From Myxococcota bacterium (lineage in GTDB: Bacteria; Myxococcota; XYA12-FULL-58-9; JALHOP01): a stretch of 54,277 nt of DNA. The notes under the pieces are model-generated. The model saw nothing but the letters and a program-made list of their open reading frames with translations, did not search any database and was not told the DNA's origin. Below, piece after piece: positions 1 to 54,277 of this stretch. Location of the stretch: the NCBI GenBank assembly GCA_022842935.1, contig JALHOP010000022.1, positions 1 to 54,277 of the forward strand, written 5' to 3'. The translations under genes and the position numbers were made by a program. Position 1 is the first letter of the stretch. Each line of letters starts with the position of its first letter.

Positions 1-197
1 TGCAACGCTGGCCGTGTCTTGCCGATGGCTGCAGCCATCTTCTGAATGCCGCCGCGTGCGCGAACGACGTTGCCGAGCGCAACAAGAAACTCGTCCTTGC
101 TGCCGCTGAACGCCTCATTGAGGTAGTGCGCGGCGAACTCGGGATTGGCTAGCTCGGTGTCGAGCCAGTCGTCATGTGATGCTGCCGCTTTGCTCAT
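1..197 (-). CDS. Antitoxin of HigA / 'addiction module antidote' type, 3' end cut off by the window
   Basis: Only the first 65 or so codons lie in the window. The protein starts MSKAAASHDDWLD and contains the stretch FLVALGNVVRARGG followed by MAAAIGKTRPAL. This is the usual N-terminal helix and helix-turn-helix opening of the small antidote proteins paired with Gp49-like toxins. The start codon overlaps the stop of the upstream toxin gene as ATGA, so the two are translationally coupled in toxin-first order. The protein would bind the toxin and repress the shared promoter. The family call rests on this N-terminal part and on the partner. Confidence 0.75.
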   Translation of the reverse strand, partial: MSKAAASHDDWLDTELANPEFAAHYLNEAFSGSKDEFLVALGNVVRARGGIQKMAAAIGKTRPAL

Positions 198-532
198 TTG
201 CTCCTCGCTTTGTAGTCCGCCCAGAACGTTTTGGCTGTCTCGATGTCCGATGCCTGAGTCGACTTGTCGCCGCCGCATAGAAGAATGACGAGCTCTTTGC
301 CGTCGTTGCCGAAGTAAACCCGATAGCCGGGTCCCAGATCGATCTTGAGCTCATGCACGCCGGACCCGACGTCATTCGTCTGACCCATGTTGCCGAGGCT
401 CACACGATCGATGCGGTTCGCCACCGTCGCTCGAACCTTCGCTTCCTTCAAACCCGAGACCCATTCTCGAAACGGAAACGTACCGTCCGCTTTCCGGTAG
501 TGAAGAACGGTCTTCTGGATAGCGGTCGGCAT
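194..532 (-). CDS. RelE/HigB-superfamily toxin (phage Gp49-like addiction module killer protein)
   Basis: A 112-residue protein starting MPTAIQKTVLHYRK. The motifs VHELKIDLGPGYRVYFG and LVILLCGGDKSTQ followed by DIETAKTFW match the RelE-fold toxins called 'addiction module killer protein', which are ribosome-dependent mRNA interferases in studied cases. The open frame extends to 604, but the ATG at 532 is preferred because it gives the family's normal N-terminus and leaves a 16-bp palindrome (546-561) as a promoter-proximal operator. It overlaps the antitoxin start by four bases. Confidence 0.85.
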   Translation of the reverse strand: MPTAIQKTVLHYRKADGTFPFREWVSGLKEAKVRATVANRIDRVSLGNMGQTNDVGSGVHELKIDLGPGYRVYFGNDGKELVILLCGGDKSTQASDIETAKTFWADYKARSK

Positions 533-545
533 GCTCAACGGCACC

Positions 546-561
546 GTAACTTTAAAGTTAC
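546..561. promoter_or_regulatory. Palindromic operator of the HigBA-like module
   Basis: The perfect 16-bp palindrome GTAACTTTAAAGTTAC lies 14 bases upstream of the toxin ATG. TA antitoxins of this class usually autoregulate through such sites, so this is inferred to be the antitoxin or TA-complex binding site. Confidence 0.6.
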
Positions 562-593
562 TCCAACGCAAGACCGGGAGTCCCAAAGGCTGC

Positions 594-739
594 GGCCAAT
601 CCAAGATGGCCGCAAAGCCTCGCGTCGAAGCGCCGCGAGGTCGCCGGCTTCACTCACGAAGTTCTAACCCGTTGCGCGCCACACCGGCATAGCGCACAAC
701 TCTGCATCGGGCCGGCGACGGCCATCTTTCTCATTGGCC
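594..739 (+). repeat. Structured palindromic repeat, copy A
   Basis: The ~146-bp element is bounded by GGCCAAT and ATTGGCC. Its outer stem pairs 603-612 (AAGATGGCCG) with 719-728 (CGGCCATCTT), ten perfect base pairs. Inside are a hairpin built on CCTCGCG/CGCGAGG, a CGCCGGC/GCCGGCG stem and a hairpin GTTGCGCGC/GCGCACAAC with one mismatch. Copies B (3702), C (5061) and D (6235) have the same layout and orientation. It separates the HigBA-like module from the BrnTA module. It may be a MITE, a REP-like element or a recombination site; the class is not established. Confidence 0.85.
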
Positions 740-748
740 GACTGCACT

Positions 749-1057
749 TCACGCGACGTCTTTAAGCCAGGCCAAAATCGCTTCTCGAAGCGCGGCGTGT
801 AGAGTCATCCCGCGCTGCTGTGCTCGCTTCTCGATGCGCTTCCAAACGGCGTCGGGAAACCTAACGGATCGTGGTTGCGTCCCACCAACCTCCAGAACCT
901 TCCTTGGTCGACCTTTGCCAACCTGAACGGTGATTCCTTGCTCGGCGATCTTCTTGGCGTACGGGTTCCTGCGGGCCTTCGAGAAGTCCATTGGCGGGAT
1001 CTCCTCGAGCGACGCACGCGATGGCTCACGATGTTTGACCGATCTAGCCTTCTTCAT
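749..1057 (-). CDS. brnA: BrnA-type antitoxin (ribbon-helix-helix)
   Basis: A 102-residue protein starting MKKARSVKHREP. It contains MDFSKARRNPYAKKI and then a C-terminal segment (RSVRFPDAVWKRIEKRAQQRGMT written in two parts: beta strand RSVRFPDAVW, helix ahead of MTLHAALREAI) typical of RHH DNA-binding antitoxins. The start overlaps the 3' end of the upstream BrnT gene by 14 bases. The open frame runs further upstream to 1129, but that part lies inside brnT. It is expected to neutralise BrnT and to repress the operon through the palindrome at 1315-1331. Confidence 0.85.
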   Translation of the reverse strand: MKKARSVKHREPSRASLEEIPPMDFSKARRNPYAKKIAEQGITVQVGKGRPRKVLEVGGTQPRSVRFPDAVWKRIEKRAQQRGMTLHAALREAILAWLKDVA

Positions 1058-1310
1058 AGTGTCTCCTCTCATGGCTCGTCGCGCGCCGAGCGCTGATGAT
1101 TCGAATCTCGTCGTCGTGCATCTCAGCAAAGACCGTGACCAACAGCTTTCCCGATCCGGACTGGCCTGTAATCAGACTCCGGTCGGGGTGCACTGCATCG
1201 GGCGCAATCCAAGCCAAAGGATCAGCAAACACGGTCATAGCTTCATCGAACGTCACGCCATGCTTGGTGGCGTTCGATGCCGCTTTGTCTGGGTCCCAGG
1301 TAAACCGCAC
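1044..1310 (-). CDS. brnT: BrnT-family toxin
   Basis: An 88-residue protein. The N-terminus MRFTWDPDKAASNATKHGVTF and the C-terminal IRIISARRATSHERRHYEEG are diagnostic of BrnT, a RelE-fold ribonuclease toxin (pattern F-x-W-D-x-x-K-x-x-x-N-x-x-K-H-G-V-x-F). Length is normal. It is first in a two-gene operon with brnA. A 17-bp palindrome sits immediately in front of the start codon. Confidence 0.92.
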   Translation of the reverse strand: MRFTWDPDKAASNATKHGVTFDEAMTVFADPLAWIAPDAVHPDRSLITGQSGSGKLLVTVFAEMHDDEIRIISARRATSHERRHYEEG

Positions 1311-1314
1311 CGCA

Positions 1315-1331
1315 TAAGTGTATTACACTTA
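1315..1331. promoter_or_regulatory. Palindromic operator of the first BrnTA module
   Basis: TAAGTGTA-T-TACACTTA is a perfect inverted repeat with 8-bp arms and one spacer base. It begins five bases upstream of the brnT ATG and is inferred to bind the BrnA antitoxin. Confidence 0.6.
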
Positions 1332-1366
1332 CAGCTTCCCGACAAGAGCGCAGAGGTCGGCCAATA

Positions 1367-1600
1367 GCCAATAGAGGCGGTCCGTCAAGCGGAAAGTCTT
1401 GTCCACTCTCGGTCGTGCGAGTCCGCTGACGCATACATTGGTTTCCAGCACTGCCTCACTTCGTCGCTTCACGTCTGACTCGTCACTTCGATGTCGGTGC
1501 TGAGCGCGCGAGGCGCTGCACCAAACTGCCAACGGGGTTGCGCCGGCATGCCGGCGTCCCAGAAGATCCTTAGGTCCGCAGCCACTCCCAGTCTTTGAAA
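1367..1600. repeat. 234-bp dispersed repeat, copy 1
   Basis: This block, beginning GCCAATAGAGGCGGTCCGTC and ending CCCAGTCTTTGAAA, recurs at 5889-6122 with the same length and only about five differences. A truncated, more diverged copy lies at 4727-4783. On the minus strand it carries an open frame ending DLRIFWDAGMPAQPRW...EVTSQT-stop (stop at 1469-1471). The near-identity suggests recent duplication or gene conversion. Confidence 0.9.
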
Positions 1601-1738
1601 GATGGGCGTCACGCGCTCGACATGCGCCAATTCGGGTCGGGTTCATGGTGCGGGCAGCGTTTGCGACGATGCGAAAAGCTCGGCGTGAGGAAGCTCCCAA
1701 TCCACAAGATCGGAGTCGATGCTTCCAATTAGGCGGCG
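1469..1738 (-). pseudogene. Gene remnant between the repeat and the IS110 element
   Basis: On the minus strand a frame reads IGSIDSDLVDWELPHAELF and so on, meets an in-frame TGA near 1648, and continues as TRPELAHVERVTPIFQRLG into the 234-bp repeat, ending at 1469. It has a protein-like composition but no start codon; its upstream end coincides with the IS110 region. I read it as a decayed 3' gene fragment, possibly broken by the insertion. No family recognised. Confidence 0.3.
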
Positions 1739-1765
1739 GGGATCACATCCCCACGCCGAGCAGCT

Positions 1766-2797
1766 TCACGACGCAAACAGCAAGTCCTCCTTGTATTCGA
1801 CTTGGTCACGGAGAATGTGGAAGGCAGCGACGCACAGCTTGTGCGCGACGGTGTTGTAGACCACGAGCTTGCCAGCGCGGCCGACGTGCTTAGCGAGCTG
1901 CCGGTCGAAGTAGGTCCGAATGCGCGGGTAGCTACGCACCGCGTGCGTCGCAGCCTGGTTGAAGGCCCACTTGAGCGTTGGGCTACCCTGTTTGCTTTGC
2001 CGTCCGCGACGGCGGACGACACCTGATGATGCGCCGATGCCGGGAACGACACGGCAGTACGAGCTGTAGTGCCGAGCCGACGCGAAGCGTTCGACCGGCC
2101 CGGTCTCGTACAGGATCGTAAGCCCCAGCATCAGCGCGACGCCAGGCATGGTGAGCAAGCGTTGGAAGTCGGGGCGTTCCTGCACGCCGGCGAGCAGGGC
2201 GGCCTCGACGGTCCCGATCTGCTCCGTGTAGAGCCGGAGGCGTTCAATCTCTTGCTTGGCATGCAGCTTCACCGAGGGGTCGTCGAACCGAGCAACGAGC
2301 GCGTCATCGGTGAGTCCCTTGGTGCTATGGCGGTTGTGGTCAAGTACGCCATAGCGGTATAGCAATCGGCGGATTGCGCCGTACTCCGATGCCCGCAAGC
2401 GCACGAGGATCATGCGTCGACGCAGTAGGTCTCGCGCGCCCCGCTGCTCGCGCGGGTAGATGTGCGCCTTCGGGATGGCTCCGAGGCGCAGGAGGCGCGC
2501 GAGCGTGAGCGCGTCACGCTTGTCGGTTTTCACCTTGGCCGCGGTGATCACGGCGAGGCCCAGCACGTGCGCAAGCACGACATCGAAGCCTCGGTCCATG
2601 AGCCCGTCGACGAGCCAGTACCAGTTGAAGGTACTTTCGACGACGACCTCGGGCTTCGGGTCGAAGCGCTCGAGCTGCTCGAGTACCGCGCCGAGCTCGC
2701 ACGGCACGTTCCTCTGCAAGCAAACACGGTCCGTCTCGTCGACGACGCATAGCTGCGCGGCCCTCGAACCCAAGTCGATCCCACAGTAAAACCTCAT
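1766..2797 (-). CDS. IS110-family transposase (DEDD recombinase)
   Basis: A 343-residue protein starting MRFYCGIDLGS. The RuvC-like DEDD residues are visible: D8 in GIDLG, E54 in VVVEST, and D92/D95 in KVKTDKRDA. The C-terminal Tnp_20 part has MPGVALMLG, the SSYCRVVPGIGAS stretch, and KQGSPTLKW with the serine expected to act in IS110 recombination. Length is normal and the frame is intact, so it may be active. The open frame runs upstream to 3022, but the ATG at 2797 gives the family N-terminus and leaves the leader non-coding. No frameshift seen. Confidence 0.93.
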   Translation of the reverse strand: MRFYCGIDLGSRAAQLCVVDETDRVCLQRNVPCELGAVLEQLERFDPKPEVVVESTFNWYWLVDGLMDRGFDVVLAHVLGLAVITAAKVKTDKRDALTLARLLRLGAIPKAHIYPREQRGARDLLRRRMILVRLRASEYGAIRRLLYRYGVLDHNRHSTKGLTDDALVARFDDPSVKLHAKQEIERLRLYTEQIGTVEAALLAGVQERPDFQRLLTMPGVALMLGLTILYETGPVERFASARHYSSYCRVVPGIGASSGVVRRRGRQSKQGSPTLKWAFNQAATHAVRSYPRIRTYFDRQLAKHVGRAGKLVVYNTVAHKLCVAAFHILRDQVEYKEDLLFAS

Positions 2798-3037
2798 GAG
2801 GCGGTCTCCCTTTCGTTGTGCGAACACACTCGAATGAGGGTACCCGGCGAATTCGCGTCGGGTACGGGGACCGCCTCTTTGGATTATCTGAGGATAGCGG
2901 CAAGACCAGCGCCTTCGGCGCCGATCACCGCAGGCCTCAGTCGCGCCTTTATCTGCCTGGTGTAGATCGCAGTCCGGGGCTTCGTTACCGGCCTGCGTCG
3001 GCAGACGACCGCCATCTAACATTCGCCGACCCTGCTA
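2798..3037 (-). ncRNA. Structured 5' non-coding segment of the IS110 element, candidate bridge RNA
   Basis: IS110-group elements encode a bridge RNA in the non-coding region next to the transposase that specifies target and donor DNA. Here GAGGCGGTC (2798-2806) can pair with GACCGCCTC (2867-2875), enclosing GTACCCG/CGGGTAC arms around the palindrome GCGAATTCGC. The pairing, position and length suit a bridge RNA, but the exact ends and the guide loops cannot be assigned from this single copy. Confidence 0.4.
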
Positions 3038-3076
3038 TTGACGCAAGCTGTTTATGGTCATAAGCTCATGACCATA
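3038..3076 (+). promoter_or_regulatory. Promoter and operator of the Phd/PIN module
   Basis: TTGACG (3038-3043), 17 bases, then TAAGCT (3061-3066) form a plausible sigma-70 promoter. The arms TATGGTCAT (3053-3061) and ATGACCATA (3068-3076) are a perfect 9-bp inverted repeat with a 6-base centre; they overlap the -10 region and the first base of the antitoxin ATG. Antitoxin binding here would block transcription. The predicted start site is so close to the ATG that the mRNA may be nearly leaderless. Confidence 0.55.
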
Positions 3077-3306
3077 TGCCTCGCTCACGTCGCGAAATTG
3101 CTGCTGGTCGTTTCAAGGCCGAGTGTCTTGCGCTTCTCGATCGCGTTGAGCGCACCCGCGAGGTCATCGTTGTAACGAAGCGCGGTCGTCCCGTTGCCAA
3201 GGTCGTTCCGGTCGATGTTCCGAGTAAGAAGACCCTCCGCGGTAGCCTTGTCTTTTCGGGCGACATTGTCTCACCGCTCGACGATGCATGGGACGTTGAA
3301 CGGTGA
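3076..3306 (+). CDS. Phd/YefM-like antitoxin
   Basis: A 76-residue protein. ISR-type opening is replaced by MPRSRREIAAGRFKAECLAL, followed by VIVVTKRGRPVAKVVPV, the strand-turn-strand typical of Phd/YefM antitoxins that pair with PIN or RelE toxins. The C-terminal segment LRGSLVFSGDIVSPLDDAW is the toxin-binding tail commonly seen in antitoxins of PIN partners. The stop overlaps the PIN gene start as GTGA. Confidence 0.88.
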   Translation: MPRSRREIAAGRFKAECLALLDRVERTREVIVVTKRGRPVAKVVPVDVPSKKTLRGSLVFSGDIVSPLDDAWDVER

Positions 3307-3689
3307 TATTGCTCGATACCCACGCTTGGCTGTGGTTCAGCTCGGACGACTCGCGGCTCTCCGCCAAAGCCAAGCGCGCTATACAGAACTCGAAAAGGCG
3401 CGCGATCGCTGCGGTGAGCTGTTTCGAGTTTGCGGTGCTTGTTGAGAAGGGCCGAGTTCAAGCGGACCGCGATCCCCTCGAATGGATCGAAGGCTCGCTA
3501 GCCGAGCACGACATCGAATTGCTTCCACTGACACCCGCTGTCGCCGTGCGCGCGACGCAGCTCGGCAACGCCTTCCATCGGGATCCCGCCGACCGCCAGA
3601 TCGTCGCAACGGCTTTGATTCATGGAGCAAAGATTGTGACCCGTGACGAGGCGATCCAGCGCGCTGGCATTGTAGAAACGATTTGGTAG
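3303..3689 (+). CDS. vapC: VapC-type PIN-domain ribonuclease toxin
   Basis: A 128-residue PIN-domain protein beginning MILLDTHAWLWF. The acidic site residues are present: D in LLDTHAW, E in SCFEFA, and the aspartates in HRDPADRQIVATAL, plus a late D in IVTRDEAI. VapC toxins are Mg2+-dependent endonucleases that cut tRNA or rRNA. The start codon is GTG within GTGA, overlapping the antitoxin stop. Full length, no defect. Repeat copy B follows 12 bases downstream. Confidence 0.93.
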   Translation: MILLDTHAWLWFSSDDSRLSAKAKRAIQNSKRRAIAAVSCFEFAVLVEKGRVQADRDPLEWIEGSLAEHDIELLPLTPAVAVRATQLGNAFHRDPADRQIVATALIHGAKIVTRDEAIQRAGIVETIW

Positions 3690-3701
3690 CGGCACCGTGT
3701 C

Positions 3702-3849
3702 GGCCAATCCACGATGTCCGCAGGGCTCGCGGCTATGCGCCGCGAGTCGCCGGCCCCACTCACGCAGTTCTTGCGCGTTGCGAAGCACACCGGCATAGCG
3801 CACAAGGTATGCACGATGCCGGCGACGGACATCGTCCACATTGGGGGCC
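3702..3849 (+). repeat. Structured palindromic repeat, copy B
   Basis: Same layout as copy A. The outer stem pairs 3711-3720 (ACGATGTCCG) with 3826-3835 (CGGACATCGT), again ten perfect pairs, although two positions differ from copy A on both sides. The inner hairpin is CTCGCGGC/GCCGCGAG. The right end ATTGGGGGCCCATAAGGCC is mirrored, inverted, at the left end of copy C. It follows the PIN toxin gene. The 176 bases between this copy and the next gene show nothing recognisable. Confidence 0.85.
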
Positions 3850-4025
3850 CATAAGGCCCACGTCGCGCCAAGCTCGCCCCCTTTGTTGATGGCATTTCTC
3901 TAGCTCACGCTCCGTCATTCCGCAGCGAGCCATCGAGTTCGCTGACGTCCTCGCACCTGGCAGAGTTCAAGCTGGCGCGATATCCGTCGGGGGAATCGCA
4001 AAGAACAGGACCCGCTGAGGCTACT

Positions 4026-4523
4026 TTGGCTTCCAACCTAATCTCCCTGCTGGTGAAGAGCGGCTGGCGTTTCGAGCCGCCCACGATGCGCGCGGAGACG
4101 ATGGCATTGCCCCCGAACCTGCCCGCTGAGCTCGCGCGCTTCTGTCGCTCTTTCGATCTACTCGCGTCCGCGGACGACACCGCTTGGTTCTTCAGCTACC
4201 GCGACTACGCGTCCGCGTCTGAGGCGGCGTTCAGTTGGAACGAGTTCGAGATCGCAGATTTGGCGGCGGCGATGAACGAGCAGCAGCGGCAAGCGGTTGT
4301 TGAATTTTGGAAAGCTCACGTCCCCGTCGCGATGAGCGTTCGCGACGACCATGCGTTCATCGCGGTCGGTGTCGCGCAACAAAACAGCGGGGCGCTCTAT
4401 TTGGGCGAGAGCTCGTATCCGGAAGACATCGAGCGGCTCTCTAGTAACCTTGACGACCTAGCACAGATGGTCGAACGCTTCTTTGCTGGGCAGCAAACGC
4501 GTGCCTTGATGCGCTTTCTTTAG
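4026..4523 (+). CDS. Possible SUKH (SMI1/KNR4)-superfamily protein
   Basis: A 165-residue soluble protein; start is TTG at 4026, with later ATG options at 4086 and 4101. The N-terminal helix LISLLVKSGWRFEPP, the LPAELARFCRSFDLL segment, and the C-terminal layout (DHAFIAVGVA, GALYLGESSYPEDIERL, LDDLAQMVERFF) resemble SUKH proteins, many of which are immunity proteins to secreted toxins. No toxin partner gene is next to it, which would make it an orphan immunity gene carried in the island. The family call is by pattern only. Confidence 0.5.
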   Translation: MASNLISLLVKSGWRFEPPTMRAETMALPPNLPAELARFCRSFDLLASADDTAWFFSYRDYASASEAAFSWNEFEIADLAAAMNEQQRQAVVEFWKAHVPVAMSVRDDHAFIAVGVAQQNSGALYLGESSYPEDIERLSSNLDDLAQMVERFFAGQQTRALMRFL

Positions 4524-4814
4524 CTTGCTCCCTGTATCGCCTACGGCGACGGCCATCTCCTATCGCGTCGACGTGCCGCGACCCGTCGGCTTCACTCGGC
4601 TGGCAAGAGATCTCTTGTCGGCGGCCGAGCGATGATTGGACGCTTCGGGGGCTAGGTCAGAGGCGAAGTTTTGGGATCAAGTGCCACCGCCGATGCCTGG
4701 CCTCGCGTAGTCACCGCGCCCAATAGCCGATAGAGGCGGTCCGTCAAGCGGGAAGATCTCCCCACTCTCGGTCGTGCGAGTCCCCAAGATGGCCGCAGGG
4801 GTCGAAGCGCCGCT
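4524..4814. other. Non-coding patchwork of broken repeats
   Basis: No gene. 4541-4600 contains GGCGACGGCCATCTC and a segment like the left arm of the structured repeat, in swapped order. 4727-4783 is a truncated relative of the 234-bp repeat (GCCGATAGAGGCGGTCCGTC onward). 4784-4814 is the beginning of a structured repeat (CAAGATGGCCGCAGGGGTCG) broken off where the IS91 relic starts. This shows repeated rearrangement among these elements. Confidence 0.7.
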
Positions 4815-5041
4815 GACTCGAGGTGCGTGAAACCGTAGGCTGGGTCTCCGCAAGCACGCAGCGCCTCGAACTCGGCCTTCACGAAGGCCGGTATGCTGGA
4901 TTCGCCCAGCGCCATATGCGCGACCAGCTCCGGCAGGAACTCGCGCACAACCTCGGCGACGACGCTCGCTGGGGCCTTTCGGGGCCGGTAGTGCTTCGCA
5001 GTGGCCGCCGCGGTGTTGAGCATACCAACGCGGCCACACAA
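4815..5041 (-). pseudogene. Relic of an IS91-family transposase N-terminus
   Basis: The minus-strand frame contains HYRPRKAPASVVAEVVREF, then SSIPAFVKAEFEALRACGDPAYGF, matching the start of IS91-family transposases (YRPR..., then FV-x-x-E-F-x-x-x-L-x-C-G-x-x-x-x-G-F before the zinc-binding cysteines). After about 75 residues the match stops at a broken structured repeat and the frame runs into repeat sequence. The catalytic HUH part is absent, so it is a dead fragment. Confidence 0.6.
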
Positions 5042-5060
5042 AGACCGTGGGCCTTATGGG

Positions 5061-5200
5061 GGCCCAATCAACGATGTCCGCAGGGCTCGCGGCTCGCCGC
5101 GAGTCGCCGGCAACACTCACGCAGTTCTTGCCTGTTGCCCAGCACACCGGCATAGCGCACAACGTCTGCACGATGCCAGCGACGGACATCGTCCAAAGCC
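5061..5200 (+). repeat. Structured palindromic repeat, copy C
   Basis: The outer stem is 5071-5080 (ACGATGTCCG) with 5183-5192 (CGGACATCGT), ten perfect pairs, the same variant as copy B. The inner hairpin is CTCGCGGC/GCCGCGAG. The right end runs directly into AGCCAATAGAGGC, the opening of the 234-bp repeat, which then stops after about 15 bases. Left flank GTGGGCCTTATGGG is an inverted match to the right flank of copy B. 5201-5326 carries nothing further that I recognise. Confidence 0.85.
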
Positions 5201-5326
5201 AATAGAGGCTCGGCTGTCAACAACAACACGCATCCATCGACGTCGCTTTTCGCCTCCCAGTTGAAGCCGACCTGAGCGCCTCTAAGGGTCATCATTGGGC
5301 GCTTCCACTCGACAAACGCCGTGCCT

Positions 5327-5345
5327 GTAACTACAACGTAGTTAC
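5327..5345. promoter_or_regulatory. Palindromic operator of the second BrnTA module
   Basis: GTAACTA-CAACG-TAGTTAC, a perfect inverted repeat with 7-bp arms, ends two bases before the brnT ATG. The outer GTAACT/AGTTAC half-sites match those of the HigBA-like operator at 546-561. Confidence 0.55.
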
Positions 5346-5347
5346 GC

Positions 5348-5635
5348 ATGCGCTTCGAGTGGGACGAACGCAAGAACGCCATAAACAAGCGCAAGCACCG
5401 TGTTTCGTTTGAAGAGGCGGAATCGGTGTTCAGCGACGACCATGCCCTGTTGATCGCTGACCCGGACCATTCTGAGGACGAAGACCGGTTCATCGTAATG
5501 GGACTCAGCGCCACCCCGCGAGTACTGGTCGTTTGCCACTGCTATCGCGAGGATGACGATGTCGTCCGCATCATCTCGGCACGAAAAGCGAACCGACTCG
5601 AGCAACGCGATTACGAAGGGCGGCGATCTAAATGA
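5348..5635 (+). CDS. brnT: BrnT-family toxin (second copy)
   Basis: A 95-residue protein with the BrnT pattern: MRFEWDERKNAINKRKHRVSF at the N-terminus, DRFIVMGLSATPRVLVVCH in the middle, VRIISARKANRLEQRDYE at the end. It is clearly a family relative of, but not a recent duplicate of, the BrnT at 1044-1310. It begins right after a palindromic operator and overlaps the antitoxin start as ATGA. Confidence 0.93.
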   Translation: MRFEWDERKNAINKRKHRVSFEEAESVFSDDHALLIADPDHSEDEDRFIVMGLSATPRVLVVCHCYREDDDVVRIISARKANRLEQRDYEGRRSK

Positions 5636-5877
5636 GAAAGCACTACGATTTTTCGAAGGCGAAGCCCAACCCGTACGCCAAGAAGCTCAAGCGTCAGCTC
5701 ACTATTCGACTTGATGAAGCGACGATTGAGTACTTCCGCGGCCTAGCAGAAGAGCTCGAGCTGCCGTACCAAACGTTGATCAACATGTACTTGCGCGACT
5801 GCGCCACTACGAAACGCAAGCTCGCCATCGCATGGAAGCCCATTAAGGTAGCGCGTCGCGTAAACGAACGCCGGTAG
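5632..5877 (+). CDS. brnA: BrnA/CopG-type antitoxin (second copy)
   Basis: An 81-residue protein: MRKHYDFSKAKPNPYAKKLKRQ, then the ribbon-helix-helix segment LTIRLDEATIEYFRGLAEE and LPYQTLINMYLRDCA. The shared DFSKA-x-x-NPYAKK element links it to the antitoxin at 749-1057. Start overlaps the BrnT stop by four bases. The 234-bp repeat begins 12 bases downstream. Confidence 0.92.
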   Translation: MRKHYDFSKAKPNPYAKKLKRQLTIRLDEATIEYFRGLAEELELPYQTLINMYLRDCATTKRKLAIAWKPIKVARRVNERR

Positions 5878-5888
5878 AGCGCCCAGTC

Positions 5889-6122
5889 GCCAATAGAGGC
5901 GGTCCGTCAAGCTGAGAGTCTTGTCCACTCTCGGTCGTGCGAGTCCGCTGACGCATACATTTGTTTCCAGCACTGCCTCGCTTCGTCGCTTCACGTCTGA
6001 CTCGTCACTTCGATGTCGGTGCTGAGCGCGCGAGGCGCTGCACCAAACTGCCAACGGGGTTGCGCCGGCATGCCGGCGTCCCAGAAGATCCTTAGGTCCG
6101 CAGCCACTCCCAGTCTTTGAAA
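5889..6122. repeat. 234-bp dispersed repeat, copy 2
   Basis: Same length as, and about five differences from, 1367-1600, in the same orientation. The differences cluster near the left end (for example CAAGCTGAGAGTC in place of CAAGCGGAAAGTC). The flanks on both sides are unrelated to those of copy 1, so the repeat ends are sharply defined at GCCAATAGAGG and GTCTTTGAAA. Confidence 0.9.
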
Positions 6123-6234
6123 CGCCAAGAAGCTGTGCCGCATCGATGCCGACGCTTGAACAGCTCAACAAACTCGTCGCCGCCGTTGCGCCTGGCCGAG
6201 ATCTAGTTCTTCGAGACAGCACCGCAGCGTAGGG
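6123..6234. other. Short spacer with a possible gene fragment
   Basis: Between the 234-bp repeat and repeat D. A 28-codon frame on the plus strand (6146-6232) reads MPTLEQLNKLVAAVAPGRDL onward and stops. Its composition is protein-like, but it has no ribosome-binding site that I can see and no recognised family; probably a remnant. Confidence 0.25.
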
Positions 6235-6373
6235 CGCCCAAGATGGCAGCAAAGCCTCGCGTCAATGCGCCGCGAGGTCGCCGGCATCACTCTCGGAGTT
6301 CTAACGCGTAACCATCCACACCGACATAGCGTACAACTCTGCACCAGGCTGGCGACGGCCATCTTTCCCGGCC
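6235..6373 (+). repeat. Structured palindromic repeat, copy D
   Basis: Closest to copy A. The outer stem is 6240-6249 (AAGATGGCAG) with 6356-6365 (CGGCCATCTT), with one mismatch. The inner CCTCGCG/CGCGAGG hairpin, the GTTCTAACGCGT segment, and the ACACCGACATAGCGTACAAC arm are all present. The right end is CCCGGCCGACTGC, as in copy A (ATTGGCCGACTGC). Confidence 0.85.
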
Positions 6374-6421
6374 GACTGCTCCCCTAGCATAGACGCCTCA
6401 CGTCTTGCGGTGCTAAATTCA

Positions 6422-6437
6422 GACCCGTTAACAGGTC
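6422..6437. promoter_or_regulatory. Palindromic operator of the Phd/ParE module
   Basis: GACC-C-GTTAAC-A-GGTC is an interrupted 16-bp palindrome 16 bases upstream of the antitoxin ATG. A strong ribosome-binding site, GGAGGGAGGAA, lies between them. Inferred autoregulatory site of the Phd-type antitoxin. Confidence 0.5.
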
Positions 6438-6453
6438 CGGAGGGAGGAACACC

Positions 6454-6738
6454 ATGGCCAAGCCGATCAGCGTCGCAGAGGACATCGTTCCGCTTAACGA
6501 GTTCAAGGCGAACGCTTCGAAGATGTTGCGGCACCTTCATAACTCGCACCGCCCCTTGGTCATTACGCAGAACGGCAAGCCGTCTGCCGTCGTGCTTACA
6601 CCCGCCGAATTCGATGCCCTCAGCTATCGTAGCCGGTTCATTGCGTCCGTCGAAGCAGGTCTCCGCGATGCCGATGCGGGGCGCACGATGTCGACCGACG
6701 AAGCCCGCAAGCGAATCAAGCGCGAGTTTCCCGAATGA
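6454..6738 (+). CDS. Phd/YefM-family antitoxin
   Basis: A 94-residue protein. Core IVPLNEFKANASKMLRHL, then PLVITQNGKPSAVVLTPAEFDAL, the classic Phd/YefM N-terminal DNA-binding fold. The C-terminal part (SVEAGLRDADAGRTMSTDEA) is the toxin-wrapping tail. It is preceded by a strong Shine-Dalgarno sequence and by a palindromic operator, and is coupled to the ParE gene by an ATGA overlap. Confidence 0.95.
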   Translation: MAKPISVAEDIVPLNEFKANASKMLRHLHNSHRPLVITQNGKPSAVVLTPAEFDALSYRSRFIASVEAGLRDADAGRTMSTDEARKRIKREFPE

Positions 6739-7031
6739 AGGTCGAGTGGTCTGCGCTCGCGCTTGACCTCCTTCTCGAGAACGCCCGACGAATCGCGGTC
6801 GACAATCGCTCTGCCGCGGTCAAGTGGGTCCGTCGCGTTGAGTCGCGGGTCCGCACTCTTGGTCGCACGCCCCGAATAGGCCGCGTCGTCGAAGAGCTCG
6901 AACGCGACGACATTCGCGAGGTGGTCGTCGGAGCTTACCGAGTCATTTACCGCGTCGAACCGAAAAGGGTCGTCGTCCTCACCGTGTTCGAAGGACATCG
7001 CTTGCTTCGCGCCGACGACGTTGACACCTAG
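6735..7031 (+). CDS. ParE/RelE-superfamily toxin
   Basis: A 98-residue protein: MKVEWSALALDLLLENARRIA, then a VESRVRTLGRTPRIGRVVEEL segment (split here for reading) and the C-terminal IREVVVGAYRVIYRVE and VVVLTVFEGHRLL. The P-x-x-G-R-x-V-x-E and Y-R-V-I-Y-R motifs are those of ParE-like toxins, which poison gyrase in studied cases. Last gene of the TA island; a broken structured repeat starts 7 bases downstream. Confidence 0.93.
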   Translation: MKVEWSALALDLLLENARRIAVDNRSAAVKWVRRVESRVRTLGRTPRIGRVVEELERDDIREVVVGAYRVIYRVEPKRVVVLTVFEGHRLLRADDVDT

Positions 7032-7038
7032 CCAAGTC

Positions 7039-7121
7039 GGCCAATTCGCCATGATGGCCGCAGGGGTCGTGTCGAAGCGCCGCGACTCGCAGGCCGTCAC
7101 TCGCGGCGCTATTAGTCCGAC
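7039..7121 (+). repeat. Structured palindromic repeat, copy E (truncated)
   Basis: It begins AGTCGGCCAATTCGCC-ATGATGGCCGC like the left ends of the other copies and keeps the GTCGAAGCGCCGCGA hairpin segment. It then diverges before the right half. It marks the boundary between the TA island and ordinary chromosome. Confidence 0.65.
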
Positions 7122-7657
7122 TTCAAGCCAAGCTGCGCCTTGTGCTCCACGCATCCGGCCATGCTCGTGAAGAGTAGACCGAGATCGAAGCCCGCCGTTT
7201 TGGTCTTCTCGTAGCGGCGCTCGACCCTGCTGAGCTCCGCGTACGAGAAGCGCTTCGACTTCGCATCTTTGGCCTCGCACGCTAAAACGTACTTGGCCTC
7301 GGCGCGCGGCTCGAAGGCGCAATACATCTCGCTGGTCTCGTAGCGGCCGTCGCCATCGAAGAACCACTCGGTGCATTTCTGCGTTTTGGCGTCGTAGAGG
7401 GCGAGCGATGAGGGGTCGAGCTTCTTGAAGAGCTGATCGCAAATCTGCCGCGCCAGAAACATGGCGTCGGGGTTCACCTTGGTCACGGCGATGCGCATGT
7501 AGCAGTCGCGCAAGTTCGTTGGCGTTGCCTGCGACTCGTCGCTTGCCGGGGGGCGTGCTTCGCTGCCAGGCGTCGTGCGGCCAGCTTGTGTCTGCGCCTC
7601 CGCCTTGCAAGCCAAGAGCACCGCGAGCGCCAGGAATCCGAGAGCCGACCAACGCAT
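7112..7657 (-). CDS. Hypothetical lipoprotein or secreted protein
   Basis: A 181-residue protein with an N-terminal signal MRWSALGFLALAVLLACKAEA. LLAC could be a lipobox; a signal peptidase I site after AEA is the alternative. The body has four further cysteines and no domain that I recognise. The ATG has a good Shine-Dalgarno (AAAGGGGG). Its 3' end overlaps the edge of repeat copy E by 10 bases. It is divergent from the next gene with 63 bases between. Confidence 0.75.
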   Translation of the reverse strand: MRWSALGFLALAVLLACKAEAQTQAGRTTPGSEARPPASDESQATPTNLRDCYMRIAVTKVNPDAMFLARQICDQLFKKLDPSSLALYDAKTQKCTEWFFDGDGRYETSEMYCAFEPRAEAKYVLACEAKDAKSKRFSYAELSRVERRYEKTKTAGFDLGLLFTSMAGCVEHKAQLGLKSD

Positions 7658-7720
7658 ACTACCCCCTTTGGCGCATGTGCGAGTTGCGCCGTCTCAAGGA
7701 CTGCCACATGATGCGCGGCC

Positions 7721-8053
7721 ATGAAACTTTCTCTTCTGGTCGTAGGAACGTTGGCTGTTGGATTGTTCGCAGGTTGTGCGAGGACGACGATGGCGGGTGC
7801 CGGTGTGCACGTCGCCAAAGATCGCGCCGAGGTGAATGGTTGCCAGCCGATCAGCGCGGTCGACGCCACGCAGGGCTCGCAAGAGAAGGCCGAGACCGAG
7901 CTACGCAACGACGCTGGCCGCATGAACGCCAACTGGGTGCTCATCACCGATACGGTCGAGAACGGTGGCTACGTGAATCTGAAGGGCACCGCGTACAACT
8001 GCCCGAAGGATATGGCGAGCACCATGAAGGCCGACAGCGACGAGGCGATGTAA
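7721..8053 (+). CDS. DUF4156-like lipoprotein
   Basis: A 110-residue protein. Signal MKLSLLVVGTLAVGLFAGC ends in a lipobox (FAGC). The mature part has VNGCQPI, then ELRNDAGRMNANWVLIT and LKGTAYNCP. Two cysteines placed far apart and the N-D-A-x-x-x-x-A-N segment are typical of DUF4156/RcsF-like small outer-membrane lipoproteins. Function unknown. A strong terminator follows immediately. Confidence 0.75.
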   Translation: MKLSLLVVGTLAVGLFAGCARTTMAGAGVHVAKDRAEVNGCQPISAVDATQGSQEKAETELRNDAGRMNANWVLITDTVENGGYVNLKGTAYNCPKDMASTMKADSDEAM

Positions 8054-8058
8054 AAAAA

Positions 8059-8082
8059 ATGGCCCGGGAGTGACCGGGCCAT
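8059..8082 (+). terminator. Rho-independent terminator
   Basis: ATGGCCCGG (8059-8067) and CCGGGCCAT (8074-8082) form a perfect 9-bp stem with a 6-base loop, followed by CTTTTC. An A-run precedes it, so it could act in both directions between this gene and the minus-strand gene at 8148-8516. Confidence 0.85.
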
Positions 8083-8147
8083 CTTTTCGTTGACGCTACC
8101 GCGTTGGCGACCCGAAGGTCGCCCCAGGGCGGGAGTGTCTCGAATGG

Positions 8148-8516
8148 TTAGGCGACTGCCATGGCTGCTTCTTGCGGAAGCGCCGCGCGGCACTGGTCGA
8201 TGAGCTGGCGCATGCGGGCGAGCTCTTTCACGGTCACGTAGACGGCGCCGTCCAGATGGGCGGTGAAGACCATGCGCACGACCTCGCCGAGGGTGGCAAA
8301 GGCGTTGTCGAAAGCTGCTGTCTCGGCAGAGCCGGTTGGGGCCATGTCGTCGAAGTAGGCGCGCACCTCGAGCACCATGCGGGGATCGATCGCGTAGGTG
8401 AGGCTCTTCGGACGGAAACGCCCTTCGGCCCGTCGCTTGAGGCCCGAGTCACACTCATCGACGACGGCGAACATCTTGTCGACCATCGCTACTTTGTCGC
8501 TGACGGAAAGCGCCAC
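8148..8516 (-). CDS. Hypothetical protein, about 122 residues
   Basis: Soluble, no signal peptide. Contains MVDKMFAVVDECDSGLKRRAE, SLTYAIDPRMVLEVRAYFDD, and a helical C-terminus with VYVTVKELARMRQLIDQ. A GTG at 8516 is preferred over the GTG at 8525 because the Shine-Dalgarno TAGGAG then lies at a normal distance. Coding composition is convincing but I recognise no family. Confidence 0.6.
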   Translation of the reverse strand: MALSVSDKVAMVDKMFAVVDECDSGLKRRAEGRFRPKSLTYAIDPRMVLEVRAYFDDMAPTGSAETAAFDNAFATLGEVVRMVFTAHLDGAVYVTVKELARMRQLIDQCRAALPQEAAMAVA

Positions 8517-8676
8517 GGCACACACTCCTAAGTGAGCTTCGGGCGAGGTTGGCGGATCTCGACGAGCTCATAGAGAAACCGAAGGGCAGACACCCCCCAG
8601 AGGTCTATGCACTCGTTATCGTCAACGGGGATCCGGTGTTGCGTGCGTCACCGCTTCAAGAGACGCCACGGCGTCA

Positions 8677-9210
8677 TCAAGGTGCGCAAACTTGCACGCA
8701 CTTCGTGCTGCTCGAGCCCTCGACGCAGGTGAAGCCTGGATCGCAGTCCCCCGCCTGTTCGCAGGTGGCGGCGCCCGGCGGGAAGGCATCGTCCTCGGTA
8801 ATACAGACGCCAACCTGGCCATCGGAGTCCGGCAACGGATCACATTTGAGGTCGCTCGGGCAGGTGAAGAACTGCTTGCAGCACTCGAGAGTGAACAGGG
8901 CGGCGCTCTGCTGGCAGAGATCGAGCATGATGTCGTCGCAGCTCAATGCGACGACCTGAGCGATCTGACGGCTCGTGAGTGGGGATCTGTCGCAATTGTC
9001 GACGAACTCTTCCTCGTCGAAGGCGCCGCCGCAGCCGTTGTCGGTCAGGCATTCGTTGCTACGGTCGTAAAGGTCTTGGCAGGTTGCGCTCGTTTGAACC
9101 TCGCGATCGCCGTCGCCGCCGTCTCCGTCGCCTTGCTGCTCGCCTGGATCACGATCCGAGCTGCACGCCATTGCCGCGACCAACATCCCCAACATCGTCC
9201 AATGGCGCAT
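8677..9210 (-). CDS. Cysteine-rich lipoprotein
   Basis: A 177-residue protein from MRHWTMLGMLVAAMACSSD; the signal ends in AMAC, a lipobox. A low-complexity acidic/Gly linker follows (GDGDGGDGDRE), then about a dozen cysteines, including CQDLYDRSNECLTDNGCGG, LECCKQFFTC and CDPGFTCVEG near the end. It is a myxobacteria-like surface lipoprotein with several disulfides. Role unknown. About 160 bases without a gene separate it from 8516; nothing is seen there. Confidence 0.8.
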   Translation of the reverse strand: MRHWTMLGMLVAAMACSSDRDPGEQQGDGDGGDGDREVQTSATCQDLYDRSNECLTDNGCGGAFDEEEFVDNCDRSPLTSRQIAQVVALSCDDIMLDLCQQSAALFTLECCKQFFTCPSDLKCDPLPDSDGQVGVCITEDDAFPPGAATCEQAGDCDPGFTCVEGSSSTKCVQVCAP

Positions 9211-9388
9211 CCCGAGATCCTCCACCTTTCTCTACACATCTACCGCCTCCCTTGGGCTTACCTCACGAACCTTCTTGAGGCGAAACTCCCATCGGGCACT
9301 TCATACGTGGGGCCTTTTGACCGTGACGCGACGTCCCATGGTCATTTAAAGTCACGTCTTTTCAATGGCTTACGTCAGATCTCAAATA

Positions 9389-9402
9389 GGCACACCACCT
9401 GC
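9389..9402 (+). promoter_or_regulatory. Sigma-54-type promoter for the first Ser/Thr kinase
   Basis: AGGCACACCACCTGCA has GG at 9389-9390 and GC at 9401-9402, exactly ten bases between, as in the -24/-12 elements of sigma-54 promoters. It lies about 40 bases upstream of the kinase GTG. A similar site stands in front of the second kinase at 41900. Confidence 0.5.
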
Positions 9403-9443
9403 ACAGCATTACGCCAGCGCCATTCGGGAGGAAACACGCCATC

Positions 9444-10454
9444 GTGTCGCAACCGCGGCCGTCATCATCGCAGACCCGCTCGCGGGTCACGCTGCAGCGT
9501 TATGAACGTCTTCAGTTGCTTGGTCGCGGAACCATGGGCTCAGTTTACGCGGCGCGTGATCGACTGAACGGGAAGCGGGTCGCGGTGAAGGTGCTCCATC
9601 CGCACTTTGGCGCCGAGTCGGCCACCGCTGTGCGCTTTGCGCGCGAGGCCAAAGCGCTGCGCGGCATCAGGCATCCCAACGTCACCCGGCTCATCGACGT
9701 CATCGAAGACGGCGCCGCCCTGGCGTACGTCATGGAGCTCCTCGACGGGGAGAGCCTACGTACCCTGCTCGACCGAGCGCCCGAACCGCCCCTCGAGGTC
9801 GTGTACGCTATCGCGATGCAGATGACCGCGGCGCTCGAAGCCATCCACCGTGTTGGTGTCATCCACAGGGACGTCAAACCCGAAAACGTCTTCTGCAATC
9901 GTGGGCCGCACGGCGCGCTCAATGTGAAGCTCCTCGACTTCGGTGTCGCCAAAGTGAGCTTAAGCTCTTCGCGCGTCGATTCGACCGCCGCAGGCACGAT
10001 GCTCGGAACTCCGGCTTACATGGCGCCGGAACAGGTGCGCGGCCACGCAATCGACGCGCGCACCGACGTCTACGCCTTCGGCGCCGTGCTCTACGAGATG
10101 CTCTGCGGTCGCCCCCCGCTCAGCGCGCGCAATCTCGGGGAAATGATCCTCCGGCTCATGGCGGTCACGCCCGTGCCGCCGAGCGTTGCTTCCGGGCGCA
10201 AACCTCGCCTCGCGCCCGCCTTGGAAGCCCTCGTCATGCGGTGCCTCGCCAAGGCACCCACCGACCGTCCCGAATCGATGACCAGAGTTCGCGCAGAGCT
10301 TTTGGCCTCCGCAGACGTGATGAACGCGCCCACCGCCATCATGCATGTGGATGAGATCAATGCCATACTCCGGAGAGGTCGTAGTGACCCGTCCGAGGAG
10401 GGCTGTGCGAACATGAGGTCGTGGGGGAAAGAGTGCTCGCGAGCCAGCGCTTGA
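9444..10454 (+). CDS. Hanks-type serine/threonine protein kinase
   Basis: A 336-residue kinase without a membrane segment. All catalytic motifs are present: glycine loop LLGRGTMGSVYAA (25-37), VAVK with K49, HRDVKPEN (141-148), DFG (165-167), GTPAYMAPE (188-196). The C-terminal ~45 residues are a short tail with no extra domain. The start is GTG with GGGAGGA upstream. The FHA gene follows directly and starts six bases after this stop (or overlaps it), suggesting that kinase and phosphopeptide reader work together. Confidence 0.95.
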   Translation: MSQPRPSSSQTRSRVTLQRYERLQLLGRGTMGSVYAARDRLNGKRVAVKVLHPHFGAESATAVRFAREAKALRGIRHPNVTRLIDVIEDGAALAYVMELLDGESLRTLLDRAPEPPLEVVYAIAMQMTAALEAIHRVGVIHRDVKPENVFCNRGPHGALNVKLLDFGVAKVSLSSSRVDSTAAGTMLGTPAYMAPEQVRGHAIDARTDVYAFGAVLYEMLCGRPPLSARNLGEMILRLMAVTPVPPSVASGRKPRLAPALEALVMRCLAKAPTDRPESMTRVRAELLASADVMNAPTAIMHVDEINAILRRGRSDPSEEGCANMRSWGKECSRASA

Positions 10455-10459
10455 GCGCG

Positions 10460-10990
10460 ATGGCAGTCAGCGCCGACAGGCTCGGCGAGTTCGACCATGA
10501 CGCGCGCCTACTCGACCTTGAGACGTTCCGCGCTCTCCACGGTGAAGCTTTCTTCGTTCACTACGGTGCGCTCGCGAACCTCCACCCGTCGAGCGCCTTG
10601 CGCGGCACGTTCAACAGCGAAGAGCTCCGCGTCGACGGCTCGTGGCTGCATCAGTATTTCGTCTTCCGCCTGCGCAAGGCGCCCGGCGAGCGGCTCGACC
10701 TGCCCATTTGCATTGGCCGCACGTCGGAGAACGACGTCATCATCCCCGACGAGTCTCTGTCGAGGCGCCACGCGCAGGTGTCTTCAATAGCATACAGTGA
10801 AAACAGCCCTTGGGTCATCCGCGACCTGGGTTCGACCAACGGTACCTACGTCGACGACGTCAGGCTGCCGCGCGACATCCCAACTGGCATCGTTACGGGA
10901 TCGCGGGTGCGTCTTGGGAGCGTCGAGCTGACCTTCCTGTTGGCGCGGGAGTTCTGCACCTTGGTGCGCGGCCTGGGAACCAACGCCTGA
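10460..10990 (+). CDS. FHA-domain protein
   Basis: A 176-residue protein. The FHA core is clear: ICIGRTSENDVIIPDESLSR, RRHAQV, then LGSTNGTYVDD and RLGSVELTF. The G-R, S-x-R-H and N-G-x-x-V residues that contact phosphothreonine are intact. The N-terminal ~80 residues are of unknown fold. The ATG at 10460 is chosen; a GTG at 10421 overlapping the kinase gene is the alternative. Placement next to the kinase gene suggests that it binds a kinase substrate or the kinase itself. Confidence 0.92.
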   Translation: MAVSADRLGEFDHDARLLDLETFRALHGEAFFVHYGALANLHPSSALRGTFNSEELRVDGSWLHQYFVFRLRKAPGERLDLPICIGRTSENDVIIPDESLSRRHAQVSSIAYSENSPWVIRDLGSTNGTYVDDVRLPRDIPTGIVTGSRVRLGSVELTFLLAREFCTLVRGLGTNA

Positions 10991-11050
10991 CTCCGCCGCT
11001 CGGGCCTCGTGGGTAGATCGCCGGCTGACCGTGGCGTAAGCTCGCCGTCC

Positions 11051-12207
<1,157 letters not shown>

Positions 12208-12211
<4 letters not shown>

Positions 12212-13008
12212 GCACAGTCGACGTCCGTATCGAGAACGCTATTGCGACGCTCACCTTGAGCCGTCCCGAAGCGTTGAACGCCTTGAACACCGCCATGATG
12301 GACGAGCTGGGGGCGGCGGCCTCGCGCGTCGAGCATGACCCTGCGGTGCGCGCAGTGGTGCTGACCGGTGCTGGCAAACACTTCATGGCTGGTGGGGACG
12401 TGAAGTTCTTCGCCGAGACGATGGCGGCAACGCCGAACGCGACCGACCGCCGTGTGCTCTTCGAGAGATTCGTGTCCCGCTTGCACCCAGTGATGACGTC
12501 GCTACGACGGATGCCCAAGCCGGTTCTCGCGAGCGTGCGCGGCGCGGCGGCGGGCTTTGGTTTGTCTCTCATGATGGCCGCCGATCTCGCGATCGTCGCC
12601 GAAGACAGTTACTTCACACTCGCATACGCCAACATCGGTGTGAGCCCCGACGGCTCCTCGACGTACGTTTTGCCCCGTCTCGTCGGCGTCAAGCGTGCCA
12701 TGGAGATCGCGTTGCTCGGCGACCGCTTCGACGCCAAACAGGCGCTCGCCATTGGGCTCGTCAATCGCGTCGTGCCCGCCGCAGAGCTGGACGCACAGAC
12801 GCGCGCGCTCGCCGAACGTCTCGCCACTGGTCCGACCGCGGCGCTCGGACGCACCAAGAACCTCATCAATCGTTCGCTCGAAAACGACTACGATACGCAG
12901 CTACAACTCGAAGCCGAGTCGTTTGCAGCGTGCGCGGCCGGTGAAGATTTCCAGCGCGGTGTCACCGCGTTCGTCGACAAAAAGAAAGCGGAGTTCGTGG
13001 GACGATGA
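12208..13008 (+). CDS. Crotonase-family enoyl-CoA hydratase/isomerase (PaaG-like)
   Basis: A 266-residue protein. The oxyanion-hole segment HFMAGGDVKFF and GAAAGFGLSLMMAADLAI are present. In place of the two catalytic glutamates of hydratases, the segment reads FTLAYANIGVSPDGSSTYVL: the first Glu is lost and an Asp follows Pro. This matches isomerase-type members such as PaaG rather than a classical hydratase. It is coupled by ATGA overlaps to both neighbours. Confidence 0.9.
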
Positions 13009-13826
13009 GCACTCTCAAAGGCAAGACTCTTTTCATCACTGGCGCATCACGCGGTATTGGTTACGCCATCGGTTTGCGGGCAGCACGGGACGGGGCGAAC
13101 ATCGTCATCGCCGCGAAGACCGCCGACCCGCATCCGAAGCTGCCAGGCACCATTCACTCCGCGGCGGCGGACTTCGAGAAGGCCGGTGGCAAGGCGTTGC
13201 CGTTGACTGTCGACGTACGCAACGAAGACAACATCCAAGCTGCGGTGGCCGAGGCCGTGAAGGTCTTCGGCGGCATCGACATCTGTGTCAACAACGCGAG
13301 CGCCATTCAGCTTACCGGAACGCTCGAGACCGAGCCGAAGCGGTTCGACCTCATGTTCGGCGTCAACGTGCGCGGAACGTACATGACGTCGCGGGCCTGC
13401 TTGCCCCACCTCGTGAAAGGCAAGAACCCGCACATCTTGAACCTCTCACCGCCACTGTCCATGCAAGCCAAGTGGTTCAAGAACCACGTCGCTTACACCA
13501 TGGCGAAGTACGGCATGAGCATGTGCGTGCTCGGCATGGCGGAAGAGTTTCGTGACCAAGGCGTGGCCGTGAACGCGTTGTGGCCGCGCACCACCATCGC
13601 CACTGCGGCGGTAAACATGCTCGGCGGTGAAGACATGATGAACGCTTCACGCACTCCCGACATCATGGCGGACGCGGCGCACGTCATCTTGACGAGCGAC
13701 AGCCGCAAGACGACGGGCAACTTCTTCATCGACGACCAGGTGCTCGAGGGCGCGGGGGTCAAAGACCTCGATAAGTACGCGGTCGTTAAAGGCGCCAAGC
13801 TCATCCCCGACTTCTTCATCGAGTGA
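13005..13826 (+). CDS. SDR-family oxidoreductase, HSDL2-like
   Basis: A 273-residue protein: cofactor motif TGASRGIGYAI, then NIVIAAKTADPHPKLPGTIH, a stretch that is a hallmark of the HSDL2 group. It has NNASAI and the active-site YTMAKYGMS with Y-x-x-x-K; the usual catalytic serine region reads LNLSPPLS. The C-terminal SCP2 domain of animal HSDL2 is absent. It would oxidise or reduce a hydroxyacyl or acyl-CoA derivative made by the two enzymes encoded upstream. Confidence 0.92.
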   Translation: MSTLKGKTLFITGASRGIGYAIGLRAARDGANIVIAAKTADPHPKLPGTIHSAAADFEKAGGKALPLTVDVRNEDNIQAAVAEAVKVFGGIDICVNNASAIQLTGTLETEPKRFDLMFGVNVRGTYMTSRACLPHLVKGKNPHILNLSPPLSMQAKWFKNHVAYTMAKYGMSMCVLGMAEEFRDQGVAVNALWPRTTIATAAVNMLGGEDMMNASRTPDIMADAAHVILTSDSRKTTGNFFIDDQVLEGAGVKDLDKYAVVKGAKLIPDFFIE

Positions 13827-14878
13827 TGCGCTTCGTCGTCGTTGTCGTCGCGCTATCATGCGTGTCGGGCCGTGCTCTCGCCTGGGGCGAGCGCGGCCAC
13901 GACGTGGTGACGCGGGTCGCCGCCCGGCTCGTCGCCGCGCGCATGATGGACGATCCGTCGCTCGCGGCGCCGCTGATCGCTCGCGAGCACATGCTCGCGC
14001 ACCTGTCCAACGTACCCGACATCGTCTGGCGCGGCGGCGAGCACGCCAAGGTGAATGCGCCGACGCATTACATCGATTGGGAAAAGATCTTGCCTTCGCT
14101 CGCGTACGCGCAGGCCCCGCGCACCTACGCCGAGGCGGCTCTCCTGGCGAAGGCGCGTGGGCTCGAGCTAGCGAGCGACGTTGGTACGGCGCCGTGGCGC
14201 GTCGAGCAGCTCGCGGCCGCGATGACGGCGGCCTTGAAGAAGGTGAAGCAGCTCCCGCCGGCAGAGCTCGCTGGAGGCAAGCAGCTCGAGGAGCGCGTCA
14301 ACGAGGCTCTTCTCTACGCGGGCTTACTCTCGCACTTCGTTGGTGACTTGTCGCAGCCGCACCACAACACCGATGACCATGACGGCTGGAAGACCGGACA
14401 GGGCGGCATCCACGCCTACTTCGAGAGCGAGCTGGTGAGCGCGGCACCGCTCCAGCTCGAGGCCGATGTCTTTGCCGTGGCCCTCGCGACCCAACCGGCG
14501 CGGGCCTTGAGCGCGCTGACGGGCCAAGGGAACGAGCCACTCGCTATCGCGCTCGCCGAGAGCTTCGATGCCTTGCGTTACGTCGAGGAGATCCGGGACC
14601 TCGATGCGCGCTACGCGGTCACCGTGAAAGGCGACAAGAAGAAGCCTGCGACGCGAAAGCCAGCGAGCGTCGTGCTGCCGTATCTGCAGTCGCGCATCAC
14701 CGAGCGGTTGGCGACGGCGGCGGATGTGCTGGCCACCCTCTGGATCAACACCTGGGTCGCCTCTGGCAAGCCCGACATGCGTGCCTACAAGAGCTACGTC
14801 TACCCGACGCACCCTGATTTCATCGCGCCGACGTACGTTCCTGTCGCGGCAAGCGGGAAAGACAGCAACGCGCCCTGA
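13826..14878 (+). CDS. Secreted S1/P1 nuclease-type zinc hydrolase
   Basis: A 350-residue protein with signal MRFVVVVVALSCVSGRALA. Cleavage would expose an N-terminal tryptophan (WGERGH), as in nuclease P1, where W1 and H6 bind zinc. The other ligands follow in order: D in NVPDIVW, H in PTHYIDW, H-x-x-x-D and HH in HFVGDLSQPHH, and HAYFE at the last site, with Glu for the usual Asp. It could be a nuclease or a phospholipase C-like enzyme. The ATG overlaps the SDR stop. Likely periplasmic or extracellular. Confidence 0.85.
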   Translation: MRFVVVVVALSCVSGRALAWGERGHDVVTRVAARLVAARMMDDPSLAAPLIAREHMLAHLSNVPDIVWRGGEHAKVNAPTHYIDWEKILPSLAYAQAPRTYAEAALLAKARGLELASDVGTAPWRVEQLAAAMTAALKKVKQLPPAELAGGKQLEERVNEALLYAGLLSHFVGDLSQPHHNTDDHDGWKTGQGGIHAYFESELVSAAPLQLEADVFAVALATQPARALSALTGQGNEPLAIALAESFDALRYVEEIRDLDARYAVTVKGDKKKPATRKPASVVLPYLQSRITERLATAADVLATLWINTWVASGKPDMRAYKSYVYPTHPDFIAPTYVPVAASGKDSNAP

Positions 14879-15843
14879 TGCAATCGCTCAGCTTCGAGGA
14901 CCTCGACGCCGAAAGCGCCGCCTTCGACGCCGCAGTGGCGAAAACCCCGGAGATCGATCTCTATTGTTCGGCGAGCGATTGGATCTTGCCGGCGCACTCC
15001 GCCTTCGCGCCAGAGCAAGACCCGTTCGTTTGGCGCACGGACAACGGGTACCTCGCGTTCGCACTCGATGCGCGCGCGCAGCGCATCTTGATGCCCCTCG
15101 AGCTGTCCTGGGGCTTTCCGTCGCCGCTCATCGGCCCGTCACCCGAGAAGATGGTACTCGACCTGCGCGGCCTGCTTGGCGCCCATCGGCGCTCCTGGCA
15201 GCTCTGCGCGGTGGGCGGCATCGTTCCCGCCTCGCGCGCCTTCAACGCCCTGCTCGCCGACCTCGGGCCCTACTATCGCCTCCACCGCGGCGAGAGTACC
15301 CGCCGCTACCGCGCTTTTCTCGAGGACGGAGCCGACGGGTTCTTGTCCAGGCGGTCGAGAGACTTTCGCAAGAGCTTGCGGCGATCGCGCGACAAGGCCA
15401 AGGCCATGGGGTTGACCTTCGAGTTGGTCGCCGACGATGCGTCCGCTGAAGCGGTCTATGAACGTGTTCTCGATGTCGACCGGCGCAGCTGGAAGGGCAA
15501 AGAAGGCGTGGGACTCGCGTCGAGCGCCATGGCGCTGCACTACCGCTTGCAGACCGCGCGTTTGCTCCGACGGCGCGCCCTGCGCTTGTGGTTTGCGCGG
15601 CACGACGAGCGTGACGTCGGATACATCCTCGGCGGCCTCTTCGCCTCGACCTACCGCGGTCTTCAGTTCGCCTACGACGACGCCTATTCGGCCATTGGGC
15701 TCGGCAATCTCATGCAACTTGTGACAATCGAGGGCGTAGCCGCAGAGGGCATCGCGCTCTACGACCTGGGCTCCGACGTCGACTACAAAGCGCGCTGGGG
15801 CGATGAGTGTTTCGAAACGATGACGGTGCTCATCGCCGGCTGA
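14878..15843 (+). CDS. GNAT-fold acyltransferase (BioF2/CelD-like)
   Basis: A 321-residue protein. The RRSRDFRKSLRRSRDKAKAMG stretch (read as RRSRDFRKSL, then RRSRDKAKAMG) and the C-terminal AYDDAYSAIGLGNLMQL and LYDLGSDVDYKARWG are typical of the Acetyltransf_6 group of GNAT proteins, several of which act on polysaccharide or peptidoglycan precursors. The start overlaps the stop of the preceding gene by one base, so it is operon-linked. Substrate unknown. Confidence 0.8.
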   Translation: MQSLSFEDLDAESAAFDAAVAKTPEIDLYCSASDWILPAHSAFAPEQDPFVWRTDNGYLAFALDARAQRILMPLELSWGFPSPLIGPSPEKMVLDLRGLLGAHRRSWQLCAVGGIVPASRAFNALLADLGPYYRLHRGESTRRYRAFLEDGADGFLSRRSRDFRKSLRRSRDKAKAMGLTFELVADDASAEAVYERVLDVDRRSWKGKEGVGLASSAMALHYRLQTARLLRRRALRLWFARHDERDVGYILGGLFASTYRGLQFAYDDAYSAIGLGNLMQLVTIEGVAAEGIALYDLGSDVDYKARWGDECFETMTVLIAG

Positions 15844-15855
15844 TATGTACGGGGT

Positions 15856-17013
15856 GTGAGCAACGAACGCCGGCTGGTCGCGACCTGTCCCGAAGAGACC
15901 AAAGACGCCTTGCTGCAAGAGCTCGTCGCGCTCGGCGTCCGTGACATCGAGCCGCTGTTTCGCGCCGTCGCCTTCACCGCCGACGAGCGCCAGTTTTACG
16001 AAGCGCATCTCAAGCTGCGTACTCCGAGTAGCATCCTGCGGGTTCTCAAGGTGGTCGCGGCGAAGACCCCCGTGATGTTGTATTCGCAGGCACAGCGCAT
16101 CAACTGGCCGTCGCTCTTCGACGCGCAGCACAGCTTCAAGGTCGAGGTGGTGGGCGCCGATCAGCGCGGGCCACTCGGCTCGAAGGCGGTGCTCACGCAG
16201 GTGCGCGAGGCTATTCGCGAGGTCTTCCAGTTCAAGCTCGGCAAGGTTCCCAAGGTCGACGCCGACGATGGTCGCGTCACCGTCGTTGCCTTCATGGACA
16301 AAGGGCGTTGCACACTGGGCCTCGATACAACCGGCAAGTCACTGCACAAGCGCGGCTATCGCGAATCCGGCCACCCGGCGCCCATCAAGGAGACGCTCGC
16401 CGCGTCGCTCCTCGTGCTCGCAGGCTACGACGGCACGCAGGCCTTCATGGACCCGATGTGCGGCAGCGGCACCATCGCCATCGAGGCGGCCTTGATGGCG
16501 GTGAAGCGCCCGCCGCTGCTCTTGCGCAAGAAGGGCGACTTCGCCTTCGAATGGCACAAAGACTTCAATCGCGGACTGTGGCGCGAGGTTCAGGAGAGCG
16601 CCCGCGCCGCTATCGTCGAGCAGTGCGCCATGCCCCTCGTCGCCTCGGACGTCGAGGCGAAATACGTTGCGATGACTCAGAAGAGCGCGCTGACCGCCAG
16701 AGTCGAGCGCAACATGACGTTCGCTACTCAGCGCATGCAAGACGCCACACCACCCGCCGCGACCGGCCTTCTCGTGAGCAACTTGCCGTATGACGAACGC
16801 TTGAGCGAGAGCAATCTCCGTCAACTCTACGAGGAAATCGGCGACACGCTAAAGCAGCGCTTCTCGGGCTGGCGCGCGGCCTTGCTCGTCGTCGACGCGT
16901 CACCGCACAAGTTCATCGGTCTCAAGACGACGCAGCGTATCCCTATCTTGAACGGGAACATTCCCTGCAAGCTGCTCGTCTTCGATCTGTATGCGGGGTC
17001 GAAGCGCGCTTAG
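15856..17013 (+). CDS. THUMP-domain rRNA methyltransferase (RlmL-like)
   Basis: A 385-residue protein starting with GTG. The N-terminal half is a THUMP domain (to about 165) with the usual FRAVAFTADERQFYEAHLKL opening. The Rossmann methyltransferase follows: DPMCGSGTIAIEAAL (motif I) and SNLPYDERL (motif IV, N-L-P-Y where N-P-P-Y is usual). This is the RlmL/N2-guanine methyltransferase group that modifies 23S rRNA (m2G2445 in E. coli). It lacks the C-terminal RlmK-type domain. Confidence 0.92.
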   Translation: MSNERRLVATCPEETKDALLQELVALGVRDIEPLFRAVAFTADERQFYEAHLKLRTPSSILRVLKVVAAKTPVMLYSQAQRINWPSLFDAQHSFKVEVVGADQRGPLGSKAVLTQVREAIREVFQFKLGKVPKVDADDGRVTVVAFMDKGRCTLGLDTTGKSLHKRGYRESGHPAPIKETLAASLLVLAGYDGTQAFMDPMCGSGTIAIEAALMAVKRPPLLLRKKGDFAFEWHKDFNRGLWREVQESARAAIVEQCAMPLVASDVEAKYVAMTQKSALTARVERNMTFATQRMQDATPPAATGLLVSNLPYDERLSESNLRQLYEEIGDTLKQRFSGWRAALLVVDASPHKFIGLKTTQRIPILNGNIPCKLLVFDLYAGSKRA

Positions 17014-17038
17014 CTGGCGCGGCACGACCCCTCGGGGG

Positions 17039-17905
17039 CTAACGTCTGCGGTTGAGTAGCGGCAGAATCGCCTGAAACACCCCTGCATCCTTGAGCAAGA
17101 GCTCGTGTCGCTTGAGGGGATCGCCCTCGAACAAGAAGCTCTTGTTGACGTGGGCACCGTTCAAGCGGCCAGTCCCTTCGAATTGTTTCTCGACGAAGTC
17201 GCCTATGGCGATGAACGCGCCGTAGGTGATGGAGTTATCGTCGAGGGCCGTGACTTGATCGTAGGGTGGTGGCGGCGTGGTCGAGCCGTAGGGCGTGTCG
17301 TCGATGACGTCGCCGACTTTGTGCAGGCCCTCTTCGATGGGCGAGCCCGTGCGGAACTCGCCGGGGCCGTTTTTGCCCAGCCCGTAGTTGGCTGCTCCCA
17401 AGACGATGAGAGTCCCCACCACGTCAAAGCGCCGCTGCGCCGGATCCCATGTGCCGTCGCTCTGCAAGCCCGTGAGGTAAGCGCGCCCGAGACTCGCTCC
17501 CAACGAGTGACCGATGATGTCCACCTTGTTGGCGCCGAGGTACGCGCGGACTTGGTCGATGAATTGGCGCAGGTCGTTAACGTTCTCGGAGATGGGGTTC
17601 GGGAGCGAAGCTGCGGTGTTTCCGCGCCCAAGGTAGTCGAGAGCCCAGATCTCGCAGTCACTGTAGCCCGCACCCTTGAGTTGATCGCGGAGCGTCGTCA
17701 TTCCCCAGGTCGCGTGCGTCGCGTTGCCACCATTGCCGTGCACGAGAATGACGGGATTGCGGCGTACGGCCGCCTGGTGGCCGTTGCGGTCGAGGCCTGC
17801 GTCACCGCCGAAGCCGCCGAGCGCCTGCCCTTTACCCAGGCCTCCGGAATCGATGATCGTCGGAAAGTCCTTCGGAAACCCAGTCTGTGTCGCGCCTACG
17901 GCCAT
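17039..17905 (-). CDS. Alpha/beta hydrolase, lipase/PHB-depolymerase-like
   Basis: A 288-residue protein. PVILVHGNGGNATHATWG gives the oxyanion-hole HGNGG, and VDIIGHSLGASLGRAYL is the nucleophile elbow (G-H-S-L-G). The acid and histidine are expected in the C-terminal third (FEGDPLKRHELLL). No clear signal peptide at the chosen start. It resembles Lipase_2 and extracellular polyhydroxyalkanoate depolymerases; the substrate is uncertain. Convergent with the rlmL-like gene, 25 bases apart. Confidence 0.82.
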   Translation of the reverse strand: MAVGATQTGFPKDFPTIIDSGGLGKGQALGGFGGDAGLDRNGHQAAVRRNPVILVHGNGGNATHATWGMTTLRDQLKGAGYSDCEIWALDYLGRGNTAASLPNPISENVNDLRQFIDQVRAYLGANKVDIIGHSLGASLGRAYLTGLQSDGTWDPAQRRFDVVGTLIVLGAANYGLGKNGPGEFRTGSPIEEGLHKVGDVIDDTPYGSTTPPPPYDQVTALDDNSITYGAFIAIGDFVEKQFEGTGRLNGAHVNKSFLFEGDPLKRHELLLKDAGVFQAILPLLNRRR

Positions 17906-18033
17906 TCGCGGTTGTTACCTCGATTTGATTGCGACTCATATCGAGCGCAAAGCAAACCGCGTTGCGGGCGCGTCCCTGACGTCGTGACAAAGCTGTGCAC
18001 ACGAGTGAGACGCTAGCGATAGCGAACAGAGCG

Positions 18034-21000
18034 TCAGTTCGGGTTGCGACGTGTCAAGCGCAGGACCGCGCCCGAGCACGCATCGCCCACGTCGATCGTG
18101 TCCGGCGTCGGCCCCAGAAAGGGTGCCGATAGGCATGTCGCGAGATCGCGCTGCGCGGGGCTCGCGGCGCTGGTGTAAATGGTCTCGACACTCGAGTCGC
18201 CGCAAGGCTCGCCGCATTGTCCACTGTCGGTGAAGACCAGACGCACCGAGTCCCGTCCTGTGACCACGAGGTTGTCGAAAGCATCGAAGACGAGCCCACT
18301 CGGACTGTCTACGGGCATCGCGGCGGCCGGCGCGCCATCCGCGTTGCTCGCAAGACCGGTTCCCAACACGGTCGTGATCACGCCATTGGTGTCGATACGA
18401 CGAACCCGATGACTGCCGATGTCGGCGATGTAAAGTGCGCCGCTCCTCGACACTGCAAGCGCGCTCGGCTTGTCGAGAGCGGCGTCGAGCGCCTGCCCAC
18501 CATCGCCATCGCTGCCGACGAAGCCGTCGCGGCCCGCGATGATGCTGGCCTGGCCATAAATGAGGAGATAGTCCCCTTCGGTCGCGACGGAGTAGACCAC
18601 GGGACGCTCGCGGTCCGTGGCGTAGACCGCGTTCCCACCCGGTGCTGCGGCGACTGCACCGAGCGCTACATTCACCGAGGTCTGGTCATTCACCGGGATG
18701 AAAAGCGTACGCCAAAGGCCTGCATCGTTGCCGTCGATGTTGGTGATCAACAATGCGCTACCGTCGCTTACGATGAGCGAGGAGGTCTCTGGCGCGAAGG
18801 TGACACCTCCGACCTGAGCCATCGGCTGCCAGACACGTGAGGGGGCCGACGGGGGTTCGCTTTCACTGAGTGGCTCGGGCACGACGCCGTAGCGGTGTCC
18901 GATGACCGTCTCGACGCGCTCGCCACCGGTTGTTCGGCGCACCACGCCGTAGCCGGCATCGAGCAGAAAGGCGATGCCCGGTGACGTCGTCGTCGCCCCG
19001 ACGATGGGTCCGAGCTCGACGACGCTTGGGGGCCCGGTGATACCACCGTCAACGTCACCAACGATGGTCGTCGTCCGAGCGGTCGTGCCGTCGACACGCC
19101 AAACGCGTGACGCTGAGACCGCAGTGTCCATGACGACCAAGCGATCACCGCTATCGTGCGTGAAGCGCGGCTGGTTGATCAGGAGGTCGGTCGCGAGCGA
19201 GCCTTCGAGCGCGGACAGCGAGCCGCCAGCGCGTCGCGTTCGCAGCGTAGGAGCGCTGAGCGTAAGGTCTTCCACGATGTTCTCGCAGGCGTTCGCCAAC
19301 GTGAGGAGGTCGCCATGCGCTTCGATGGAGGTGGGCAGCAACATGCCCGTGCACGTCGGAGTAAAGAGTCCCTGACAGTTGGGCTCGAAGGCGAGCGCGT
19401 CACAGGTGCTCGTGTCGTCGCGGATGAGCGTCGTGACACCGGCGGCGTCGATGCGTCGTAGAGCGCAGTTCTCGAGGTCTGCGACGAGTAGCGCCCCGTC
19501 GTCAGCCACCGCGACGTCCAGCGCGCATGCAAAGAGCGCGTTGCGGGCGTCTGCGTTGTCGCTATAGCCAGAGGTCGAGCCTGCAACACGCGTCGCCGCG
19601 CCGCTGTTGCGATCCACCCGCCAGACGGTGTGATTGCTCGCGATGTAAATGCCGTTCGCGTCGACCGTGAGGCCGCGTGGTGCGGTGAGCGGCAGAGTGC
19701 GGGCGTCCGCGACATCAGCACAGGGTTCGGTCGCGCATGCATCCCCGCTGCCCGCGACGATACGTACGGTGCCTTCGGCGAGCTCGAGGACGCGCCGGGA
19801 TCCCGCGTCGGCGATCAAGATTGTCTCCCCAAACGTTGCAATGTCGGCGATGGCCTCGAAGCCGACGGTCAGAGCATCGCCCTCCGCGCGGCATTTGACT
19901 CCGCGACAAATAGAGCCAGCTCCGCCGATGTGCTCGAGCGTTCCGGTCGTTGCGCGATAGCGGAAAACCAGATCGCTCGAGGCAATCGCCAAATCCCCCG
20001 CGGGCAAAGGCGCTATCGCCGTCGCGCCGATTCCCCTACTGGTCGCGAGGGCTCCGGATACGATGCTCGGCGGACGCCCACCTGCGACACCGCGCACGAT
20101 ACCGTCGGCGACCCGTCGGACTGACGCGAGGCCCGCGTCCGCGACCAGCACCGCGCCGTCTATCGCGGGCGCCAATGCTACGACGTTGCGTACCTCTGCG
20201 TCTCCGCCGGGGCCCGCGTCGCCGCAGGGCGTGTCCGCGCAAGCGATGCCGTTGCCAAGAAACGGGCGATCGCCGGCAGCATCGTAGATCTTCACCCCGG
20301 CACCGTCGACACCACTCGCATAGTAGATTTGGTTGCCTACGGTCGCGACCGCGCTTGCCGCGTCGACGTCACGTAAGCGTTCAACCGCAGGCGGCCTTCC
20401 GCCTGCGACGCCGCGACCGATACGCCGCAGACGGTTTTGTCCTGCATCGGTCACGTAGAGATTGTTGCCGACATCGAAGGCCAGCCCGGTGATCCGGCCA
20501 AAGCTCGCTTCGAACGGCGGGTCTCCGTCGCCGCACGCACCGCTCGTACATGTGACGCCGCCGCCCGCGAACGTCCGCAGTGTACCGTCACGAGCGATGA
20601 CGCGAATCCCGGGACCATCGGCGAAATACAACTCGCCGCCTCCATCGAAGGCCAGCGGTCCCGGGTCACGGAGTCGCGCGATACGCGCGGGAGCGTCGTC
20701 GCCACAGGCGTCGTTGGTCGCGGCAGTACAGATCTCTCCGGTGCCGGCGATGATGCGCATCGTCCCATCTTCGATGGCTACGATGTGCGCAAGGCCGAGC
20801 CCAGACAGAGACAGGTAGATGACGTCACGCTCGCCAAACGCGATCCCTGTGATCGGCGGCAGGGGGACGCCTCTCGCCGACTGGGTCTCGCGAAGCGGCA
20901 CGAGCGGGCCTGCGGTCTCGAGACCAGCGACACGAACGATGACCTGCGATGCCTCCGAGATGGACCAAAGCGTCCCGGAGGTGACCGAGATGGCCCCGAC

Positions 21001-21597
21001 GACGTCTTCTGCTTGCGTCGCCACATAGACGAGGCCGGAGCGCCCGACCGCGATAGCGGTCACCTTGGGAAGACTCAAGGCTGGCAACTCGGACCGGCGG
21101 GCACCAATTCCGTAGGCGAGCTGCGCGTCCCACTCGACTCGCCGACACGCAGCGCAGCCATCGTTGTCGTTATCGTTGCCGTCGTCGCAAGCCTCCGGAG
21201 GCGATGTGAGTCGGCTATCGCCGCACACCGCGATCTCACAGCGGATCGTGCAGCCGTCTTCAGAGTCGTCGTTACCGTCGTCGCATTCCTCACCGTTTTC
21301 TGTTCTGCCGTCCCCGCAACGGGTGCATGCGCCTTGCCTGCAAGTCCCTTCACCATCGTCGCGTACGCACGTGTTCCCGTCGCTCGCCGCATAGACGCCG
21401 TCTCCGCGTTCTTCAGTGCACGGAGAGCCGCGCGGTGAGCAGCGGCCGACATCGCGCACGCAGATGAGATCTCCAGGGCAATCGTTCTGCTGCGCGCAGG
21501 TGATGACGGCGCTGTCGACCAAGGCGAGCCGCGGATCGCACCCTGCCGTAACGCTGAGCCAGACGAGCCACAAGACGCTAGGGCGGCGAGACGACAT
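18034..21597 (-). CDS. Large lipoprotein with myxobacterial Cys-rich repeats and NHL beta-propeller
   Basis: A 1,187-residue protein. Start MSSRRPSVLWLVWLSVTAGC ends in a lipobox (TAGC). Around residues 90-155 are two Cys-rich repeats (CGDGRTENGEECDDGND and CGDSRLTSPPEACDDGND), the myxococcal disulfide repeat found in surface proteins. The rest is a run of NHL-type blades such as GLTVDANGIYIAS and ALAVSRSGALYIADIGSHRV, enough for two or more propellers. An outer-membrane, cell-surface role is likely; the ligand is unknown. The frame extends to 21711, but the chosen ATG gives the signal peptide. Confidence 0.88.
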   Translation of the reverse strand: MSSRRPSVLWLVWLSVTAGCDPRLALVDSAVITCAQQNDCPGDLICVRDVGRCSPRGSPCTEERGDGVYAASDGNTCVRDDGEGTCRQGACTRCGDGRTENGEECDDGNDDSEDGCTIRCEIAVCGDSRLTSPPEACDDGNDNDNDGCAACRRVEWDAQLAYGIGARRSELPALSLPKVTAIAVGRSGLVYVATQAEDVVGAISVTSGTLWSISEASQVIVRVAGLETAGPLVPLRETQSARGVPLPPITGIAFGERDVIYLSLSGLGLAHIVAIEDGTMRIIAGTGEICTAATNDACGDDAPARIARLRDPGPLAFDGGGELYFADGPGIRVIARDGTLRTFAGGGVTCTSGACGDGDPPFEASFGRITGLAFDVGNNLYVTDAGQNRLRRIGRGVAGGRPPAVERLRDVDAASAVATVGNQIYYASGVDGAGVKIYDAAGDRPFLGNGIACADTPCGDAGPGGDAEVRNVVALAPAIDGAVLVADAGLASVRRVADGIVRGVAGGRPPSIVSGALATSRGIGATAIAPLPAGDLAIASSDLVFRYRATTGTLEHIGGAGSICRGVKCRAEGDALTVGFEAIADIATFGETILIADAGSRRVLELAEGTVRIVAGSGDACATEPCADVADARTLPLTAPRGLTVDANGIYIASNHTVWRVDRNSGAATRVAGSTSGYSDNADARNALFACALDVAVADDGALLVADLENCALRRIDAAGVTTLIRDDTSTCDALAFEPNCQGLFTPTCTGMLLPTSIEAHGDLLTLANACENIVEDLTLSAPTLRTRRAGGSLSALEGSLATDLLINQPRFTHDSGDRLVVMDTAVSASRVWRVDGTTARTTTIVGDVDGGITGPPSVVELGPIVGATTTSPGIAFLLDAGYGVVRRTTGGERVETVIGHRYGVVPEPLSESEPPSAPSRVWQPMAQVGGVTFAPETSSLIVSDGSALLITNIDGNDAGLWRTLFIPVNDQTSVNVALGAVAAAPGGNAVYATDRERPVVYSVATEGDYLLIYGQASIIAGRDGFVGSDGDGGQALDAALDKPSALAVSRSGALYIADIGSHRVRRIDTNGVITTVLGTGLASNADGAPAAAMPVDSPSGLVFDAFDNLVVTGRDSVRLVFTDSGQCGEPCGDSSVETIYTSAASPAQRDLATCLSAPFLGPTPDTIDVGDACSGAVLRLTRRNPN

Positions 21598-21730
21598 CCG
21601 TAGTAAAAGACATATACGGGAGTTCGCGGAAACGCCCGTGATCTTCATCACCTTCGGCGAGGAACAACGCGATGCGGCACGCGCCCGCAACGCCAAGAAG
21701 GTACGAAACAATGCGTGCTGCTCTGGTGCC

Positions 21731-22489
21731 TCACCGCGGCCGCGTCGTGACGTGAACCCCCGGTGTGTAGGGTGCGACCTGGCCGATCGGAGAGATGATA
21801 TCGCCGACGCGCGTTGCGGCCACTGCAGGCCCGAAGTTGGCGCAGGGCTCGGCGCTGCCCGTTAGCATCCCCCAGGTGCGGTAAGATTGGGCCGCGCTCG
21901 GCGCGTCGTTTGTGGGGTCGAGACGTCGGTAGTAGGTTCCCGTAGCGCTATCGAACAAGGCGACGTTGGAGATGGCCGGCAAGGTGGCGAATGCCACGTA
22001 GGCGTTACCTGTGCAGTCGAGACCGTCATAAAGCACATAGAGGGCATCGATCGCCTGGGCAACATCGCCCGTACCCGCGTCCACGAATACGAGCGGGTTG
22101 TCGATGAACGGCCCGATGATGCGGTCCGCCCCGTCGACCACGTCCAACGCTCCCGCCTCGAGTGCTGACGTCCGCGATAAAAGTCCATCGACTTGCTGAG
22201 CCGCCGCCACGATAGCGGTGGCGCGCGCGGCGTCACTCGCCTGCAGCGCGGCGAGCTGGCTTTCTGTGTTGGTGATGCGCGCATCGAGCGCCGCGTCCGT
22301 GCCGGCCCGCGCGGCCGCAGACGCAGTGAGCGTCTGCACCTGTTCTTGCAAGGCGGTGACCGAAGCTTCGAGAGCGGCGACGCGCTGCTCGACCGCCGCA
22401 TCAGCGGCCTTCGCCGTTTTCGAATCAGCGTCGTTGTCGTCGCAAGCCGTGGCCGCTACGGCAATCACGACAGCCATCATTGGTCTCAT
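21731..22489 (-). CDS. Coiled-coil lipoprotein
   Basis: A 252-residue protein. Signal MRPMMAVVIAVAATAC with a lipobox, then an Asp-rich linker. An alanine-rich coiled coil follows (VEQRVAALEASVTALQEQVQ, heptads to about residue 110), then a C-terminal globular part (CTGNAYVAFATLP, TYYRRLDP) with two cysteines. The design (coiled-coil stalk with a small head domain) suggests a surface-exposed or periplasm-spanning protein. Family not recognised. Confidence 0.8.
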   Translation of the reverse strand: MRPMMAVVIAVAATACDDNDADSKTAKAADAAVEQRVAALEASVTALQEQVQTLTASAAARAGTDAALDARITNTESQLAALQASDAARATAIVAAAQQVDGLLSRTSALEAGALDVVDGADRIIGPFIDNPLVFVDAGTGDVAQAIDALYVLYDGLDCTGNAYVAFATLPAISNVALFDSATGTYYRRLDPTNDAPSAAQSYRTWGMLTGSAEPCANFGPAVAATRVGDIISPIGQVAPYTPGVHVTTRPR

Positions 22490-22609
22490 GCCAGAACGTT
22501 ATCTCACGTGAGTCGTAAGCGCGACATCTGGTGCGACGCCCCGTCCGCTCGCGAGCCTGGCCGTGAAGGCCCAGCGTCTTGAAGGGTACTCATCCAACCC
22601 ACCGGGGCC

Positions 22610-23446
22610 CTATGTATAGGCTTCGGTGCTTCGGGCGTGGTCGGCGACCGCGGCCGGTGCACGCCGGCAGAGCTCGTTCACTGCGGCGTCGAGATCCGCG
22701 AGGTATGTCGCCTTCTTTTCGGAGCGCCCTTTGGACTCGCTGACGACCTGTAGAGCGCTGCGTCGCAGTGAGGAGCGTTGGGCTTCGGTAACGGGGCCGA
22801 GCTTGTGCAACGCATTGAGCACGACCTCGACGTCGTACGGTGTCCAAGATGGCTGGGACCAATCACCGAGGCCGATGGACTTGAGGATCATGCTCTTCGT
22901 GATCGGTTCGCGCTTGAAGAGCTTCTTGCGCACGCCCCAATCGCGCCCGCGTGGCAAGGTCGCGAGCAGCCGCTCAGCGTCGGTCGCCGGTACGGTATCG
23001 ACGGAGTGCACAAACCTGTAGGCGTGCTGGACGCGCAGATTGGCGTCGAGGGTTACGTTGGTTGCATAGCTCAAGTGGGTCTCGGCCATCTTGGCATCGA
23101 CCGGTAGACTGGTGGCGTTGCGGTTGAGGAGCTCACGGCCGATGACGTACGCCGAGCTGACGCCCGCAGCAGCCACCGCCGCGAGTAGCGGCAGAGAGGC
23201 GCCCTGGGTGAGCGCCAAGCCCATACTGAGCAACCACGTCGAGCCAACCGCACCAGGCAGAATGAGACCCGCTGGCGAGAGCGACCTAGCCGCCGGTATT
23301 GCCGGCAGTTGCGGTTTGACTGGGACGAGGGCGTTCGATGGAGCGGGCGCGGCAATCGGGGCGGAGGCACCGGGTAGTGTTGGGGCGACCACCTCGGTCG
23401 CTTGGACGATAAAACCTGGTCGTGTTGGTTCGGCGTTCAAGCGCAA
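22610..23446 (-). CDS. Hypothetical protein with central hydrophobic segments
   Basis: A 278-residue protein with a TTG start (Shine-Dalgarno GGAGAG). A Pro/Ala-rich N-terminus (PTLPGASAPIAAPAPSNALV) precedes two hydrophobic stretches (GSTWLLSMGLALTQGASLPL and LAAVAAAGVSSAYVIG). A soluble helical C-terminal domain follows, with DWGVRKKLFKREPITKSMI and VVLNALHKLGPVT. No family recognised. The start is uncertain. Confidence 0.55.
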   Translation of the reverse strand: MRLNAEPTRPGFIVQATEVVAPTLPGASAPIAAPAPSNALVPVKPQLPAIPAARSLSPAGLILPGAVGSTWLLSMGLALTQGASLPLLAAVAAAGVSSAYVIGRELLNRNATSLPVDAKMAETHLSYATNVTLDANLRVQHAYRFVHSVDTVPATDAERLLATLPRGRDWGVRKKLFKREPITKSMILKSIGLGDWSQPSWTPYDVEVVLNALHKLGPVTEAQRSSLRRSALQVVSESKGRSEKKATYLADLDAAVNELCRRAPAAVADHARSTEAYT

Positions 23447-23572
23447 GCTCTCCGCTGTCTTTCGCCTGCTTATCGGCCCCGCTCTCGTCGGGTTGTGCCG
23501 ACGACCGACGCCACGACGTCAGGCAGAGTTACGGCGCGGTCGCTGGTGGCGAACGTTCCTTCGCGTCGCACC

Positions 23573-25618
23573 TTAATCGCTAGCGACCTGCATCGAAGAA
23601 CCGTTGCCGTCCATGCCCACCGGCTCGAAGCGGCCACCGAGATGTTTCGCCAAGAACTCTTCAGCGAGCGCGAAGAAGGCCAAGCGGTTTGCTGGTCGCG
23701 CAAAGCCGTGACCCTCGTCAGGGAAGACAGCGTAGGTCACCGGGATCTTCCTCGCGCGCATGGCCGCGACGATCTGCTCTGACTCGGCGAGCTTCACGCG
23801 CGGGTCGTTGGCTCCCTGCGCGATGAGCAGCGGACGCTTGATGGCGTCGATGTGAGTCAGAGGTGAGCGCTCACGCAGAAAGGCCTTACCTTCGTCGGTG
23901 CGCGGGTCGCCAACCCGCTCGTAGATCATCGACAGGTACGGCTTCCAGTAGGGCGGGAACGCCGCGATGAAGGTCTCGAGGTTCGACGGACCGACGATGT
24001 CGACGCCGCAGCGGAACAAGCTGGGTGTCTTGGTCATCCCGGTCAGCGTCGCGTAGCCGCCGTAGCTGCCCCCGAAAATGCCAACCATGTCCTCTTTGGT
24101 GACGCCCTGAGCGACCGCCCACTTCACGGCGTCCACGAGGTCGTCGTGCATGCTGCCACCCCAGCCGCGGTTGGCGAGGTTCACGAACTTCTTCCCGAAG
24201 CCGGTCGAGCCCCGGTAGTTCACCTGCAGCACCGCGTAGCCGCGATTTGCGAGCCACTGCGCGACTGGCTCATAGCCCTCGGAATCGCGCGCCCAGGGAC
24301 CGCCGTGCACGTAGAGCACCATCGGCAACGGCCGCTCGGGCAGCTGGGTGTCCTCGCGGGGTGTCGCGAACGGCAAGGTGAGGTAAGACACCAGCGGTAC
24401 GCCATCGCGGGCAGGAATGACGACGGCTCTGCGGTGCGCGAGCTGCGCCTTCTCGAGCACGCTGCGTGCCGAGAACAAGAAGCGTGCTTCGCGCGTGTCA
24501 CGGTCGTACGTGTAGAAGCGGTAGGGCGTGTCGGTACCCGCGAAGGTCACGACCCAATGGCGGTTGTCGAGGGTGGACGTCCAGGTGATGTTGCCGGGCT
24601 CGACCGCGCGCAGGGTAGTGAGATCGGCGGCGACATCGCTGTCGAGCAGAACGGTGCTTACCGTGTCGTATTCGAATGTCACGACCTGGGGTGCATTGGT
24701 CACAGGATGCAAGATGACATCGGCTACGTCCGCTTTGGCGTCATCCGCGAGCAAGCGAAGCTTGCGGGTCGCAAGATCGAGCGCCATAAGGGCGGCGGTA
24801 TCGCGATCCCGGCTGTCGATCAGATAGAGGGTCTTGGCATCGCTTGAAAACGCAAGGGTCGAGGTGGTCACTTCGTCGCCAAAGCGGACAGTTGCGATGC
24901 TCTTGGGCTTCGGCGCCTTCTTGCCGAGCTCGACCAGAACGATGTCCTTGCCGCCGTCGTCGTTCTGGTGATCTCCAACCAATAGCTTGTAGTCGTCGCT
25001 GACGCGGAGGTCGGTGAGCCTCGAACGATTCTCGAATAGGGGTTTCAAGGTCGCTTTGTCGAGATCGAGCTCGAAGAGGTCCTCCCACTCGGGGTCACGT
25101 CGGTTCAGCGCCACCACGGCGCTCGACTTCTTGAGGGGTGAAAGGGCGACCACGCTCGCCTTCACATCCTGGAACGCAGTGGCGTCGCGTGTCTCGCCGG
25201 TCACGACATCGAGCACATACAAGTGCCAGTTTTCGTCGCCGTCTTTATCCTGCTCGTAGATGATGTGACGACCATCGTAGGTCCAATGATAGACGCGGAT
25301 ACCGCGCTTCGAATCCGTCGTGATCGCTTTAGCGGCATCAAGCGCGGTCGCCGGAGCCACCCAGACGTTTAGGATACCGCCAACTGGCGCAAGCCAAGCG
25401 AGCATCTTGCCGTCGGGTGAAAGCCGAGGCTCGATATGGTCTGGCGCGTTGAATAGGTCGCGCCGGGCGATGATGGCGAGCTCCGCTTTGGCCGGTGCGA
25501 TCGAAGCTTCAGCCGTGATGCTTCGCGGTGTCCCGTCCGTTTTGACGGGCGTCGCGTCCGTCGACCTGCCGCACGCCGAAACGAGTAGCAGCCAGCACAG
25601 CGCAAGCCTCGTTTTCAT
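23573..25618 (-). CDS. S9-family prolyl oligopeptidase-like peptidase (lipoprotein)
   Basis: A 681-residue protein. Signal MKTRLALCWLLLVSAC ends in a lipobox. An N-terminal beta-propeller (WD40/PD40-like strands to about residue 400) precedes an alpha/beta hydrolase domain: GGSYGGYATL with the nucleophile serine (near 515), GANDPRVK with the Asp (near 600), and DEGHGF with the His (near 635). S9C-type enzymes cleave peptides or acyl-peptides. Its ATG overlaps the stop of a paralogous gene upstream (TCAT at 25615-25618). Confidence 0.93.
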   Translation of the reverse strand: MKTRLALCWLLLVSACGRSTDATPVKTDGTPRSITAEASIAPAKAELAIIARRDLFNAPDHIEPRLSPDGKMLAWLAPVGGILNVWVAPATALDAAKAITTDSKRGIRVYHWTYDGRHIIYEQDKDGDENWHLYVLDVVTGETRDATAFQDVKASVVALSPLKKSSAVVALNRRDPEWEDLFELDLDKATLKPLFENRSRLTDLRVSDDYKLLVGDHQNDDGGKDIVLVELGKKAPKPKSIATVRFGDEVTTSTLAFSSDAKTLYLIDSRDRDTAALMALDLATRKLRLLADDAKADVADVILHPVTNAPQVVTFEYDTVSTVLLDSDVAADLTTLRAVEPGNITWTSTLDNRHWVVTFAGTDTPYRFYTYDRDTREARFLFSARSVLEKAQLAHRRAVVIPARDGVPLVSYLTLPFATPREDTQLPERPLPMVLYVHGGPWARDSEGYEPVAQWLANRGYAVLQVNYRGSTGFGKKFVNLANRGWGGSMHDDLVDAVKWAVAQGVTKEDMVGIFGGSYGGYATLTGMTKTPSLFRCGVDIVGPSNLETFIAAFPPYWKPYLSMIYERVGDPRTDEGKAFLRERSPLTHIDAIKRPLLIAQGANDPRVKLAESEQIVAAMRARKIPVTYAVFPDEGHGFARPANRLAFFALAEEFLAKHLGGRFEPVGMDGNGSSMQVASD

Positions 25619-27720
25619 CGCGCTGCCACCGGCTTCGGCAGACCCGGGATGAGCTCGGCGCCGTTCTTGATGACGATCGATGAACCCTCGAAGTCGTCGC
25701 CTACGGGCTCGAAGCGCCCGCCCAGGTGTTTGGCGAGGAACGCCTCGGCGACCGCGTTGAACGCCATGCTGTTCTCCGGCCGCTTGAAGCCGTGACCTTC
25801 GTCGCTGAACACGACGTATGTCACCGGGATGTTCTTGGCGTTCATGGCTGTGACGATCTGGTCGGACTCGGCTTGTTTCACGCGCGGGTCGTTGGCGCCT
25901 TGACCGATCAACAGCGGCTTTACGATCTTGTCAGCCTTCGTGAGCGGTGAGCGCTCGGCGAGCTTGGCGCGCCCTTCTTCGGTCGCAATGTCGCCGACGC
26001 GGCTCGTAAACAACGCTTTAGCGGGCGCCCAGTAGGGAGGAATCGTTGCAAGCAAGGTGGCGAGGTTCGACGGACCAACGATGTCCACGCCAGCTGCGAA
26101 CACCTCGGGTGTGAAAGTGAGTCCGACGAGCGTCGCGTAGCCTCCATAGCTACCGCCCATGATGGCGACGCGCTTGGGGTCGGCGATGCCCTCTTTGACC
26201 GCCCAGTCGACGGCGTCGAGGAGGTCGTCGTGCATGGTGCCCGCCCACTGCATTTTGCTGGCATTGACGAAGGCTTTCCCGAAGCCAGTCGAGCCGCGAA
26301 AGTTGACGCTCAGGACCGCATAGCCGCGGTTGGCGAGCCATTGGTGCGAGCGGTTGAAGCCCCAGCTGTCGCGCGCCCAGGGGCCGCCGTGAACCAGCAA
26401 CACCATCGGCAAGGGCTTCGCGGGCTTGGTCGCCTGGAGTGCGACGGCGTCGAGGGGCAGGGTCAAGTAGCTTGGCAGATTGAGACCGTCGCGCGACCGG
26501 ATGGTCACCGACTGCATGGCGGCGAGTGGCGCGCCTTCGAGCTTCGGCTGGCTGACGAAGAGGAGTTTCGAGGTCTTCGTCGCGCGGTCGTACGCATAAT
26601 ACGTCGTCGGGCCCTGATCGTGCACGAACGTGAGAAGCCACTTCGATTGATCGAGCGACGCGTTGGCGCCCGCGAGGTCGCCGTCATCGGTGGACCTCCA
26701 TGCTGCAAAGTCGGCCTCGAGTTTCGGGTCGAGGAGTTTCCAGGTCATGCGTCCTGGGTCGAAGCCGACCGCCTGGACCGTGTGCTCGGTGGGATGGATG
26801 ATGAAGGTGCTCACGTCGGCCGCGCTGCTCTCGGCGATGAGCTTCTTCTCCTTGCTCTTGAAGTCGTAGCTGTAGAGGGCGGCGGTGTCGCGCTCGCGGC
26901 TATCCAGCAAGTACATGGCCTTGCCATCTTTGCTGAAGTCGATGGGCGAGGTCGCCATGGTATCGTCGAACGGGATGTGCATGAGGCTCTTCCACGTGCC
27001 GCGCTTCTTCGCGTCGGGCTCGAGGATCTCACTCGAGCCGTCGTCGTTGATCTTGCTCGCGATACGAACGTTGAAGTCGTCGTCGGTCGTGAAGCCCGCG
27101 AGGTTGTCCCTGTTCTCAGCGACCAGCTTCATGGCGCCGGTCCCGATGTCGACACGGTAGAGGTCGTGGACGTTAGCGTCGCGCTTGTTCAAACCCACGA
27201 GGATCTCCTTGGGCCTCTTGTGCGAGATGTTGGCGATCTCGGCGCGCACACCGTCGAACGGGGTCAGATCACGGACGCCACCCTTGACGAGATCGACGGC
27301 ATAGACGCGCCAGTTCTCATCACCATCTCTGTCCTGGAGATAAACGAGGTGCTTGGTGTCGTAGGCCCAGTGGTAGGCGCGGATGCCGCGCTTCACGTCA
27401 TGAGTGACCGGGGTCGCTTTGGCGAAGTCATCGGCGGGGCCGACCCATACGTTCAGGACGTTGTTGACCGGCGCCAAGAAGGCGATGCGTTTGCCGTCCG
27501 GTGAGAGCTTGGGTGCGGCGCGCTCGGGATTACCAAAGAGGAGCTCGCGGCTTATCAGCTCGATGGAGGTTGCCGCTGGCGCGGCTGTGCGGGTTGTGGT
27601 CTCAACCTCGGCGGACGCGCTACCGATGGCGGCCTTTTCGGAGTCAGCCCGGTCGGCGGCGCAAGCCGCGAACAACGGGACGAGCAACAGACGTGCAAGC
27701 GTCGACGTCGTCATCTTCAT
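25615..27720 (-). CDS. S9-family prolyl oligopeptidase-like peptidase (lipoprotein), paralogue
   Basis: A 701-residue protein from MKMTTSTLARLLLVPLFAAC, with the signal ending in a lipobox. Same architecture as the next gene: propeller, then GGSYGGYATL (near 523), GANDPRVK (near 608), DEGHGF (near 641). An open frame runs another 145 codons upstream, but that part is antisense to the divergent amidase gene. The ATG at 27720 has GGGAGGA at proper distance. Tandem duplicates with strong similarity across the whole length; first gene of a two-gene operon. Confidence 0.93.
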   Translation of the reverse strand: MKMTTSTLARLLLVPLFAACAADRADSEKAAIGSASAEVETTTRTAAPAATSIELISRELLFGNPERAAPKLSPDGKRIAFLAPVNNVLNVWVGPADDFAKATPVTHDVKRGIRAYHWAYDTKHLVYLQDRDGDENWRVYAVDLVKGGVRDLTPFDGVRAEIANISHKRPKEILVGLNKRDANVHDLYRVDIGTGAMKLVAENRDNLAGFTTDDDFNVRIASKINDDGSSEILEPDAKKRGTWKSLMHIPFDDTMATSPIDFSKDGKAMYLLDSRERDTAALYSYDFKSKEKKLIAESSAADVSTFIIHPTEHTVQAVGFDPGRMTWKLLDPKLEADFAAWRSTDDGDLAGANASLDQSKWLLTFVHDQGPTTYYAYDRATKTSKLLFVSQPKLEGAPLAAMQSVTIRSRDGLNLPSYLTLPLDAVALQATKPAKPLPMVLLVHGGPWARDSWGFNRSHQWLANRGYAVLSVNFRGSTGFGKAFVNASKMQWAGTMHDDLLDAVDWAVKEGIADPKRVAIMGGSYGGYATLVGLTFTPEVFAAGVDIVGPSNLATLLATIPPYWAPAKALFTSRVGDIATEEGRAKLAERSPLTKADKIVKPLLIGQGANDPRVKQAESDQIVTAMNAKNIPVTYVVFSDEGHGFKRPENSMAFNAVAEAFLAKHLGGRFEPVGDDFEGSSIVIKNGAELIPGLPKPVAAR

Positions 27721-27768
27721 GATCATTCCTCCCTCGTGCGACTGCGTCTTAGCCCATGCGAGGCAACA

Positions 27769-28974
27769 GTGAAACCCCGAGCCTTGCGGCACTACGTAGC
27801 CTTCGCCGTGCTCCTCGTGACAGTCACGACCGTGACGCCGCTCCCAGCGTCCTGGTCGCCGTTCGCCGATGAGGTCGACCGCACGAGCATGCAGGTCGGC
27901 CTCGCCGCTGTGTCTGGGCGCACGACGCGCGATGCCTTCATCCGCGATCTCCAGCTCATCGACCCGCTGCATCAGCTCGATCCGTATCTCGTCGTCGGGG
28001 ACAGGACCGTCGCGCTCTACGCGGACGCCAAGCGTCGTGACCTCATCGCCGAGGTCGTCCTGCGGACCGATGCGAGCACTGGTCCGCGATGGCAGGCGCT
28101 CGTCGCCGACCCGGGACATTGGGGCGGCACGTGGTCGCAGCTCGAGCACCGGCATGTGACGGTCGGCGCTGGCGCACCGGTGCGCGAAGGTGACCTGACC
28201 CTGGCCACCGCGCTGCGCTTACGCGCGAAGTTGCCGAACGTCCGTTTGACGCGCACCCAGGTGGCTACCACCGCGTTTCCCACAGGGGTTCGTCTCGGTT
28301 ACGACCCGGCCCACGAACGTCGCATCATTCTCGGGGAGAGCTTTTCCCCCTGGCTTGGCTGGCCAACCTTGCTCGACCACGTGCTTCTCTGGCCAGAGCG
28401 CCGTGCCCTCGCTGGCGCGCGTGCCTACGAGGCCTATACGCACTACGATCTCCGCTCGCGGCCTGCGGAAACACAGCCCGACGATGTCTTCGTGTCCATC
28501 CACTACAACGTCTCGAGCTCCGGGCAGGCGAACGGCATCATGGCGTTCGTCTACGGCGACGCTCTCGAAGGCGAGCTCGCGACGCTCTCGCAGCGCTACT
28601 GGGCGGTGCGTCGCGCACTGGACGGTCATCTCGCGACCTCGCGTGAGCTTGCCACGCGCTTTGCCTGGTCGCTGCAGCGGCGCATGAACCTGCCACCCAT
28701 CGGTCCCGACCCCGACCCGCAGCGCCCGAACAAGATCACCCTCGATGAAAAGGCCGGTGTCCACGCGCGCAATCTCGCAGTGCTTCGCCGGGCACCGGGA
28801 CCTGCGGTGCTGCTCGAAGGGCCGTGCATGAACGCCCCCGACGAATACCCGCGTCTGCTATCGGAGCGCGTGAATCTCGACGGCGTGATGGTTCCGGTGC
28901 GGGCCGAGGAATACGCGGACGCCATCGCGGACGTCATGCGCGAGTTTTTTGCGTCTTTGGATCCGACCCCGTAA
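27769..28974 (+). CDS. N-acetylmuramoyl-L-alanine amidase (Amidase_3 family)
   Basis: About 401 residues. An N-terminal hydrophobic segment (YVAFAVLLVTVTTV) acts as signal or anchor. The zinc-amidase residues are in order: His in VADPGHWGG, Glu in VREGDLTLATALRL, His in FVSIHYN, and the catalytic Glu in VLLEGPCMN. It would cut the amide bond between MurNAc and the stem peptide in the periplasm. A GTG at 27769 is preferred for its GAGG Shine-Dalgarno; a GTG at 27736 is possible. Divergent from the S9 pair across 48 bases. Confidence 0.85.
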   Translation: MKPRALRHYVAFAVLLVTVTTVTPLPASWSPFADEVDRTSMQVGLAAVSGRTTRDAFIRDLQLIDPLHQLDPYLVVGDRTVALYADAKRRDLIAEVVLRTDASTGPRWQALVADPGHWGGTWSQLEHRHVTVGAGAPVREGDLTLATALRLRAKLPNVRLTRTQVATTAFPTGVRLGYDPAHERRIILGESFSPWLGWPTLLDHVLLWPERRALAGARAYEAYTHYDLRSRPAETQPDDVFVSIHYNVSSSGQANGIMAFVYGDALEGELATLSQRYWAVRRALDGHLATSRELATRFAWSLQRRMNLPPIGPDPDPQRPNKITLDEKAGVHARNLAVLRRAPGPAVLLEGPCMNAPDEYPRLLSERVNLDGVMVPVRAEEYADAIADVMREFFASLDPTP

Positions 28975-28984
28975 CTTCGGGTCC

Positions 28985-29236
28985 ATGAAGAACCTGCTGG
29001 CGACGGTCTTTGGCGCATGTGTGGCGATGTTGATGACCAGCGGGGTCGTGGCCCTGGCGACGGCCCAGAGCGACAAGGCTCCTGGCGAGGAGCGGTTCGA
29101 GGGCCACGAGGTCGAAGACGCCACCTTGCCCGAGGGCGAGGCTTACGCGCTATCCGACGACGAGCTTGACCAACGGATCTCGGCGCTCATCGATGCGCAA
29201 TACGACCAGGTGATCGCGAAGCGGGCGGCGCTTTAG
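28985..29236 (+). CDS. Small secreted protein
   Basis: An 83-residue protein. Signal MKNLLATVFGACVAMLMTSG, then an acidic body (EERFEGHEVEDATLPEGEA) ending LDQRISALIDAQYDQVIAK. It lies 10 bases after the amidase stop, so it is likely co-transcribed. Function unknown. Confidence 0.65.
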   Translation: MKNLLATVFGACVAMLMTSGVVALATAQSDKAPGEERFEGHEVEDATLPEGEAYALSDDELDQRISALIDAQYDQVIAKRAAL

Positions 29237-29243
29237 ATTCCCA

Positions 29244-29549
29244 CTACGGGAAGTTGCGCAGAGAAAAACCACACGCGCGGGCGGCGGCGAGCTGCAAGTC
29301 CGTCGTGGCACTCAAGCTCGGTACGGCCGCGCGGATGGTGCGGCGCTCCGCCTCGGTTGCGCGTTCGCCGACTCGGCTCCATTTCGGGCCACGGAGTGTG
29401 AGCGTATCGAGGGTGCGCGTCGCGTCTCGAACGACGTGTTCCGTGACTAGCGCGGCGCTTTCGGCGGCGGCCGCGGCGGCTCCACAGCCGTAGCTTTCCC
29501 AGGTTGCGGCGCTCGTGGTGGTCGGGGGAACGGAGCTGGTTTCGGCCAT
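29244..29549 (-). CDS. Hypothetical alanine-rich protein, 101 residues
   Basis: Starts MAETSSVPPTTTSAATWES, followed by GCGAAAAAAESAALV, and ends ACGFSLRNFP. GAGG lies upstream of the ATG. Convergent with the small secreted protein, with 7 bases between stops. The much longer frame to 30560 is rejected because its upstream part is antisense to the amidohydrolase gene. No family recognised. Confidence 0.55.
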   Translation of the reverse strand: MAETSSVPPTTTSAATWESYGCGAAAAAAESAALVTEHVVRDATRTLDTLTLRGPKWSRVGERATEAERRTIRAAVPSLSATTDLQLAAARACGFSLRNFP

Positions 29550-29732
29550 GTGATCCTCGAGGCGTCGACGGACCCGTCGCGTTTTCTCGATCGAAGTTTC
29601 GGCACTCCGACGCCAATCGTCTTCAGTTTGAACGACCCGATGACCCTGCAAGGACGTCAGGGCGTTGCCTTGGGGCCGACTGGAAGCGAAAAAGCTCTTG
29701 CTCATGAACGCCTCGAGAGCCGCCGAGTGAAG

Positions 29733-30848
29733 ATGAACCGGGTTACGCCAAGTCCCGCCACGCGCTGCGGGTCGCTGTGCGCATCGCTGTGCGGCCTCGT
29801 GGTGTTCGCCTGCGCCACGCGGCTTTTGGCCGAGCCCAGGCCGTTTCAACCCCTCGTCGTCCGTCACGCGAGGGGCCTCGACAACAAGCTCATGACGGTC
29901 GTGCTGCGCGAAGGGCGCATCGCCGAGGTCGTGCCGGACGACGCCGTGGTGCCCGGAGAGACGCCGGCGAATCGCTTCGACGCGGCAGGGCGCTGGATGC
30001 TCCCGGCCTTCATCGACAGCCACGTGCATGCTGCGTATCTGAAGACCATCGCGCGCGACCCGAGTCGCGGGGTCGCCGGCGCGGTCGACCTCGGTATGCC
30101 CCTCGACGCCATGGCGATACGGGTCCCCGGACTCGAGCTTGTGCTTGCCGGACCCTTGCTGACGGCGCCGCATGGCTATCCCACCCAGAGCTGGGGACGG
30201 GACGGCTATGGCCTCGAGGTCGCGGGGCCCGGTGAGGCAGAGGCAGCGATTGCGAAGCTCGCCGAGCGGGGTGCCAAGGTTGCAAAGCTCGCGTTTTCGG
30301 AGCCGCCGAGCCTCGACGAGGCGACCGCTCGAGCGCTCGTCGACGCGGCGCACGCGCGGGGTTTCAAAGTGGTGGCGCACGCGTTGACGAACGCTCACGC
30401 GGCGCTCGCGGCTCAGGTGGGCTGTGATGTTCTCGCACATACGCCGACCGAGCTCTTGAGCGAAACGACGCTCGCGGCGTGGAGCAACCGCGCCGTCATC
30501 AGCTCTCTTGCATCGTTCGGTAGCCAAGACGCGGCGCTCGCGAATCTGCGCGCGCTTCATGGCCGTGGTGCCACGGTCTTGTACGGCACCGACTTTGGCA
30601 ACAGCACCTCGGTGGGTATTCAGAATGCGGAGACCTTCGCGCTCCTGCGTGCTGGCTTCGATATGGCCGCTATCGTGGACATGGCGACGCGCGTGCCCGC
30701 CCTCTACTGGGGCTTCGAAGGACTCGGCGCCATCGCCGTCGGCAAGCGCGCGAGCTTCTTCTTCACCGCCGACTCACCCATCGAGCGGCCCGATACGCTT
30801 GCGGTCCCCATTCGCGTCTTCATCGATGGTAGCGAACGTAGGCCCTGA
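29733..30848 (+). CDS. Secreted amidohydrolase-family metal hydrolase
   Basis: A 371-residue protein. Signal region CGSLCASLCGLVVFACATRLL. Metal-site motifs in order: H-x-H in FIDSHVHAAY, a possible carbamylated lysine in AKLAF, His in FKVVAHALTN, His in CDVLAHTPTE, and the late Asp in LYGTDFGNS. The C-terminal GLGAIAVGKRASFFFTAD is typical of imidazolonepropionase-like members. It likely hydrolyses a cyclic amide, dipeptide or related substrate in the periplasm. Substrate unknown. Confidence 0.87.
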   Translation: MNRVTPSPATRCGSLCASLCGLVVFACATRLLAEPRPFQPLVVRHARGLDNKLMTVVLREGRIAEVVPDDAVVPGETPANRFDAAGRWMLPAFIDSHVHAAYLKTIARDPSRGVAGAVDLGMPLDAMAIRVPGLELVLAGPLLTAPHGYPTQSWGRDGYGLEVAGPGEAEAAIAKLAERGAKVAKLAFSEPPSLDEATARALVDAAHARGFKVVAHALTNAHAALAAQVGCDVLAHTPTELLSETTLAAWSNRAVISSLASFGSQDAALANLRALHGRGATVLYGTDFGNSTSVGIQNAETFALLRAGFDMAAIVDMATRVPALYWGFEGLGAIAVGKRASFFFTADSPIERPDTLAVPIRVFIDGSERRP

Positions 30849-31054
30849 GCGTCGCTACGTTCCGAGATTGCGCTCGCGCGATGACGCATCCGCGAGCTCC
30901 GCAGGAAGCCGGCCGCTCGCCTCAAAGACACGTTGAGGCGTCGCGCCCCATGGTCTTGCCAGAGTGGCACTCCCTGGCCTCGAACCTTCTGGCCGCGGCC
31001 GCCGATAAGCCAAGCGAACGATCTTGGCGGTGGTCTAACTGTGGAGAGCTCACC

Positions 31055-32266
31055 ATGATCCAAAAGCACGCCGCCCCGCTAGCAGCCAGTCACGGCGTCA
31101 CGCCGAATGAGCTCGGCACGTTGAGCTTTGCCTACACCCGGGACGTGATCCCGGCGGTCGCGACGCCCGAGGTCATTGCTCACGTCGACGCCCGCGTGAA
31201 TGCGATCCCAATGGAGCGCGCCTTCGGGAATATCGCAAACCTTCCTGGTGCGAGACCCCATGGCGGTGGACTGTCCATGTTGGCGCAGCTGCCGCTTGGC
31301 ACCATCGCTGGCGCGGGCCACATCATTTTTCAGGCTAATCAGGCGCAGGGCTCGATCACTGCGTTGATTCGAGGCGTCGACGGCCTCGAGCTCGCGCGAG
31401 ATTTCGCTTCGCGTGACATCGGCACCATCGTTCGCGATGGCGCCCTTCTACTCGACCCCGCCCTCGAGGGCTTCCGAGCTCTGAGCAACCCGAAGGAGCT
31501 CGCAGTTCGGCGTGCATCGCTCGACCCTGCCAAGGCGCTCGAATATGCCCGCAAGTCGCTTGCACAGTTTCCAGCCGGCCATCACGTCTGGCAACGCGAC
31601 GGCTACCTGCCCGCCGGCATTGACTGGGTCACGAAAAATCTCTTGAGCAAGCGACCCACTGCTGCGCAACGTCAGCAGCTCGCAGCCGAGCTCTATGGGG
31701 CAAAACCGCGCGCGCAGCTCGCGCCGGCACCCAGCGCCACGGCGCTCGAACGGCCGCTTGTCCGGCACGACTATCCGGATTGCAGCCACTTCGACCTCTT
31801 CGTGGACGCCGCTGCGCGCGGTGAGAGGGTCCTTGCGGACTTACCTCAGAGCCCGGATGCCGCCGTATACGACTTCATCGGTGTCGGCGTGGACGGGTCG
31901 CATATCGAGACATTGAAGGCTCTGACGCACAACTTGGGACGCCCGGTCCACGCCTTGGTGCTCGAGGAGAGCGTCGCGTACCTCACCGGGAACGAGCACG
32001 GTTACCGCGATGTCCGTCTCTTCGGTTGGGATCTGGGGTGGGGCGCCTATCCGATGCGCTGCCAGGATGCGCTCCTCGCTGAGCGCGCTATTGCGGACAT
32101 CGAGGAAGTAGCAGGCGGACCAGCACGTTATCGCGTGACCACCGATCGCGGTGAAGTACTCTGGGCGAACGAGCTCCGCGGCCATCGCTACTCCAAAGAC
32201 CCTGACTTCTGGGGGAGCGACTCGGTCGGTATCCGCAAGCTCAACGCGCTGACCGGCACGACCTGA
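31055..32266 (+). CDS. Hypothetical protein, about 403 residues
   Basis: Starts MIQKHAAPLAASHGVTPNE with GGAGAG upstream; the frame is open back to 30881. No signal peptide. Segments of note: ARPHGGGLSMLAQLPLGTIAG, WQRDGYLPAGIDWVTKNLL (each read in parts), and a C-terminal domain with YDFIGVGVDGSHIETLKAL, VLEESVAYLTGNEHGY and GWDLGWGAYPM. Coding composition is strong. I recognise no family. 206 bases upstream hold no gene. Confidence 0.6.
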   Translation: MIQKHAAPLAASHGVTPNELGTLSFAYTRDVIPAVATPEVIAHVDARVNAIPMERAFGNIANLPGARPHGGGLSMLAQLPLGTIAGAGHIIFQANQAQGSITALIRGVDGLELARDFASRDIGTIVRDGALLLDPALEGFRALSNPKELAVRRASLDPAKALEYARKSLAQFPAGHHVWQRDGYLPAGIDWVTKNLLSKRPTAAQRQQLAAELYGAKPRAQLAPAPSATALERPLVRHDYPDCSHFDLFVDAAARGERVLADLPQSPDAAVYDFIGVGVDGSHIETLKALTHNLGRPVHALVLEESVAYLTGNEHGYRDVRLFGWDLGWGAYPMRCQDALLAERAIADIEEVAGGPARYRVTTDRGEVLWANELRGHRYSKDPDFWGSDSVGIRKLNALTGTT

Positions 32267-32285
32267 AAGTCACCGCCGTCTATCG

Positions 32286-32891
32286 CTACGACCGACCGTC
32301 GGGTCGAGCTCGAAACGTCGGCAGGCGACACACAGATTCGTCGAAGAACCCCGCTGCGGGGAGTCCAAGACCTTGATTGAAGCGCGTCCAGAAGTTCACC
32401 TGGGCGATGGCGGCAGCCAGCACCACGCACTCCTTGGCGGTGAAGCGGCTCTTGAGCTCGGTGATCAGCGCGTCCGAAACGTCGATGGGCGTGCGTGAAA
32501 GCGCCTCGGCATAGCGCGCAGCGGTAGCTTCGTTTGCCCCGAGGGTATCGAACGCACTGCGCTCGAGGGTGAGCAAGGTGCACAGCTCGGCGCTGCTGAG
32601 CCCGGCGCGCTCGAAGGTCGCGGCGTTCATGTCAACGCAGAACGGACAGCCGCCGACCACGCTCGCCACGATGCGCGCGGCAGTGAGGGGGCGGGCCCCA
32701 AGGTCGACGCCTGCGGTCGGGGAGAGCGCTTCGAAGAGCCCGGCGCCGAAAGCGAGTTTGGGTGACCACGCGAGCATGCGGGCGGGAAGGGGATCTTTGC
32801 CGGTCATGCGGCGTGCGAGCCACAGGAGCGGACGCAGGTACCAAGCAACGCGGGTGGGAGTTTCGAGCCACAAGGGAGTCTCCGTATGCAT
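32286..32891 (-). CDS. AhpD-like / carboxymuconolactone decarboxylase-family protein
   Basis: A 201-residue helical protein from MHTETPLWLETPTRVAWYL. The motif VVGGCPFCVDMNAATFERAG holds the C-x-x-C pair of AhpD-type alkylhydroperoxidases. The last third (FTAKECVVLAAAIAQVNFWT) matches the family helix after the active site. Probably acts on peroxides or has a related thiol chemistry. Ten bases downstream of the methyltransferase gene, so in one operon. Confidence 0.82.
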   Translation of the reverse strand: MHTETPLWLETPTRVAWYLRPLLWLARRMTGKDPLPARMLAWSPKLAFGAGLFEALSPTAGVDLGARPLTAARIVASVVGGCPFCVDMNAATFERAGLSSAELCTLLTLERSAFDTLGANEATAARYAEALSRTPIDVSDALITELKSRFTAKECVVLAAAIAQVNFWTRFNQGLGLPAAGFFDESVCRLPTFRARPDGRS

Positions 32892-32901
32892 GCGTCGCGC
32901 G

Positions 32902-33507
32902 TCAGGTGGGACGCGCGACGCCGAAGTACATTTCGCTGAAGGGACCGCCATGTTCCGTCTCGAGCCGTGTGACGTCGAAACCGGCCGCACCAACCTCGGT
33001 ACGCATGTCCCTGTCCAAGTGACAACCGCCCGAAACGTGCTTCCAGATCGGCGTCAGCCCGCGCTGAACCGTGCGCACCAACGGGCGCGGCGAGATGCCA
33101 TGCTCGACGAACACGAGCTGGCCCCCTGGTGCAAGGACGCGTCGTATTTCAGCGAGGCCGCGGGCGAGGTCGGGGACGCTACACATCACCCAGGTGGACA
33201 CGACAGTGTCGAAGCTCGCGGTCGCAAAGGGGAGCTTCATCACGTCCGCTTGGAGGATCTCGACCGGCACGCGATGGCCGACACTACGCTTGCGCGACAG
33301 CTCGACGAGTTTGGCTGACGGATCGACACCCACGATCACCCGCGCTTCACTGCCATAGTGCGGGAGGTTCAGCCCCGACCCAACGCCCACCTCGAGGACG
33401 CGACCGCGCGCGCTCGGGATGAGCCGCGCGCGGAAACGACCGAGCTCTTCAGCGCGCATGACCCGGTCGATGAGCCAGGGGAGAACGTGCGCGTTGTAGA
33501 GGCCCAT
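32902..33507 (-). CDS. Class I SAM-dependent methyltransferase
   Basis: A 201-residue protein starting MGLYNAHVLPWLIDRVM. Motif I VLEVGVGSGLNLPHYG, the acidic V-G-V-D-P-S of motif II, DVMKLPFATASFDTVVS (motif IV region) and RRVLAPGGQLVFVEHG (post-motif). The opening Y-N-x-x-V-L-P and the overall length resemble METTL7/UbiE-like methyltransferases. The substrate (lipid, quinone or thiol) cannot be told. Co-transcribed with the AhpD-like gene. Confidence 0.88.
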   Translation of the reverse strand: MGLYNAHVLPWLIDRVMRAEELGRFRARLIPSARGRVLEVGVGSGLNLPHYGSEARVIVGVDPSAKLVELSRKRSVGHRVPVEILQADVMKLPFATASFDTVVSTWVMCSVPDLARGLAEIRRVLAPGGQLVFVEHGISPRPLVRTVQRGLTPIWKHVSGGCHLDRDMRTEVGAAGFDVTRLETEHGGPFSEMYFGVARPT

Positions 33508-33695
33508 CGCAGCGCATTACAGGAGAAGGCCACTGTCTGGACAGCTCCTCGCGCCCGTTGCGCGGGCGTGAGGTCAGCCATGACGCGTCCTGTGTCACTC
33601 GGCACCCTGACCCTGTCGCGCTGGCGGTCATCGAAAGGTGAGTGGTCGCTGGGGAAGAGACGATAACCCCTCGCCGCCCTTCAAGGAGACCTTTC

Positions 33696-33998
33696 ATGAC
33701 CTCAAGCATCGCCCCCGACGGCCCCCGCGCTCCCGACCGTGGTTCGCCTCGCCCCCCGTCGCCGCTGAGCGGTACCAAGGCGGCTTTGACGGGCGCCGTT
33801 GCCGAGTATGTCGGTTGGGGCCCGCGTGGCTTTCGCCTCACCGTTGGCGACAAGGTGGTCTTCATCCCAAAGGACAAGCTGAGCGCCGCGCAGCTGGCGA
33901 TCGTCGAGACAGCCGCCAAGGCTGGCCAGTCCATCTACGTCGAGGGCACCTACAACGACCTTGGGTACGTCATCCCGAAGCTCGTGCGCCTGGCCTGA
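33696..33998 (+). CDS. Hypothetical protein, 100 residues
   Basis: Starts MTSSIAPDGPRAPDRG after a clear AAGGAG. A Pro-rich N-terminus leads to a small compact domain: GTKAALTGAVAEYVGWGPRG, RLTVGDKVVFIPKDKLS, and ends GYVIPKLVRLA. The beta-rich pattern suggests a small barrel. No family recognised. The 188 bases before it hold no gene. Confidence 0.65.
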   Translation: MTSSIAPDGPRAPDRGSPRPPSPLSGTKAALTGAVAEYVGWGPRGFRLTVGDKVVFIPKDKLSAAQLAIVETAAKAGQSIYVEGTYNDLGYVIPKLVRLA

Positions 33999-34046
33999 GA
34001 GGCCGCTACGCGCTGACGTGACACCCGACGGCGCGGTCGCGTCCAG

Positions 34047-35063
34047 CTAGCGCCAGAGCCTCAAAGCGACCTTGCCGAAGTGCTCACCGCGCTCCATGAA
34101 GCGCAGCGCCTCGTGAACGGAGTCGACGGGGAACACGCGGTCGAGCACCGGTTTGAGCTGCGCGTCTTCGACCGCTTCGGCGAAGTCGGACGCGACTCGG
34201 GCGTCCCCTACGAACACTCCCTGGATGCGGATGTTTTGCATGAGTACCGGCGTCAGGTTCAGTGGCTTCTCGACGCCCGCGAGCACCCCGATGAGGCTCA
34301 CCTGTCCGCCCGGGCGGACGGAGCGCAAGGACTGCTCGAGCGTCCCCACCCCCCCGACCTCGATGACCTGATCGACGCCGTCGTTACCGACCAACTTACG
34401 TACTTCCCGCGACCAGTCGGGGTTTGCGCTGGTGTCGATGACGAAGTCGGCACCTAAGGCCTTCGCTCGCGCGAGCTTGGTGGCGCTGCGTGAGGTGGCG
34501 ACCACCCGCATGCCGAGGAGCTTTGCGATCTGGAGGGCGAAGATCGATACGCCGCCGGTTCCGATGGTGAGAACCGTATCGCCCGGCGCCAACTCGCCCT
34601 GCGCGACAAGCGCGTTCCAGGCTGTGACCCCCGCGCATGGCAAGGTAGCTGCTTCGTCGAACGAGAGGTGCGCTGGCATTGGCGTCACACCTGCCTCTGG
34701 TAGCAGCAACTGCTCCTGTAGCGCTCCGTCGAGGGGCCCGCCGAGGTTCTTGCCGATGGTTGCGCGCGTCGGGCGGCCTCCCTGGCGATAGGGCGAGAAC
34801 AACGTGGTCACCCGGTCGCCGACCTTGACCCGCGTGACCCCTTCGCCAACTTCGAGAATCTCACCAGCGCCGTCTGAGAGCGGCACGAGAGGCAAAGGCT
34901 GCTTCGGGTTGTATTCGCCGCGGACCATGCGCAGGTCGCGATAGTTCAGTGAGCAGGAGTGAACCCGCATGACGACTTCACCGGCGCCGGGGCGTGGTAC
35001 GTCGCGCTCGACCAGTCGGAGGTTGTCGATGCCGAAAGCGCCTGTGATCGCATACGCTCGCAC
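34047..35063 (-). CDS. MDR-superfamily NAD(P)-dependent oxidoreductase (quinone-reductase type)
   Basis: A 338-residue protein with a GTG start (MRAYAITGAFG). Domain order is GroES-like fold then Rossmann fold: PLVPLSDGAGEILEVGEGV, LPCAGVTAWNALV, and VLTIGTGGVSIFALQIAKL (nucleotide site G-T-G-G-V). The zinc-binding cysteines of alcohol dehydrogenases are missing, so it is a zinc-independent quinone oxidoreductase-like member. Divergent from the DUF4388 gene across 70 bases. Confidence 0.9.
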   Translation of the reverse strand: MRAYAITGAFGIDNLRLVERDVPRPGAGEVVMRVHSCSLNYRDLRMVRGEYNPKQPLPLVPLSDGAGEILEVGEGVTRVKVGDRVTTLFSPYRQGGRPTRATIGKNLGGPLDGALQEQLLLPEAGVTPMPAHLSFDEAATLPCAGVTAWNALVAQGELAPGDTVLTIGTGGVSIFALQIAKLLGMRVVATSRSATKLARAKALGADFVIDTSANPDWSREVRKLVGNDGVDQVIEVGGVGTLEQSLRSVRPGGQVSLIGVLAGVEKPLNLTPVLMQNIRIQGVFVGDARVASDFAEAVEDAQLKPVLDRVFPVDSVHEALRFMERGEHFGKVALRLWR

Positions 35064-35133
35064 GCGCGCATGTTTAGCGTGAGTGAAGGGCGTGCGTCAC
35101 GCCCGATGTCGCGCTAATTTACTCGTCGTCGCA

Positions 35134-36045
35134 ATGGGTTACTACAAGCTGCATGATCCAAAGCGTGGGGTCTTGGGGCCGATACGCCTCGAGCTGGTAC
35201 GCGAGCTCATTGCCATGGGCACCGTTGGCCCCGACGTGCGTTTTGCGCGTAATAGCGGACCATTTTTACCGCGCCAGAGCTTTGAAGAGCTCGACGTGCC
35301 CGCCGGAAGCGTCCCGCCGCTCGAAAACTTTCAGGGCACCCTCAAGGCTCGCACCTTCTTCAACGTCTTCTATGAGCTTTTCCTGAAACGGGCGACAGGC
35401 CTACTCTCGGTCCGCCGTGGCGGACACAATAAAGACGTCTTTCTCGAGCAGGGTCACCCCGTGTTCGCCGCGTCGAACATCGAGAACGAGCGCTTCGGCT
35501 CTTACCTCGTCAACCGCGGCGAGCTCACGCCCAAAGGGCTCGAGGACGCCCTCGACACCATGACGACCAGCGGTGACAGCTTGGGGCTCACCCTCATCAA
35601 GACCAATGTCATGGAGGAAGCCGACGTGGTCGCGGCGCTGCGGGACCAGCAAATCATGCGTCTCGTGGATCTGTGTGCTTGGGATGATGGTGAGCTCACG
35701 TACTTCGCCGAGCAACGTTTCGTAGGCGAGAAGTTCGATCTACGGCTCGACGCCCCTGAGCTTCTCGTGCGTGCCGCGCGTGATTTGCCCGAGAGTATCC
35801 TCCTCGACCGCCTTGCCAAGGGCTTGCACCGACGCGTGGAGCTCTCGCCCGAGGTGTCGCTCGAAGAGACCGAGTTCAAGCTTTCACCTTCGGAACGCGG
35901 TGTACTCAATCAGCTCGATGGCACGAGCACGCTGGCCGCACTTCTCGGGCGTTTCGCGGACAATCCGCAGCGACGGCGCTCGGTCATCATGGTCGTTTAC
36001 CTGCTCTGGGAAGCCGGGCTACTCACGTTCCATGCGTCTCCTTAA
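35134..36045 (+). CDS. DUF4388 (PATAN)-domain protein with N-terminal GYF_2-like segment
   Basis: A 303-residue protein from MGYYKLHDPKRGVLGPI. The first ~55 residues (YYKLHDP, PIRLELVRELIAMGTVGPDV) look like the GYF_2-type module often fused to signalling domains. The DUF4388 part follows: FQGTLKARTFFNVFYELFLK, ATGLLSVRRGGHNKDVFLEQ, GHPVFAASN. Then a helical region and a winged-helix-like C-terminus (LSPSERGVLNQLDGTSTLAA). Typical of social-motility and signalling proteins of Myxococcota. The ATG at 35134 is preferred over the upstream extension. Confidence 0.8.
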   Translation: MGYYKLHDPKRGVLGPIRLELVRELIAMGTVGPDVRFARNSGPFLPRQSFEELDVPAGSVPPLENFQGTLKARTFFNVFYELFLKRATGLLSVRRGGHNKDVFLEQGHPVFAASNIENERFGSYLVNRGELTPKGLEDALDTMTTSGDSLGLTLIKTNVMEEADVVAALRDQQIMRLVDLCAWDDGELTYFAEQRFVGEKFDLRLDAPELLVRAARDLPESILLDRLAKGLHRRVELSPEVSLEETEFKLSPSERGVLNQLDGTSTLAALLGRFADNPQRRRSVIMVVYLLWEAGLLTFHASP

Positions 36046-36361
36046 ACGCTTCGTGCTCATGAGCCTGCTGCTGGCTTGCGGGTGTGCCAAACGTGACTTC
36101 GGCGGCATGTGCAAGCTCGCGACCGAGATTCTTACGGAGCCGCGCATTACCCCGCAGATGCGCTTCGCGCGTTTCGTGGACAACGCGCCCAATCACGCTT
36201 TCGGCGGCTCAGCCCGCAGGCTCATCGACAACCTCGCGACTGTGCCACCGCAGACGCGCTACGCGCTCGTCGTTGCCGCGGCCAAAGAAGAGGGTCTCGA
36301 AGACTGGACATGCCCCGCCTTGGAGAGCGTCCTCAACCCGCCCGTCGAAACGTCACGTTGA
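36032..36361 (+). CDS. Small lipoprotein
   Basis: A 109-residue protein: MRLLKRFVLMSLLLACGCAK, lipobox LLAC or ACGC. The body contains DFGGMCKLATEILTEPRITP and MRFARFVDNAPNHAF. Overlaps the end of the DUF4388 gene by 14 bases and is convergent with alkB, overlapping it by 29 bases. Function unknown. Confidence 0.75.
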   Translation: MRLLKRFVLMSLLLACGCAKRDFGGMCKLATEILTEPRITPQMRFARFVDNAPNHAFGGSARRLIDNLATVPPQTRYALVVAAAKEEGLEDWTCPALESVLNPPVETSR

Positions 36362-36947
36362 GCCGCCGCGCGCCCAGAAGGGGATGATGCCCAGGGGCGA
36401 TACGCTTGACACCGTGATACATGCGGCGCGCTGGTCCGCCAAAAACGACAACGTCGCCGTGCTCGAGCTCGATATCGAACGTGGCGTGTTTGCGGGTCTC
36501 GCCGCCAATTGTGAAGCGCGCAGGGAGGCCAAGCGACACCGAGACGATGGGCTGCGCGAAGTCGCGTTCGTCGCGATCTTGATGCAGTCCCATCTGCGCG
36601 CCCGGCGTGTACTGGTTGATGAGACAGGCGTCGGGATAAAACTCCGGAAATCCGGCATCTTCGGCGCAGCGTCGTGCGAGCGTCGCGAGCGCGTCGGGGA
36701 TAGGCGGCCAGGGCAGTTTCGTCGCCGGGTCGGCGGGCGCGTAGCGATATCCGCTCGCGTCCGAGACCCAGCCGAGCGAGCCGCAGTTGGTCATGCGCAC
36801 GGACATCGGGCCACGCGGGGTAATCATCGTACGCAGCGGCGCTGCGGCGATGACCGTTTCAAGCGCTGCGATGATCGCCGGGTCGCGGGCGACGCCGCGC
36901 TGCAAGACCACACCGGGTGGTAGCTGTGCTGTAGCGAAGAGGTTCAT
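36333..36947 (-). CDS. alkB: AlkB-type alpha-ketoglutarate/Fe(II) DNA dealkylase
   Basis: A 204-residue protein starting MNLFATAQLPPGVVLQRG. Substrate-loop MTNCGSLGWVSDASGYRY, Fe(II) ligands in MGLHQDRDE (H-x-D) and RRMYHGVKR (distal His), and the 2-oxoglutarate arginine in RRLNVTFR. It removes N1-methyladenine and N3-methylcytosine by oxidation. The frame is open to 37025, but the ATG at 36947 leaves a palindromic operator free upstream. The ada-like gene is nearby, in keeping with an alkylation response. Confidence 0.95.
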   Translation of the reverse strand: MNLFATAQLPPGVVLQRGVARDPAIIAALETVIAAAPLRTMITPRGPMSVRMTNCGSLGWVSDASGYRYAPADPATKLPWPPIPDALATLARRCAEDAGFPEFYPDACLINQYTPGAQMGLHQDRDERDFAQPIVSVSLGLPARFTIGGETRKHATFDIELEHGDVVVFGGPARRMYHGVKRIAPGHHPLLGARRLNVTFRRAG

Positions 36948-36957
36948 GAAGCGCTCG

Positions 36958-36974
36958 TCTGACGTGTCGTCAGA
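36958..36974. promoter_or_regulatory. Palindrome in the divergent alkB promoter region
   Basis: TCTGACG-TGT-CGTCAGA, a perfect inverted repeat with 7-bp arms, lies between the divergent alkB and 37000 genes (52 bases apart). It ends 26 bases before the 37000 start and begins 11 bases from alkB. A shared operator is likely; the regulator is unknown. Confidence 0.5.
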
Positions 36975-36999
36975 TCCCGAACCGAATCGACCTCGTTCC

Positions 37000-37494
37000 A
37001 TGACTGATAAGGACACGAAAGCCAATCATGGGGCGTGTGCCTTGCGCATTCCGGACAAACATCTCGCCCCCTTCTATGAAGCTTTCAACACCGCCGTGGC
37101 CTGCCATCGCGTCTTCGAGCGCAAGGCCGCCGACACGATAGCAAGAAAACGCATGCTATCCGGCGCTCAACTCGAGCATCTCCGCCATTCGCTCACCATA
37201 GCGGACAAGCTGGTTGCCGCGACGTGCGCTAGCGCTCCAGCATCGGAAGTCGAGGCACCCGGCGCCTCGATGAACTTTGGCCCCCTCGCGCCCTGCGGAA
37301 ATCTCATCGACAAGGCGATCGTCTACGAGCACGTGGTCGTGGGCTACCGCCACTGGCGACTCTTCGACCGCGTTCGCTACCAGAACGGCCATCAGTTCTG
37401 CGTCGAACGGGCTCGCTTCCATTCCTATGCAGTCGAGCGTCGCGATGCCATCGCGGCATTGTTAGCAGCCGTGGACGCAAGCGGGGTCCGCTAG
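37000..37494 (+). CDS. Hypothetical protein between alkB and ada
   Basis: A 164-residue soluble protein starting MTDKDTKANHGACALRIPDK. Helical N-terminal half (LAPFYEAFNTAVACHRVFER, MLSGAQLEHLRHSLTIADKL) and an aromatic-rich C-terminal part (VVVGYRHWRLFDRVRY, QFCVERARFHSY). No family recognised. Its place inside an alkylation-repair group and its divergent palindromic promoter make a link to DNA damage plausible but unproven. Confidence 0.65.
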   Translation: MTDKDTKANHGACALRIPDKHLAPFYEAFNTAVACHRVFERKAADTIARKRMLSGAQLEHLRHSLTIADKLVAATCASAPASEVEAPGASMNFGPLAPCGNLIDKAIVYEHVVVGYRHWRLFDRVRYQNGHQFCVERARFHSYAVERRDAIAALLAAVDASGVR

Positions 37495-37591
37495 CCGCTG
37501 CGGATTCGGTTGCAGAGAATTGCAGCGCAAGGATCGGAGTGTTTGCTGGGGTCCTGAAGGCGCATGGTGGGCAACACGTGGAGGCTCGCGT

Positions 37592-38713
37592 ATGAGCTCA
37601 TTTGCAATGCCCGTCGCCGAATCTAGCCGTGATGCCGACCGCTACCGGGCGATTTACGAGCGCGACCGTGGCGCGGACGGGACCTTCTTCTACGGCGTCG
37701 CGACCACGGGGGTTTTCTGCAGACCCAGCTGTGCTTCGCGGCGACCCCTCCGTGAGAACGTGCGCTACTTCGCAAGCGCGGCAGCGGCCGAGCGCGCGGG
37801 CTTCCGCGCCTGCAAACGCTGTCGTCCCACCGCCACTGTCGAGCCGCGGCAAGAGCTCGTGTCGCGCGTCTGTGCGCTCATCGACGCCAGCGAGAGCCGT
37901 TTGTCGCTTCAGGCCTTGGCGCGTGAGGTTGGCATGTCGCCGCACCATTTGCACCGCATCTTCAAGCTGGCGACGGGTGTCACGCCCAAAGCTTACGCAC
38001 AGGCGAGGCGTCGCGACCGCGTCCAGGTCGCGCTCAAGAGCAGGGGCAGTGTCACGCAAGCCATGTACGATGCTGGCTTCGAATCGAGTGGCCGCTTTTA
38101 CGCTGTAGCGGACGCAAGTCTCGGCATGAAGCCCAAAGCCTACAAAGACCGGGGGGCGGGTGTGCCGGTGCGCTACGCCATTGCCCGTTGCTCGTTGGGT
38201 AAGGTGCTGGTCGCCGCTGGCGACCGAGGGATCTGCGCCATCTACCTCGGCCGCGACGAGGGCAGGCTCGCCGCGTCGCTGCGTGAGAGCTTTGCCAACG
38301 CTGTATCGGTCACCAAAGACGCCCTTCTTGGCGCGTGGGTGCGTGCCGTGGTCGACCACATCGACCGTGGCACGTCCATCGAGGTGCCGCTCGAGCTACG
38401 TGGAACAGTATTCCAGGAGCGTGTGTGGAATGCCCTGCGGCGCATTCCGCCTGGCGAGACGCGGACCTATGCGGAGCTCGCGGCCGCGATTGGCAAGCCG
38501 CGCGCTGTTCGAGCCGTGGGCTCGGCGTGTGGACGTAACGCGATCTCGGTCCTGGTGCCCTGCCACCGCGTGGTCGGCTCGGACGGAAAGATGCACGGCT
38601 ATCGCTGGGGCGTAGAGCTGAAGCGGCAATTGCTCGCGCTGGAAAGTGAACGAAAGACCAGCGCGACGCTATCGCGGAAGAAAACCCGCCGCAGGCTCGA
38701 GCGCGAGAAATAG
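37592..38713 (+). CDS. ada: Bifunctional Ada: methyl-accepting transcription regulator / O6-methylguanine-DNA methyltransferase
   Basis: A 373-residue protein. N-terminal zinc/methyl-acceptor domain with C43, C47, C74 and C77 (GVFCRPSCASRRP, FRACKRCRP). AraC-type HTH in the middle (LSLQALAREVGMSPHHLHRI). C-terminal MGMT domain with the acceptor cysteine C324 in VLVPCHRVVG. It repairs methylphosphotriesters and O6-methylguanine and, once methylated, activates repair genes. ATG at 37592 chosen for its GGAGG Shine-Dalgarno; a frame extends to 37520. The C-terminus is a basic tail rich in Lys and Arg. Confidence 0.96.
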   Translation: MSSFAMPVAESSRDADRYRAIYERDRGADGTFFYGVATTGVFCRPSCASRRPLRENVRYFASAAAAERAGFRACKRCRPTATVEPRQELVSRVCALIDASESRLSLQALAREVGMSPHHLHRIFKLATGVTPKAYAQARRRDRVQVALKSRGSVTQAMYDAGFESSGRFYAVADASLGMKPKAYKDRGAGVPVRYAIARCSLGKVLVAAGDRGICAIYLGRDEGRLAASLRESFANAVSVTKDALLGAWVRAVVDHIDRGTSIEVPLELRGTVFQERVWNALRRIPPGETRTYAELAAAIGKPRAVRAVGSACGRNAISVLVPCHRVVGSDGKMHGYRWGVELKRQLLALESERKTSATLSRKKTRRRLEREK

Positions 38714-38745
38714 GGCCGCCTTACCCGTAGTACCGCTCTTCGCGC

Positions 38746-41637
<2,892 letters not shown>

Positions 41638-41978
41638 GAGGTACTCCGCGGCCGACATTCGGCGGCGCTATAGCATAGGCGCGCGCCCTTGCCATCGGGG
41701 AGGCCTGGCCAGGCGCGATCGCGCGCATCACCGGAGGCCCTGTGCCTCCAAGATACGGCAACGATGGCGTCAATCTGGCGACTCCGGGGGACTTTGGCCA
41801 CATCCCGGCTTTGCCGTACGGCTGCGGGATACGGGCTGATTGGCCCGTTTCCGCCGCAAGAGTGAGCGAGCAAGCCCCACCGGGCTTTTCCCTGGCGCTG
41901 GCACGCCCCCTGCTAAATCCCGGGGGGTTGGGTTCGAGGCGTGGCGACCGTCCGTGTGGGAAGTGATGGGGGCGTCAG
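41638..41978. other. Intergenic region between gcvP and the second kinase, rich in hairpins
   Basis: No gene in 341 bases. Several hairpins: GGAGGC/GCCTCC near 41733-41749, ATCCCG/CGGGAT near 41802-41832, ACGGGC/GCCCGT near 41834-41851, AGCCC/GGGCT near 41873-41886. They could belong to a structured gcvP leader on the minus strand. I do not find the core sequences of a glycine riboswitch. Confidence 0.4.
41900..41913 (+). promoter_or_regulatory. Sigma-54-type promoter for the second Ser/Thr kinase
   Basis: CTGGCACGCCCCCTGCT matches the -24/-12 consensus (TGGCACG-N4-TTGC) closely. GG at 41900-41901 and GC at 41912-41913 are ten bases apart. Transcription would start near 41925, about 50 bases upstream of the kinase GTG at 41979. 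Confidence 0.65.
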
Positions 41979-42953
41979 GTGAGCAACATCGCGGGTGTCG
42001 AGGCGGGCGAGGGGACGCGTTTCGAGACGACCAGTCGTGCGTTCGGGCACGGGACGTCGAGCGTCGTGGCTGATGTTGTGGTTGGCCCATACCGGGTGCT
42101 CGAGGTGCTCGGCGAAGGCGCGTCATCGCGCGTCTATGTCGCCGAGCACCTCGAGGATGGTCGGCGGGTGGCGCTGAAGCTCATGTTGCCCTGCCACGGT
42201 GATAGCCTCACCAAGGTCATGCGTTTTCAGCTCGAGTGCGAGTTGCTCGAGCGTCTCAGCCATCCGAACGTGGTGAAGCTCATCGAGCATGGCCACTGCG
42301 AGGAACGCTACGCCGCCATCGAGCTGCTGCATGGGGAAACCCTGAGGCAACGGCTTGTCCGTGAAAGCGTACTGACGCTGCGTGAAAGTCTCGGGATAGG
42401 TATCCAACTGGCCGACGCGTTGGAGGCCGTGCACTCGGCAGGCGTCATTCACTGCGATGTGAAGCCCGACAATCTTTTTCTAGCGCAGGCCGGCTTTGGT
42501 GCGCAGATCCTGAAGCTGTACGATTTCGATGCGGCGCGCTGGATCGACAAGAACACCGGACGGTCGACATCGATTCTGCCGCATGGCGCGGTCCTCGGAA
42601 CACCGGGCTACATGGCGCCTGAGCAAGAGCAGGGAGCTCACGTCGATCACCGCGCCGACATCTATGCGTTCGGTGTGGTTTTGTACGAGATGCTGACGAA
42701 CGCTTGTCCCTACGGGCAAACCACTTCCTTCTCCGACATTGTGCGCACGCGATTTTTCGGGGCTCCGAAACCGCTGCGGGCCTTCCGTCACCTCAACGAG
42801 CTCCCTCCGAGCGTCGACACGCTGGTACGTCGTTGTATCGAGCGCGTACCGGAGAGGCGGCCGTGCGATATGAGGGAGGTGAGCGGAAAACTGCGGGATG
42901 TCGCGCGGGATGTGGACGACGGGAGCGGGTGGGACCCAGGGCTTGCGGCCTAG
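41979..42953 (+). CDS. Hanks-type serine/threonine kinase with variant motifs
   Basis: A 324-residue protein with a GTG start. Glycine loop VLGEGASSRVYVA (43-55), K67 in VALKLM, HCDVKPDN (158-165, Cys in place of Arg in H-R-D), and GTPGYMAPE (207-215). The metal-binding D-F-G reads D-F-D (182-184). The Asp that binds Mg2+ and the catalytic Asp are kept, so some activity is possible, but the loss of the glycine is unusual. No membrane segment or extra domain. The stop is followed at once by a 7-bp satellite. Confidence 0.93.
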   Translation: MSNIAGVEAGEGTRFETTSRAFGHGTSSVVADVVVGPYRVLEVLGEGASSRVYVAEHLEDGRRVALKLMLPCHGDSLTKVMRFQLECELLERLSHPNVVKLIEHGHCEERYAAIELLHGETLRQRLVRESVLTLRESLGIGIQLADALEAVHSAGVIHCDVKPDNLFLAQAGFGAQILKLYDFDAARWIDKNTGRSTSILPHGAVLGTPGYMAPEQEQGAHVDHRADIYAFGVVLYEMLTNACPYGQTTSFSDIVRTRFFGAPKPLRAFRHLNELPPSVDTLVRRCIERVPERRPCDMREVSGKLRDVARDVDDGSGWDPGLAA

Positions 42954-43196
42954 CCTCTCGGTTCTCGGTTCTCGGTTCTCGGTTCTCGGTCATCGGTCAT
43001 CGGCATCGGTCATCGGTCATCGGTCATCGGCATCGGTCATCGGTCATCGGTCGTCGGTCGTCGGTCGTCGGTCGTCGGTCATCGGTCGTCGGTCGTCGGT
43101 CGTCGGTCATCGGTCGTCGGTCATCGGTCGTCGGTCGTCGGTCGTCGGTCGTCGGTCGTCGGCTCTCGGTCATCGGACCTCGGCTCTCGGTCATCG
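42954..43196 (+). repeat. 7-bp satellite array (unit GTNNTCG)
   Basis: About 34 copies in tandem, beginning right at the kinase stop codon. Units are GTTCTCG, GTCATCG and GTCGTCG, with two 6-bp slips (GCATCG). The three unit types are grouped and interspersed. The same unit, in the opposite orientation, makes up the array inside the RluA gene at 44749. No CRISPR-like spacers. Confidence 0.95.
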
Positions 43197-43296
43197 ACAG
43201 CCCGGGCCTCCTCATCCCTTCGCGACACACGCTCCAAAATTCGCTATCAATTTGGACGCCCTTCCCCGTTTAGACTACCCTGCAAGACGTACCCCG

Positions 43297-44157
43297 ATGG
43301 CGACTCAGTTCTTCGGTCAGTTCCTCCTCACGCGCGGCCTTTTATCGCGGACACAACTCCTCGACGCGGTGGAATACCAGGAGCGCCACAATCTGCGCCT
43401 TGGCGACTACGCGGTAAAAAAAGGATACATCACCCCAGCCGACGCGGCGCGTATCCACAGCGCTCAAACCACGCGTGACATCCAATTCGGCGAGGCTGCG
43501 GTGGAGCTCGGCCTTCTCAAGCACGAACAACTCAAAGATCTGTTGCGCGCGCAGCAGGCCGACCACCTCTACCTCGGTGATTGTTTGACGAAGCTCGGCG
43601 TTTTGTCCGCCGACGCGGTCAGCAAGGCGCTCGCTGACTACCGCGAGGATCAGCGTGGTCAGGAAGGGGATAGCCTCCATATCCCAGATGACTTTCCCGA
43701 CGTCGCGTTTGCGGCTGAAGCCTGCGAGCTCACTCGCAAAATGCTCCTGCGGCTCTGGGGAACACCAACCAAGTACGGCGTAGCGCGCTCGGGAGTTACC
43801 GACCTCAAGCTTCCGGGCACCGCCGCGAGTATCGACGTTCGCGGCGATGTCACTGGTCGCTACATTCTCGGCATACCCGATGAGCTTACGCTGCATGCCA
43901 TGCGCCGTCTCTTTGGCAGCGTCGACATGCAGAGTCGCGAGGACCGCATCGATTTGGTGAGCGAGCTCGTGAACATCGTCATCGGGAACCTCGCCGGCAC
44001 TCTGGCGAGTCTCGGCCAGACGATCGAGTTATCCTCTCCCAAGCTCGCACCCGGGCAACTTCGCCTCGAAGGCGAGCGCGCTCTTGTGCTGCCGCTCATC
44101 GCACCGCTCAATGAGCTCGCGGTGGTGATCACCTACGCTTCCGGCTTCCGCGTTTGA
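43297..44157 (+). CDS. MshEN-like / CheX-like two-domain protein
   Basis: A 286-residue protein starting MATQFFGQFLLTRGLLSRTQL. The N-terminal ~115 residues hold two MshEN-type repeats (LLTRGLLSRTQLLDAVEYQ, then AVELGLLKHEQLKDLLRAQQ), the fold that binds cyclic di-GMP in GspE/MshE ATPases. The C-terminal half is CheX/CheC-like: a GTAASIDVRGDVTGRYILGI segment, DLVSELVNIVIGNLAGTL (helix with E-x-x-N) and VVITYASGF. A role in chemosensory or c-di-GMP signalling is inferred. Confidence 0.75.
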   Translation: MATQFFGQFLLTRGLLSRTQLLDAVEYQERHNLRLGDYAVKKGYITPADAARIHSAQTTRDIQFGEAAVELGLLKHEQLKDLLRAQQADHLYLGDCLTKLGVLSADAVSKALADYREDQRGQEGDSLHIPDDFPDVAFAAEACELTRKMLLRLWGTPTKYGVARSGVTDLKLPGTAASIDVRGDVTGRYILGIPDELTLHAMRRLFGSVDMQSREDRIDLVSELVNIVIGNLAGTLASLGQTIELSSPKLAPGQLRLEGERALVLPLIAPLNELAVVITYASGFRV

Positions 44158-44347
44158 CGGCGTCGCGCCGGGGCCAGGCAACATCATCGTTGCCGTCGCG
44201 CAGCGACAGGAGCGGATGGCGTTCGGGCGCGAACATGCCAGCCTCGAGATAGCCCTCGGCGATGAGGTCATCGCTCTCGAAATGTTGGTACGTGATGCCT
44301 CCACTCGATCCGAGGGTGACGAGCGTGGCTACTTCTCGGCGGTTCAT
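44129..44347 (-). CDS. Small hypothetical protein, 72 residues
   Basis: Starts MNRREVATLVTLGSSGGITY with a strong AAGGAGAG Shine-Dalgarno, which is the main reason for calling it. Then HFESDDLIAEGYLEAGMFAP and a basic end. Convergent with, and overlapping by 29 bases, the preceding gene. Family unknown. Confidence 0.55.
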   Translation of the reverse strand: MNRREVATLVTLGSSGGITYQHFESDDLIAEGYLEAGMFAPERHPLLSLRDGNDDVAWPRRDAVKRGSRKRR

Positions 44348-44529
44348 ACGACTCTCCTTGGGGCGCCGCGATAGCGGTCGCGTGAACCTGATGGTTTCAA
44401 GTGGGATGCCAACGGCAAGGCTTGGACGGTTGCGGTTTAGAGCGCGGTTGCGCGCGCATCGCGGACGCGTGTGTCATTCTGCGACGAATTTTCTCGACGG
44501 ACGCTGCCCCGACGCTCGAGAAGAGCGCC

Positions 44530-45657
44530 ATGCGCCGTAGCATCAAGGTGAGTGGACCTAACGCTGGCCGACGTGTCGATGCGTTTCTTCGCCGCGAGCT
44601 CGCGACCGTGCCGAGGCACACGCTGATGAAGTGGCTGCGGACCGGCGTGGTGCGGGTCAATGGCAAGAAGGTCAAGCCAGAGGCGCGGCTGAATGAAGGG
44701 GATGAGATTGGGCTGCCGGTCTTGGACGATGACCGGGCACCGAAGCCCGAGGACCGATCACCGAGAACCGATGGCCGATCATCGAGAGCCGACGTCCGAT
44801 CACCGAGAGCCGATGACCGATCACCGAGAACCAATGACCGATCACCGAGAACCGATGACCGATCACCGAGAACCGATGACCGATCACCGAGAACCGATGG
44901 CCGATCACCGAGAACCGATGTCCGATCGCCGAGAACCGATGACCGATCGCCGAAGCCCGATCTGGTCGTGGTTTACGAGGACGCCGACCTCCTCATCGTC
45001 GACAAACCCGCGCACCTTCCTGCGCACGCCGGGACCGGCCATCGCGATTCCCTCGCTGCCCGCGTCATCTCGTACCTCGCCGCCGAACACGCACCGGTCG
45101 GCCACAAGCCCGGCCTCGCCCAGCGCCTGGACAGCGGCGTTAGCGGTCTTGTCCCTATCGGCAAACACGCGGCCGCCCTTCGCGTACTCGCCGCCGCCGT
45201 CGCCGCCGACCAGGTGCGCAAGATCTACCGTGGCATCGTTCTGGGTGAGCTCGCCTCGGCAGAGGGCGAGATCCTGCTCCCGTTGCGCATCGATGACCAG
45301 CCAATGGGCAATCGCCCTCGCGTTCACCCAGACCCCAAAGGTCTGGCCGCGCACACGACGTGGAAGCGCGTCGAGGTGCTTCTTGGCGCAAGCGTAGTCG
45401 ACGTCGAGATTCACACCGGCCGCACCCACCAAATCCGGGCGCACCTCAAAGCCATCGGGCATCCCCTCATCGGCGATCCGCGTTACGGTGACACTGCGCG
45501 TGAGAACAAGCTCGGCGTCGCGAAGACAATCGATCGCCCCGCGCTACACGCCCGACGCCTTAGCTTTCGCCATCCGACGACCAGCGAAGAGCTTGCAGCG
45601 GATGCGCCATTCCCCGCCGACATCACCCGCCTTCTTGCCGTGCTTCGCCGGCGCTAG
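44530..45657 (+). CDS. RluA-family pseudouridine synthase with a heptapeptide-repeat linker
   Basis: A 375-residue protein from MRRSIKVSGPNAGRRVDAFL. S4 RNA-binding domain (1-64), a 70-residue insert of ten heptads (74-143, consensus D-D-R-S-P-R-T), then the RluA catalytic domain: VVYEDADLLIVDKPAHLPAH, the catalytic aspartate D201 in AQRLDSGVSGL (Gln in place of the usual His before R-L-D), and HTGRTHQIRAHL. It isomerises uridine in rRNA or tRNA. The insert is encoded by a 7-bp satellite and replaces the normally short linker. ATG at 44530 preferred over a frame open from 44401. Confidence 0.92.
   Translation: MRRSIKVSGPNAGRRVDAFLRRELATVPRHTLMKWLRTGVVRVNGKKVKPEARLNEGDEIGLPVLDDDRAPKPEDRSPRTDGRSSRADVRSPRADDRSPRTNDRSPRTDDRSPRTDDRSPRTDGRSPRTDVRSPRTDDRSPKPDLVVVYEDADLLIVDKPAHLPAHAGTGHRDSLAARVISYLAAEHAPVGHKPGLAQRLDSGVSGLVPIGKHAAALRVLAAAVAADQVRKIYRGIVLGELASAEGEILLPLRIDDQPMGNRPRVHPDPKGLAAHTTWKRVEVLLGASVVDVEIHTGRTHQIRAHLKAIGHPLIGDPRYGDTARENKLGVAKTIDRPALHARRLSFRHPTTSEELAADAPFPADITRLLAVLRRR
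44749..44958 (+). repeat. 7-bp satellite array inside the RluA gene (unit CGANNAC)
   Basis: 210 bp made of ten 21-bp repeats, each of three 7-mers (CGATCAC, CGAGAAC, CGATGAC). Because 21 is a multiple of three, the frame is kept and each 21-mer encodes one heptapeptide. The unit is the reverse complement of that in the array at 42954-43196. Confidence 0.95.
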
Positions 45658-45673
45658 TAGGACGCGAGGTCCC

Positions 45674-46861
45674 ATGACCGACCCGATGCACGAAGCGTCC
45701 GCCCGTCCGCCAGTGTCGCCGACGGAGCCTTCTCCGACTCCAGCCAGCGCCGCCCGTCTCGTTTACTTCGTTCTTCTCATCTCCTCCCTCATTTTGGTGT
45801 CGACCATCTTCGTGCCGGTGTGGAAGCCCGTCGTCCTTGGGGCTGTACTCGCGGCGACACTGATTCGCTACTACGAGAAATTCGTTGTCCGCCTTCGCGG
45901 ACGAAAGAGCCTCGGCGCCATCTTGATGACGATTGGCGTCCTGGTGTTCGTGCTCATGCCGCTCGCCGGCGTATTGTCATTTTTGGTCGTGCAGGGCACG
46001 CAAGCGGCGAAGGTCATCAGTGACCTCCTGAATTCGAGTCATGGCTTCGAGGAGTTCATTGCCATGCTGCCGGCGTCCGTCCAGGACTCGGTTCGCACCG
46101 CCATCGAGATGGTGCCCTTCGACCTGCAGCAACTTTCCGAGCGCGCCGCCGAGAGCGGCAAATGGGCAGCCACAACCGTTGGGAGCGTGTTGTCCGTTAC
46201 GTCATCGATCGTGTTCAGCCTTGGTCTTGCGCTCATCTCTTTCTACTTCTTCCTCGTCGATGGACCGGCGTTCGTTCGCTGGCTCGCGCAGGTTCTGCCG
46301 CTGAAAGACCGCCAGACCTACGAGGTGCTCGAGGACTTTCGTCAGATGGCGCGTGCCGTCATCGGCTCGAACATCATCGTAGGAGGGACCCAGGCCATCG
46401 TCGCCGGTATCGGCTATGCAATCGCTCCGATCCCACACCCTATCTTCTTCGCCATGGTCACGTTTCTGGCGTCCTTCATCCCATCGGTGGGTACGGCTAT
46501 CGTCTCGGTCCCGCTCATCGCGTTGCTGCTCCTCCTCGGCAAGCCGTGGTGGGCGCTTTTTCTCGCGGTCTGGGGTCTGGGTATCGTCGGGGCGGTCGAC
46601 AACATCTTGCGGCCGATCCTGCTACGCGGCGCGGGTCACGTTCACGCCGCCATCGTCTTCTTCTCGCTCATCGGTGGCATCGGCATTTTTGGTCCCATGG
46701 GCCTCATCGTTGGTCCGCTCGCGATCACATTCGTGGTGGCGATGATTCGATTGTGGCAGCGCGATTTCAATCCGCAGACGCGGCGCCCCGAGTCGGCGCT
46801 AGACGGCCGACCGCGCGAGCCGGCTGTACTTCCGTCCGCAGAAGCGGATGTCCCTGCTTGA
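45674..46861 (+). CDS. AI-2E family transporter (PerM-type membrane protein)
   Basis: A 395-residue polytopic membrane protein. Two N-terminal helices (LVYFVLLISSLILVSTIFVP, and PVVLGAVLAATLI), a large soluble loop (residues ~115-170), then about six helices. GIGYAIAPIPHPIFFAMVTF and FIPSVGTAIVSVPLIALLLL, together with VDNILRPILLRG, are family hallmarks. Members export autoinducer-2 or act as Na+/H+ antiporters. Follows the RluA gene after 16 bases. Confidence 0.9.
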   Translation: MTDPMHEASARPPVSPTEPSPTPASAARLVYFVLLISSLILVSTIFVPVWKPVVLGAVLAATLIRYYEKFVVRLRGRKSLGAILMTIGVLVFVLMPLAGVLSFLVVQGTQAAKVISDLLNSSHGFEEFIAMLPASVQDSVRTAIEMVPFDLQQLSERAAESGKWAATTVGSVLSVTSSIVFSLGLALISFYFFLVDGPAFVRWLAQVLPLKDRQTYEVLEDFRQMARAVIGSNIIVGGTQAIVAGIGYAIAPIPHPIFFAMVTFLASFIPSVGTAIVSVPLIALLLLLGKPWWALFLAVWGLGIVGAVDNILRPILLRGAGHVHAAIVFFSLIGGIGIFGPMGLIVGPLAITFVVAMIRLWQRDFNPQTRRPESALDGRPREPAVLPSAEADVPA

Positions 46862-46936
46862 CCACGCTGCTCGGTCGCTGACGGAGCGCTCGGAAAATCG
46901 CATGCCAGCGCCATGGGCAGCCGCCCGAATCGCGAC

Positions 46937-49315
46937 TCAGGCAACTCGCGAGGTTGGGCGCTGCGCAGGCGCCGCGTACATGGGCCCTTGCATCGGCTGC
47001 CCACCGAGGTGCCGGAAGAAGGCCTCTGGGTCGGTCACGTGATAGCCCTGCAGACCATCATTGTAGGCGCGACCGTCCGAGCGTGTACCTGGCAACCGCG
47101 TGACGGAGCGGATCCACGAGGGCACCTTCACCATGCTGACCTGGTAGCCTCCCTGCGAGAGGTAAACTGGCCCCTGGGGATTCGTGGGTGCGTAGAGAAG
47201 ATTGGTTCGCGGGTCCACGTAGAAGCGGATGCGCGCGTTGGCGCGGCTCGCGGTTGCGTTGTCGTAGCCCTCATAGAACACGCGTCCGTCGCTGTCGGTG
47301 TCACGCCTGTCGATTGTCACCGAGTGGCGGATGCCGGAGCCGGCGTTGCCGCGGGCCGCCCCTGGGTCGCCACGCCGCATCACCGCGACCTGCACTGGGA
47401 CCGACATGTCGAGCATGGCATCGATGGCGCGACGCCCGGCCGTGAGATGGCGCTCGTCGGCGCGAATGGCCCCGAGCACGTTGTTCGCGCTGTACGCCAT
47501 GTAGTGGTTGAAGCCGCCAGCGAGCGTCGTGCGCGCCATGTTCGACGAGGCGATGGTCTCGGCCGCGCGTCGGAAGCACCCGGCGGGGTCGGAGTCACGG
47601 TAGCCCGAGAACCGCGTCGTGATCTGGACCGGACGCACATTCGTATCGCGTAGCGCAACCTCCGCATCTGGGACGCGCTGGGTATAGGCGCGGAACTGCT
47701 GCTCGAAGCCCTGCAAGACATGGCGGCGGATGAGACTCAGGACGCGTCCGGCATCGCTCTCAGTGGTCATGCCACCGCGGGTGTCGCCGAGGCTGATGGT
47801 GTTGGGCCTGAGGTCGTCCTCGCGATTGCCAGGGCGGGCGGCTAGCGTGTCGAAGAGGTAGCTACCGAGCTCGCCGGAGCTGCGGCCGCGGCGCACCACT
47901 TCTTCCGGGTCGATGCCGGCGTCGCGCAAAAGATCGGCCACTCTGCGCGGGCCACTCGGGGTCGAAACCTCGTGGTCGAGTCGCTCGCGCGAGACGAAAC
48001 CTACAGCCAGCCTATCGGCGAGGTCCTGGCGGGTGAGCAACTCGTAGCGCCGCGTGTGCCGGTCGAGCACTTCGAGGACACGTCCGGCAGGGGTCCGCTC
48101 GCCGTTCGCGCGGTTCAGCCACGGGCGAATGACTCCGTTGTGTCCGCCAAAGCGGTTGCTCGCCAGCATGGCATGCAAGCGCTGCCAGGCCGCGCCTGCC
48201 GCAGCTCGGTCGGTGCCGCCGCCGATGCTATCGCCGCTCACGACGAAACGACGTAGCTCTGCGACATCGACCCCGGCGCTCCGCAAAGCCTCGGTCAAGT
48301 GTTGCCAAGCCGCGGGATCTGTTCGTTCGATCTCTCCCAGGTCGAGACGCGCGTCGCGGTGGTAGTTGGCGAAGGTGTCGAGCTCGATGACCGTACGTGC
48401 GGCCAACGGCTCGTCGCGACCGCAAATGAGCGGGCTCTCCGCGAGATCGGCCGACGGCGGTGGGATGAGGCTATCGGGGCGCGACTCTTCGCGCGAAGGG
48501 CCCTGCTGCACCCCGCGTTGCTCGAACAGTCCGCGCAAGATGAGCACCGCGCGATACGTATCGTTCTCTTGGGCGCGCTCGGGGAGACGTGGCTCGAGCG
48601 TGAATGGGGTCTCGCGTTGCACTACGGCGCCGGGACCACGTGCTGTCATCGTCCCGCCGTTGCCGTCCCGATCGACCTTGTCGTCGAGGCGGCGAAACAT
48701 GCGCGACAAGGCGTCGGACGACAGCTCTTGTGGGAGCTGGGAGCGCTCGAGCCGCGTGCGGAGCTGATCGTAGACGCCGGCGCGCCGCAGCGTATCGACC
48801 TGTTCGGTGGTCAGGTTGCGGAAGCGATCGGGGTTGAAGGCGCCGTTCATGAAGCCGGCGACAAACTCTTCTTCCGTGAAGCGAACGTCGTTTTCTGTGC
48901 TCTCGAGGATGCGTTTGAACGCGCGACCGGCATGCGTGAGCGCGGCCTCACCCGTCGCTTGGTCGGCTGAAGCAAACACCCTGATCGACCGCGAGGTGCC
49001 GTTGACGTCGAAGCTGTCGAGCCAGCGGAAGACCTCGGCGGCCCTCGAGCCGCTGATGTAGCCATTGCGGTCGGCCATCGCTCGTAGCTGCTGCAAACGA
49101 GCATCGGCCATTTGTTCCGCTAACGCGTCGCGGCGTTCCGGTGTGAGATCACGCCGACGTTCGAGCTCGCCGCGAATGATGGCGACGGCGGAGGCACGCA
49201 GCTCGGCGCGCACGGTACTGTCACCGAGCAGCGTGTTGACGTTGAGCCGGGCCTGCTGGAAACGCGTGCTGAGGTCGCGAACGTCGACGGTGTTGGCGGC
49301 GGTACGCTGCGACAT
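46937..49315 (-). CDS. Large modular protein of unknown family with putative Cys-His-Asp domain
   Basis: A 792-residue protein without signal peptide or membrane segment, similar over most of its length to the protein at 50464-53328. Shared blocks in order: RNGYISGSRAAEVFRWLDSF (84-103), EEFVAGFMNGAFNPDRFRNL (149-168), GRVLEVLDRHTRRYEL (411-426), NTISLGDT (505-512), and a C-terminal domain with IRFYVDPRTNLLYAP and SQGGYQVS. C580, H664 and D685 fall at spacings matching C776, H863 and N885 of the paralogue, suggesting a papain-like fold. Several D-x-N-G / D-x-D-x-N-G turns could bind calcium. Function unknown. Confidence 0.8.
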   Translation of the reverse strand: MSQRTAANTVDVRDLSTRFQQARLNVNTLLGDSTVRAELRASAVAIIRGELERRRDLTPERRDALAEQMADARLQQLRAMADRNGYISGSRAAEVFRWLDSFDVNGTSRSIRVFASADQATGEAALTHAGRAFKRILESTENDVRFTEEEFVAGFMNGAFNPDRFRNLTTEQVDTLRRAGVYDQLRTRLERSQLPQELSSDALSRMFRRLDDKVDRDGNGGTMTARGPGAVVQRETPFTLEPRLPERAQENDTYRAVLILRGLFEQRGVQQGPSREESRPDSLIPPPSADLAESPLICGRDEPLAARTVIELDTFANYHRDARLDLGEIERTDPAAWQHLTEALRSAGVDVAELRRFVVSGDSIGGGTDRAAAGAAWQRLHAMLASNRFGGHNGVIRPWLNRANGERTPAGRVLEVLDRHTRRYELLTRQDLADRLAVGFVSRERLDHEVSTPSGPRRVADLLRDAGIDPEEVVRRGRSSGELGSYLFDTLAARPGNREDDLRPNTISLGDTRGGMTTESDAGRVLSLIRRHVLQGFEQQFRAYTQRVPDAEVALRDTNVRPVQITTRFSGYRDSDPAGCFRRAAETIASSNMARTTLAGGFNHYMAYSANNVLGAIRADERHLTAGRRAIDAMLDMSVPVQVAVMRRGDPGAARGNAGSGIRHSVTIDRRDTDSDGRVFYEGYDNATASRANARIRFYVDPRTNLLYAPTNPQGPVYLSQGGYQVSMVKVPSWIRSVTRLPGTRSDGRAYNDGLQGYHVTDPEAFFRHLGGQPMQGPMYAAPAQRPTSRVA

Positions 49316-49373
49316 CCTTCATGCCCTCACTAGAGCAGATCGCCCCATCCTCGAAGTTATCGTTGCCGGGCCA

Positions 49374-50459
49374 ATGCGGATGAGCATGATGGCTGACATG
49401 GTGGCATCCGGAATTCTCAATCAATGGAGGGCGTTAGGGGCGCTTGCTGGACTGGTCACGAGCAGCTGTTTCCTGGCTGCGCCGGGCTATCGTGGCGCCA
49501 AAGACGGCCATTTCGACGGGCACGAATTCGTGAACCTCGAGAAGCGGGAAGCTCACAGCGTCGCCAGCGCCATGGCGCTCTTCGTCTTCACCAGCCGACC
49601 TGCTTGGGAGCAGCGTCAGGTCATGCCGACCGTGCCGCCTCGCCGCGTCGCTCATGGCGAGCTGCGCATCACGTTCGTGAACCACGCCACTATGCTGGTG
49701 CAATTCGACGGACTCAACGTGCTCACCGACCCCGTGTACTCGGACATGGTGGGACCCCTCGCGTTCGCTGGTGTGCAGCGCGTCCATGGCCCGGGCGTCG
49801 CTCTGGCTGACCTTCCGCCAATCGACGCCGTTCTCGTCAGCCACAACCACTACGATCACATGGACCTGCCCACTCTTCGTTCGCTATCGCGTACACATGC
49901 TCCGCGTATATTCGCGGGCCTTGGTAGCAAGCGTCTGCTCGACGAAGAGGGTGTCCTGGGTGGCGAGGACCTGAACTGGTGGGAAACGAGTGAGCTCGCG
50001 CCGGGCATTCGCGTCACCGCGGTCCCTGTTCGCCACTGGTCACGTCGCGGGATTGGCGACACGGACAATACTCTGTGGTGCGGCTTCGTCATCGAGACCT
50101 CGCAAGGTCCCCTGTACTTCGCGGGCGATACCGGTTTTGGAGGGCACTTTCGCATGGCGCGCGAGCGCTTCGGGCCGATGCGTGCCGCGTTACTCCCCAT
50201 CGGTGCCTACAAGCCCGAGAGCTTCATGCACAGCTCGCACATGAGCCCCGACGAGGCGCTCGACGCGCACCGAGAGCTCGAGTCACAGCTCAGCATCGCC
50301 ATGCACTTTGGCAGCTTCCAGCTCGCCTTCGAACAGCAAGGCGAAGCCGAGGCGCGCTTGCTCGCCGAGGCCGCACGCCGCAATGTTTCTGGCTTCGTCG
50401 TGCTCGACCCTGGCGATGCGCGTACCGTCGCTCCGCTCGGCCAACAAGCCCAGAGGTAA
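49374..50459 (+). CDS. Metallo-beta-lactamase-fold hydrolase, NAPE-PLD-like
   Basis: About 361 residues. N-terminal hydrophobic segment ALGALAGLVTSSCFLAAPG gives a likely lipobox (TSSC). Zinc ligands in order: SHNHYDHMD (H-x-H-x-D-H), His in VPVRHWSRRG, Asp in YFAGDTGFGG, His in AMHFGSFQL. The LRITFVNHATMLVQFDGLNV (opening strand) and W-x-x-R-x-x-x-D region are those of NAPE-hydrolysing phospholipase D-like and UlaG-like members. Likely acts on a phospholipid or phosphodiester. Lies between the two large paralogues. Confidence 0.85.
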   Translation: MRMSMMADMVASGILNQWRALGALAGLVTSSCFLAAPGYRGAKDGHFDGHEFVNLEKREAHSVASAMALFVFTSRPAWEQRQVMPTVPPRRVAHGELRITFVNHATMLVQFDGLNVLTDPVYSDMVGPLAFAGVQRVHGPGVALADLPPIDAVLVSHNHYDHMDLPTLRSLSRTHAPRIFAGLGSKRLLDEEGVLGGEDLNWWETSELAPGIRVTAVPVRHWSRRGIGDTDNTLWCGFVIETSQGPLYFAGDTGFGGHFRMARERFGPMRAALLPIGAYKPESFMHSSHMSPDEALDAHRELESQLSIAMHFGSFQLAFEQQGEAEARLLAEAARRNVSGFVVLDPGDARTVAPLGQQAQR

Positions 50460-50463
50460 GGCC

Positions 50464-53328
50464 TTACAGACGCGCGCCGCGCTCACCGCGCGGGCGAACG
50501 CCATTGTTGGCGGCGGCGAAGTCATCGCGCCAGTTGCCACCAGTCTGACCCCGTATCGAGGTCACCTGATAGCCGCCCGATCCTATCGTGTAGCGAGCAT
50601 TGCTGGGCGCGAAGAGTAGACCGCTATTGCGGTCGCGATAGAGGAAGCCCACGTAGCGCAGACGACCACTTGCGTTCTCGGAATAGTGGTAGCGGACGCG
50701 GCCGGCGGAATCGACATCACGTCCGATGACCGTGAACCAGTGGTCGGTGATACCGTCGCGGTTCACGTCTGTACCACCGTTGCGAGCGACGCCCAGGATC
50801 ATGCGGTGGTTATTGTTGAGGCCCCAGTTCAGGTAGTTGTTCAACGAACGGAAATCTTCAGGGTTGCCACCGATACGACCGCCTGGTTCCTCGCTCTGCG
50901 CGACCCAGTGCCCTTCCCACGGATGGGCTCTGCGGCCAGAGGAGGGCGTCGCACCCGGCGCCGCGCCGCGATATGCCACGTCGTCGAGTGAACGCAGCAA
51001 GCAGTCATCGCCCGCTCGCATGTAGTGAAGTCGGCCGGGCGTCAGGTTGATGGTTGCCATCTCATCGGGGCGCGCGAGGTCGGCATCTGAGATGTCGCGG
51101 TAAGCGCGCGGGGTGTGCGTATTCGGTCGCATGAGACGCGTGTCACGCATGAAGTCGAGGACTTGACCCGCCATCGAGCGCTCGTTTCCGCGCGTCGTCG
51201 TGTGACCCAGCGAGAGGGTGCCAGGGTGCGGATCGAGCCGGCCGTAGTCGCTCGGCAGTGCGGCGAGGCGACGGTAAAGCTCCGCAGCGGCGACGCGACC
51301 CTGGCGGCGCTGTGGGTCGCGCGCCATCCAGTCCGCAAACTCGTTGACGTTGAACTGGCCGCCGGTCAGCTGGGTGAGGCGCTCGCGAACGGTGTCGCCG
51401 GGAAGGGGATTCGGGATGACGCCCGGCACGATATCGCGCCGGGGTAGTCGGCGGTCGAGATCCGCGGCGGTCAGGTGGAAGTTGCTGTTGGCGACGTCTT
51501 CAGTGAGGCGGTCGAGCGTGCGGATGTCGTGGCGCTGCGTGTAGCGGTCGAGGATCTCGACGACACGGCCAACCCGAGTCTGATTGAACTGTCCTTCGTA
51601 GAGACCGAGCGGACGGCTTCGATCGCCACCCTGGATGCCCTGGAGGGTGGCGTACAGGCGGCTCATCTCGGAGTTTGGGCCGCCGATGGTGTTGTTGGCC
51701 TCGGGGGGACGCGCCAGGCCCTGGATAGTGGCCCACGGAAGCCCCGCCTGAGCTAGCGCCGCGCGATCTTCCGGAGTGATAGCGCCGATGTTGATACGCG
51801 CGAACTGCATGTAGTCGCGGAACGCGTCACGGTCGACGCTCGCGCGCTCCGACAACCGCTGCTGGTTCTCGGCCAAGATGTCGCCGGTATAGTTGGGGTC
51901 GGGCAGCGGCGGATCGAACGGGCTGCGTTGCGGCTGGTCGGGGTCTGCCGCCAAGCCAGAGCGAAACACCGCGTTCAAACCGGCGACGATACGGCCGGCT
52001 TCGGTGCTCTCGTCCGTGCCTCTTGGAAGATTGAACGGCAAGTCGTCGGCCGGGGTGCGCGACGCGTAGTGCGAAACGAAAGAGTCGCGACTGCCGTTGG
52101 TGTCAGGTTTGTCGGCGGCGCGGAAGAGAGCCCGTAACTGCGGCACCGTGAGCTGCGCGGAGCCGCCCGCGAGACGTTCGCGAAGCTGCGCCAAGACACC
52201 GGCCTGATCGAGAGCGCGATATGCTTCGGGGTTCGTGCGCTCGAGGTTTCGCAGGGCCTCGGCGTCGAAGGTGCCGTTGCGGAAGCCCCCGACGAAGTCA
52301 CGCTCTTTGACGGTGACCGGGGTGCGGCCGCTCGTGTTGGTCAATACTTGCTGCAAAGCCTCGCCAGCTGGCGTCAACCGCGCATCCATGACTGGTTGGC
52401 CGCCCGCAGGCGCCGCGACCATGGCGATGGAGCCAGTCCGGCCGTTCGAATCGAAGCGGTCGATCCAGGAGAACACTTCGGCCGCGCGACTCGACGGAAT
52501 CACGCCGTCGCGGCCCGCAAGACGGCGGATTTCACCCATGCGCTCGTCCGCTAAAGCGGTGCGAAGGGTGGCGCGCTGTTCCTCGGAGAGCGCCGCGACG
52601 CCTTGCTGCTGGAAAGCGCGACGGGTATTCGCATCGAGGTTGAGCGAGCCCATGACGGTGCGGGAAACGTGTCGATGCGCGTTGGCACCTTTGCGCTCGA
52701 GGTAGCCGTAACCGGTCTCGGCGGCGAGCGTACGCAGACGCGGGTTATCGACCAGCGCAGTGGCCTGTACGTCACTGCCGTCGACCAGCGCCTGGAAAGT
52801 CGCGGCGTCCATGCTTCGCGGCGCCGCTGGGTTGTCGACGCGGGGTGGCTCGGTCGCAGGAGCGCGCCCCAGAGGCCAAGCCGCGGGGGCGGCGCTCGGC
52901 TGAAAGCGGGTCGCGTCGGCTACGGCCCGGAAGTGGGCCTGAGCGACGAGCGCTGGTCGGTCGAATCCAGAGAAGGCCAGATCGAACCGGCTCTGCATTG
53001 GCGGACGGGTGAGAACCGAGGCGTCCAAGCGGGGCGCAGTGAACGCGCCATCGAGCGAAAGGGGCGTGCTGCTGAAAACCGACGGCGTGATGCCCAGTCG
53101 TCCAAAGACGTTGGTCGGATCTGCAGGGATGCCCGGCAGAGTGCTCCGCAGCCGGTCACCCTTGGCCGCAATGGTGTCGCCATTTGCCGGGGCCTGCTGC
53201 TCTCGGCGTCCGGTTTTTCTGCCGGTGCACGTATTCGAAGAGGCGTCGAGGTCGCCCTCTTCGACATCCGTAGCGCCGTTTGGACGCCGGGTTGCGATGC
53301 TGCAGGTTGCTGGTCCGGTGCCGGTCAT
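50464..53328 (-). CDS. Large modular protein of unknown family, paralogue of the 792-residue protein
   Basis: A 954-residue protein. The N-terminal ~220 residues are low in structure (Pro/Ala-rich) with no signal peptide. Then come the shared blocks RDGVIPSSRAAEVFSWIDRF (273-292), RDFVGGFRNGTFDAEALRNL (343-362), GRVVEILDRYTQRHDI (587-602) and GTLSLGHT (703-710). The C-terminal domain has C776 (AGDDCLLRSL), H863 (TDHWFTVIGRD), N885 (YHYSENAS), FLYRDRNSGLLFAPSN and GSGGYQVTS. C-to-H and H-to-N spacings (87, 22) match the paralogue (84, 21). The stop is four bases from that of the MBL gene, inside GTAAGGCCTTAC. Confidence 0.8.
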   Translation of the reverse strand: MTGTGPATCSIATRRPNGATDVEEGDLDASSNTCTGRKTGRREQQAPANGDTIAAKGDRLRSTLPGIPADPTNVFGRLGITPSVFSSTPLSLDGAFTAPRLDASVLTRPPMQSRFDLAFSGFDRPALVAQAHFRAVADATRFQPSAAPAAWPLGRAPATEPPRVDNPAAPRSMDAATFQALVDGSDVQATALVDNPRLRTLAAETGYGYLERKGANAHRHVSRTVMGSLNLDANTRRAFQQQGVAALSEEQRATLRTALADERMGEIRRLAGRDGVIPSSRAAEVFSWIDRFDSNGRTGSIAMVAAPAGGQPVMDARLTPAGEALQQVLTNTSGRTPVTVKERDFVGGFRNGTFDAEALRNLERTNPEAYRALDQAGVLAQLRERLAGGSAQLTVPQLRALFRAADKPDTNGSRDSFVSHYASRTPADDLPFNLPRGTDESTEAGRIVAGLNAVFRSGLAADPDQPQRSPFDPPLPDPNYTGDILAENQQRLSERASVDRDAFRDYMQFARINIGAITPEDRAALAQAGLPWATIQGLARPPEANNTIGGPNSEMSRLYATLQGIQGGDRSRPLGLYEGQFNQTRVGRVVEILDRYTQRHDIRTLDRLTEDVANSNFHLTAADLDRRLPRRDIVPGVIPNPLPGDTVRERLTQLTGGQFNVNEFADWMARDPQRRQGRVAAAELYRRLAALPSDYGRLDPHPGTLSLGHTTTRGNERSMAGQVLDFMRDTRLMRPNTHTPRAYRDISDADLARPDEMATINLTPGRLHYMRAGDDCLLRSLDDVAYRGAAPGATPSSGRRAHPWEGHWVAQSEEPGGRIGGNPEDFRSLNNYLNWGLNNNHRMILGVARNGGTDVNRDGITDHWFTVIGRDVDSAGRVRYHYSENASGRLRYVGFLYRDRNSGLLFAPSNARYTIGSGGYQVTSIRGQTGGNWRDDFAAANNGVRPRGERGARL

Positions 53329-53946
53329 GAACTACTCTCGGCCTCCCGTCATCGCACAAGTGTTTGAAATTACGAGTCTTTAGATGCGTTTTGCGCAGCG
53401 AAGCGCGTAAAACACCCAGTTATCTAGATTATCGGTGCGTGCCCGCATGTGTTGCGCGAAAAATCACCGCCTTCTCCACATAGGCATGTGGGTGTGTTCC
53501 TGGATGCCTAACCAACTGGCTTACATCGCAGTATGGTGAGTAGGCGCACCGCGCGGCGATTCCACGTGGATCTGTTCGTGCGCGTGTGTTAAGCCATTTC
53601 CTCCAGTAGTCGATCACAGCGCGTGCTCATTTGAATTCTGGTTCGAAGCTCTTGTCAGCGCCCTCTCGGCGCAGCGTGTGGTCGATGTCGAGACACGGCG
53701 TCCCTGCGCCCTCTGGTTTCCTGCGTTCAGCGCTCACCATCTCCGAGCCAGCGTCCGTCATTCCGAACGAGATCCGTTTTAGCGTTTTGCGTGCGATGCG
53801 TATCGACGGTGCCCCGTCGATGCGCGCGCATGAAGAGTTTTGGGTTCGGCGGGCCGCATAGGTTCGCCGGTATTGAAGGCGTGGGATAAGCCACGCCGCA
53901 GTGTGTGTGACCGTTCGATAGTGAGCGGCGCCAAGGAGATGGAAGC
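53329..53946. other. Non-coding region with several palindromes before the RRM gene
   Basis: About 600 bases without a convincing gene. Local AT content is higher than elsewhere around 53360-53440. Palindromes: CCACAT/ATGTGG (53476-53491), TCCACGTGGA (53561-53570), TTTTGCGC...GCGCGTAAAA near 53389-53410, and GCGTGG/CCACGC near 53878-53896, about 50 bases before the RRM start. The last could be part of a structured 5' leader. Confidence 0.4.
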
Positions 53947-54277
53947 GTGGGTAACAAGTTGTTTGTTGGCGGTCTGAGCTGGAACACCAAGGATGATGGT
54001 CTGCGCGCCGCGTTTGAGCGGTTCGGAGCAATCAGCGAAGCCAAGGTGATCCTGGACCGCGACACTGGCCGTTCGCGCGGCTTTGGTTTCGTGACTTTCG
54101 GCAGCACGGACGAAGCGCGCAAGGCCATGGAAGAGATGAATGGCGCCGAGCTCGACGGTCGCACCATCAAGGTGAACGAGGCTGAAGAGAAGCAGCGCCG
54201 TCCTGGTGGCGGCGGCGGCGGTGGCTACGGCGGCGGTGGTGGCGGCTACGGCGGCGGTGGCGGTGGCTACGGCGGCG
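53947..54277 (+). CDS. Glycine-rich RRM RNA-binding protein, 3' end outside the window
   Basis: The first ~110 codons are present. GTG start ([12 protein letters not shown]) with AAGGAG upstream. RNP-2 is KLFVGGL and RNP-1 is RGFGFVTF, both intact with their aromatic RNA-contacting residues. After residue 80 comes a Gly-rich tail of Y-G-G-G-G-G-G repeats running off the end. Bacterial RRM proteins of this Rbp type bind single-stranded RNA and are often cold-induced; the Gly-rich tail may support condensation. The repeat is encoded by a near-perfect (GGCGGTGGC) run. Confidence 0.95.

Follow-up and report, generated by a model that had tools for sequence, protein, structure and literature searches.

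Paralogous signal-less proteins in a Myxococcota genome carry a C-terminal domain homologous to the C39-like domain of the Bacteroides effector BtaeB

Two large proteins, P0001 and P0002, are encoded at positions 46937-53328 of the window, the whole stretch of 54,277 nucleotides analysed here, and comparisons of sequences and predicted structures place their C-terminal domains in the family of C39-like hydrolase domains typified by the C-terminal domain (CTD) of BtaeB, a type VI secretion system (T6SS) effector of Bacteroides fragilis. The homology and the fold class of this domain are well supported. We suggest that the pair are probably duplicated, signal-less, multidomain bacteriolytic enzymes, namely C39-like cysteine peptidoglycan amidases or endopeptidases. 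What is new is the architecture, in which helical modules precede the domain, and the presence of the domain in genomes without a T6SS sheath. The window belongs to a Myxococcota genome of 6.28 Mb (97% complete), the single representative of its family among the genomes searched. The features are listed in Table 1.

Table 1. Positions of the two proteins, their domains and predicted active-site residues, and the gene lying between them.
Feature	Coordinates	Strand	Basis
P0001, 792 aa: N-terminal helical modules and C-terminal C39-like domain	46937..49315	-	ORF; paralogue of P0002
P0001 first N-terminal helical (EF-hand-like) module, residues ~56-140	48896..49150	-	Recurs in Myxococcaceae proteins
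P0001 C39-like catalytic domain, residues ~560-733	47117..47638	-	Profile matches in 47 other genomes; Foldseek 9jdd_A
P0001 Gln564, probable oxyanion-hole residue	47624..47626	-	16 residues before Cys580
P0001 Cys580, predicted nucleophile	47576..47578	-	Kept in all homologues; helix start in model
P0001 His664, predicted base	47324..47326	-	Invariant column; start of strand 664-673 in model
P0001 Asp685, predicted third catalytic residue	47261..47263	-	Exactly 21 after His in all homologues
MBL-fold lipoprotein between P0001 and P0002	49389..50459	+	PF12706 E 8.5e-42; lipobox-like LVTSSC near probable start ~49389
P0002, 954 aa as longest ORF: helical modules and C39-like domain	50464..53328	-	ORF
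P0002 first helical module, residues ~246-337	52318..52593	-	Aligned block RAAEVFxWxDxFDxNG
P0002 C39-like domain, residues ~755-927	50548..51066	-	Model pTM 0.74; Foldseek 9jdd_A
P0002 Asn761, at conserved-Gln position	51046..51048	-	Placed by spacing and neighbours, no firm alignment
P0002 Cys776, predicted nucleophile	51001..51003	-	Aligns with Cys580
P0002 His863, predicted base	50740..50742	-	Invariant column
P0002 Glu884, aligned with Asp685	50677..50679	-	21 residues after His863; BtaeB has Glu in same column

Both ORFs are open over the coordinates given in Table 1, and BLASTP confirmed the two proteins as paralogues, as the first-pass annotation of this DNA had proposed (E 3e-42; 29% identity over 729 aligned columns). 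The true start of P0002 is uncertain, since the first ~50 codons have little or none of the third-position GC bias found in the rest of the ORF. The only cysteines are residues 298 and 580 of P0001 and 9, 34 and 776 of P0002, and C580/C776 is indeed the sole aligned pair, as had been noticed. A Sec-like hydrophobic N-terminus is missing from both proteins, in agreement with the earlier reading that signal peptides are absent. Pfam and NCBIfam scans of the two proteins yielded no significant match; in Pfam, LysM and PG_binding gave none and Peptidase_C39 and C39_2 gave none over the curated cut-off.

A profile of the domain family, compared with the sequences of the PDB, matched 9jdd (E 2.6e-20) and 9jg8/9jg9 (E 3e-19), which are named as peptidase C39-like. 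Since this profile includes the window pair, the independent test is a lone Myxococcus xanthus relative, which matched 9jdd at E 3.6e-16. The window pair alone reached 9jdd at an E value of only 0.31, so at the sequence level the Myxococcaceae proteins provide a transitive link to the solved structure. AlphaFold models, of moderate local confidence, were obtained for full-length P0001 (mean pLDDT 59, pTM 0.39; confidence low around C580) and for the C-terminal domain of P0002 (pLDDT 69, pTM 0.74). The best PDB match of both in Foldseek was 9jdd_A (E 1.1e-4 for P0001 and 3.9e-5 for P0002, probability 1.00 in each case), titled there as the type VI secretion effector-immunity complex BtaeB CTD-BtaiB from B. 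fragilis; the next papain-type matches of the P0002 model were staphopains (probability 0.80, E 2.9e-2). The P0001 model follows the papain/C39 order: a helix begins close to C580, a strand begins at H664, and the strand after it ends at D685. The papain-like Cys-His-acid hydrolase domain postulated for the C-terminus is thus borne out, and the best match of both models, a cysteine-peptidase fold, gives no sign that the three residues lie far apart. The accompanying claim of a new, unrecognised family fails, because a solved homologue exists in the BtaeB CTD, with further homologues among LysM proteins of Myxococcaceae. No PDB relative was found by sequence for the N-terminal region of the pair.

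The order Gln, Cys, His, Asp was kept in all 50 homologue ORFs (29 from a search with the window-pair profile and 21 from a contig scan with an alignment of the C-terminal domain, partly the same genes; together with the window pair, 37 distinct domain sequences). None lacks the cysteine, the Gln lies 14 or 15 residues before it, and the His-to-Asp distance is always 21. BLASTP, MAFFT and the comparison with all homologues pair D685 with E884 and N686 with N885, which puts the acid 21 residues after the His in both window proteins. Of the triads first described, C580-H664-D685 (spacings 84/21) and C776-H863-N885 (87/22), all the residues are present at those positions, and the distance of 21 stands; N885 as the third residue, and with it the distance of 22, gives way to E884. 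The Cys-His-acid arrangement is far beyond chance, because these residues occur in order, with the same 21-residue step, in P0001, P0002 and each of the 50 homologue ORFs. Larger MAFFT alignments misplace the cysteine of P0002 and that of a protein from the metagenome-assembled genome (MAG) Deltaproteobacteria SJ496, so the position of this residue in the two proteins rests on pairwise alignment. P0001 has the probable oxyanion-hole Gln as Q564, at -16, and P0002 has N761 instead. The best reading of these sequences is that P0001 would have a canonical site (Q564-C580-H664-D685) and P0002 a divergent one (N761-C776-H863-E884).

A profile built from P0001 and P0002 alone matched 49 of the 195 genomes of the phylum, and in 48 of them, the window genome included, the match lay in the last ~180 residues (the other, G077, matched in the N-terminal region). 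Forty-seven further Myxococcota genomes therefore carry the domain (best E 7.9e-28), although a few of the 48 genomes gave weak, partial matches (E 1e-5 to 1e-3); matches to the Myxococcaceae domain ranged from E 1e-16 to 8e-28. The best match outside the window genome was the 422-aa protein of MAG SJ496. Most other relatives are found in Myxococcaceae, usually as one copy per genome, and named carriers include M. xanthus, Corallococcus, Pyxidicoccus and Archangium. The seven other genomes of the same order had no relative. Scanning contigs with the full-length pair recovered no relative, and scanning with the C-terminal domain alignment did. One contig shares its gene order with an M. xanthus contig, although its title is Comamonas sp. 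KCTC 72670, and is probably mislabelled or contaminated. A phage origin is without support, since no relative of the pair was found in phages, plasmids or IMG/VR; nothing significant was matched in the viral structure library.

The partners of the C39-like domain in these relatives are wall-binding or wall-cutting domains. Corallococcus and part of Myxococcus have LysM, a T6SS_VgrG3-like_C muramidase domain (E 2e-52) and then the C39-like domain, and M. xanthus has LysM, a middle domain with no Pfam match and then the C39-like domain; no signal peptide was found in these LysM-C39-like proteins. Other Myxococcaceae proteins begin with a counterpart of the pair's first N-terminal module (E 2.6e-6 to 4e-3), and PG_binding_1 and an Amidase_6-like stretch follow it. 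Both ends of the window proteins are therefore grouped with putative cell-wall-cutting enzymes by the partners that they have in relatives. Proteins with the EF-hand-like module, PG_binding_1 and the Amidase_6-like stretch were seen at seven loci (L067-L072 and L074), with no obvious signal peptide. In Myxococcus sp. RHSTA-1-4 (L036), the LysM-muramidase-C39-like gene adjoins an ORF at 8612-10057 encoding an SLT-LysM-Peptidase_C39_2 protein, also with no obvious signal peptide, and the two genes make up a small group of wall enzymes that lack signal peptides; the comparison between the C39-like domain and this Peptidase_C39_2 neighbour is suggestive only.

Within the helical region, hhalign relates module 1 to module 2 (E 1.6e-4); for modules 3 and 4 it gave no significant relation, and a reading as four repeats was dropped. 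The Ca-binding-like D-x-N-G turns pointed out previously are present, but they do not form canonical EF-hand loops: Pfam EF-hand models match neither protein, and the DxDxDG loop with an acidic residue at position 12 is absent from the pair. The first loop reads DLNHDGKIAGAD in the relative at L069, and that of the window pair lacks the first Asp. Support for calcium binding is weak, with an EF-hand-like loop in relatives and a degenerate one in the pair.

As had been reported, the pair flanks the MBL-fold lipoprotein gene, which lies on the opposite strand; we regard this gene as a neighbour with no apparent functional tie. Elsewhere the window encodes assorted metabolic and regulatory functions, and no secretion locus or gene is present. 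No co-directional putative immunity gene was found among the neighbours (the MBL lipoprotein, an AI-2E transporter and an RRM protein), none of which runs in the direction of the pair. The window also contains an Amidase_3 (N-acetylmuramoyl-L-alanine amidase) ORF at 27736-28974, an IS110-family transposase at 1766-3022 (minus strand) and two tandem arrays of 7/21-base units at 42956-43196 and 44727-44953, similar in sequence and on opposite strands (TCGGTCA and CGATGACCGATCACCGAGAAC). The array at 44727-44953 sits in frame in an RluD-like pseudouridine synthase ORF (44401-45657), where it separates the N-terminal from the catalytic part.

The window proteins most likely cut the bacterial cell wall, because their C-terminal domain is common to a Bacteroides toxin and to wall-binding proteins of Myxococcus. 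We infer that peptidoglycan is the probable substrate, and that its peptide part would be cleaved by an amidase or endopeptidase reaction: Cys580, at the helix start, would act as the nucleophile and His664 as the base, with Asp685 orienting His664 and Gln564 probably contributing to the oxyanion hole. The N-terminal helical modules may bind or position the enzyme, and P0002, with its N-C-H-E residues, may be weaker or changed in specificity. An alternative is that the pair are cysteine proteases acting on proteins, like the staphopains, in prey digestion or matrix remodelling. The papain-like fold and the place of the staphopains as next papain-type matches are in its favour, but the match to 9jdd is far better (E 3.9e-5 versus 2.9e-2) and the partner domains in relatives bind or cut the wall, so that we consider it unlikely. 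A bacteria-directed enzyme, as first envisaged, is plausible.

As wall enzymes, the proteins would act outside the cell, once exported by a route other than Sec or set free by lysis. Homology to the BtaeB CTD, and the T6SS found in many Myxococcaceae that carry the domain, could suggest strict T6SS effectors delivered by the contractile apparatus. However, neither the sheath (VipB, PF05943) nor a VgrG-type spike (Phage_base_V, PF04717) was found in the window genome, despite its near-completeness, and the sheath is absent from 10 of the 48 domain-positive genomes; T6SS delivery was consequently rejected for the window genome, and we give it hardly any credence. The genome does encode two FHIPEP export-gate proteins, possibly flagellar or type III-like, and FHIPEP is over the cut-off in 47 of the 48 domain-positive genomes, but this is a weak association, given that FHIPEP occurs in 161 of all 195 genomes and is also flagellar. 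We consider it improbable that the signal-less C39-like lysins and their Myxococcus LysM relatives are substrates of the needle-less type III-like apparatus on which predatory myxobacteria depend for breaking open their prey (PMC10433427). A stronger competitor, although still clearly less probable than the reading that we favour, is a housekeeping or developmental enzyme that stays in the cytosol and meets peptidoglycan only at autolysis, rather than a delivered weapon. It is consistent with the absence of signal peptides from the pair and its Myxococcaceae relatives, of a visible immunity gene and of sheath and spike, and with the roughly single copy per genome in most Myxococcaceae carriers; the sequence cannot tell autolytic from predatory use. 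The earlier proposal of non-Sec export or of a prey-directed pair is left unsupported: the window has no secretion gene, no co-directional candidate for an immunity gene was seen, and the genome is without sheath and spike.

Nevertheless, our preferred reading remains that of duplicated bacteriolytic enzymes. The occurrence of a Bacteroides T6SS effector domain in signal-less myxobacterial proteins, with conserved Gln-Cys-His-acid residues and in some sheath-less genomes, points to a wall-cutting module that can be reused, rather than to a toxin peculiar to the T6SS. Myxobacteria kill and lyse prey by their Kil and needle-less type III-like systems, and a review describes the effectors of these systems as unknown (PMC10433427). 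Five LysM genes are upregulated during M. xanthus predation (PMC9548883), none of them tied to the C39-like proteins described here, and non-classical secretion is predicted for a Corallococcus LysM GH19 enzyme that has no signal peptide (PMC10875029) and is likewise not tied to these proteins. The proteins identified here supply a small set of candidate lysins for the questions of which enzymes lyse myxobacterial prey and how signal-less lysins leave the cell.

Among known systems, the BtaeB CTD resembles the window pair in its homologous C39-like domain, in C-terminal placement and in the order Gln, Cys, His, acid; P0002 lacks the Gln but shares with BtaeB a Glu as the third catalytic residue. 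Its structures comprise the CTD with the immunity protein BtaiB (9jdd) and the full-length chain (9jg8 and 9jg9); neither these nor other PDB entries gave a sequence relative of the pair's N-terminal region. BtaeB differs in working through a T6SS and in having an immunity partner. The Pfam families Peptidase_C39_2 (PF13529) and BtrH_N (PF14399) have a C39-like residue order and the same fold class, but neither model matches the window pair and the relatives give only subthreshold BtrH_N matches. The MAG SJ496 protein (L006/L035) aligns with P0001 residues 343-733 and differs in being shorter and in having only part of the helical region. The Myxococcaceae LysM-(VgrG3-like muramidase)-C39-like proteins, such as those of M. 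xanthus AM003 (L052) and Corallococcus (L041), share the C-terminal domain, the Q-C-H-D residues and the lack of a signal peptide, and have LysM and often a muramidase where the window pair has helical modules.
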